In this document: piece by piece, positions 1 to 36,087 of the stretch
How positions within the stretch are numbered: the stretch's first letter is position 1
How the letters are laid out: each line of letters opens with the position of its first letter
From: Chlorobium sp.
Lineage (GTDB): Bacteria > Bacteroidota > Chlorobiia > Chlorobiales > Chlorobiaceae
Length of the DNA: 36,087 nucleotides
Direction: 5' to 3'
Assembly (NCBI GenBank): GCA_005843825.1
Contig: SZXX01000032.1
Location: 1-36,087, forward strand
The notes under the pieces: generated by a model
Seen by the model: only the letters and a program-made list of their open reading frames with translations
The model's database searches: none
What the model was told of the DNA's origin: nothing
Made by a program: the position numbers and the translations under genes

Positions 1-601
1 TTCCGACAGGCTGCTAGCTGAAACTGCTTATCAGTTTGGATGGATTAGTCATCCGGAAATCGATTATGTAATAATTCCTTCGGCTTCATCAGAAAAGAGG
101 AAATACATTCCAATGGGGTTTATGTCAAAGGATGTAATTGCAAGTAACCTTTGCTTGATAATTCCCGGTGCAAGTCTTTTTCATTTCGGAGTTTTGACAA
201 GCACGATGCATATGTCGTGGATGCGTGCGATATGCGGTAGGCTTAAAAGCGATTATCGTTATTCAAACAATTTGGTCTACAATAACTTTCCATTTCCCGA
301 AGCCGTCAGCGAAAAGCAGCAGGCCAAAGTTGAGGAAAAAGCACAAGCAGTACTCTCAGCTCGGGAGCTCTTCCCCAATGCAACCCTCGCCGACCTGTAC
401 GACCCACTCTCCATGCCCAGAGAACTCCTCAAGGCTCATCGCGAACTCGACGAAGCCGTTGATGCCACATACCGCCGCGCCCCCTTCAAAACCGAACTCG
501 AACGCCTCGAATACCTCTTCGAACTCTACACCAAATACGCCGAACCCCTTACGCACGCCATAACCAAACCCTCAAAACGCCCCCGCAAACAAACCAGCTG
601 A
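1..601 (+). CDS. MmeI-like class I DNA methyltransferase, C-terminal part (5' end outside window)
   Basis: The reading frame is already open at base 2 and ends at TGA 599-601, so the true start lies before the window. About 199 residues are visible. They contain a serine-rich PSASSEKRKYIPMGF stretch, then MHMSWMRAICGRLKSDYRYS and a YNNFPFP motif. This order is typical of the target-recognition and C-terminal part of MmeI/YeeA-type methyltransferases, which methylate adenine and often carry their own nuclease. The catalytic NPPY and SAM-binding motifs would be upstream and cannot be checked. The tail is helical and ends in a basic KPSKRPRKQTS. Base composition shifts sharply inside the gene: 481-600 has 51 C and 13 G, whereas 121-240 has 20 C and 31 G. 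Family call is fairly secure; the exact restriction-modification type is not. Confidence 0.75.
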   Translation, partial: SDRLLAETAYQFGWISHPEIDYVIIPSASSEKRKYIPMGFMSKDVIASNLCLIIPGASLFHFGVLTSTMHMSWMRAICGRLKSDYRYSNNLVYNNFPFPEAVSEKQQAKVEEKAQAVLSARELFPNATLADLYDPLSMPRELLKAHRELDEAVDATYRRAPFKTELERLEYLFELYTKYAEPLTHAITKPSKRPRKQTS

Positions 602-612
602 ATTACTTTCCA

Positions 613-640
613 GCGCCTCATTGTCGACAAGTTAAGGCGC
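613..640. other. Inverted repeat after the methyltransferase gene
   Basis: GCGCCT at 613-618 and AGGCGC at 635-640 are complementary and enclose the palindrome TTGTCGACAA at 621-630. There is no T-run after the stem, so it is not a standard intrinsic terminator. It may form a cruciform or an RNA hairpin at the 3' end of the upstream transcript. Confidence 0.35.
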
Positions 641-741
641 GTTATCGTTGCCTAATAAATCACAATTCCATCCATTGCAGGATTAAGTGTAGAATATTCT
701 GCATGACATCGGAGAATGTTCTGCTCTTTTTTTTGCCATTA

Positions 742-757
742 GCATGTAAATACATGC
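742..757. promoter_or_regulatory. Palindrome upstream of the sigma-54 type promoter
   Basis: GCATGTA (742-748) and TACATGC (751-757) form a perfect 7-bp inverted repeat separated by AA. It follows a T-rich run and ends about 21 bp before the -24/-12 element at 779. It looks like a dimeric regulator site. Activator sites for sigma-54 promoters usually lie farther upstream, so the role is inferred. Confidence 0.35.
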
Positions 758-778
758 AAAACGTGGTTCTGCAGCTTC

Positions 779-794
779 TGGTACGCTCTTTGCA
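779..794 (+). promoter_or_regulatory. Sigma-54 (RpoN) -24/-12 promoter
   Basis: The sequence is TGGTACG-CTCT-TTGCA. It matches the RpoN consensus TGGCACG-N4-TTGCA/T with one mismatch and has the required 10 bp between the GG (780-781) and GC (792-793) dinucleotides. Transcription would start near 805, about 75 bp before the ATG of the repeat protein. The match is by eye. Confidence 0.6.
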
Positions 795-879
795 ATATTA
801 ATCATGAAGAGATTGACCCATGAGAAAAGAGGGTGAATTATTCAGGAATGATAAAGAAAACGAAACAGGAGATAACATC

Positions 880-1443
880 ATGTTGAACAAAAGCACATTA
901 CTCTTTGCCGCATTAATCAGTGCATCACTGCCAATAATTGCGCAAGCTGCAGAAATAAACGCACCAAATACACAGGGAATCCATTCGACTGCATGTCCAA
1001 CTACAGGAGATAGCAGCACGAGAACGTCCACGGTTCCAGCAGGGCTTAAAGGTCATGTAGTAACAAAATCTGAGGATAGCGGTTCCGACTGTATGAAGGA
1101 TAAGGATGCGAAAACATCCGCGGTTCCTGCCGGACTTAAAGGACATGTTATAATAAAATCCGAGAGTAGCAGTTCCGACTGTATGAAGGATAAGGATTCG
1201 AAAACATCTATGCTCCCTGCTGGACTTAAAGGGCATGTTGTAATCAAATCAGAGGTTCGCGGCTCTGAATGTTTGAAGGATATGAACACGAGTACATCCA
1301 CGGTTCCTGCCGGACTTAAAGGACATTTCGTAATAAACTCTGTAGATAAAGGCTCCGGATGCATGAAGGACAATAAACCAGAACCACTTCAGATATGTAA
1401 GACTGTCCCGGTATCATGTTCCCCAAAAACTGGACATATATAA
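880..1443 (+). CDS. Secreted protein of four 30-residue repeats (unknown function)
   Basis: I do not recognise the family. ATG 880 is preferred because GGAGA lies seven to eleven bases upstream and the protein then begins with a clean signal peptide (MLNKSTLLFAALISASLPIIAQA, cleavage after AQA). An in-frame start at 820 would put about 20 charged residues before it. The 187-residue product has four consecutive 30-residue units from residue 49. Each contains PAGLKGH followed by a variable segment and a single Cys before a Met/Leu-Lys-Asp triplet. The C-terminal tail has two more Cys. Evenly spaced His and Cys suggest metal binding or cross-linking, but that is inference. The gene is monocistronic, between a sigma-54 type promoter and a strong terminator. 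Confidence 0.8.
   Translation: MLNKSTLLFAALISASLPIIAQAAEINAPNTQGIHSTACPTTGDSSTRTSTVPAGLKGHVVTKSEDSGSDCMKDKDAKTSAVPAGLKGHVIIKSESSSSDCMKDKDSKTSMLPAGLKGHVVIKSEVRGSECLKDMNTSTSTVPAGLKGHFVINSVDKGSGCMKDNKPEPLQICKTVPVSCSPKTGHI
1024..1383 (+). repeat. Four tandem 90-bp coding repeats
   Basis: Four in-frame 90-bp units start at 1024, 1114, 1204 and 1294. The best-conserved part encodes PAGLKGH. Units 1 and 2 are closest; unit 4 is the most diverged at its 3' end. The pattern indicates internal tandem duplication under protein-level constraint. Confidence 0.85.
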
Positions 1444-1500
1444 CATCGCCTGTGCCACAATGTTGAGCAGGGGGCAAATAAAACACTGATCACCTATAGA

Positions 1501-1536
1501 AAAGCCTCCCTTAAATGGGAGGCTTTATTTTCCTTT
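1501..1536 (+). terminator. Intrinsic terminator of the repeat-protein gene
   Basis: AAAGCCTCCC (1501-1510) pairs perfectly with GGGAGGCTTT (1517-1526) around a TTAAAT loop, followed by ATTTTCCTTT. It lies 57 bp after the stop codon. Confidence 0.9.
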
Positions 1537-1926
1537 CGGTTTAACCTACACTGTTTTATTTCTTAAATGCTTTAATAAACCAGCTCTTTAGTAACAGTCC
1601 CGCCTCCTCGGCCCACTCCCGCTATAGCAAGCGACCTTTATTATTCTGCGCGCTCCGTTTCCTGATGTTTATATGGGGTGATGGAGTTGTTGAATTGGCT
1701 GAGGTTTCTCGCTTATCCGGTCATTACGGTGATTTCTGGAAGAGTGATAACGGGTCACGTTGTTCTTCTGTAGAAAATTCAGGTTAGGGCAAGCAAGTCG
1801 TGCTCTTTTTATTTTAAGCTTTATTTGGTTATTTTACGTCATCAGGTGGCCGTCTGCAATGCTGTTTATCTGAACACTGGATATCTTGCTCTTCCAACAG
1901 CCGGTATAATTGTTTACAGTCCCCCT
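1537..1926. other. Intergenic stretch without a convincing gene
   Basis: No tRNA, repeat or well-supported gene is visible between the terminator and ATG 1927. A 40-codon frame (1665-1787) and a 30-codon hydrophobic frame inside it lack clear ribosome sites and recognisable homology. The frame of the next gene extends upstream to TTG 1825, but that extension does not resemble its paralogues. Confidence 0.4.
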
Positions 1927-4020
1927 ATGGACAAAAATAACCATCCAACACCAGAAGAGTTGAGCACTCTTGCTGAAGAACGTCTTAAGGTCAAGCAAAA
2001 GAACGTTCAAACAGCTTTTTCCTCACCAGATGAAACCCTCAGGCTTGTTCATGAGCTCGAGGTGCATCAAATAGAGCTTGAAATCCAACAGGAAGAACTT
2101 GCTCGGACCAGACTTGAGCTGGAGGGCAGTCTCACTCAGTACACTAATCTTTACGACTTTGCACCAGCCGGGTATTTGTCTCTTGGGCGTGACAGTATTA
2201 TTCTACAAGCGAACCTTACTGCCACCAAGCTCCTGGGAGTTGATCGCTCCCGTTTACTTGGCATGACCATTAAGCAATTTATTGTTCCCGAGGACTATCG
2301 GGTAATTGATACCCTGCTCGAAACAGTGTTCTCCAAGAGAGTATCTGGATTCTGCGAAGTTAAGCTTACAGCAGGCACTTCCAAGCTATCAAATGGTGAC
2401 CCCGTTCGCACAGTTCGCATTGATGCCGCAATCAGTGATACTGATTATGGATGCAGGGTTATTCTCTCTGATATTACTGAGCAAAAATTTGCTGAAAATG
2501 AACTGCACAGATTTTCTCGTGCGCTTGTAGCAACCAACAGTTGTAATGAGGCACTGATTCACAGCACTGATGAAATGGAATTGGTTCAAAAGATTTGCAA
2601 TATCGTTGTAGATATTGGTGGCTATCGGATGGCATGGATTGGTTATGCAGAACAGGGCAAGGAAAAAAGTGTACGCCCGATAGCGCAATCAGGTTTCGAG
2701 GAAGGCTACCTTGAAACAGTTAAAATATCATGGGATGATACTGAATTTGGACGAGGCCCCACAGGTGCCGCAATCCGCACTGGTAAGCCAATAACCTCGA
2801 TTGATCTTGTCAATGATCCGAAAATGAAACCATGGCAAAGCGAAGCGATCAAGCACGGTTATGCTTCCTCTCTAAGCTTGCCATTGAAAGCCGGTAATGA
2901 GGTATTTGGTGCATTAACTATCTATTCTACCCATCCTAAAGCTTTTAATGCAGAAGAAACAAAGCTACACACCACACTGGCTGACAATCTGGCTTATGGA
3001 ATCACGATGTTGCGAACCCGTGTAGCTAAACAACGTTCAGAAGATGCACTGAAAGCGAGTGAAGAGCGCTTTAGAAGGATGTTTGAGGAGCATTCCGCCA
3101 TAAAATTAGTAATTGATCCGGTTACCGGTAATATTATCGATGCCAACAACGCAGCCGCTGATTTCTATGGGTGGTCAATTGAAGAGCTTTGCAAGATGCA
3201 TATGCAGGAGATCAGTGCTCTCCCGTCTGAAACGTTTGGCGATCGTATGCAGCAAATCATATTGGGAAGGGAAAAAAAGTTTTTATCACAACACCGAAGG
3301 GCAGATGGCTCTCTTCGTGATGTTGAGGCGTTTAACAATGTAATTAAGGTCGGCGGCAAAGACCTCGTTTATGCAATCATTCAAGACATAACTGATCAGA
3401 AAGTTGCAGAAAAAAAGATAAAGAGTTATGTGAAACAGTTGGAAACCGCAATGCAGAGCACGCTCCAGGCGGTAGCAAATGTCGTTGAAGCACATGATCC
3501 CTACACTGCAGGTCATGAGCAGCGCGTGGGCATCATTGCGGCAGATATAGCAAGGGAAATGGGATGGAGCGAAGAGAAGTGTCATACTCTGCAGCTCATC
3601 GGATTGGTGCACGACATCGGCAAAATGAGCGTACCTGCCGAGATACTTTCCAAACCGGGCCGATTGTCAACCATCGAGTTTGAGCTTGTCAAGACTCATG
3701 CTGAACAGGGCAGTCAAATCCTCAAGGATGTCGATTTTTCTCTGCCGATTGCAGAAATCATCCGGGAGCACCACGAGCGCATGGATGGCAGCGGCTATCC
3801 GCAGGGCCTGAAAGGAAAGGAGATACTTTTTGAAGCTCGCATCCTTGCCGTCGCCGATGTGCTTGAAGCCATGGCCTCACATCGCCCTTACAGGGCCTCA
3901 TTAGGTCTTGAAGAAGCCATTAACGAAATTGAGACTCATCGGGTAGAGCACTTTGACCCTGACGTAGTTGATGCCATGCTCCGCCTGTTTCGCGAAAAAG
4001 GCTATCAGCTCCCTGTCTGA
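1927..4020 (+). CDS. PAS-GAF-PAS-HD-GYP sensor, putative cyclic-di-GMP phosphodiesterase
   Basis: Start ATG 1927 is chosen because the protein then aligns from its first residues with its two paralogues in this window. The 697-residue product begins with a helical segment containing HELEVHQIELEIQQEEL. A PAS domain (about 75-190), a GAF domain (about 200-355) and a second PAS domain (about 380-500) follow, then an HD-GYP domain (about 515-697). The HD-GYP part keeps HDIGK and HHERMDGSGYP, the metal and substrate residues of cyclic-di-GMP phosphodiesterases. There are no membrane segments, so it is a cytoplasmic sensor whose output is probably c-di-GMP breakdown. The last ~600 bp are nearly duplicated at the end of the next sensor gene. 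Ligands of the PAS and GAF domains cannot be told from sequence. Confidence 0.88.
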   Translation: MDKNNHPTPEELSTLAEERLKVKQKNVQTAFSSPDETLRLVHELEVHQIELEIQQEELARTRLELEGSLTQYTNLYDFAPAGYLSLGRDSIILQANLTATKLLGVDRSRLLGMTIKQFIVPEDYRVIDTLLETVFSKRVSGFCEVKLTAGTSKLSNGDPVRTVRIDAAISDTDYGCRVILSDITEQKFAENELHRFSRALVATNSCNEALIHSTDEMELVQKICNIVVDIGGYRMAWIGYAEQGKEKSVRPIAQSGFEEGYLETVKISWDDTEFGRGPTGAAIRTGKPITSIDLVNDPKMKPWQSEAIKHGYASSLSLPLKAGNEVFGALTIYSTHPKAFNAEETKLHTTLADNLAYGITMLRTRVAKQRSEDALKASEERFRRMFEEHSAIKLVIDPVTGNIIDANNAAADFYGWSIEELCKMHMQEISALPSETFGDRMQQIILGREKKFLSQHRRADGSLRDVEAFNNVIKVGGKDLVYAIIQDITDQKVAEKKIKSYVKQLETAMQSTLQAVANVVEAHDPYTAGHEQRVGIIAADIAREMGWSEEKCHTLQLIGLVHDIGKMSVPAEILSKPGRLSTIEFELVKTHAEQGSQILKDVDFSLPIAEIIREHHERMDGSGYPQGLKGKEILFEARILAVADVLEAMASHRPYRASLGLEEAINEIETHRVEHFDPDVVDAMLRLFREKGYQLPV

Positions 4021-4035
4021 TGCATCCCAGAGGAA
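3430..4035 (+). repeat. HD-GYP segment, copy 1 of a ~600 bp direct repeat
   Basis: This stretch matches 7112-7715 at roughly nine bases in ten by eye. It runs from just before the HD-GYP domain to about 15 bp past the stop codon. Similarity to the other gene drops abruptly upstream of the junction. This copy is intact. Confidence 0.85.
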
Positions 4036-4101
4036 ATGGTGGTATTGTCAGTAAAAATACTTTTATGTTTGAAGGTATTTAAGCAATACATTAAAAAAGA
4101 A

Positions 4102-4140
4102 GATTGTTGAGGGTATTTATCTCTTTCCCTCAAATCAATC
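4102..4140. other. Long hairpin between the two sensor genes
   Basis: GATTGTTGAGGG (4102-4113) pairs with CCCTCAAATCAATC (4127-4140), with two bulged bases. It is 82 bp after the first sensor's stop and 128 bp before the next start. No T-run follows, so it could be a weak terminator, an RNA-stabilising stem or a regulatory leader. Confidence 0.4.
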
Positions 4141-4267
4141 AGTCGAGTAGGCTCCGCAATAGAGCCCCCTAAGTACGACCATATGGACATTATTTAGATA
4201 AGGAGCAAAGTTCCATTCGGACTGGAATTTACCTGTCGTCCGGTAACGGGCTCATTACTGGCTCAAC

Positions 4268-7200
4268 ATGCCGAAAAAAAATCCTTCCCCACGCCCCGTC
4301 AGTTTATCTGATTTGAGGTCACTCGCTGAAAAGCATCATCAAGTCCTGCAATTGAAAAGACCGGATTATTCCACTTCACCTGAGGATATACTCCGGATTA
4401 TCCATGAACTGGAGGTTCACCAGATCGAACTTGAACTTCAGCAGGACGAACTTATTCAATCTCGAGATGAACAGGCCCAGCTGAAAACAGAGCTTGAGCG
4501 CAACTTGAAGCGCTTTACCGAGCTTTATGATTTTGCCCCGTTGGGCTATGTAACGCTTTCACGAGGCAGCCAGATAGTTGAGGCAAACCTGACTGCGGCC
4601 AAAATACTTGGCGTTAATCGCTCGGCGTTAGTAGGTAATCTGTTGACAAATCTCTTTATCCAGGAAGACCGTCATGTAATATATGGATTGCTTGAAAAAG
4701 TGTTTACCTGGCAGCAGCATGGATATTGTGAAGTCACTCTTTTGCCTGACAAAAAACTTTTTCCAAAGGCTGAACAATCATTTGTAGGCCACATCTTTCG
4801 AATCGATGCTTTAATCAGTGATTCGGCTTATGATTGCAGGGCAATTTTAACGGATGTTACTGATCAAAAAATTTCTGAAAATGCTCTCAAACAGAGCCAG
4901 TACAAGTTCAGGATGCTCTTTGAAGGCCACTCATCCATAATGCTGGTCATTGATGAAACAGGCAGCATCATTGATGCCAACCCGTCAGCAGCTGCTTTTT
5001 ATGGTTTGCCGATCGAAAAGCTCTGTACGATGCATCTTGATAAAATCACCACCAGATCACATGACGCTGTCATGAGTGATCTTGTAAACTTCAGAGCAAC
5101 AAAACAAAACAGATTCACAGCGCTTCACCGTTTAGCAGATGGTTCTTTACGCGATGTAGAAGTAGTAAAAAATACTATAGCAATAGGAAGCAATATTGTT
5201 TTCTACTGCATCATTAACGACATCACCGAACGCAAGCAGGCAGAAAAATTGCTGTTAGACAGTAATGAGCGCTATAGTTCACTCTTTAAAAACATGCTTA
5301 ACGGCATTGCCTACTGCCGTATGATTGTCGAAAATGGGAGCCCGGTTGATTATATCTATGAACAGGTAAATGCCCGATTCGAATTACTGACCGGTTTGAC
5401 CAATGTTGAAGGGAAAAGAGTTTCAGAAGTTATTCCCGGCATCCATCAGATAAGTCCTGAACTTCTTGAGATCTATGGACGGGTAGTGACAACCGGTATC
5501 CTGGAACGTTTTGAGTTTTACCTGGAACCACTCAAAATATGGCTTGAAATCTCAGCCTATAGTCTTCAAAAAGATAACTTTGTTGCCGTATTCGACAATA
5601 TCACCCAACGCAAGCAGGCTGATGCTGAAATAAAAAAATTGAGTACTGCTCTGCAGCAAAGTCCCACGGTTGTTGTCATAACCGATCCTCTGGGCAATAT
5701 TGAATACGTCAATCCGGCATTTACAGCCCACACCGGGTATTCAGCTGAAGAGGTCAAAGGCGAAAATCCCCGCATTCTTAAGTCCGGACTGATGCATGAC
5801 TCTTTCTATGAAGATCTTTGGCAGACAATTCTTTCGGGCAGGATTTGGCGTGGAGAAATGCAGAACAAAAAGAAAAACGGTGAACTTTTCTGGGAACGAG
5901 CCGTTATTTCAGCCCTGTTGAATAGTGATGGTGTGGCAACCAATTTTGTTGCTGTAAAGGAGGATATCACTGCAGAGAAACAACTCTGGGATGAGTTGAC
6001 TGCAGCCAAAGTTCATGCAGAAGAGAGCGATCGTCTGAAATCAGCGTTTCTCGCCAATATCAGCCATGAAATACGAACTCCGATGAATGGCATTCTCGGC
6101 TTTTCAGAACTCCTGAAAGAGCCTCATATAAGTGGAGAGGAACAGGCAGAGTTTATCGGCCTTATTCAGCAAAGCGGCAACAGGATGCTCAATCTCATCA
6201 ATGAACTGATTGATATTTCCCGTTATGATGCAGGCGAAACAACGCTGCAGATTTCCAAAACGCCAGTCAACGCCCTATTGCATGATCTCTTTGCTTTTTT
6301 CAAGCCAGAAATCGAAGAGAAGGGACTCTGTTTGAATTGTACCTGTGAACTTTCCGATGGAGAGAGCATCATTGAAACTGATAGTGGCAAGCTGACCCAG
6401 ATATTGACAAACCTTATCCAGAATGCACTGAAATTCACCAATTCGGGCACCATTGATTTCGGGTATACCAAATCGGGTTCCAAGCTGGAGTTTTATGTTC
6501 TTGATACAGGCATTGGTGTTCCTGCAGAGATGCAACAGAAAATTTTCGAGCGTTTCTGGCAGGCTGATAACACTTTAACCCGGAACCATCAGGGTTCGGG
6601 TCTCGGATTGAGTATTTCAAAGGCCTATGTCGAAATGCTTGGGGGCACAATACAGGTGGAATCCCGAGAAGGCCAAGGCAGTAGATTTTCTTTCACCCTG
6701 CCGGATATTTTGTCCCGTTCCACCCAAATGCCGCCATTCTCTTCAGTTATTCAGGAACCTGCAAAAACGGCTCCAGGTATGACTATCCTCATAGCTGAAG
6801 ATGACGAGATGTGCCGATTGTTGCTTCAAAAAAGCCTGACAGGCGAAAACATCACCATTCTCTATGCTGTTAATGGAAAGGAGGCCGTGGAACAGGTAAA
6901 ATGCCACCAGGAGATCACCCTTGTTCTCATGGACATTAAAATGCCGGTAATGAACGGTTATGAAGCAACACGACTCATTAAACTGCTGCGGCCCGATTTA
7001 CCTGTTATTGCCCAGTCAGCATTTACCTCAAAAAAGGACAGGGAAAAAGCCATAGAGGCTGGGTGTGACAGTTTCATAACCAAACCTATCTACAAAAGCG
7101 AGCTGCTCGAAGTGATACAGTTGGAAACCGCAATGCAGAGTACGCTCCAGGCAGTAGCAAACGTTGTTGAGGCACATGATCCCTACACTGCAGGTCATGA

Positions 7201-7363
7201 GCGGCGTGTTGGCATTATCTCGGCGGATATAGCACGGGAAATGGGGTGGAGCGAAGAGAAGTGCCACACTCTGCAGTTCATCGGATTGGTGCATGACATC
7301 GGCAAAATGAGCATACCTGCAGATACTTTCCAAACCGGGCCGATTGTCAGCAATCGAGTTTGA
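4268..7363 (+). CDS. Hybrid sensor histidine kinase with PAS repeats, receiver and frameshifted HD-GYP domain
   Basis: ATG 4268 gives MPKKNPSPR and the family N-terminal helix (HELEVHQIELELQQDEL). Four PAS or PAS-like domains follow (about 75-200, 210-335, 340-450, 455-580). The kinase core comes next: ISHEIRTP with phospho-acceptor His600, the N box NLIQNALKFT, DTGIGVP and GSGLGLSISK. A receiver domain carries phospho-acceptor Asp889 in LMDIKMP. The chain then passes directly into an HD-GYP domain almost identical to that of the upstream gene. A 2-bp loss at 7320/7321 shifts the frame soon after HDIGK, and translation stops at 7363, removing the GYP half. The kinase and receiver should still fold; the phosphodiesterase output is probably lost. 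The remaining frame is listed separately. Confidence 0.85.
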   Translation: MPKKNPSPRPVSLSDLRSLAEKHHQVLQLKRPDYSTSPEDILRIIHELEVHQIELELQQDELIQSRDEQAQLKTELERNLKRFTELYDFAPLGYVTLSRGSQIVEANLTAAKILGVNRSALVGNLLTNLFIQEDRHVIYGLLEKVFTWQQHGYCEVTLLPDKKLFPKAEQSFVGHIFRIDALISDSAYDCRAILTDVTDQKISENALKQSQYKFRMLFEGHSSIMLVIDETGSIIDANPSAAAFYGLPIEKLCTMHLDKITTRSHDAVMSDLVNFRATKQNRFTALHRLADGSLRDVEVVKNTIAIGSNIVFYCIINDITERKQAEKLLLDSNERYSSLFKNMLNGIAYCRMIVENGSPVDYIYEQVNARFELLTGLTNVEGKRVSEVIPGIHQISPELLEIYGRVVTTGILERFEFYLEPLKIWLEISAYSLQKDNFVAVFDNITQRKQADAEIKKLSTALQQSPTVVVITDPLGNIEYVNPAFTAHTGYSAEEVKGENPRILKSGLMHDSFYEDLWQTILSGRIWRGEMQNKKKNGELFWERAVISALLNSDGVATNFVAVKEDITAEKQLWDELTAAKVHAEESDRLKSAFLANISHEIRTPMNGILGFSELLKEPHISGEEQAEFIGLIQQSGNRMLNLINELIDISRYDAGETTLQISKTPVNALLHDLFAFFKPEIEEKGLCLNCTCELSDGESIIETDSGKLTQILTNLIQNALKFTNSGTIDFGYTKSGSKLEFYVLDTGIGVPAEMQQKIFERFWQADNTLTRNHQGSGLGLSISKAYVEMLGGTIQVESREGQGSRFSFTLPDILSRSTQMPPFSSVIQEPAKTAPGMTILIAEDDEMCRLLLQKSLTGENITILYAVNGKEAVEQVKCHQEITLVLMDIKMPVMNGYEATRLIKLLRPDLPVIAQSAFTSKKDREKAIEAGCDSFITKPIYKSELLEVIQLETAMQSTLQAVANVVEAHDPYTAGHERRVGIISADIAREMGWSEEKCHTLQFIGLVHDIGKMSIPADTFQTGPIVSNRV

Positions 7364-7715
7364 GCTTGTCAAGAATCATGCAGAACAAGGTTATCAAATT
7401 CTCAAGGATGTTGAGTTTTCTCTGCCGATTGCAGAAATCATCCGGGAGCACCACGAGCGTATGGACGGCAGCGGATATCCGCAGGGACTGAAAGGAGAGC
7501 AGACACTTATTGAAGCTCGCATCCTTGCCGTAGCCGATGTGCTTGAGGCCATGGCCTCACATCGCCCTTACCGGGCGGCATTCGGCCTCGAAGTTGCTCT
7601 TCATGAAATTGAGAGCCATCGGGGGGAGCACTTCGACCCGGATGTAGTTGATGCAATGCTCCGCCTGTTTCGCGAAAAAGGCTATCAGCTCCCGGACTGA
7701 TGCATTTCAGAGCAA
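7112..7715 (+). repeat. HD-GYP segment, copy 2 of a ~600 bp direct repeat (2-bp deletion)
   Basis: The counterpart of 3430-4035 begins right after the receiver domain codons at about 7112. It is 2 bp shorter because CG is missing between 7320 and 7321. Substitutions are otherwise mostly silent, which suggests recent duplication or gene conversion followed by a recent deletion. Confidence 0.85.
7323..7700 (+). pseudogene. Out-of-frame C-terminal half of the HD-GYP domain
   Basis: From codon 7323 this frame restores the HD-GYP sequence lost by the 2-bp deletion. It reads through HHERMDGSGYP to YQLPD and the stop at 7698-7700, matching the end of the upstream sensor. The frame has no further stops or gaps. 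A TTG at 7344 is the first possible start, but no ribosome site is evident, so independent expression is doubtful. It could be joined to the kinase by frameshifting, or the lesion could be an assembly error. Confidence 0.75.
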
Positions 7716-7845
7716 AAGGGACGGGATGCTCACAGGAATGCAAAGGACAATGCAACTTGCCGGTTGGCTATTCTGCAATTAATCATTACATATCTATTGT
7801 GCTTTATTAATGTGTTTTCTATGGAAAACCGCCACAAGAGGTATA

Positions 7846-8367
7846 ATGATTGATCTATTACGCAAACGCCGCAGCATAAGGAAATTCACCTCTGAAAAAA
7901 TCCCCGCCGAATCCATTAAAGCACTTGCAGAAGCTGCGCTCAGGTCGCCCTCATCGAAGGGTAGTAAGCCCTGGGAGTTCATTATGGTTGATGATCCTGA
8001 CCTGCTGGACCAGCTTTCCGAAATGAAATCATCGGGATCAGCATTTCTGAAAAACGCTCCTTTGGGCATAGTTGTCTGTGCAGACAGCACCCGTTCAGAC
8101 GTATGGATTGAGGATTGTTCCATTGCGGCGACCATCATCCAGCTTGAAGCGGAATCATTGGGATTGGGCAGTTGCTGGATTCAAGTCAGGAACCGGTTTT
8201 ATAATGACGGCAAAACCAGTGAAGCCCGCATTCGGGAATTGCTTGGGATTGAGGCACATATAAAAGTATTATCCATTATCGCTGTCGGGTATCCAGCTGA
8301 ATCAAAACCATCAGTGCCTTCTGAAAAACTCTTGAACGAAAGAATCAAATACAACCGTTGGGCTTGA
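7846..8367 (+). CDS. Nitroreductase family protein
   Basis: ATG 7846 follows AAGAGGT at a short spacing and gives MIDLLRKRRSIRKF, the classic start of FMN-dependent nitroreductases. The frame opens earlier at 7810, but those residues are not family-like. Supporting motifs in the 173-residue product are ALRSPSSKGSKPWEF (FMN phosphate and ring contacts), the mid-chain IEDCSIAATIIQLEAESLGLGSCWIQV segment, and a C-terminal VGYPAE. Such enzymes reduce quinones, nitro compounds or flavins with NAD(P)H in the cytoplasm; the substrate cannot be predicted. A flavin reductase-like gene starts 20 bp downstream, so both are probably co-transcribed. Confidence 0.88.
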   Translation: MIDLLRKRRSIRKFTSEKIPAESIKALAEAALRSPSSKGSKPWEFIMVDDPDLLDQLSEMKSSGSAFLKNAPLGIVVCADSTRSDVWIEDCSIAATIIQLEAESLGLGSCWIQVRNRFYNDGKTSEARIRELLGIEAHIKVLSIIAVGYPAESKPSVPSEKLLNERIKYNRWA

Positions 8368-8387
8368 GGATCACACAACGAAATACC

Positions 8388-8960
8388 ATGAAGAAGTCAA
8401 TAGGACCCAAGACGCTGCTTTTTCCAACACCTGTCCTGATGGTTGGAACATATGATCAGGCAGGCAAACCAAACCTGATGAGTGCCGCATGGGGAGGTAT
8501 CTGCTGTTCACAGCCCCCTTGTGTTGCTGTTTCACTGCGTAAGGCGACATACTCTTACGGCTGTATTATAGAGCGCAAAGCATTTACTGTCGGTATTGCC
8601 AACCAGGAGAAGATGGCAGAAGCTGATTACGTCGGGATTTTTTCAGGCCGTGACGTGGACAAGTTTGCCGTTGCGGGACTCACCCATGTCAAAAGTGACA
8701 TGGTCGATGCCCCTTATGCCGCTGAATTTCCGGTTGTACTTGAGTGCCGCCTGTTGCACGTTTTTGAAATCGGCCTGCACACACAGTTTATTGGTGAAAT
8801 AATTGATGTAAAGGGTGATGAAGATGTGTTTAGTGAGGACGGCTTGCTCGATATCCTGAAAGTCAATCCCCTTATTTATGACACATCTCATCGAGGGTAC
8901 CATGGGGTAGGGCCGCTTCTCGCAAAGGCGTTTTCTGTTGGCAAAGGAGTTCAATCCTGA
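8388..8960 (+). CDS. Flavin reductase-like FMN-binding protein
   Basis: ATG 8388 gives MKKSIGPKTLLFPTPVLMVGTYD, the usual beginning of flavin reductase-like domain proteins. The upstream in-frame start at 8358 would overlap the nitroreductase gene. The 190-residue product keeps the split-barrel FMN-binding pattern: NLMSAAWGGICCSQPPCVAVSLRKATYS, then FTVGIANQEKMAEADYVGIFSGRDVDKF, then a conserved VLECRLLHVFEIGLHTQFIGEI core. These proteins bind FMN and some reduce free flavin; others act in electron transfer. It lies 20 bp after the nitroreductase gene, so a shared role in flavin redox chemistry is likely but inferred. Confidence 0.87.
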   Translation: MKKSIGPKTLLFPTPVLMVGTYDQAGKPNLMSAAWGGICCSQPPCVAVSLRKATYSYGCIIERKAFTVGIANQEKMAEADYVGIFSGRDVDKFAVAGLTHVKSDMVDAPYAAEFPVVLECRLLHVFEIGLHTQFIGEIIDVKGDEDVFSEDGLLDILKVNPLIYDTSHRGYHGVGPLLAKAFSVGKGVQS

Positions 8961-9028
8961 ACTTTCAAGACCTCTCTGTTTCTGTTGTGCAATGTTCATA
9001 ATTATTTGTCACTAAAAAACATTGAACC

Positions 9029-9322
9029 ATGTCAAAACTTGTCGTTGTCGCAAAAGTTGTCGCAAAAAAGGAGTTTCTGCCGAGCGTTAAGAGCTCACTC
9101 TTGAACCTTATCGCTCCAACAAGGGAAGAAACTGGTTGTATAGATTACACGCTGCATCAGGATATCGATGACCCTTCTGTTTTTGTCTTTTACGAAACAT
9201 GGGAGAATCTCTCCAGCCTTGAAAATCATCTGGAAAGTGATCATTACCATGCCCATGCCAGGAATGTAAAAGGGATGATTGATGATAAAGAGGTCTTCAG
9301 GATGACGCGAATTGAGGAATAA
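9029..9322 (+). CDS. Antibiotic biosynthesis monooxygenase (ABM/YgiN-like) domain protein
   Basis: The 97-residue product starts MSKLVVVAKVVAKKEF. It contains the ABM ferredoxin-like fold pattern: TREETGCIDYTLHQDIDDPSVFVFYETWENLSSLENHLESDHYHAH. YETW and the histidine-rich helix are characteristic. Family members include quinol monooxygenases (YgiN) and heme-degrading enzymes, usually as cofactor-free dimers. With the preceding flavin proteins it may belong to a quinone or redox-detoxification group. No strong ribosome site is visible before ATG 9029. Confidence 0.83.
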   Translation: MSKLVVVAKVVAKKEFLPSVKSSLLNLIAPTREETGCIDYTLHQDIDDPSVFVFYETWENLSSLENHLESDHYHAHARNVKGMIDDKEVFRMTRIEE

Positions 9323-9372
9323 GCGCTCAATGAGGTCTGAAGGAATGAATTAAATGCTATTAGCCAGCTTGT

Positions 9373-10623
9373 ATGAAAACAGGATTTTGGATTGCCCGGC
9401 GTTTCAGCTTTGCCCGTAAACGTTTCAGGGTTATCAATGTTATTTCGGCAATAAGTCTTGCCGGAATAGTGATCGGCGTCAGCACACTCCTTGTTGTCAT
9501 GAGCGTTTTGAACGGATTTCAACAGCTTGCCAGGGATCTTTTTATCACCATCGACAGTCCGGCTCAGATTGTCCCCATACAGGGGAGAACAATCGCCGTT
9601 TCCGACACTCTGCTTCATGCTATCAGAGCTCTCGAAGGGGTAGGAGCGGTAGAGCCTTATGCCGAAGGGGAGGCTATTATGGGCAGTGGGGATAAAAGCG
9701 AACTCGTTGTGGTTAAAGGACTCAGCGAAGCGGCACACCGCCGATTGATGGTGCAGACCAAGGCAACGCATCCGTTTTTTACCGAAGGAACGATTGCGGC
9801 AGGGGAGCTCTTAGCCTACAGGACAAATCTGCGTCCAGGTAAAGAGGTTAAAATCTTCAGTCCGGAACTGATCTCCCTTGGCCTGGAATCCCTTTCGCAA
9901 CCCTATCTGGTACCGATGCTCGGTATACCTGAAACAACGGTTGCATCCATATTTTCCCTGCAGAAAATATTTGACGATCGCTACGTACTCACGTCAGAGC
10001 TGTTTGCGCATAGAATCCTGCTCCTTCCGAGAGGAGCTTATTCGGGAATTGACATTCGACAGAAGGATGGGTATTCTCGTGAAGCTTTCACCGCGAACCT
10101 CCGGGCATGGCTCGAAAAAAGCCCTTTGAAAGCAACATGGAAAGTCAGGACACTCGAAGAGAAATACAGCAATATCTTCACCGTGATGCAGCTCGAAAAA
10201 TGGGTCAGTTTCAGCGTTCTGATGCTTATTATCCTTGTCGCAGCTCTCAGCCTCACTGGAGCTCTTGCCATGACCGCCATCGACAAACAGCGGGAACTTT
10301 TCTATCTGCGCTGCCTTGGCCTCGAAAAGCCGCAGTTTATGTCCATTTTTATCATTCAGGGCGGTATGACAGGAGTTGTGGGGACCACTGCAGGCATAGG
10401 TATCGCATGGACTATCTGCAAACTGCAGGAGCTTTACGGCATAGTACAGCTCCCTTCAAAAAGCGCCTTCATTATACCAGCCTATCCTGTCAGCATGCAC
10501 CTCGATGATTTTCTTATCGTCGGAGTAACAGGAGTAATCCTATGCTTCGCAGTAAGTCTCTATCCAGCGAGAAAAGCAGCTATAATCGCCACAAGCAACT
10601 CGCTCAATCAGAAGACTGATTGA
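9373..10623 (+). CDS. LolC/LolE-type lipoprotein-releasing ABC transporter permease
   Basis: The 416-residue protein starts [49 protein letters not shown], which is the N-terminal signature and first membrane helix of LolC/E permeases. A large periplasmic domain follows (about 50-265). Three membrane helices of the FtsX fold come next, including the [23 protein letters not shown] coupling segment and the final helix near LYPARKAA. LolCDE extracts lipoproteins from the inner membrane for delivery to the outer membrane. No LolD ATPase or second permease is adjacent, so partners must be encoded elsewhere. A single permease acting as a homodimer is possible. LolC versus LolE cannot be decided. 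Confidence 0.88.
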
Positions 10624-10655
10624 GAAGAGTTTGGAGAAGAGAGTGGGGAATAGGA

Positions 10656-10691
10656 CCTATAGGTCTTATAGGGCCTATAGGACTTATAAAA
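10656..10691. repeat. CCTATAGG tandem repeat (two 18-bp units)
   Basis: Units 10656-10673 and 10674-10691 share CCTATAGG followed by a related TTATA block. CCTATAGG is itself palindromic. The repeat lies just past the LolC/E stop, between convergent genes. Confidence 0.6.
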
Positions 10692-10716
10692 ACGGGTGTG
10701 ATTGGGACGGGGAAAA

Positions 10717-10747
10717 ACTCAGTACTCAGCACTCGGAACTCAGCACT
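10717..10747. repeat. ACTCAGCACT-type short tandem repeat
   Basis: ACTCAGT, ACTCAGC, ACTCGGA and ACTCAGC follow each other as 7-base units, and CTCAGCACTTTT recurs at 10757. The tract lies next to the 3' end of the CobW-like gene and probably continues into its last codons. It looks like a degenerate dispersed intergenic repeat. Confidence 0.55.
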
Positions 10748-10752
10748 TTCTT

Positions 10753-11775
10753 TCACCTCAGCACTTTTTTCAGCTCTTTTTCTATTTCCCTGCACGGCAT
10801 TGGGGAACTGTCAATTATTTCAAGGCGTGAATTGCCCTGAGGTTCACAACCGGAAAACTCAACAACCCCGTCACTGCCATTGATTTTCAGCCACCCGTTA
10901 TTGCACTGCATGAACCCTTTTACGCGAGTGTGAGAAAAAGAGGTTATCAGCGCCGAAAGGGCATAGCTGTCGAAACAGAAATCGGATCCCATCAACCAGC
11001 TTCCACTAAAATATCCTTCGCCGGAACCTTCATGCATTTCCCAGCTCTCTGCACTCAAGAGTTCGGTCTTACCTTCAGGAACATTCGTTATTTCAGGTGC
11101 AAAGACGTTGCGTTCTCTTACCGGATGGGCATCAGGAAAGCCAGCCATCCTTGAGAGATCGCGAGGAAGGTTCAGGAGAGAGGAATTCAAACGCCCAAAT
11201 GAAATCATCGGATATGCCACTTTTGGAGGGATGGAGGCGCTGACCAGGTCCATAAAAGCGGAGCGGTCATTATCGGTATAACAATCAGCTTTATTGCCTG
11301 CAAGCACATCTGCGAGATTAAGCTGATCCTGAAAAGCAGGGTGGTTTGTGTATTTCGGATTTCCAAGCTTACGGGCATCAACAAGAGAGATGGTTGCCCT
11401 TAGGTCAAGAATATCATGATAATAAGCACCGGTTAAGGTGCGGATAATTTTCAGGGGGTGACCAATCCCTGTTGGCTCAATAAGAATCCTGTCAGGAGAG
11501 GTGTCGCGGATAAGACGGTTCAATGCAACTTCAAACGCCAGTCCGGCAGTGCAGCAAAGGCACCCCCCGGTAATCTCCCTGATTGATACTCCAGCAACCG
11601 GTCCAATCAATGCGGCATCAACCCCAATCTGCCCGAATTCATTGACAAGGACTGTCCAGTACTCACCCTCAGGTTTTTTTGCAAGCAGATGGTTGATTGC
11701 CGTTGTTTTTCCAGCCCCGAGAAACCCGGTAACAATCGTTGTCGGAATGTTCTGTGCTTTTCTCAAATTGTACAA
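10753..11775 (-). CDS. COG0523 family GTPase (CobW/YeiR-like metal-related protein)
   Basis: Translation starts at TTG 11775, directly after the TAA of the sensor gene; GAAGGG a few bases before supports this start. The 340-residue product has an early P-loop (GFLGAGKTT, residues about 18-26) and an INEFG-like NEFGQIG. It also has the family hallmark CXCC metal site in ITGGCLCC, the segment IEPTGIGHP, and the NKAD guanine-specificity motif. COG0523 proteins are GTP-dependent metal chaperones or insertases for zinc or cobalt enzymes. A C-terminal CobW_C-like domain is present but diverged. Its abutting position after a two-component kinase suggests co-expression and regulation by that system, which is inferred. 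Confidence 0.88.
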   Translation of the reverse strand: MYNLRKAQNIPTTIVTGFLGAGKTTAINHLLAKKPEGEYWTVLVNEFGQIGVDAALIGPVAGVSIREITGGCLCCTAGLAFEVALNRLIRDTSPDRILIEPTGIGHPLKIIRTLTGAYYHDILDLRATISLVDARKLGNPKYTNHPAFQDQLNLADVLAGNKADCYTDNDRSAFMDLVSASIPPKVAYPMISFGRLNSSLLNLPRDLSRMAGFPDAHPVRERNVFAPEITNVPEGKTELLSAESWEMHEGSGEGYFSGSWLMGSDFCFDSYALSALITSFSHTRVKGFMQCNNGWLKINGSDGVVEFSGCEPQGNSRLEIIDSSPMPCREIEKELKKVLR

Positions 11776-13248
11776 TTACCCTTCTTCATTTTCAGGCAGT
11801 TTATTTACTAACGCCTTGATGATGTTCTTGAATTCTGCCATAGTAAAAGGCTTTTCAATAAAGCTCATTTTATCATTACCGGGTATGTGGCGAGTAGTGA
11901 AATCCGAAGTATACGCCGACATATAGACAACTTTAAGGTTTCTGCAAATCTTTTCAAGCTCTTTAAAAAGATCACTTCCGTTCATTTCCGGCATCACTAC
12001 ATCCGTCACCAGGAGTTTTATCTGGTCTTTATTGCGCTTTGCAAGTTTTAAGGCTTCCAGGGGCGAGGCAGCTGAAAGGACGCTGTATCCTTTATTTTCA
12101 AGCATCTGCCGGCAATGGTGTAGAATATCATGACCATTTTCAACAAGCAGTATGGTATCTTTTCCCTGTGTCAAGGTTGACTCCATGCTTACGTTGCTAT
12201 CCTGAGAGGCATCATGCAACTGTAAGGGGAAGTAAATTCTTATACTCGTTCCCTTATCTTTTTCACTTTCGATATCAATAAAACCATTGTTTTGTTTGAC
12301 AATGCCGTAGACGGTGGAAAGACCCATACCAGTTCCTTTTCCAACCTCTTTTGTTGTAAAAAATGGTTCCATAATATGAGGCAGAAGTTTTTTATCGATG
12401 CCGTGTCCGTTATCAGTGATAGAAAGCGAGATATAATCGCCGGGTATTGAGCAGGTATGCATGGCAGCGCTCTCTTTTTTATGTACATGGATTTTAACTG
12501 TTTCGATGGTGATATTGCCTGTTTTCTCAATAGCATCACGGGCATTGACGCAAAGGTTGGAAAGGATCTGGCCGACCTGCGATGGGGCAATCTTGACAGG
12601 AGCGCTCTGTACATTGGGAATCCAGGTAAGCGTGATGTTTTCACCAATCAAACGTCTCATCATCAAAATCATATCCTCTACTGCGGCATTCAGGTCAAGA
12701 ATCTGTGCTGTCACGCTTTGTCTTCGGGCAAAAGCAAGGAGTTGCCGGGTCAGCTCTGCAGAGTGGCTCGCTGCTTTCTCAATGACTTTGAGATCTGTAT
12801 AGGAGCTGTCTTTACGTTCAAGGGCCAGTTCGGTATGCCCGAGAATCACCATCAGCATATTGTTGAAGTCATGGGCAATGCCTCCCGCAAGTTGCCCTAC
12901 AACATGCATTTGCTGGGAGTGCTGCAGCTTAGCCTGCAGCTTCTCACTCTCTATTTCAAAAAGCTTGCGCATCGTGATATCATGAGTAATCCCTGATACA
13001 AAACGAAGATGGCCTTGTTTGTCATACTGATATCCCACGGCCACCCAAATCCATCGAATCTCACCATCCGTGCGGCGAATCCGGCACTCTATACTTAGAT
13101 CACTTTTTGTCGCTATAGCTTTTTTGAGCTGCCTGTCAACCTCCGCTCGTTCATCAGGCAGGACGTGACCAAGAAATGTTTCGTATCTCCAATTTTTTTC
13201 GGTTGAATCATAGCCGAAAATACGAGCATCTTCAAGGGTTCGAAACAA
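11776..13248 (-). CDS. Sensor histidine kinase with receiver, C-terminal part of a TAG-interrupted gene
   Basis: This frame is the direct in-frame continuation of the 14868-13270 gene. It contains the rest of a PAS domain (residues about 1-95), a histidine kinase core and a receiver. In the core, GQLAGGIAHDFNNML carries the phospho-acceptor His; the ATPase part has SNLCVNARDAI, DNGHGI and GTGMGLSTVYGIVKQ. The receiver has the acceptor Asp in LLVTDVVMPEMNG. The first available start is TTG 13248, which would leave a PAS domain without its first strand. The protein is therefore probably made only by readthrough of TAG or as a kinase with a damaged sensor. The CobW-like gene follows with no gap. 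Confidence 0.8.
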   Translation of the reverse strand: MFRTLEDARIFGYDSTEKNWRYETFLGHVLPDERAEVDRQLKKAIATKSDLSIECRIRRTDGEIRWIWVAVGYQYDKQGHLRFVSGITHDITMRKLFEIESEKLQAKLQHSQQMHVVGQLAGGIAHDFNNMLMVILGHTELALERKDSSYTDLKVIEKAASHSAELTRQLLAFARRQSVTAQILDLNAAVEDMILMMRRLIGENITLTWIPNVQSAPVKIAPSQVGQILSNLCVNARDAIEKTGNITIETVKIHVHKKESAAMHTCSIPGDYISLSITDNGHGIDKKLLPHIMEPFFTTKEVGKGTGMGLSTVYGIVKQNNGFIDIESEKDKGTSIRIYFPLQLHDASQDSNVSMESTLTQGKDTILLVENGHDILHHCRQMLENKGYSVLSAASPLEALKLAKRNKDQIKLLVTDVVMPEMNGSDLFKELEKICRNLKVVYMSAYTSDFTTRHIPGNDKMSFIEKPFTMAEFKNIIKALVNKLPENEEG

Positions 13249-13269
13249 CGAATTGTCCGAAAGATCAAG

Positions 13270-14868
13270 CTACCACAAGCCTATGTGCCTGATATTCAAT
13301 AAGTTTTCAAATCCTGTCTGTCTATTAACCAGCCTTTTACGCTCAAGCTCTATCAGCTTGCGATCAGTGATATCAATACAGGTACCGATATAGCGCACCG
13401 CACTGCCTTTCTCATCGAATATCGGCATTCCCTTTGCTATCAGCCATCGAACCGTACCATCAGGGTGAAGAACACGATACTCGAAACTTGCCGGGATTTG
13501 ATGTTTTTCAGCCTGAACAACAATTTTGAGTATCTCATCTCTGTCGTCAGGATGTAGTGATTTCAGCCAGAGCTCCCTGGATGGATTTTCATCTCCTCGT
13601 GTCAATCCATACAAATCCCATAGTTCGTCAGACCATATATTCTCGCCGGTCTCTAAATAAACCTCCCAAACTCCGGCATTGGTCGATTCCAAAGCCTGCT
13701 TGAATCGGTTCTGTTTATCAAGAAGCTCATTCTCAGCATGTTGTTTCTCATACAGGGTTCGTATCTTGGAGATGCCATAGGCAATATTATCAGCCAGTGC
13801 CGACAGGAGCTGTGTCTCAGGTGCATTAAAGGCATTGTCTCTTTCTGAGTAGATGGTGATGGCACCGTAGACCTCAGTATCATGCCGCAGTGGCAGAGCC
13901 TGAACTGAAGCATATCCTCGTTTGAGAGCCTCACTGCACCAGGGAGAGAAGCTTGGGTCTTTTTGAATATCACCAATAGTGGATAGCTGGCCTGTCCGGA
14001 TTGCTGTTCCTGTAGGCCCTTGGCCAAATGGAACTTCTGCCCAGGTTATCCCTGTTCCTCTGATGTATCCATTATCGTAACCAGCCTGGGCAACCGGACG
14101 TACAGTTTTTTCATTATCATGTTCTGCGTAGCCGATCCAAGCCATGCGGTAGCCACCGGTTGTAACTATTGTGGTGCATATCGTCTGCAGTAATTCATTT
14201 TCATCAGTGGCGTGAATAAGCGCCTGATTGCAATTGTTGATTGCCAGGAGTGCACGAGTCAGTATCTCCAGTTTGGTTTCAGTTTTCTTTTGCTCACTGA
14301 TATCGGAGAGAATAACCATGCATTCACCATCAGCATCGGGTATTGCAGTATCGATGCGGACGTGGAGGTGAGGGCGAGCTGAGAATTCAGTATCCTTGGC
14401 TAAAAGCCTGATCTCAACTCTTGACGCTACTCTTTGGGTAAACACGTCACCAAGCAATACATCAATTTTCTGATAGTCTTCCGGAACAACAAATTGCTTG
14501 AAGCGCATGCCAGATAATCTGGAGCGATCAACTCCAAGAAGTTTCGCTGCAGTCAGGTTTGCCCGCAGAATAGTGCTGTTGCGCCCCATAGTTACATGGC
14601 TGACCGGCGCAAAATCATAGAGTTCGGAGTATCTATCGAGAGTTTCCTCAATCTCAATTCTTGAACGAGCCAGCTCATCCTGCTGTATTTCAAGCTCGAT
14701 CTGATGAACGGAGAGCTCATGGATTATGCGTAACAGTTCTTCAGGTGAAGAGGTAGTGCTGAGTGCAGATGCGCCAGTTTTGGGGTGGGTCTGCTGAAGG
14801 CGCTCTTCTGCAAGAGCCCTTAATTCTACAGGGGTGTCTGAGTTATTGCTTTGCGGCTTCTTTCCCAT
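13270..14868 (-). CDS. PAS-GAF-PAS sensor, N-terminal part of a TAG-interrupted hybrid kinase
   Basis: The 532-residue frame starts at ATG 14868 (MGKKPQSNN). It has the same N-terminal helix as the two plus-strand sensors (HELSVHQIELEIQQDEL), a PAS domain, and a GAF domain close to that of the 1927 gene (GGYRMAWIGYAE, GQGPTGTAIRTG). A second PAS domain with its C-terminal motif (WLIAKGMPIFDEKGSAVRYIG) follows. A third PAS domain begins at NIRHIGLW and is cut by TAG (complement of 13270-13272). Reading past it gives LDLSDNSLFRTLEDARIFGYD in the same frame. A single base change from GAG or a similar codon would explain the stop. Alone, this piece has no output domain. Confidence 0.82.
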   Translation of the reverse strand: MGKKPQSNNSDTPVELRALAEERLQQTHPKTGASALSTTSSPEELLRIIHELSVHQIELEIQQDELARSRIEIEETLDRYSELYDFAPVSHVTMGRNSTILRANLTAAKLLGVDRSRLSGMRFKQFVVPEDYQKIDVLLGDVFTQRVASRVEIRLLAKDTEFSARPHLHVRIDTAIPDADGECMVILSDISEQKKTETKLEILTRALLAINNCNQALIHATDENELLQTICTTIVTTGGYRMAWIGYAEHDNEKTVRPVAQAGYDNGYIRGTGITWAEVPFGQGPTGTAIRTGQLSTIGDIQKDPSFSPWCSEALKRGYASVQALPLRHDTEVYGAITIYSERDNAFNAPETQLLSALADNIAYGISKIRTLYEKQHAENELLDKQNRFKQALESTNAGVWEVYLETGENIWSDELWDLYGLTRGDENPSRELWLKSLHPDDRDEILKIVVQAEKHQIPASFEYRVLHPDGTVRWLIAKGMPIFDEKGSAVRYIGTCIDITDRKLIELERKRLVNRQTGFENLLNIRHIGLW

Positions 14869-14999
14869 GATGACACAATGTTGTTAAGGACTAAGCAAGT
14901 ATAATCAATACGCTTTATTCTCGCAATAATTAGCTTCAGCTTGCTTGATGCAGGTGGTGGTTGAGAAGGAGATTGGGAAAAATCTTTTTTTGGGCAACC

Positions 15000-15161
15000 C
15001 TACGAAAGCGCTTCAAACGTTATTTTCCCAGCATAACAGACAGGACATGCCCACTCTTCTGACACCTGTTCAAAAGCAGTCCCCGCTATAATATTGTTGT
15101 CCAGGTCACCTTCTCGAGGATCATAGACATAGCCGCACTCTTTGCACATCCATGCACGCAT
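15000..15161 (-). CDS. Rubredoxin
   Basis: A 53-residue frame starts at ATG (complement of 15159-15161) and stops at TAG (15002-15000). It encodes MRAWMCKECGYVYDP, a DPREGD-type loop and EEWACPVC. The two CXXC pairs (C6/C9 and C39/C42) are the iron ligands of rubredoxin, and size and spacing are normal. The usual Gly after the last Cys is a Tyr. Rubredoxins are cytoplasmic one-electron carriers, in anaerobes often serving oxygen or superoxide detoxification. It lies 24 bp after the acetyltransferase gene on the same strand. Confidence 0.92.
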   Translation of the reverse strand: MRAWMCKECGYVYDPREGDLDNNIIAGTAFEQVSEEWACPVCYAGKITFEALS

Positions 15162-15185
15162 GATTATTTCTTTTTACTGGTTGTT

Positions 15186-15635
15186 TCAATCAAGCAGTTT
15201 TCTGAAAACCACCATCTCCGACGGTGAAAATCCTTTTGACCGGTAGAATTGCTGTGCAGCCTCATTATCCCCATCAGTGAGGAGCGTTATTCGTCCGAGT
15301 CCTTCTTTACGGGCAAATTCCATGGCATGATTGATCAGGAGTGAGCCAAGGCCCTTTTGGCGCCACTGGGGCGCAACAACCATATCCTCAAGAAGAGCGA
15401 CTTTTTTACCGAGAAAGGTGCTGACGGTAAAGAGCAGCATCACCATTCCCTCAATTACCCCGTCAACTTCACAGACAAATATCCGCCCCAGCTCAGGATT
15501 GCTTATGATCATGGAAAGCGCTCTCGACTGTGCTTCAGCATCAGCGGTAAATTCGTGCTCCTCGGTGAAGAGAATTCCAAGCAGTTCTGTGCATCTCGCC
15601 AGATCGCTTCTGACAGCTGTTCTTACATCAGGCAT
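15186..15635 (-). CDS. GNAT family N-acetyltransferase
   Basis: The 149-residue protein starts MPDVRTAVRSDLARCTELLGILF, a typical GNAT first strand and helix. It carries the acetyl-CoA motif A as LLEDMVVAPQWRQKGLGSLLINHAMEFARK (the Q/RxxGxG/A pyrophosphate loop). The ending LLTDGDNEAAQQFYRSKGF is the motif B pattern. The substrate cannot be deduced. It is followed by rubredoxin on the same strand with a 24-bp gap, suggesting one transcript without an obvious functional link. Confidence 0.87.
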   Translation of the reverse strand: MPDVRTAVRSDLARCTELLGILFTEEHEFTADAEAQSRALSMIISNPELGRIFVCEVDGVIEGMVMLLFTVSTFLGKKVALLEDMVVAPQWRQKGLGSLLINHAMEFARKEGLGRITLLTDGDNEAAQQFYRSKGFSPSEMVVFRKLLD

Positions 15636-15844
15636 TGCGTTTGGGTCAATCAGTTTGAGATACCGTTATACTTACCGCCAATTTCATGATAATCTCTCAC
15701 CATTTCAAAATTTTTCAGCATAAATTGATAGCGTACTAATTAAAATCGGTATTGGCGGATATACTCCTTATTGTCGTTATACTTGCAGGTATTTGTTAAT
15801 AATGCAGGAAGCTTTGAACTGAACACTAAAATCCCTCCCGAATA

Positions 15845-16498
15845 ATGGACGCATTCTGGCTTTCGCTCGTTATGATTTTTATCGCTGAACTTGGCGACAA
15901 AACCCAGCTTGTTGCCTTGACGCTTGCTACCTGTTACAACTCCTGGGTTGTTCTGTGGGGTATTTTCTGGGCTACCCTTGCCATTCATGTTTTTTCAGCA
16001 GGCATTGGCTGGTTTATCGGAGACAAGCTGCCGACTGAATGGATCAAGTTTGTTGCCGGTATAGCCTTTATTGCATTCGGCTTCTGGACGCTCAGAGGCG
16101 ATCATCTTGATGAAGACGAAAAGAGCTGCAAAACGGGCATTAACCCCTTCTGGCTGGTCTTTTCGACCTTTTTCATGGCTGAGCTTGGCGACAAGACAAT
16201 GCTTTCCACCATTACCCTTGCCTCAACTCACCCATTTCTGCCGGTCTGGATCGGGTCAACTATAGGAATGGTGATTTCGGATGGCCTGGCTATCATAGCT
16301 GGCAAAATGCTTGGAGCGAAATTGCCTGAAAAAGCCATAAAAATTGGAGCATCCGCTATCTTTTTCCTTTTTGGTATGTTCAGCATGTTCGAAGGAGGTG
16401 CCAAATTCCCACTTCATATCTGGGGAATAGCTGTTGTGATTGTTGCTGGTGTAGGCTTTGTGTTTCTCCGAAACTCCGGTGACACGGAGGTTGGATAA
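15845..16498 (+). CDS. TMEM165/GDT1 (UPF0016) family cation transporter
   Basis: The 217-residue membrane protein has two homologous halves, each with the hallmark motif: AELGDKTQL near residue 15 and AELGDKTML near residue 116. Six or seven hydrophobic helices are visible, with a charged loop between the halves ([13 protein letters not shown]). Family members export Mn2+ or exchange Ca2+/Mn2+ for H+; cyanobacterial and Vibrio members are manganese exporters. The motif Glu and Asp are the cation-binding residues. The gene stands alone; I recognised no manganese riboswitch in the 209 bp upstream. Confidence 0.9.
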
Positions 16499-16583
16499 AA
16501 TACCGGCGTTACTTGACTTTGTTGATTGATTGGATATGTAGCTGACGTGAAATTCCTCAAATAGACATTTTTGGAGAATCGCA

Positions 16584-17267
16584 ATGAAAAAAACGCTTTC
16601 GCTGTTTGCTGTTTTTGCTTTTGCAGGCCTCTCAAGCACTCCAGTCCAGGCTGGAAATCACTATTATGTCAGTGGTATGGGCGGCGCATCATGGTTGCAG
16701 AATATCAAGATCCAAAGCACCTACACATCTGAAAATTACACGGATACCTACAAAATGGATCCAGGCCTAACCCTTTTTGGGGCTTATGGCTGGAACTATG
16801 GCCGCTACCGTTTGGAAGGGGAAATAGGTTACCTGCGGAATAATTTTAAATCCCTGGTCTATAGCGGACTTGATGAATTCGGAGCTCCCTTTTCTAATAC
16901 TTCTTATCCGATGAAAGGCCATGTATCAGTTCTTTCGTTGATGGCCAACGGGTACTATGATCTTCCAATTGGCAGCAGCATTAAACTGTATGGAACAGCC
17001 GGTGTTGGCGGTGCACAGGTTTCATATGAAAATGTTGCACAAACTACCCAGAATTACGGCTATAGCGTTAAGGCCACAACGTTGGCATATCAGATCGGCT
17101 TAGGAGTTACAAGACCTGTTGCCAACCATGTTACGCTTGATTTGCGATATCGCTACTTTGCAACACCCGACTTTACAGTCAGCTGGGATTACAAGGGGAC
17201 GGACTACAGTAACAACACAAGTATCAGCAGTCACAGCGTTCTTCTTGGTTTGAGAGTTGGATTCTAA
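16584..17267 (+). CDS. Outer-membrane beta-barrel protein (porin-like)
   Basis: GGAGA lies eight bases before ATG 16584. The 227-residue protein has a signal peptide (MKKTLSLFAVFAFAGLSSTPVQA, cut before GNHYY). Alternating amphipathic strands follow, such as LTLFGAYGWNYGRYRLEGEIGYLRNNF and VTLDLRYRYFATPDF, with a C-terminal Phe after HSVLLGLRVGF, the pattern recognised by the BAM machinery. The size fits an eight-stranded OmpA/OmpW-type barrel (OMP_b-brl). A specific cargo or receptor role cannot be assigned. It ends 21 bp before the phosphopantetheinyl transferase gene. Confidence 0.85.
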   Translation: MKKTLSLFAVFAFAGLSSTPVQAGNHYYVSGMGGASWLQNIKIQSTYTSENYTDTYKMDPGLTLFGAYGWNYGRYRLEGEIGYLRNNFKSLVYSGLDEFGAPFSNTSYPMKGHVSVLSLMANGYYDLPIGSSIKLYGTAGVGGAQVSYENVAQTTQNYGYSVKATTLAYQIGLGVTRPVANHVTLDLRYRYFATPDFTVSWDYKGTDYSNNTSISSHSVLLGLRVGF

Positions 17268-17288
17268 ATCTTCCCGTGCAATAAGAGA

Positions 17289-17957
17289 ATGAAAGTGGGG
17301 AAAGCACAGATATATGCTGCACGTTGTGGTCATGCTATTTCCGATAGCCTTTATGATCACTATCTTGAAATGATGCCCTCCGGTATTCGTTCATCAATTG
17401 AACGATATAGACGATGGCAGGACAGGCAGGCAACTCTTTTTGGCAAGGTATTATTGCTGAAGGCGTTGCAGCAGCAATTTCATGATACAGGGTTAAGGAA
17501 ATTCCAGTCTCTGGAATTGTCTGATTTCGGAAAACCTTTTATCGAAGGCGGCCCGGAATTCAATATTTCACACTCAGAAGATATTGTTGTCCTTGCGTTA
17601 ACACAGCACCAGGGCATAGGCATAGATATCGAAAAAATCCGACCTGTTGATAAAGATTATTTTGCGGGTGAGATCCCTGAGATTATCTCTTTTTATGAAA
17701 ACCATGAAGCTGATCAGGCCAATCATCTTTTTTTTGAGTGCTGGACAAAAAAAGAAGCTGTTCTAAAAGGTTTTGGAAAGGGTCTTTTAGTCCCCTTGAA
17801 AGACGTTGTACTGACAGGAGATCAGGCGATTATTGATAACAGCATCTGGTTTATCAGACAAGTGACTATAGACGAAGGCTATAGCTGCCACATTGCAGCA
17901 CAAATGCCCCTGGAGCAAGTTACTGTGGAGTGTTTGGATCTGATGGATGGGTTATAA
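17289..17957 (+). CDS. Sfp-type 4'-phosphopantetheinyl transferase
   Basis: The 222-residue protein carries the two signatures of the Sfp/EntD class: GIGIDIEKIRP (Mg2+ and CoA binding) and ECWTKKEAVLKGFGKGL (the WxxKEA motif). The N-terminal half has the expected RYRRWQDRQATLFGKVLL and KPFIEGGPEFNISHSED segments. The enzyme moves phosphopantetheine from CoA to a serine of carrier proteins. No carrier protein, NRPS or PKS gene is in this window, so it may serve fatty acid synthesis or a distant pathway. Confidence 0.92.
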   Translation: MKVGKAQIYAARCGHAISDSLYDHYLEMMPSGIRSSIERYRRWQDRQATLFGKVLLLKALQQQFHDTGLRKFQSLELSDFGKPFIEGGPEFNISHSEDIVVLALTQHQGIGIDIEKIRPVDKDYFAGEIPEIISFYENHEADQANHLFFECWTKKEAVLKGFGKGLLVPLKDVVLTGDQAIIDNSIWFIRQVTIDEGYSCHIAAQMPLEQVTVECLDLMDGL

Positions 17958-17962
17958 ACCTC

Positions 17963-18003
17963 AACCTGTGGCAGGATTCCCACAATGGGATTGCCACCAG
18001 GTT
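17963..18003. terminator. Strong hairpin between convergent genes, possible bidirectional terminator
   Basis: AACCTGTGGCA (17963-17973) pairs with TGCCA-CAGGTT (17992-18003, one bulge), and TCCCA pairs with TGGGA around a CAA loop. It sits between the transferase stop (17957) and the minus-strand PEP-CTERM gene stop (18037). No T-run follows on either side, so termination efficiency is uncertain. Confidence 0.45.
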
Positions 18004-18036
18004 ATCAGTTAAGACGCTCTTCCAGAGGCCTCCTTA

Positions 18037-18855
18037 TCAACCAGCGCTCAGCATTTTTCTTCTCGCTGTGATTACAGCAATAACCGCACCAACACTCATC
18101 AATACATAGGTCGATGGCTCAGGTGCTGGGGAAGACTCACTAAATGACAACAACTTGGTTGTTTGAGTGTTGGAACCAGTAGCGGCGGTAAAACCAACCA
18201 ATGCAGTTTGTGAACCGACGATTGATTGTATATCCATGTTCTGCGAAAGCATTGCCGTGCCAGGCTTCACCCCGCTTTGGTTAGCGCTTACCGATAAAAT
18301 AATCCCATCATAATCAACCCACGCATGCCATACCCCTGTTCCGTTAAATAATACAGGCACATTACTTTGCGCCAGGCTGTTCATGGAACCATTGGTATCA
18401 ATGGCGATGTGATTGCCATCAAAATCATTATAGCCATTACCTGTATTTATACTGCTATCAAACTCAATACCGATGCTTTTTTTGATACTGCTATACCCCA
18501 ATCCCCCTCCGTATACTCCGAGTCCACCTGGACCAGTTCCCGAACTGCCAGAGTTCTTAATCACAAATGCCATCCCATCGGCACCAAAAGTATTAGAAAA
18601 TTGAAAGGTAAACTCTGCACTAAACCTGGAAACACTGACTGGCGTAGTGAAGAATACTCCGCCAGCTACATTCTTAACATTCTGCGTTGAAAGTTGAATT
18701 GCGTTGCCAACTTGTCCAGCAGCGCCTGAAAGTGTAACGCCTCCAGTTGATGAAAAATCATTGTAATTAAGATTAACCACCTTTCCAGCGACTGCATTTC
18801 CATGCAATACAAGAGAGGAGAGAAGAGCTATAGAAAAGATAAGTGCTTTTTTCAT
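18037..18855 (-). CDS. PEP-CTERM protein with legume-lectin-like domain
   Basis: ATG 18855 (MKKALIFSIALLSSLVLHGNAVAG) gives a standard signal peptide; the frame opens five codons earlier at a TTG. The 272-residue protein has the L-type lectin pattern: RFSAEFTFQFSN, ADGMAFVIKN, GIEFDSSINTGNGYNDFDGNHIAIDTNG (Asp/Asn metal-site region) and WHAWVDYDG. It ends with PAPEPSTYVLMSVGAVIAVITARRKM. That is the PEP motif, membrane helix and basic cluster of PEP-CTERM proteins, which exosortase processes for export to the cell surface or matrix. It probably binds surface carbohydrate. No exosortase gene is in the window. Confidence 0.9.
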   Translation of the reverse strand: MKKALIFSIALLSSLVLHGNAVAGKVVNLNYNDFSSTGGVTLSGAAGQVGNAIQLSTQNVKNVAGGVFFTTPVSVSRFSAEFTFQFSNTFGADGMAFVIKNSGSSGTGPGGLGVYGGGLGYSSIKKSIGIEFDSSINTGNGYNDFDGNHIAIDTNGSMNSLAQSNVPVLFNGTGVWHAWVDYDGIILSVSANQSGVKPGTAMLSQNMDIQSIVGSQTALVGFTAATGSNTQTTKLLSFSESSPAPEPSTYVLMSVGAVIAVITARRKMLSAG

Positions 18856-19352
18856 GGGAGTGAGAAACAAAAGGCTATAACCTATATATATTATTATAAC
18901 TTATCATTGATTTATTGTTATAAATCATGTAAATAAGTGTCTGAACGACTTTGTTTACATAATGATTATCAATAAACATTTCAGTCATTGTTATTACCAC
19001 CTACCAATACATTTCGAAGAGCTTTGTATTGATATCTTCATTACTATATAGATCAATTATCATTCCAAAAAATTTATAAACCGTATATAAATCGTATAAC
19101 TCACAATAAAATAATCTTTTAAAATATTTTTTCGCTGTCAGTGCCGGTTATATAAAAAATTTGCACCCCTTTTTTTGTCTCACAAAATGACTGTTTGTCT
19201 TAGTTGTTAAGCGCGATTAACTTTAGCAAAAATTACTTGATAACAAACGACTGTTTAGGGTTTAATTGAAGACACTTTTCCTGTGCTATTATGTTAGCAA
19301 ATGCCGTAAAATTCGATAGTGTCATCTTTATGAGTTTCCAGTCTATTTTTTT
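18856..19352. other. AT-rich intergenic region between divergent genes
   Basis: About 500 bp of very AT-rich sequence separates the PEP-CTERM gene from fetA and must hold both promoters. ATAATGATTATCAATAA near 18960 loosely resembles a Fur box. GACTGTTT occurs twice (near 19189 and 19249). A weak candidate promoter for fetA is TTGAAG (19266) with TATTAT (19287), spacing 15. I see no gene or RNA. Confidence 0.35.
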
Positions 19353-20021
19353 ATGACTCCACTTCTTGAAATCAGGAATCTATCTTTTGCCTATGAGGGA
19401 TCAACAGTACTTGTTTTTGATCGTCTTACTATGGCAGTGCAGGAAGGGGAGTTTATTCTGGTAAAAGGCCCATCAGGATCAGGTAAATCAACATTGCTGC
19501 GATTGATATGCCGCCTGAACCAGCCACAGGGAGGGTCAATTCTTTTTCAGGGTAACGACACTACCTCTATTGCCCCGGCTAAGCTTCGCAGTGCCATCAG
19601 TTATGTTGCCCAGATACCCCAGATGATTGATGCCACGGTTGAGGAAAACCTGCTTCAGCCGTTTTCTTTTGCTGTCAATGCAGCGAAACCCCGACCCGGC
19701 AGTGAGGAGTTGAGAGAGATGCTTCGGAAGTTTTACCTTGCTGATGTTACTCTTGAGCATTCGGCCATGAAGCTTTCGATTGGGCAGAAACAGCGTCTGG
19801 CCATTATGCGAGCCCTGTTGCAGGAACCCCTTCTTCTGCTGCTTGATGAACCTACATCTGCTCTTGACCAGGAGAGTGCGTCAATGGTTTTTTCCATTAT
19901 GGAGCGTCTGAACACTGAAGAGCGTAAAACGTTGATAACAGTTACGCACATCGATTACAAGCCTGAAACTGTAAAGCCTCTAACCTATACTCTTGCTAAT
20001 AGATCAATCCATCTGCGATGA
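19353..20021 (+). CDS. fetA: ABC transporter ATP-binding protein, FetA (YbbL)-like
   Basis: The 222-residue ATPase has Walker A GPSGSGKST, the Q loop in YVAQIPQMID, the signature LSIGQKQR and Walker B LLLLLDEPTSALD, with the switch His in VTHID. The signature is LSIGQ rather than LSGGQ. The final ATGA of this gene overlaps the start of the permease gene by 4 bp, so the two are translationally coupled. The permease belongs to the UPF0014/FetB family, which identifies this as the FetA partner. In E. coli FetAB exports iron and protects against peroxide stress. The iron role here is by homology. Confidence 0.85.
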   Translation: MTPLLEIRNLSFAYEGSTVLVFDRLTMAVQEGEFILVKGPSGSGKSTLLRLICRLNQPQGGSILFQGNDTTSIAPAKLRSAISYVAQIPQMIDATVEENLLQPFSFAVNAAKPRPGSEELREMLRKFYLADVTLEHSAMKLSIGQKQRLAIMRALLQEPLLLLLDEPTSALDQESASMVFSIMERLNTEERKTLITVTHIDYKPETVKPLTYTLANRSIHLR

Positions 20022-20803
20022 ATCAGATCATTAATATCTCAACTGGACAACTCCTTCTTGCCCTGGTATTCATCCTTATAGCTCAGGCCAGTTCCTTTAT
20101 CTACCATCTGGGCCTTAACCGTGATATCACTATTGGCACAATCAGGACCTTTGCCCAGCTTTTTTTGATGGGATATGTTCTGACCTTTATTTTGAAGACA
20201 TCCAACCCGTTCCTGGTGATAAGTGTTTTCATGGTGATGGTCATCTCTGCCATGTTTATTATTAAAGGGAGGGTGAAGGAAAAACAGATACCCTATATCA
20301 TTCCGACATTTCTGACGATGCTTGTCAGTTATCTGGCAACAGCGATTTTTGTTTCGGGACTGGTTGTCGGTATTACACCGTGGTGGGAGCCCCGCTACTT
20401 TATTCCCGCCGGAGGCATGGTGATTGGAAATTCAATGTCTGCGCTTGCGATCTCACTTGAACGGCTGTTCAGGGATATGCGGCAACAGAAAGAGCTGGTT
20501 GAAATGAAGCTCTCACTTGGAGCCAATTACCGTGAAGCAAGCCTCGATATATTCAAAAATGCGATTACTGCCGGGATGATTCCCTCAATCAATGCAATGA
20601 TGGGTGTCGGTCTTGTGTTTATTCCGGGGATGATGTCAGGTCAGATTCTTGCAGGAACTGATCCGCTCATTGCCATCCGCTATCAGATTGTCGTTATGCT
20701 GATGCTGGTAGGTTCAACGGCGGTCAGTTCCGTAGTTGTCATGCTCTTTGTAAGGCGCCGCTGTTTCGGCAGCGGGGAAGAGGTGTTACTTAGCCCTCGC
20801 TGA
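20018..20803 (+). CDS. fetB: FetB (YbbM)/UPF0014 family ABC permease
   Basis: The 261-residue membrane protein has about seven hydrophobic helices. It carries the family's conserved blocks: TIRTFAQLFLMGYVL, PAGGMVIGNSMSALAISLERL, EMKLSLGANYREA (coupling helix toward the ATPase) and MMSGQILAGTDPLIAIRYQIVVM. Together with FetA it forms a putative iron, or other metal, exporter. Its last 18 bp overlap convergently with the 3' end of lgt. Confidence 0.88.
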   Translation: MNQIINISTGQLLLALVFILIAQASSFIYHLGLNRDITIGTIRTFAQLFLMGYVLTFILKTSNPFLVISVFMVMVISAMFIIKGRVKEKQIPYIIPTFLTMLVSYLATAIFVSGLVVGITPWWEPRYFIPAGGMVIGNSMSALAISLERLFRDMRQQKELVEMKLSLGANYREASLDIFKNAITAGMIPSINAMMGVGLVFIPGMMSGQILAGTDPLIAIRYQIVVMLMLVGSTAVSSVVVMLFVRRRCFGSGEEVLLSPR

Positions 20804-21640
20804 TTCGGCAGATGACCTGGAGACGATATAGACCCCAATTCCAGCAATCATCATAATGAAACAAAGCACCTGGCCCATGGAGAAGTTCAGGAATACAAAG
20901 CCGAGCTGGGCGTCGGGTTCACGGAAGTATTCAATAAAGAACCGCACAAACCCATAACCGAAAAGGTAGATGGCTGAAAGAAATCCTGAAAATGGAGATT
21001 TCCTGCGCAGAAGCCAGAGCATAATAAACAGGGCGATTCCTTCGAAAAATGCTTCGTAGAGCTGGGAAGGATGGCGGAGCTGATGGGTTGGAGCGAGAGG
21101 AAAATACATGCCGATTGCTGAATCGGTTACCCGTCCGTAGAGTTCGCCGTTGATGAAGTTGCCAAGACGGCCGAAGGTATATCCAAGAGGGACGGAAGGA
21201 ATAAAGAGGTCAAATGTTTCAAAAAATCCGGCTTTTCTTGAGCGGGTAAAGAAGAAAATCGCAAGAATGACTCCGATGACTGCTCCATGGTAGGACATGC
21301 CGGTTATTCCTGCGAAACGGCAGCCTCCGGGAGCTGAGACCCAGGGAAGGATACTTGCGAGGGGGTCAGCCAGAAAGTCACTCAGACCATAAAAAAGTAT
21401 ATACCCCAGGCGCCCGCCGGCTACAACTCCGACCATAACCCAGGTAAGAGCATCGCCGATAAAGGAGCGCTGAACAGGAAGCTTTTCAGATTCTACCCGA
21501 TAGCGGGTAAGGAGATAGACGATGGTAAACGCTACGATGTACATCATCCCATACCATCGAAGAGCAAAAGAGCCTGCGGAAAAGATCACAGGGTTCATTT
21601 GTGACGGTAAATTCTGCCAAGAAAACAAAAAATCAGTCAT
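20786..21640 (-). CDS. lgt: Prolipoprotein diacylglyceryl transferase
   Basis: The 284-residue integral membrane protein has seven hydrophobic helices and the Lgt signature GRLGNFINGELYGR, with the essential Arg and Asn. It also has ALRWYGMMYIVAF near the N-terminus and SYHGAVIGV with the conserved His. Lgt transfers diacylglycerol from phosphatidylglycerol to the lipobox Cys of prolipoproteins in the inner membrane. Start ATG is at 21640. It is divergent from aclB (138-bp gap) and overlaps fetB tail to tail by 18 bp. Confidence 0.95.
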   Translation of the reverse strand: MTDFLFSWQNLPSQMNPVIFSAGSFALRWYGMMYIVAFTIVYLLTRYRVESEKLPVQRSFIGDALTWVMVGVVAGGRLGYILFYGLSDFLADPLASILPWVSAPGGCRFAGITGMSYHGAVIGVILAIFFFTRSRKAGFFETFDLFIPSVPLGYTFGRLGNFINGELYGRVTDSAIGMYFPLAPTHQLRHPSQLYEAFFEGIALFIMLWLLRRKSPFSGFLSAIYLFGYGFVRFFIEYFREPDAQLGFVFLNFSMGQVLCFIMMIAGIGVYIVSRSSAESARAK

Positions 21641-21778
21641 AAAGGTTGCTTTTTTGATGATTTGGGTGTATAAAAATTTATAGAAACTTGTATCAAATTA
21701 AAATATAGTTAACTTAAAATCTTGCGCATTTCTGTGCAACGGTTTTTCTACCCATAACATACAAACACACCTAATAGT

Positions 21779-22975
21779 ATGGCTAAAATACTTGAAGGGC
21801 CGGCCATGAAGCTGTTCAACAAGTGGGGCATTCCCGTGCCTAATTATGTTGTTATCATGGATCCCAACCGCCTCGAGCAGCTTGGAGAAGCTAATAAATG
21901 GTTGAGAGAATCAAAACTCGTTGTTAAAGCACATGAAGCTATCGGCGGACGATTCAAGTTGGGACTGGTTAAACTTGGACTGAACCTCGACGAGGCTCTT
22001 GCAGCGGCAAAAGAGATGATTGGACGAGAAATCGGTACAGCCGTTGTCCGTCAGGTTATTGTTGCTGAAATGCTTGATCATGACGAGGAGTATTATGTAT
22101 CCATTGCCGGCACCCGTGACGGGGCGGAACTTCTTTTTTCCAACAAGGGTGGAGTGGATATTGAAGATAACTGGGATACCGTTAAACGGCTTTTCATTCC
22201 GCTTGATGAAACTCCAAGTATTGAACGCATTACTGAAGCGGCACTTGAGGCTGGATTTGTAGGGGAAATTGCTGAACGCGTTGCAAAAATCGCATCACGA
22301 CTTATTCTCTGCTTTGATAACGAAGATGCACAGTCGATTGAGATCAATCCGCTGGTCATACGCAAAAGCGATATGCGCTTTGCGGCTCTTGACGCTGTCA
22401 TGAACGTTGACTGGGATGCAAGGTTCCGTCATGCTGACTGGGATTTCAAACCTGTTTCCGAAATTGGACGTCCTTTCACCGAAGCCGAACAGCAGATAAT
22501 GGAGATCGATGCCCGTATCAAGGGATCGGTCAAACTGGTTGAAGTTCCGGGCGGCAACATCGCCCTGCTTACTGCAGGCGGAGGCGCTTCCGTATTTTAT
22601 TCCGATGCTGTTGTGGCAAGAGGCGGCTCAATTGCCAATTATGCCGAATATTCCGGTGATCCTCCGGACTGGGCAGTAGAGGCATTGACGGAAACCATAT
22701 GCAGGCTTCCTGATATCAAGCATATCATCGTAGGTGGAGCCATTGCCAATTTTACAGACGTTAAAGCGACATTCAACGGGATTATCAATGGATTCCGGGA
22801 GAGCAAATCAAAAGGGTTCCTTGAAAATGTGAAAATCTGGGTACGACGCGGCGGGCCGAATGAAAATCAGGGTCTTGCTTCGATGAAAAAGCTGCAGGAA
22901 GAGGGATTTGACATTCATGTCTATGATCGCAGCATGCCCATGACCGATATCGTCGACCTTGCCTTGAATTCATAA
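21779..22975 (+). CDS. aclB: ATP-citrate lyase, small subunit AclB
   Basis: The 398-residue protein begins MAKILEGPAMKLFNKWGIPVPNY, an ATP-grasp fold like the beta subunit of succinyl-CoA synthetase. LVVKAHEAIGGRFKLGLVKLGL and FSNKGGVDIEDNWD support this, as does a C-terminal CoA-ligase-like part (LLTAGGGASVFYSDAVVARGG, WVRRGGPNENQGL). The length equals the small subunit of green sulfur bacterial ATP-citrate lyase. With AclA it cleaves citrate with ATP and CoA to acetyl-CoA and oxaloacetate, the key step of the reductive TCA cycle. No clear ribosome site precedes ATG 21779. AclA follows after 62 bp. Confidence 0.95.
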   Translation: MAKILEGPAMKLFNKWGIPVPNYVVIMDPNRLEQLGEANKWLRESKLVVKAHEAIGGRFKLGLVKLGLNLDEALAAAKEMIGREIGTAVVRQVIVAEMLDHDEEYYVSIAGTRDGAELLFSNKGGVDIEDNWDTVKRLFIPLDETPSIERITEAALEAGFVGEIAERVAKIASRLILCFDNEDAQSIEINPLVIRKSDMRFAALDAVMNVDWDARFRHADWDFKPVSEIGRPFTEAEQQIMEIDARIKGSVKLVEVPGGNIALLTAGGGASVFYSDAVVARGGSIANYAEYSGDPPDWAVEALTETICRLPDIKHIIVGGAIANFTDVKATFNGIINGFRESKSKGFLENVKIWVRRGGPNENQGLASMKKLQEEGFDIHVYDRSMPMTDIVDLALNS

Positions 22976-23037
22976 GGGCGACAGGGTATCACACATGAAC
23001 CTCAAGAGAAACTATCTAACTTAAACCGGAAAGAATC

Positions 23038-24870
23038 GTGAGTATTTTAGCAAATAGGGATACACGAGCGGTCATCATTGGAGGTGTTGCCGGAGTTAAT
23101 GCGGCAAGGCGGATGGCTCAGTTCGACTTTCTGATCAACAGACCCCTGACTGTAGAGGCATTTGTTTATCCACCGGAAGAAGGTCAGCAGAAAGAGATTT
23201 ACCGGGGTGGTGAGCTGAACAACGTTACCGTTTATGCGTCGCTCCAGAAAGCGCTCGATGAAAACCCGCAAATCAATACTGCGCTTATCTATATCGGCGC
23301 ATCAAGGGCATATCAGTCAGCCAAAGAAGCCCTTGATTCCAAAGGCATCAAGCTGGTTACCATGATTACCGAAGGTGTGCCTGAAAAGGATGCCAAACGT
23401 TTGCGCAAGTATGCGCTCGAAGCGGGCAAAATTTTTAACGGACCTTCGTCAATCGGCATTATGTCGGCAGGGGAGTGTCGTCTCGGCGTTATTGGCGGTG
23501 AATATAAAAACCTGAAACTTTGTAATCTCTATCGCCCTGGTTCATTCGGCGTTATTACAAAATCAGGCGGTCTGAGCAATGAAGCCATGTGGCTTTGCGC
23601 TCAGAACGGCAACGGCATTACTTCTGCAGTAGCCATCGGCGGAGATTCGTACCCCGGTACAGACTTTGTCACCTATCTCCAGATGTTTGAAAATGATCCT
23701 GAAACAAAGGCTGTCGTTATTGTCGGTGAAGTCGGCGGTACGCTTGAGGAAGAGGCTGCTGACTGGTTAGGTGCCGAAAAACGACGCATCAAGGTTATCG
23801 CCGCTATTGGCGGAACCTGCCAGGACGTTTTGCCGCAGGGAATGAAATTCGGCCATGCCGGTGCAAAGGAAGGTAAAAAAGGTCTTGGTTCCGCGCGCTC
23901 TAAAATAAACGCTCTTCGTGAAGCAGGCGCATACGTGCCTGACACTTTCGGCGGGCTGAGCAAGGCAATCAAGCAGGTCTATCTGGAACTGCAGGCAGCA
24001 GGTATTATCAAGCCTGAACCTGAAATTGACGATAAACTGCTCCCGGAACTTCCACCGAGTGTACAGGAAATCATGAAGCAGGGCGAGGTCATTGTAGAAC
24101 CACTGATTCGCACCACCATTTCCGACGATCGTGGAGAAGAACCTCGTTACGTTGGCTATGCCGCATCTGAACTTTGCGAGAAAGGATATGGTATCGAGGA
24201 TGTTATCGCTCTTTTGTGGAACAAGAAACTTCCTTCCAAAGAAGAGTCTGAAATCATCAAGCGCATTATCATGATTTCAGCTGATCACGGTCCTGCAGTG
24301 TCTGGTGCATTCGGCGCCATTATTGCCGCCTGTGCCGGTATCGATCTGCCACAGGCCGTTTCTGCCGGTATGACCATGATAGGCCCGAGATTCGGCGGTG
24401 CAGTTACCAACGCCGGTAAATTTTTCAAGTACGGAGTGAAGGAGTATCCTAACGATATTCCGGGATTTCTTGCATGGATGAAGCAGAACCACGGACCGGT
24501 TCCAGGTATTGGACACAGGGTGAAGAGTTTGAAAAACCCTGATAAGCGGGTGAAGTATCTGGTTGAATATGTAAAGAACCAGACGACGCTTCACACACCG
24601 TGTCTTGATTATGCACTTGAGGTTGAAAAGATCACCACATCCAAAAAGGATAATCTTATCCTTAATGTTGATGGAACGATCGGCTGTATCCTTGTCGACC
24701 TTGATTTCCCTGAATACTCACTGAACGGCTTCTTCGTTCTGGCACGCACGATTGGTATGATTGGTCACTGGATTGATCAGAACAATCAGAATGCTCGTCT
24801 GATCAGACTGTACGATTACCTGATCAACTATGCAGTCAAAGAAGAACGTGAAGTGCCGGAGAAAAAGTAG
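23038..24870 (+). CDS. aclA: ATP-citrate lyase, large subunit AclA
   Basis: The 610-residue protein starts at GTG 23038 with GGAAAG upstream. The N-terminal half is a CoA-ligase domain (AVIIGGVAGVNAARRM, TKSGGLSNEAMW, GGDSYPGTDFVTYL). It has the phosphohistidine loop MKFGHAGAKEGKKGLGSA, with the acceptor predicted at His273. The C-terminal part is citrate-synthase-like and performs citryl-CoA cleavage: SADHGPAVSGAFGAII, GPRFGGAVTNAGKFF, PVPGIGHRVKSLKNPDKR. It forms the complex with AclB and is co-transcribed with it. A strong terminator follows 39 bp after the stop. Two-gene aclBA organisation is that of Chlorobium. Confidence 0.96.
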   Translation: MSILANRDTRAVIIGGVAGVNAARRMAQFDFLINRPLTVEAFVYPPEEGQQKEIYRGGELNNVTVYASLQKALDENPQINTALIYIGASRAYQSAKEALDSKGIKLVTMITEGVPEKDAKRLRKYALEAGKIFNGPSSIGIMSAGECRLGVIGGEYKNLKLCNLYRPGSFGVITKSGGLSNEAMWLCAQNGNGITSAVAIGGDSYPGTDFVTYLQMFENDPETKAVVIVGEVGGTLEEEAADWLGAEKRRIKVIAAIGGTCQDVLPQGMKFGHAGAKEGKKGLGSARSKINALREAGAYVPDTFGGLSKAIKQVYLELQAAGIIKPEPEIDDKLLPELPPSVQEIMKQGEVIVEPLIRTTISDDRGEEPRYVGYAASELCEKGYGIEDVIALLWNKKLPSKEESEIIKRIIMISADHGPAVSGAFGAIIAACAGIDLPQAVSAGMTMIGPRFGGAVTNAGKFFKYGVKEYPNDIPGFLAWMKQNHGPVPGIGHRVKSLKNPDKRVKYLVEYVKNQTTLHTPCLDYALEVEKITTSKKDNLILNVDGTIGCILVDLDFPEYSLNGFFVLARTIGMIGHWIDQNNQNARLIRLYDYLINYAVKEEREVPEKK

Positions 24871-24908
24871 GTATTCCAGGGCAGCACTAAACAGACTCCA
24901 TTCGCTTG

Positions 24909-24946
24909 AAAAAAAGGCAGGAACCATAATTCCTGCCTTTTTTCTT
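24909..24946 (+). terminator. Intrinsic terminator of aclBA
   Basis: GGCAGGAA (24916-24923) pairs with TTCCTGCC (24930-24937) around CCATAA, flanked by an A-run and a T-run (24938-24943). It is a textbook terminator that could work on both strands. Confidence 0.93.
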
Positions 24947-25127
24947 TTACGCTCTCCAAAAAAATCCGGATTGGCGGTGATATCGGGAAATTGACTAACA
25001 TATTTTAATTTAAATACATAGGTAATTCTCGAACAATATGCCTCCTATTATTATTTCTGTAATAATTGGGTTTACGCATTTTCTATTTTGTAACTACCGA
25101 TAATTACGTTAAACTTGACGATAAAAT

Positions 25128-25179
25128 CAGCCAATGGTTGGCTGATGGTTACTCAAGTAATTTGTGCCTTGATTACTTG
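25128..25179 (+). promoter_or_regulatory. Two consecutive hairpins in the leader of the RRM gene
   Basis: CAGCCAA (25128-25134) pairs with TTGGCTG (25138-25144), and CAAGTAAT (25154-25161) pairs with ATTACTTG (25172-25179). Both are perfect stems, 45 to 97 bp before ATG 25225. Cyanobacterial rbp genes of this protein type are cold-regulated through their 5' leaders, so a thermosensing or autoregulatory leader is plausible but inferred. Confidence 0.5.
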
Positions 25180-25224
25180 CTTGTATCTCTTTCTATCAAT
25201 GCACACGTTTACTGAGATTAAACA

Positions 25225-25497
25225 ATGAATATTTACATCGGCAATTTGGCTTACACAGTAACAGAAGATGATCTTCGTGATGCTTTCTCTGAATTCGGAG
25301 AAGTTGCAAACGCAAGCATCATCAACGATAAATTTTCAGGCCGTTCAAAGGGCTTTGGATTTGTTGAAATGCCTAAGGACAGCGAAGCAAGTGAAGCAAT
25401 TGAATCACTGAATGGCAAAGAGTTGAATGGCCGTACTGTTACGGTTAACGAAGCTAAGCCACGTGAAGAAAGAGCACCAAGAAGAGATCGTTACTAA
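25225..25497 (+). CDS. RRM-domain RNA-binding protein
   Basis: The 90-residue protein is one RNA recognition motif plus a short basic tail. RNP2 is IYIGNL (residues 3-8) and RNP1 is KGFGFVEM (about 43-50), with aromatic residues in the RNA-stacking positions. The C-terminus is REERAPRRDRY. Such single-RRM proteins in cyanobacteria and other bacteria bind single-stranded RNA and are often cold-induced. It is monocistronic, with a structured leader of some 270 bp after the aclA terminator and its own terminator. Confidence 0.93.
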   Translation: MNIYIGNLAYTVTEDDLRDAFSEFGEVANASIINDKFSGRSKGFGFVEMPKDSEASEAIESLNGKELNGRTVTVNEAKPREERAPRRDRY

Positions 25498-25515
25498 GAT
25501 TTTCGATTTTTCAGT

Positions 25516-25556
25516 AAAAGCCAGACAGAATGAAAGTTTTGTCTGGCTTTTTTTGT
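25516..25556 (+). terminator. Intrinsic terminator of the RRM gene
   Basis: AAAAGCCAGACA (25516-25527) pairs perfectly with TGTCTGGCTTTT (25540-25551) and is followed by more T residues. It lies 18 bp past the stop and can also serve the convergent aldo/keto reductase gene. Confidence 0.93.
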
Positions 25557-25568
25557 TTAGCCTGATGA

Positions 25569-26573
<1,005 letters not shown>

Positions 26574-26919
26574 AGTAATAGTTTTTTATTTATATAATTA
26601 TGACAAAATAAAACTTAACATATACCTCTGAAATAAGTTAAGAGGGATTGAGAGCTTTAGTTATTTGCATAACTTTACCAAAAAATTACAAGTCCCTTTA
26701 AAAGCAGGGTTTTACATCCCCCTTATAATATTTTACAGTGCATGACAGATTAAGAAAAAGCGAGTAAAGCAAGGAACGATATTCACCCTTATTAAATATT
26801 TACTTCTTCCAAAAGGGGATTCTTTTTTTCATTTTACTTATTGCAGTGTAATATAGAGCGTATAAAGTATTAATTTTGTAATTGCGTCTCCAACCCTAAA
26901 ACTTTCAAGGCGTTTTTTT
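26574..26919. other. AT-rich intergenic region before the NHLM export cluster
   Basis: About 345 bp separate the divergent aldo/keto reductase and the first export gene. The region is AT-rich, with runs such as CCCCCTTATAATATTTTA near 26718, where TATAAT could be a -10 box without a good -35. I found no strong hairpin, repeat or gene. Confidence 0.35.
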
Positions 26920-28068
26920 ATGGCTCTTGAATTCAGAAAAGAGGCTCTTAAAAAGCTTAGCTCCCCTGATGATCTTGACCGTTTGATGCCTGTCACTGAT
27001 TCTCGAGGATGGATAGCCATGATCGCGTCAGGAGTTCTTCTGGCCGCTGCATTAGTCTGGGGATTTTTCGGCAATATCCAGACCGTGGTTCAGGGTGAGG
27101 GTATCTTCACTAAGGTTGGTTACATAAATAACATCCCGGCTCTGACATCCGGAGTCATCAAGGATATCGCTGTCAAAGGTGGCGACTCCTTCACGAAAGG
27201 GCAGATTCTGGCCAGGATAGAGCAACCTGAACTCCGCCATACCTATGAGAATGCGTTGCTCGAATCTCAATCTGTTCATCTCCATCAGAAAGAACAGGTT
27301 GCATTTCTCCAGAAGACTATTACCTCTCTTGCTGAAAGGGTTACCCGCATGAACCGGTTATTTCAGGATGGACGTATAGATAAGGGTATTGTCACCGGTG
27401 TCGAACAGGAACTTATGGTGGCAAAAAAACAGCTCTATGATCTTGAGGAGAAAGCATTGGCTGTTAGTCGGAAGACCGATGTGGCCCGTTCCAATTATCA
27501 GCAGCAGTGTAATATTATCGCTCCATTTTCAGGAATTGTCACAGAACGTGAATTCAACAATGGTGATTTCATCCGAACTGGAGAGGGTGCGTTTGAGGTT
27601 GAAGAGAGTGGTAAGGTGGTAACAATGAAGAATGAGCAAGTGGCAGGGGATTCAAGCACCTCTCTTGTTTTTGTTATGTATGTGACGGCGGAAATGGTGA
27701 AAAAAGTGCAGCCCGGCATGCTGGTATATGTGGCATCCTCTACCGTTAAGCCTGAAGAGTACGGTAATATGGTTGGCCAGGTTATCTTTATCAGTCAGTA
27801 CCCGAAAACATATCATTCAATCGTGACAGACTTTAACGAAGATTTAGCTAAGCGGTTCACTGCCCAGGGTTCTCCTTACAGGGTCAAGGTCAAAATTCAA
27901 CCTGACAAATCAACCTTCAGCGGGTTTCGGTGGACTTCAGGCAAGGGGCCCCGCACAATTATCACTTCAGGCATTCTGGGGAATGGACTTATTGCCATTG
28001 ATAATCAGCGACCCATCGATCTTGTCATTCCTTTATTCAAGAAAAATTTTCTTGGACAGACCCTTTAG
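26920..28068 (+). CDS. NHLM bacteriocin system secretion protein (HlyD-family membrane fusion protein)
   Basis: The 382-residue protein has a cytoplasmic N-terminus (ALEFRKEALKKLSSPDDLDRLMPVTDSRGW) and one membrane helix (about 32-51). A biotinyl-lipoyl half (GVIKDIAVKGGDSFTKGQILARIEQPEL), a coiled-coil hairpin (about 105-190) and the second lipoyl half (IIAPFSGIVTEREFNNGDFI) follow, then a beta domain. The LSSPDDLDRLMPVT start is typical of secretion proteins of NHLM systems, which export peptides with Nif11 or nitrile-hydratase-like leaders. It would bridge the ABC exporter to the outer membrane. No TolC-type outer-membrane partner is encoded nearby. The peptidase-exporter gene follows after 38 bp. 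Confidence 0.88.
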   Translation: MALEFRKEALKKLSSPDDLDRLMPVTDSRGWIAMIASGVLLAAALVWGFFGNIQTVVQGEGIFTKVGYINNIPALTSGVIKDIAVKGGDSFTKGQILARIEQPELRHTYENALLESQSVHLHQKEQVAFLQKTITSLAERVTRMNRLFQDGRIDKGIVTGVEQELMVAKKQLYDLEEKALAVSRKTDVARSNYQQQCNIIAPFSGIVTEREFNNGDFIRTGEGAFEVEESGKVVTMKNEQVAGDSSTSLVFVMYVTAEMVKKVQPGMLVYVASSTVKPEEYGNMVGQVIFISQYPKTYHSIVTDFNEDLAKRFTAQGSPYRVKVKIQPDKSTFSGFRWTSGKGPRTIITSGILGNGLIAIDNQRPIDLVIPLFKKNFLGQTL

Positions 28069-28106
28069 CATGCAATTTCGGTATTCGATAACACCAGAAA
28101 CACACT

Positions 28107-30296
28107 ATGAAACCGCTGCAAGGACAACTGCCCTGGAAAGAAGCGAGGGTAAAAACCCCGACAGTGTTGCAGATGGAGGCAGTGGAGTGCGGTGCAGCTT
28201 CACTGGCCATGATCCTTTCCTATTACGGCAGGTTTGAGCCACTGGAAAAACTCCGCGCATCATGTGGGGTGTCACGCGATGGCAGCAAGGCGAGCAGCCT
28301 TTTAAAGGCTGCTCGAACTTACGGATTAGAGGCAAAAGGGTTTCGTATCGAACCGGAAGGCATTCGCGACAAACAGCTTCCGATTATCCTTTTCTGGAAC
28401 CTCTATCACTTTGTGGTGCTCGAAGGGTTCCGCAAGGGATTCTACTACATCAACGATCCCGCTTCAGGCCCACGAAAAGTGACTCCGGAAGAGTTCAATG
28501 AATCATTTTCAGGAGTTGTACTCACCTTTTCGCCTACTCCCGAATTCAAGAAGGTGGGGAAGCCATTCAGTCTCATTGATGCGTTGAGAAAACGCATTCC
28601 AGGTCTTGAGCATGCGATGGTTTATATTGTGCTTGTCAGTCTTCTCCTTGTCATCCCGGGGCTTGTTGTTCCTTCATTCCTGCGGATTTTTATCGACTAT
28701 ATTCTCGTGAAGGGGATGCAGAGTTGGCTTAAGCCGCTGCTCATTGGCATGGTGGTGACAGCTATCCTGCAGGGATGCCTGACGTGGCTTCAGCAGCACT
28801 ATCTGCAAAAAGCCGAGACAAAGCTGGCTATGACCTCTTCAGCCAGGTTTTTTAACCATGTATTTGCCCTTCCGATCAGATTTTTCAGCATGCGCCAGGC
28901 AGGTGAAATTTCCAATCGAGTCCAGTTGAATGACAAAGTCGCAACACTTGTTGCCGGGGACCTTTCGGCTAATGCGCTCAATATGCTGATGATCTGTTTT
29001 TATGCGCTCGTCATGTTGAGTTACGATAGAGTACTAACGCTGCTTGCTGTCATGATTGCATTGTTTAATGGGTTGGCCCTTGCCTATGTCTCCCGTCGCC
29101 GCATCGTGTTAAACCAGAAGTTCCAGCAGGATAACGGCAAATTGCTCGGAACGACCTTTTATGGCATCAAGACTATTGAAAGTATCAAGGCATCAGGCGC
29201 GGAGCCGGACTTTTTTTCGCGATGGTCCGGTCTTTTCGCCAATATGGTGACAGGAAGGCAGTCGCTCGAGGTGTCGACAGTTTTCCTTCTTGCCATCCCG
29301 CCATTTCTTCAGACCGCAGGGAACATCGTCGTGCTTGCTGTGGGTGGTTTGCGGGTGATGGAGGGCGAGCTTTCCATGGGAATGCTTATCGCATTTCAGA
29401 GTCTTATGCTCTCTTTTCTTGCACCAGTCAACCAGATGGTGACGCTCGGCCAGAAACTGCAGGAGGCCCAGGGATATATGCAGCGCCTTGATGATGTTAT
29501 GAACAATGAGGCATCTCTTGACGGAGAGAATGATAAACTTCCTGTTCCTGATACCGGAAGCGGCAGCAGGGAGAAGCTGGATGGCTATGTCGAGCTCAAG
29601 AATGTTACATTCGGATACAATCCCCTTGAACCGCCGCTTATTACCGACTTTTCGCTCAAGCTTTCTCCAGGGTCCCGTGTGGCACTGGTTGGAGGATCAG
29701 GCTCAGGTAAATCTACAATTGCCAAGTTGGTTTCAGGTCTTTACGAACCATGGAGCGGGGAGGTGCTGTTCGACGGCAAGCCGAGAAAGATAATTCCGCG
29801 AAATATACTCATCAACTCCATTGGCATGGTTGATCAGGAGATATCCCTTTTTGAGGGCACCATTGCTGAAAATATTGCGATGTGGGACTCGACCATGCCT
29901 CAGGAGGAGATTGCTAGAGCTGCTTCGGATGCGGCCGTTCACGATGTCATTTCTGACCGTACCGGCGGGTACCAGGGTCTGCTGACTGAAGGTGGCAGCA
30001 ATTTCAGCGGAGGGCAACGCCAGAGGATGGAAATTGCCCGGGCACTTGCTATTGAGCCATCGATTCTTATCCTTGACGAGGCAACAAGCGCTCTTGACCC
30101 ATCGACGGAAAAAGTCATTGACGGTAACATACGAAGCCGGGGATGTACCTGCATTATCGCTGCTCACAGGTTGAGCACCATCAGGGATTGTGATGAAATC
30201 ATTGTACTCGAGTATGGCCAGGTAAAAGAGCGGGGCTTGCATGACTCTCTTATGCAGGCTGGTGGAGTATATGCTGGTCTGATCAAAGCAGGATAG
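28107..30296 (+). CDS. NHLM peptidase/permease/ATPase exporter (C39 peptidase)
   Basis: The 729-residue protein is a complete half-transporter with an N-terminal C39 protease. The protease has catalytic Cys28 in VECGAASLAMIL, His101 in YHFVVLEG and Asp117 in NDPASG, so it should be active. Membrane helices span about 165-450. The ATPase has Walker A from residue 529 (GGSGSGKST), signature FSGGQRQR at 633, Walker B ILILDEATSALD (Asp657, Glu658) and the H loop AAHRLSTI. Such proteins cut leaders after double glycine and export the core peptide. The matching substrate is the Nif11-leader gene at 35166. The next gene starts 10 bp downstream. Confidence 0.93.
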   Translation: MKPLQGQLPWKEARVKTPTVLQMEAVECGAASLAMILSYYGRFEPLEKLRASCGVSRDGSKASSLLKAARTYGLEAKGFRIEPEGIRDKQLPIILFWNLYHFVVLEGFRKGFYYINDPASGPRKVTPEEFNESFSGVVLTFSPTPEFKKVGKPFSLIDALRKRIPGLEHAMVYIVLVSLLLVIPGLVVPSFLRIFIDYILVKGMQSWLKPLLIGMVVTAILQGCLTWLQQHYLQKAETKLAMTSSARFFNHVFALPIRFFSMRQAGEISNRVQLNDKVATLVAGDLSANALNMLMICFYALVMLSYDRVLTLLAVMIALFNGLALAYVSRRRIVLNQKFQQDNGKLLGTTFYGIKTIESIKASGAEPDFFSRWSGLFANMVTGRQSLEVSTVFLLAIPPFLQTAGNIVVLAVGGLRVMEGELSMGMLIAFQSLMLSFLAPVNQMVTLGQKLQEAQGYMQRLDDVMNNEASLDGENDKLPVPDTGSGSREKLDGYVELKNVTFGYNPLEPPLITDFSLKLSPGSRVALVGGSGSGKSTIAKLVSGLYEPWSGEVLFDGKPRKIIPRNILINSIGMVDQEISLFEGTIAENIAMWDSTMPQEEIARAASDAAVHDVISDRTGGYQGLLTEGGSNFSGGQRQRMEIARALAIEPSILILDEATSALDPSTEKVIDGNIRSRGCTCIIAAHRLSTIRDCDEIIVLEYGQVKERGLHDSLMQAGGVYAGLIKAG

Positions 30297-30306
30297 AGAT
30301 TCCATC

Positions 30307-32550
30307 ATGGATAGAGGAAACAATCAGCAGGGAACAGGAATGGTATTTGACCGTGAAATTACTTCGAAACCCGGAAGGGCAGCACTGAAAGCTCGTGCCC
30401 AGGAGAAGGAGTACCGGGCCTCGCTTGAACGAATAACCTTGCTGATGAGCGGCAGTCGAACCGCCGTTGAGGGGAATATGGATGTTGACCCCTTGTTTGC
30501 AGCATGCTCAGTGGTTGGCAGGGCTGCAGGGATCAGTTTCCGCAAGCCGTATGCGGAACTGCAAAACTCCCATGAAGAGCCTTTGCAATTGATCTGCAGA
30601 TTTTCCGGCGTCCGCACACGGATGGTTACCTTGCAGAAGTCGGAGAGATGGTGGCTCAGTGACAGCGGGCCGATACTTTGCTTTTCAGCCCTTGACAGGA
30701 GGCCTATGAGCCTGTTGCCCGACGGATCATCAGGGTACCGCCTTTTTGATCCTTCTACGGCGAAGACGGAGGAAGTAACGGCGACTGTTGCTGAGGAGCT
30801 TGCTGACAAGGCATGGATGTTTTACCGTCCGTTTCCCGAGAAACCGCTTCAGGGAAAGGAACTTTTGGTGTTCGGCTTGCAGGGCTCCCGAAGTGATCTC
30901 TTGCGCCTGGTTCTTCTTGGAAGCGCCGGGGCAATGCTCGGTCTCCTGACCCCGGTGCTTACGGGCAAGCTTTTTGGCAGCGTGATTCCCCACTCAGACC
31001 GGGGGCAGCTTTTGCAGCTTACCTTGATCCTCATTGCCAGTGTCATTTCGGTGTCCGGTTTTAATCTGGCCCGTCAGGTTGCCTTTATTCGAATGGAGAC
31101 ACGAATGGACATGCTTATTCAGCAGGGTCTTATCGACCGGCTTCTTAACCTGCCCAGTAATTTTTTCCGCAACTACTCTTCAGGCGATCTGGCCATGCGG
31201 GTTCTCGGTGCAAATCAGATTCGTGAAATCCTCAGCAGCTCTGCTGTAAGCGTCATTCTTGGTATGCTCTTCAGCCTCTTTTTGGTGGCTCTTCTCTTTT
31301 ACTACAGCTGGAAGCTCGCCATTCTGGCTTTGTCGCTGACAGTTATCATGCTTGTGATATTGGTATTCATCAGCCTTCGTCAGCTTGCCTTGAACCGTGA
31401 GGCACTGAATGTTCAGGGTAAGATTTCCGGATTACTCGGCAACCTGCTTGGTGGTATTGCAAAAATCAGGGTAACCGGAACTGAAATGACGGCTTTTTCA
31501 AAATGGGCGGATTTGTTTGTCTGCGAAAGGGGCTTGATGTTCGAGAGCAGGAATTACCAGAACATGCTTACCGTGGTCACAACCGTATTTCCGGTTGCAG
31601 CACTTGCGATCATCATTTTCTCGGTAGTCAGTTTGCGTAAGGGTGAAATGCTCGACACAGGTTCCTTTATTGCGTTCACCACTGCATACACCACCGTTCA
31701 GACCATGCTGATGCAGATGCTCATGATGGCTATTTCAAGCCTCAAAGTGGTTCCGCTGTATGAAAGGCTTAAACCTGTTCTTGAGACGGCACCGGAAGCC
31801 GATGAATCAAAAAAATACCCTGGCAAGCTGCGGGGAAGCATCGTTGTTCAGAACCTTAATTTCAGCTATAGCAGCGAAGGGCCTCAAATTCTGTTTGATA
31901 TCAATTTCTCTGCTTCTCCAGGGGAGTTTGTGGCTCTTGTAGGAGGTTCAGGATCTGGAAAGTCGACATTGCTGCGTTTGCTGCTTGGATTTGAAAAACC
32001 TGATTTGGGTACAGTCTATTATGATGGAGAGGATCTTGCATCGCTCAATGTGCAGGGAGTTCGTCGCAATATCGGGGTGGTGATGCAGAATGGACAGCTT
32101 CAACCAGGATTTATACTTCAGAACATTATCGGTTCCTCAACCCTCACTGTTGACGATGCCTGGGAAGCTGCCAGAATGGCAGGATTGGATGAAGATATCC
32201 GCAAGATGCCTATGGGTATGCATACCGTCATCAGTGAAGGCGGAGGTACGCTTTCCGGAGGGCAGAAACAGCGTCTGCTGATTGCCGGGGCTCTCGTTCG
32301 CAAACCTGGTATCATTTTCTTCGATGAAGCCACAAGCGCCCTCGACAACCGCACTCAGGAGGTGGTCAGCAAAAGTCAGGAGCAGCTTAAAGCTACCCGT
32401 ATTGTGATTGCTCACCGTCTCAGTACTATCCGTAACGCTGACCGAATCTACTGTCTCGAAAAGGGCCGTATCGTCCAGTCCGGCACCTATGATGAACTGA
32501 TTGCCCAGGAGGGTTTTTTCAAGGAACTGGCAAGCAGGCAGATAGCGTAA
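30307..32550 (+). CDS. NHLM bacteriocin system ABC transporter (second, non-peptidase)
   Basis: The 747-residue protein has an N-terminal soluble region of about 190 residues with no C39 catalytic residues. It contains ISFRKPY, SERWWLSDSGPILCF and SSGYRLFDPSTAKTEEV, as in the second ABC protein of NHLM clusters. Membrane helices lie at about 195-480. The ATPase has Walker A at about 545 (VGGSGSGKST), signature LSGGQKQR, Walker B IIFFDEATSALD and H loop IAHRLSTI. It may form a heterodimer with the upstream peptidase-exporter. Its start overlaps nothing but lies 10 bp from the upstream stop, indicating one operon. Confidence 0.92.
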   Translation: MDRGNNQQGTGMVFDREITSKPGRAALKARAQEKEYRASLERITLLMSGSRTAVEGNMDVDPLFAACSVVGRAAGISFRKPYAELQNSHEEPLQLICRFSGVRTRMVTLQKSERWWLSDSGPILCFSALDRRPMSLLPDGSSGYRLFDPSTAKTEEVTATVAEELADKAWMFYRPFPEKPLQGKELLVFGLQGSRSDLLRLVLLGSAGAMLGLLTPVLTGKLFGSVIPHSDRGQLLQLTLILIASVISVSGFNLARQVAFIRMETRMDMLIQQGLIDRLLNLPSNFFRNYSSGDLAMRVLGANQIREILSSSAVSVILGMLFSLFLVALLFYYSWKLAILALSLTVIMLVILVFISLRQLALNREALNVQGKISGLLGNLLGGIAKIRVTGTEMTAFSKWADLFVCERGLMFESRNYQNMLTVVTTVFPVAALAIIIFSVVSLRKGEMLDTGSFIAFTTAYTTVQTMLMQMLMMAISSLKVVPLYERLKPVLETAPEADESKKYPGKLRGSIVVQNLNFSYSSEGPQILFDINFSASPGEFVALVGGSGSGKSTLLRLLLGFEKPDLGTVYYDGEDLASLNVQGVRRNIGVVMQNGQLQPGFILQNIIGSSTLTVDDAWEAARMAGLDEDIRKMPMGMHTVISEGGGTLSGGQKQRLLIAGALVRKPGIIFFDEATSALDNRTQEVVSKSQEQLKATRIVIAHRLSTIRNADRIYCLEKGRIVQSGTYDELIAQEGFFKELASRQIA

Positions 32551-32612
32551 GTCAAGCGGCGTTGCAAATTGCAGGAGATTTTAGAGCAACACCTTTATTT
32601 TCTGAGGAGGAA

Positions 32613-32678
32613 ATGACGATACTTGATATATTTATAAGTTTTCATAATGATTTGCGGGGTGGTAGTCACAAGGTATGA
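32613..32678 (+). CDS. Possible 21-residue ORF with a strong Shine-Dalgarno sequence
   Basis: ATG 32613 follows GAGGAGG (32604-32610) and opens a 21-codon frame, MTILDIFISFHNDLRGGSHKV, ending at TGA 32676-32678. It sits 62 bp after the second exporter gene. The spacer between the Shine-Dalgarno and ATG is only two bases, which is short. A double glycine is present, but the piece before it is too short for a Nif11 leader. It may be a leader peptide, a small exported peptide or chance. Confidence 0.25.
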   Translation: MTILDIFISFHNDLRGGSHKV

Positions 32679-32803
32679 TGTGAGAAAATTATCGCCATGG
32701 AGCAATGGCTTTTTGTCGGGAGAACGCTTTGCCGTAAACTCTTAATTTGATCAGTCCAGTTAAGCAGCATTGGAAAATATTGAATCAATTCAATAATTGT
32801 TTT

Positions 32804-33661
32804 ATGCCACAAGTCTCATTACTTTTTTTTCAAAAGCTTCGGTTGTGTTTGCTTTTTTCGGTTTTGACAGTTGTCAGCACATTATCACACGCTGTCGCTT
32901 ATGGAGCAGATAACTCCTATAGTGAGTATGCCCCCGATGTACGTCGGATTATCAGTCGAGGGTTTCTCATCGTTGCCATGCCAAAGACCGATAATGCACC
33001 ATTTTATTATGAACGAAATGGCCAGATGCTTGGGCTTGAGGTCGATATAGTTCGCGGTTTTGCCAAAGAGTTAGGGGTTCAAATGCGATTTTATCGAAAT
33101 GCGAAAAACCAGGATGAAGTAATTGATGTCATAGCCAAAGGTGAAGCTGATATTGGTATTGGTAAACTGAGCAGAACCTTCAAGCGGGCATCTAAAGTGA
33201 GATTTTCCGATCCATATTTGACGATGCATCACGCTTTAGCGCTCAATCAGTTGCGGATCAATCAGTTAGCCAAAGGGAGTACTGTTCCGGCTGAGCTTCA
33301 ACGCTTCTCGGGCTCGATTGCCGTGCTTGAAAACACAGCTTACGCAGATTTGGCGTACCAAAATTTTCCACATGCAAAAATCATCAAATTTAATAACTGG
33401 ATCAGTGCCGTCAGTTCCATCAAAGAGGGCAGGATCGATGCCTTGTACCGTGATGAGTTCGAAATCAAGCGCTTGATAAAAGCTGATTCACGTAACTCGC
33501 TGATTATGAAAACTGTCATTTTTACAGATCTTGACGCTTCGATTTCGTTTGCTATGCGACATGATTGCCTGCAACTGTTGAGCCTGCTCAATATTTATCT
33601 TTCTCAAGAAACTCATCCGATGACCGTTTCTAAACTCATGAAACTCCTGCCTACGACATGA
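32804..33661 (+). CDS. Periplasmic solute-binding protein, amino-acid type (SBP_bac_3)
   Basis: ATG 32804 is chosen over the upstream TTG 32747 because it gives a signal peptide with a basic start and a hydrophobic core (LCLLFSVLTVVSTLSHAVAYG). The 285-residue protein has family-3 binding motifs: RGFLIVAMPKTDNAPFYYERNGQMLGLEVDIVRGFAKEL, then GEADIGIGKLSRTFKRASKVRFSDPYL, where the Arg corresponds to the ligand carboxylate-binding Arg. RIDALYRDE carries the Asp that usually binds an alpha-amino group. An amino acid-like ligand is therefore likely. No ABC importer is adjacent; instead its last 4 bp overlap a symporter-fold gene. Confidence 0.85.
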   Translation: MPQVSLLFFQKLRLCLLFSVLTVVSTLSHAVAYGADNSYSEYAPDVRRIISRGFLIVAMPKTDNAPFYYERNGQMLGLEVDIVRGFAKELGVQMRFYRNAKNQDEVIDVIAKGEADIGIGKLSRTFKRASKVRFSDPYLTMHHALALNQLRINQLAKGSTVPAELQRFSGSIAVLENTAYADLAYQNFPHAKIIKFNNWISAVSSIKEGRIDALYRDEFEIKRLIKADSRNSLIMKTVIFTDLDASISFAMRHDCLQLLSLLNIYLSQETHPMTVSKLMKLLPTT

Positions 33662-34977
33662 AGAAGTTAACAGATATCTTGCGGGAAAAATCAACCAGCC
33701 CGTCTGTTGTATTGGCGAGCGTGATTGCTGGACTATGCCTGGGTAATTTATCCCCCGGGTTTTCGTTATCAATAAATTTTGTCAGCGAGCTCTATGTTAA
33801 TCTGCTAAAGATGATTACCCTGCCCTTTATGATGGCAGCGGTAATCTACAGCATAACTCTTTTGCTGAAGTCTGAGGACATCTCAGGCATACTCGGCAGG
33901 ATCGTAAGCCTGTTTTTTTTCTTCATGTTTGCATGCACATTACTCGGACTAGTGGTTGGCTTTGTCATGGGGCCTGGGCGTGGGCTGTCGGAACACACCT
34001 TGAGTATGCTGGGAAAATTGGTCGGAGAGGACCTTAACCATACCGATCAGATCGAAATGACTCTTTTCGGCAAATTGCCGGTTGTCAATTCTCTACGTAT
34101 CAGTGACACCTTAATGGGTATTGTGCCAAATAATATTTTTGTAGCTTTGTTCAATGGGGATACCGTCAAGGTTCTGATTTTTTCTTTGATCATCGGTCTG
34201 GTTGTCGGGCACCTGCCTTCGCAGGTTTCGCAGCCGTTGATCGATGCTCTGAATGGTATTTTCCATGCATGCCTTAAACTTACGATCTGGTTGAACTACC
34301 TGCTCCCGCTGGTGCTTATTGCAATGGTTGCATATCAGACCGCAACAATGGGCATTGAGCCTCTGAAGATGATGCTCGGATTTATCGTGACTTTGGGGGT
34401 TGCATCACTTATTGTAATTTTTGTTTCATTCATTGCGTTGCAAAGGGCCAGCGGTCAGAAATGGAAGACTGTCTGGGATAGCCAGAGAGAAACCATCTTC
34501 TTTGTGATTGCTACTCGTAATTCTATGGCAGCCATTCCACTGATGATCGACGGGTTAGTTAAGCATCTGGGATTTAACAAATCCCGAATTGAATTGATGG
34601 TGCCGCTGGGTGTCTCCTTATTACGAGTGGGACCTGCGCTCTTCTATACGATAGCCACCCTTTTCATTGCGCAACTGTACGGACGGGTGCTGCTTCCTTT
34701 TGAATGGGTGATCATTGTTATTGCTTCGGTTATAGCAGCTTTTGCTTCATCCGGTATGACAGGCTTAACTACGATTTCTCTGACCGGCATTGTATGTTCC
34801 TTACTTGGCCTTCCATTTGAATCCCTTATAGTACTCTTTGCCGCCATCGATACTTTAAGCAATACGCTCCGTGTTGTTGTCACTGCTTTATGTGCCAATG
34901 CTTTTGCCGCCATGGCCTGCAAGCAGGAAAATGAAAATCAATCTTTAAAGGCTGTCCCTGAGGGCTGCTATGTATGA
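33658..34977 (+). CDS. Glutamate/dicarboxylate symporter-fold (DAACS) transporter with degenerate sodium sites
   Basis: The 439-residue membrane protein aligns with bacterial GltP/GltPh-type symporters through eight helices and two hairpin loops. Hairpin 1 reads TRNSMAAIP (286-294), where GltPh has TRSSSGTLP. The NMDGT sodium motif is replaced by LRVGP (322-326). In the last helix Asp398 and Arg405 are kept, but GltPh Asp394, Asn401 and Asp405 correspond to Asn402, Thr409 and Ala413. Arg405 should still bind an acidic group, whereas sodium sites 1 and 3 look destroyed. It could be a proton-coupled carrier, a facilitator or a receptor. ATGA overlap with the binding-protein gene argues for a joint function. 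Alignment is by eye from memory of GltPh. Confidence 0.85.
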   Translation: MKKLTDILREKSTSPSVVLASVIAGLCLGNLSPGFSLSINFVSELYVNLLKMITLPFMMAAVIYSITLLLKSEDISGILGRIVSLFFFFMFACTLLGLVVGFVMGPGRGLSEHTLSMLGKLVGEDLNHTDQIEMTLFGKLPVVNSLRISDTLMGIVPNNIFVALFNGDTVKVLIFSLIIGLVVGHLPSQVSQPLIDALNGIFHACLKLTIWLNYLLPLVLIAMVAYQTATMGIEPLKMMLGFIVTLGVASLIVIFVSFIALQRASGQKWKTVWDSQRETIFFVIATRNSMAAIPLMIDGLVKHLGFNKSRIELMVPLGVSLLRVGPALFYTIATLFIAQLYGRVLLPFEWVIIVIASVIAAFASSGMTGLTTISLTGIVCSLLGLPFESLIVLFAAIDTLSNTLRVVVTALCANAFAAMACKQENENQSLKAVPEGCYV

Positions 34978-35022
34978 CGGCTTGAGCACATCGAGCTTAG
35001 ACAGCATTACTTCTTGCGTGAT

Positions 35023-35056
35023 TTGACATCCACATGGAATTCAGGGTTAATTATAC
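35023..35056 (+). promoter_or_regulatory. Candidate promoter upstream of the Nif11 peptide gene
   Basis: A perfect -35 box TTGACA lies at 35023-35028. Possible -10 boxes are TTAATT (35047-35052, spacing 18) and TTATAC (35051-35056, spacing 22). The peptide gene could thus be transcribed separately from the transporters. The -10 box is weak. Confidence 0.35.
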
Positions 35057-35097
35057 AGCGTGAAGTGTTGAAACATTGTCAGTATTTTGTAATTTCA

Positions 35098-35144
35098 TTA
35101 GCTGAAACGTAACTTACGAGTGGTGAATGATCTCTTTCAGCTAA
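35098..35144 (+). promoter_or_regulatory. 10-bp perfect inverted repeat in the leader of the Nif11 gene
   Basis: TTAGCTGAAA (35098-35107) is exactly complementary to TTTCAGCTAA (35135-35144), with 27 bases between. The right arm ends 21 bp before ATG 35166, just ahead of the ribosome site GGGAG. It could be an RNA stem that presents the ribosome site, or an operator pair. Confidence 0.5.
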
Positions 35145-35165
35145 CTCAAACCCAGGGAGCATATC

Positions 35166-35438
35166 ATGTCATTAGATCATGCAAGAGCGTTCATTGAGAA
35201 GATCAAATCAGACGATGAATTCAGGGATCGTATTGGTGCCATTGAAGAGGTTGATGGCAGAGTTGCTGCGGCCAGATGCGCAGGATTTGATTTTACAGAA
35301 GCCGAGGTGAAAGAGGTGCAAAGCGAGTTATCAGACTTCGAGCTGGACAACGCGGCTGGCGGTGGGGATGGTCAGTTTGATGACAATAATAGTGATGAGC
35401 CATCATATGTAATAAATGGGACAAGAGACATAGACTGA
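35166..35438 (+). CDS. Nif11-like leader peptide precursor (NHLP family) with acidic core
   Basis: GGGAG lies a few bases before ATG 35166. The 90-residue protein begins MSLDHARAFIEKIKSDDEFRDRI and continues with CAGFDFTEAEVKEVQSELSDFELDNAAGGG, a clear Nif11-type leader ending in the double-glycine site at residues 65-66. The predicted mature part, about residues 67-90, is GDGQFDDNNSDEPSYVINGT plus RDID. It has no Cys, one Arg and seven acidic residues, unlike most lanthipeptide or thiazole precursors. The C39 exporter at 28107 is the expected processing enzyme. No LanM, radical SAM, YcaO or ATP-grasp peptide ligase is seen near it. Leader call is strong; the bioactivity is unknown. Confidence 0.9.
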   Translation: MSLDHARAFIEKIKSDDEFRDRIGAIEEVDGRVAAARCAGFDFTEAEVKEVQSELSDFELDNAAGGGDGQFDDNNSDEPSYVINGTRDID

Positions 35439-35536
35439 TCAGACAGTAATTTTGTCAACATCAGCGGTAGTGGCTGCCAGAAAATTGAAATTATAGAACA
35501 GGTCGGTTAATTCAGTAAACCCTGAATAAAGCGTAG

Positions 35537-35579
35537 TACCCCCGGCAATATTTTTTGGGAAAGGGGGGTAATTTTTTTA
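35537..35579 (+). terminator. Terminator after the Nif11 peptide gene
   Basis: TACCCCC (35537-35543) pairs with GGGGGTA (35564-35570), followed by ATTTTTTT. The loop is about 20 bases. It lies 98 bp after the stop and separates the precursor from the next gene. Confidence 0.75.
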
Positions 35580-35711
35580 AATTTTGAGCGAGGTGTTCAG
35601 GGGTTTCCGGTAACTATATAATAGTTATTGCCTGTCGCTCGATATTAGCTTTTATTTGAATGTTTTTTGTTAGCCCCCATACTTGATTATTCTTTTTCAA
35701 TCTTGAATAAG

Positions 35712-36087
35712 ATGAGCAATAGTAGACGTGTATGTGCGGCATGGACATTAAACGGGTTCTTCATCCTCGCACTTTTAGTGCTTTTTTCCCGTCATGCGCT
35801 TGCCAGCGATAATCTTCCTCTACCCCCGCCTCAGGCCTCACAAGAAGTGCAGCTGATATTTCAGGATATTGTGAGTACTGGAGATAATAAAAATATGCCA
35901 TTTATCATTCTTGATAAGAAGCAGGCAAAAATTTATTCTTTTCAAAAGGACGGCCAGCTTCTTGGTGAGGCTCCTGCGCTTCTTGGTATAGCAATTGGCG
36001 ATTACTACTACCCCGGCACTGGACAAAAATTAATGTCAGATATTAAAGTCGAAGAACGAACAACGCCGGCCGGGCGCTTTCATGGAC
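35712..36087 (+). CDS. L,D-transpeptidase-like (YkuD family) protein, 3' end outside window
   Basis: ATG 35712 opens a frame that runs off the window after 125 codons. An N-terminal signal peptide (about 1-32, ending in ...FSRHALAS) is followed by a proline-rich linker. The start of a catalytic domain comes next: FIILDKKQAKIYSFQKDGQL, PALLGIAIGDYYYPG and VEERTTPAGRFHG. TTPAGRF is characteristic of YkuD-type transpeptidases that crosslink peptidoglycan or attach proteins to it. The catalytic His and Cys motifs would lie downstream and cannot be seen. The upstream terminator suggests its own promoter; TATAAT at 35617-35622 is a possible -10 box. Confidence 0.75.
   Translation, partial: MSNSRRVCAAWTLNGFFILALLVLFSRHALASDNLPLPPPQASQEVQLIFQDIVSTGDNKNMPFIILDKKQAKIYSFQKDGQLLGEAPALLGIAIGDYYYPGTGQKLMSDIKVEERTTPAGRFHG

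Follow-up and report, generated by a model that had tools for sequence, protein, structure and literature searches.

What can a membrane protein of the GltPh type do when the residues that bind sodium in its relatives have been replaced, and why does a gene for a solute-binding protein (SBP) stand directly upstream of its own gene? These questions are raised by a gene pair in a stretch of 36,087 nucleotides of Chlorobium sp. DNA, called the window below (Table 1). As set out in the following sections, the clade to which the membrane protein belongs, the R-type SDF proteins, and its constant SBP neighbour suggest an undescribed kind of binding-protein-dependent transporter or sensor.

Table 1. 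Coordinates of the features discussed (positions in the window; residue numbers of the SDF protein)
Feature	Position	Strand	Basis
SDF-fold membrane protein, R-type SDF1, 439 aa	33658..34977	+	Pfam SDF; AlphaFold2 model vs GltPh/EAAT/ASCT2
LRVGP, residues 322-326, in place of NMDGT; Arg323 at GltPh Met311	34621..34635	+	Structure-based and wider alignments
Arg287 in hairpin 1 (GltPh Arg276), kept	34516..34518	+	Alignment
TM8 segment D398-A413 with N402, R405, V406, T409, A413 (GltPh D394, R397, T398, N401, D405)	34849..34896	+	Alignment
Periplasmic solute-binding protein, family 3	32804..33661	+	SBP_bac_3, 60 bits; model; conserved ligand Arg/Asp
NHLM exporter, HlyD-type adaptor	26920..28068	+	TIGR03794, 248 bits, above cut-off
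NHLM exporter, peptidase/ABC subunit 1	28107..30296	+	TIGR03796, 1087 bits, above cut-off
NHLM exporter, ABC subunit 2	30307..32550	+	TIGR03797, 915 bits, above cut-off
Nif11-type RiPP precursor	35166..35438	+	TIGR03798, 68 bits, above cut-off

Fold and ion sites of the membrane protein

The frame of the membrane protein is open throughout on the plus strand, as the first-pass annotation had stated; a minus-strand reading of the locus was ruled out, stops being abundant there. SDF (PF00375) is the sole Pfam family in the protein and covers amino acids 18-419 with 179 bits (cut-off 27.9). Pfam gave no match to DctQM, TctAB or GltS, and thus no assignment to the TRAP, TTT or TAXI-GltS classes, and the scores against the curated DctA/GltP subfamilies of NCBIfam were below the cut-offs (119 vs 513, 97 vs 570 and 89 vs 638 bits). 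The AlphaFold2 model (pLDDT 88, pTM 0.86) matches the structures of GltPh, EAAT and ASCT2 with Z scores of 33-43, and retains HP1, HP2 and a predicted break in TM7 at residues 322-323. The GltPh-like fold claimed earlier is supported by both the profile and the model, and the predicted GltPh-type arrangement (HP1, broken TM7, HP2, TM8) with its TM8 arginine places the protein in the SDF/DAACS family.

Residues were assigned by alignment with solved structures, those of GltPh and related proteins, and by a second, wider MAFFT alignment, which adds E. coli GltP, DctA, SstT and TcyP and in which the residue numbering of GltPh was checked. The registers of the two alignments agree. N310, M311, D312, G313 and T314 of GltPh stand opposite L322, R323, V324, G325 and P326, and in TM8 D394, R397, T398, N401 and D405 stand opposite N402, R405, V406, T409 and A413. 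The replacement of NMDGT by LRVGP, the numbers given for N402, T409 and A413 and the retention of the substrate arginine, Arg405, had thus been read correctly. No intact NMDGT was found elsewhere in the protein by alignment to the solved structures, and a misalignment concealing the motif was ruled out by the two independent alignments together with the AlphaFold2 model. In TM3, too, the residues that belong to site Na3 are replaced (Y89 by F, T92 by F and S93 by M).

In GltPh, D405 and main-chain carbonyls coordinate Na1, main-chain carbonyls also coordinate Na2, near which the NMDGT methionine lies, and Na3 is bound by T92, S93, N310 and D312 (PMC5110648). Because D405, N310, D312, T92 and S93 are all replaced in the window protein, Na1 and Na3 are left without side-chain ligands and cannot form as they do in GltPh, which agrees with the prediction that these two sites should not form. 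The signature of Na+-coupled glutamate/aspartate transporters (NMDGT, D405 and T92/S93/N310/D312) is absent from the protein. At Na2, the alignment puts an arginine in the place of the GltPh methionine.

The R-type subfamily and its arginine

Homologues were searched by an alignment-based scan of 84,980 species genomes, which gave 60 loci, with close relatives in 56; the scan used two peptide patterns only, so that this census is incomplete, and four weak matches (L091-L094) were canonical-type SDFs. A genome scan with the single window protein gave no homologues, its peptide patterns being too specific. Four matches were obtained among 72,556 plasmids, three of them close relatives and one more distant, and no close homologues were found among viral contigs. 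Identity to the window protein is about 48% for a homologue from a Sulfuricella MAG and about 36-44% for most others.

An arginine at the position of GltPh Met311 is present in 59/59 SDF1 homologues and in 48/48 scorable SDF2 paralogues of the same operons, and in none of 38 canonical proteins, a sample drawn mostly from relatives in the same phylum as the window, with the E. coli proteins and GltPh added. NMDGT is absent from all these SDF1 and SDF2 proteins, a distribution beyond chance. Neither Asn310 nor Asp312 occurs in any of the 59 SDF1 proteins, and position 405 is Asn in 55; R276 is kept in 56 and R397 in every one. In the tree, SDF1 and SDF2 lie on one side of a 100/99 branch and GltPh, GltP, DctA, SstT and TcyP on the other. 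The earlier statement that this protein has lost its sodium-binding residues therefore holds as to the replacement itself, but not as a change particular to this protein. Judged from the aligned sequences, the motif loss is an ancestral signature of the clade and not an oddity of the window protein, and the invariant arginine gained within the motif by the whole clade had been overlooked. The only window-specific changes are D394N and T398V (N402 and V406), by which amino-group contacts would be removed.

Other charges have been acquired clade-wide in SDF1, namely E312 (58/59), E388 (59/59) and R/K308 (K308 in the window protein); canonical proteins usually have other residues at the positions of E312 and E388. 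The SDF2 proteins of the Burkholderiales loci (e.g. L034:10922-12373) are more divergent, with Arg311, with mainly Glu in place of D394 and Asn in place of T398, and are possibly heteromeric partners of SDF1.

These residues bear on the proton-coupled mechanism that the first-pass annotation had offered as an example. The pair might consist of an ordinary proton-coupled SDF with diverged ion sites and an SBP gene that is linked but separate; most subfamily members carry two substitutions of the H+ type (T92 replaced, D405N), and the new acids E312 and E388 could carry protons. However, the signature of H+-coupled members (ExtH) comprises a change of [T/S]92 to a hydrophobic residue, M311L, D405N and S279E (PMC12668577), whereas in the subfamily position 311 is R and position 279 is A or M, and the window protein, in which T92 is replaced, has R311, A405 and M279. 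Furthermore, E312 and E388 are sequence neighbours of the binding site rather than part of its lining, R/K308 and E312 resemble a local salt bridge, and the SBP adjacency described below is too constant for an unrelated gene. Proton coupling is thus not favoured, and we consider this explanation rather improbable.

The subfamily was found in 0/393 other genomes of the window's phylum, where the best matches were at the level of canonical SDFs, and the window protein is the only SDF found in its genome, with no canonical SDF to share its job. A broad sample of the class of its nearest relative (L036) gave matches in 2/274 genomes, so that the subfamily is rare. The organism labels of three loci (L087, L082 and L052; Chitinophaga, Bordetella and Akkermansia MAGs) do not fit their betaproteobacterial clade, and these names were not relied on. 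The SBP-SDF pair is not present in the NHLM clusters retrieved for 12 genomes of the same genus as the window, some of these contigs being short. Since the pair is missing from these clusters and the subfamily from the rest of the phylum sample, it was probably acquired by horizontal transfer.

A gene isolated in this way in its phylum might be a degenerating relic of such a transfer, without function. The window protein deviates at 14 of 84 otherwise-invariant subfamily positions, the most among the members compared, and the window lacks the racemase and the second SDF of related operons. Nevertheless, the full-length frame is intact, as is the overlapping SBP gene, the key residues R287, R323, R405 and D398 are kept, and the substitutions are mostly conservative. 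We regard a relic as very improbable; with 70/84 of these positions retained, R323 and R405 among them, the protein is probably functional, as had been supposed.

The binding-protein gene and its neighbourhoods

The SBP frame starts with an ATG at 32804 and extends upstream to a TTG at 32747. Its Pfam match to SBP_bac_3 (cut-off 26.4), its predicted fold and an Arg/Asp pair assign the product to family 3, and a likely signal peptide was recognised by eye. The model matches amino-acid-binding proteins (ligands L-Trp, Lys, Arg, Gln, Glu and Asp) with Z scores of about 20-23. R147 and D236, invariant among the aligned homologues, are presumably the contacts of family-3 proteins to the ligand carboxylate and amino groups. 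The SBP stop overlaps the SDF start as ATGA, which confirms the coupling to a binding-protein gene noted earlier. Promoter-like sites near the two genes are no more frequent than expected by chance, and the GC content of the pair is not distinct from that of the window.

An SBP gene lies directly 5' of the R-type SDF gene in the complete homologous loci surveyed, likewise in Gemmobacter (L035), with one match being weak (L076, 20 bits only). A locus from a gammaproteobacterial-class genome, found by a separate search (L131), has an SBP of 195 bits upstream of an SDF with the motif CRYGN. In contrast, no SBP gene was found within about 1.4 kb of 29 sampled canonical SDF genes. Strong SBP matches (E up to 1e-20) occurred in only four of the 72,556 plasmids, namely the four with an R-type SDF. 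The two genes thus show the constant genetic association of SBP and secondary transporter that marks SBP-dependent classes. The pairwise identities of SBP and SDF1 correlate with r = 0.92 (59 sequences each), and L036 is the nearest relative of the window for both proteins; this correlation of sequence identities shows co-inheritance, not contact. No SBP-SDF fusions were found, the long frames in some SDF matches being upstream read-through without SBP domains.

In the window the pair stands between the NHLM exporter genes and the Nif11 precursor gene. A terminator-like hairpin at 32694-32709 separates the gene for ABC subunit 2 from the SBP gene, so that co-transcription with the exporter is not established. 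The genome of the window has three Nif11-type precursors above the cut-off. The ORF at 35667-36087, cut by the window end, has a signal-peptide-like start and an L,D-transpeptidase-like look, and the part present gave no Pfam match.

The NHLM exporter, beside which the first-pass annotation had proposed to look for homologues with LRVGP, turned out to be the exception: only in the window and in a Rhodoferax MAG, two lineages in all, was one found to adjoin the module. Most homologues lie within type VI secretion (T6SS) clusters of Burkholderiales, most of which have the order MORN protein, DUF4280 (PAAR-like), SBP, SDF1, Asp/Glu racemase, SDF2, TssJ and TssK, TssJ being named from its place and look, without a Pfam match. 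The racemase gene lies 3' of SDF1 in most homologous operons. The Rhodoferax contig (L079/L167) carries NHLM-type HlyD, ABC1 and ABC2 genes (HlyD above the cut-off, the two ABC proteins just below), followed by genes for an outer membrane efflux protein, an FAD-binding protein, a dCache-guanylate cyclase, SBP, SDF and racemase.

Further genes were observed 3' of some pairs. L082 has a dCache protein with a guanylate/adenylate cyclase domain (Pfam) directly 3' of its SDF, and the SBP-SDF pair of L087 is followed by an ORF equal in length and similar in its start, identified by these features and not by a Pfam scan; these neighbours hint at a signalling link. The region 3' of the operon of the closest homologue (L036:4300-11289) contains genes for a ParA-like ATPase and for an ABC exporter of cyclic-peptide-exporter look, together with ORFs resembling, by eye, EcsC, SPFH, thioesterase and phosphopantetheinyl transferase proteins.

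The cluster itself has been known since 2021, when the set was described in the legume symbiont Paraburkholderia phymatum by Hug et al., who called both SDFs sodium:dicarboxylate symporters (PMC8356804). The excerpts of that report consulted here propose a sensing role for the T6SS-b symporters, give T6SS expression as highest on citrate, not aspartate or glutamate, and contain no mention of the lost sodium sites or of an SBP partnership.

The main rival to transport is accordingly a sensor for secretion systems, in which the SBP-SDF pair, without a useful transport rate, would report an extracellular amino or carboxylic acid to the T6SS, the NHLM exporter or the dCache-cyclase. Such a role would suit the placement of most homologues between MORN/PAAR-like genes and TssJ/TssK, the NHLM exporters beside the pair in the window and in Rhodoferax, the dCache-cyclase genes adjoining L079 and L082 with the similar-length ORF after L087, and the sensing proposal of Hug et al. 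Neither the SDF nor the SBP has a signalling domain, however, the canonical elements of the transport domain (HP1, HP2 and R397) are retained, the operon racemase points to ligand metabolism, and some loci, e.g. that of Gemmobacter, have no secretion system nearby. A sensor is in our opinion unlikely.

Proposed mechanism and comparison with known systems

The reading we prefer, to which we give nearly an even chance, is an elevator transporter that depends on its SBP but not on Na+ and carries an acidic amino acid or a dicarboxylate, with an arginine as built-in cation. It would be a two-part system of a periplasmic family-3 SBP and an elevator-type SDF protein, presumably trimeric as judged from its homology to GltPh. 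The ligand is most likely an Asp/Glu-type amino acid or a dicarboxylate related to it; this small acid would be captured by the SBP and passed to the SDF protein, which would carry it over the inner membrane without the help of sodium. Such feeding of the SDF protein by the SBP is suggested by the constancy of the pairing. The gene pair, the fold family, the replaced residues with their conservation throughout the clade, and the co-inheritance of the two genes are shown by the analysis, whereas transport as such, the kind of substrate, its hand-over, the part played by the arginine and the absence of ion coupling are inferred. In GltPh it is Met311 that flips into the binding site, where it touches both substrate and Na2 (PMC12668577; PMC8431971). 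The guanidinium group of Arg323, whose placement at this site rests on alignment, could act as a built-in cation in place of bound sodium, a proposal based on the invariant arginine at Met311 and on the missing acids at D312 and D405. As the window protein has no acid at D312, D394 or D405, its net flux would be uncoupled or would proceed by exchange, with a bias given by a high-affinity SBP.

The transporter model is supported by the SBP gene upstream of R-type SDF genes as against 0/29 canonical ones, by the joint occurrence of both genes on plasmids, their correlated identities and their ATGA overlap in the window, by the clade-wide loss of the sodium residues with fixation of the arginine, by the well-supported branch that sets the R-type SDFs apart, and by the invariant ligand Arg/Asp of the SBP, its predicted amino-acid-binding fold and the racemase in the operons. 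Several points count against it. D394N and T398V imply that the substrate of the window SDF may differ from that of its SBP; the placement in secretion clusters and beside dCache-cyclase genes is as compatible with sensing as with uptake; genes of one operon are expected to be inherited together even if their products are not physical partners; the citrate response of the P. phymatum T6SS does not point to aspartate or glutamate; and neither a contact between the two proteins nor a fusion of them was found.

The only secondary transporters described as using a soluble SBP are TRAP, TTT and, since 2025, TAXI-GltS (PMC12344293). If the SBP dependence holds, the pair would represent a further class, with the GltPh elevator fold, a fixed arginine replacing sodium, an SBP that gives affinity and direction, and a modular association with secretion systems; we put this wider claim forward as possible but somewhat doubtful. 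Further classes are needed, according to the authors of the last, to find out whether it is the elevator mechanism that permits SBP use (PMC12344293), and, GltPh being among the best-studied elevators, an SBP-linked relative would allow this question to be addressed on a well-understood scaffold. The fixed arginine at Met311 would also be a natural experiment on the loss of sodium coupling; the LeuT/APC fold offers known examples of this kind, but we found no report of one in the SDF fold.

Compared with GltPh/GltTk, GltP, DctA, SstT and TcyP (SDF, DAACS, SLC1 fold), the window protein is alike in its near-full-length fold, HP1, HP2, the TM7 break and the equivalent of Arg397, but differs in the replaced NMDGT, the arginine at Met311, the missing Na1/Na3 side chains and the constant SBP neighbour. 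Bphy_5989-5992 of the P. phymatum T6SS-b (PMC8356804) includes an SBP and an R-type SDF homologous to those of the window (SDF about 41% identical); unlike the window, it belongs to a T6SS cluster, includes a racemase and another R-type SDF, and keeps D394 and T398.

An SDF without sodium dependence, as proposed here, has a precedent in the uncoupled ancestor AncInt, which nevertheless retains all sodium-binding residues, its uncoupling being allosteric (PMC12668577). A positive side chain at a sodium site is found in the sodium-independent CaiT, BasC and ApcT of the APC/LeuT fold, with CaiT Arg262 (proposed) and BasC Lys154 (studied) filling the site (PMC6472337); the fold differs, and the window arginine would play its part by analogy.

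The precedents for an SBP working with an elevator transporter, shown or suggested, are TRAP, TTT and TAXI-GltS, and the authors of PMC12344293 link SBP use to elevators. TRAP and TTT resemble the proposed system in SBP-dependent secondary transport and, for TRAP, in the elevator mechanism, but have other membrane subunits and SBPs, and TRAP is sodium-coupled. TAXI-GltS of Bordetella pertussis (PMC12344293) belongs to other families, its SBP to TAXI and its membrane protein, a Na+/glutamate symporter, to GltS; like the window pair, it has an SBP gene translationally coupled to the gene of a secondary transporter for which an elevator mechanism is proposed.
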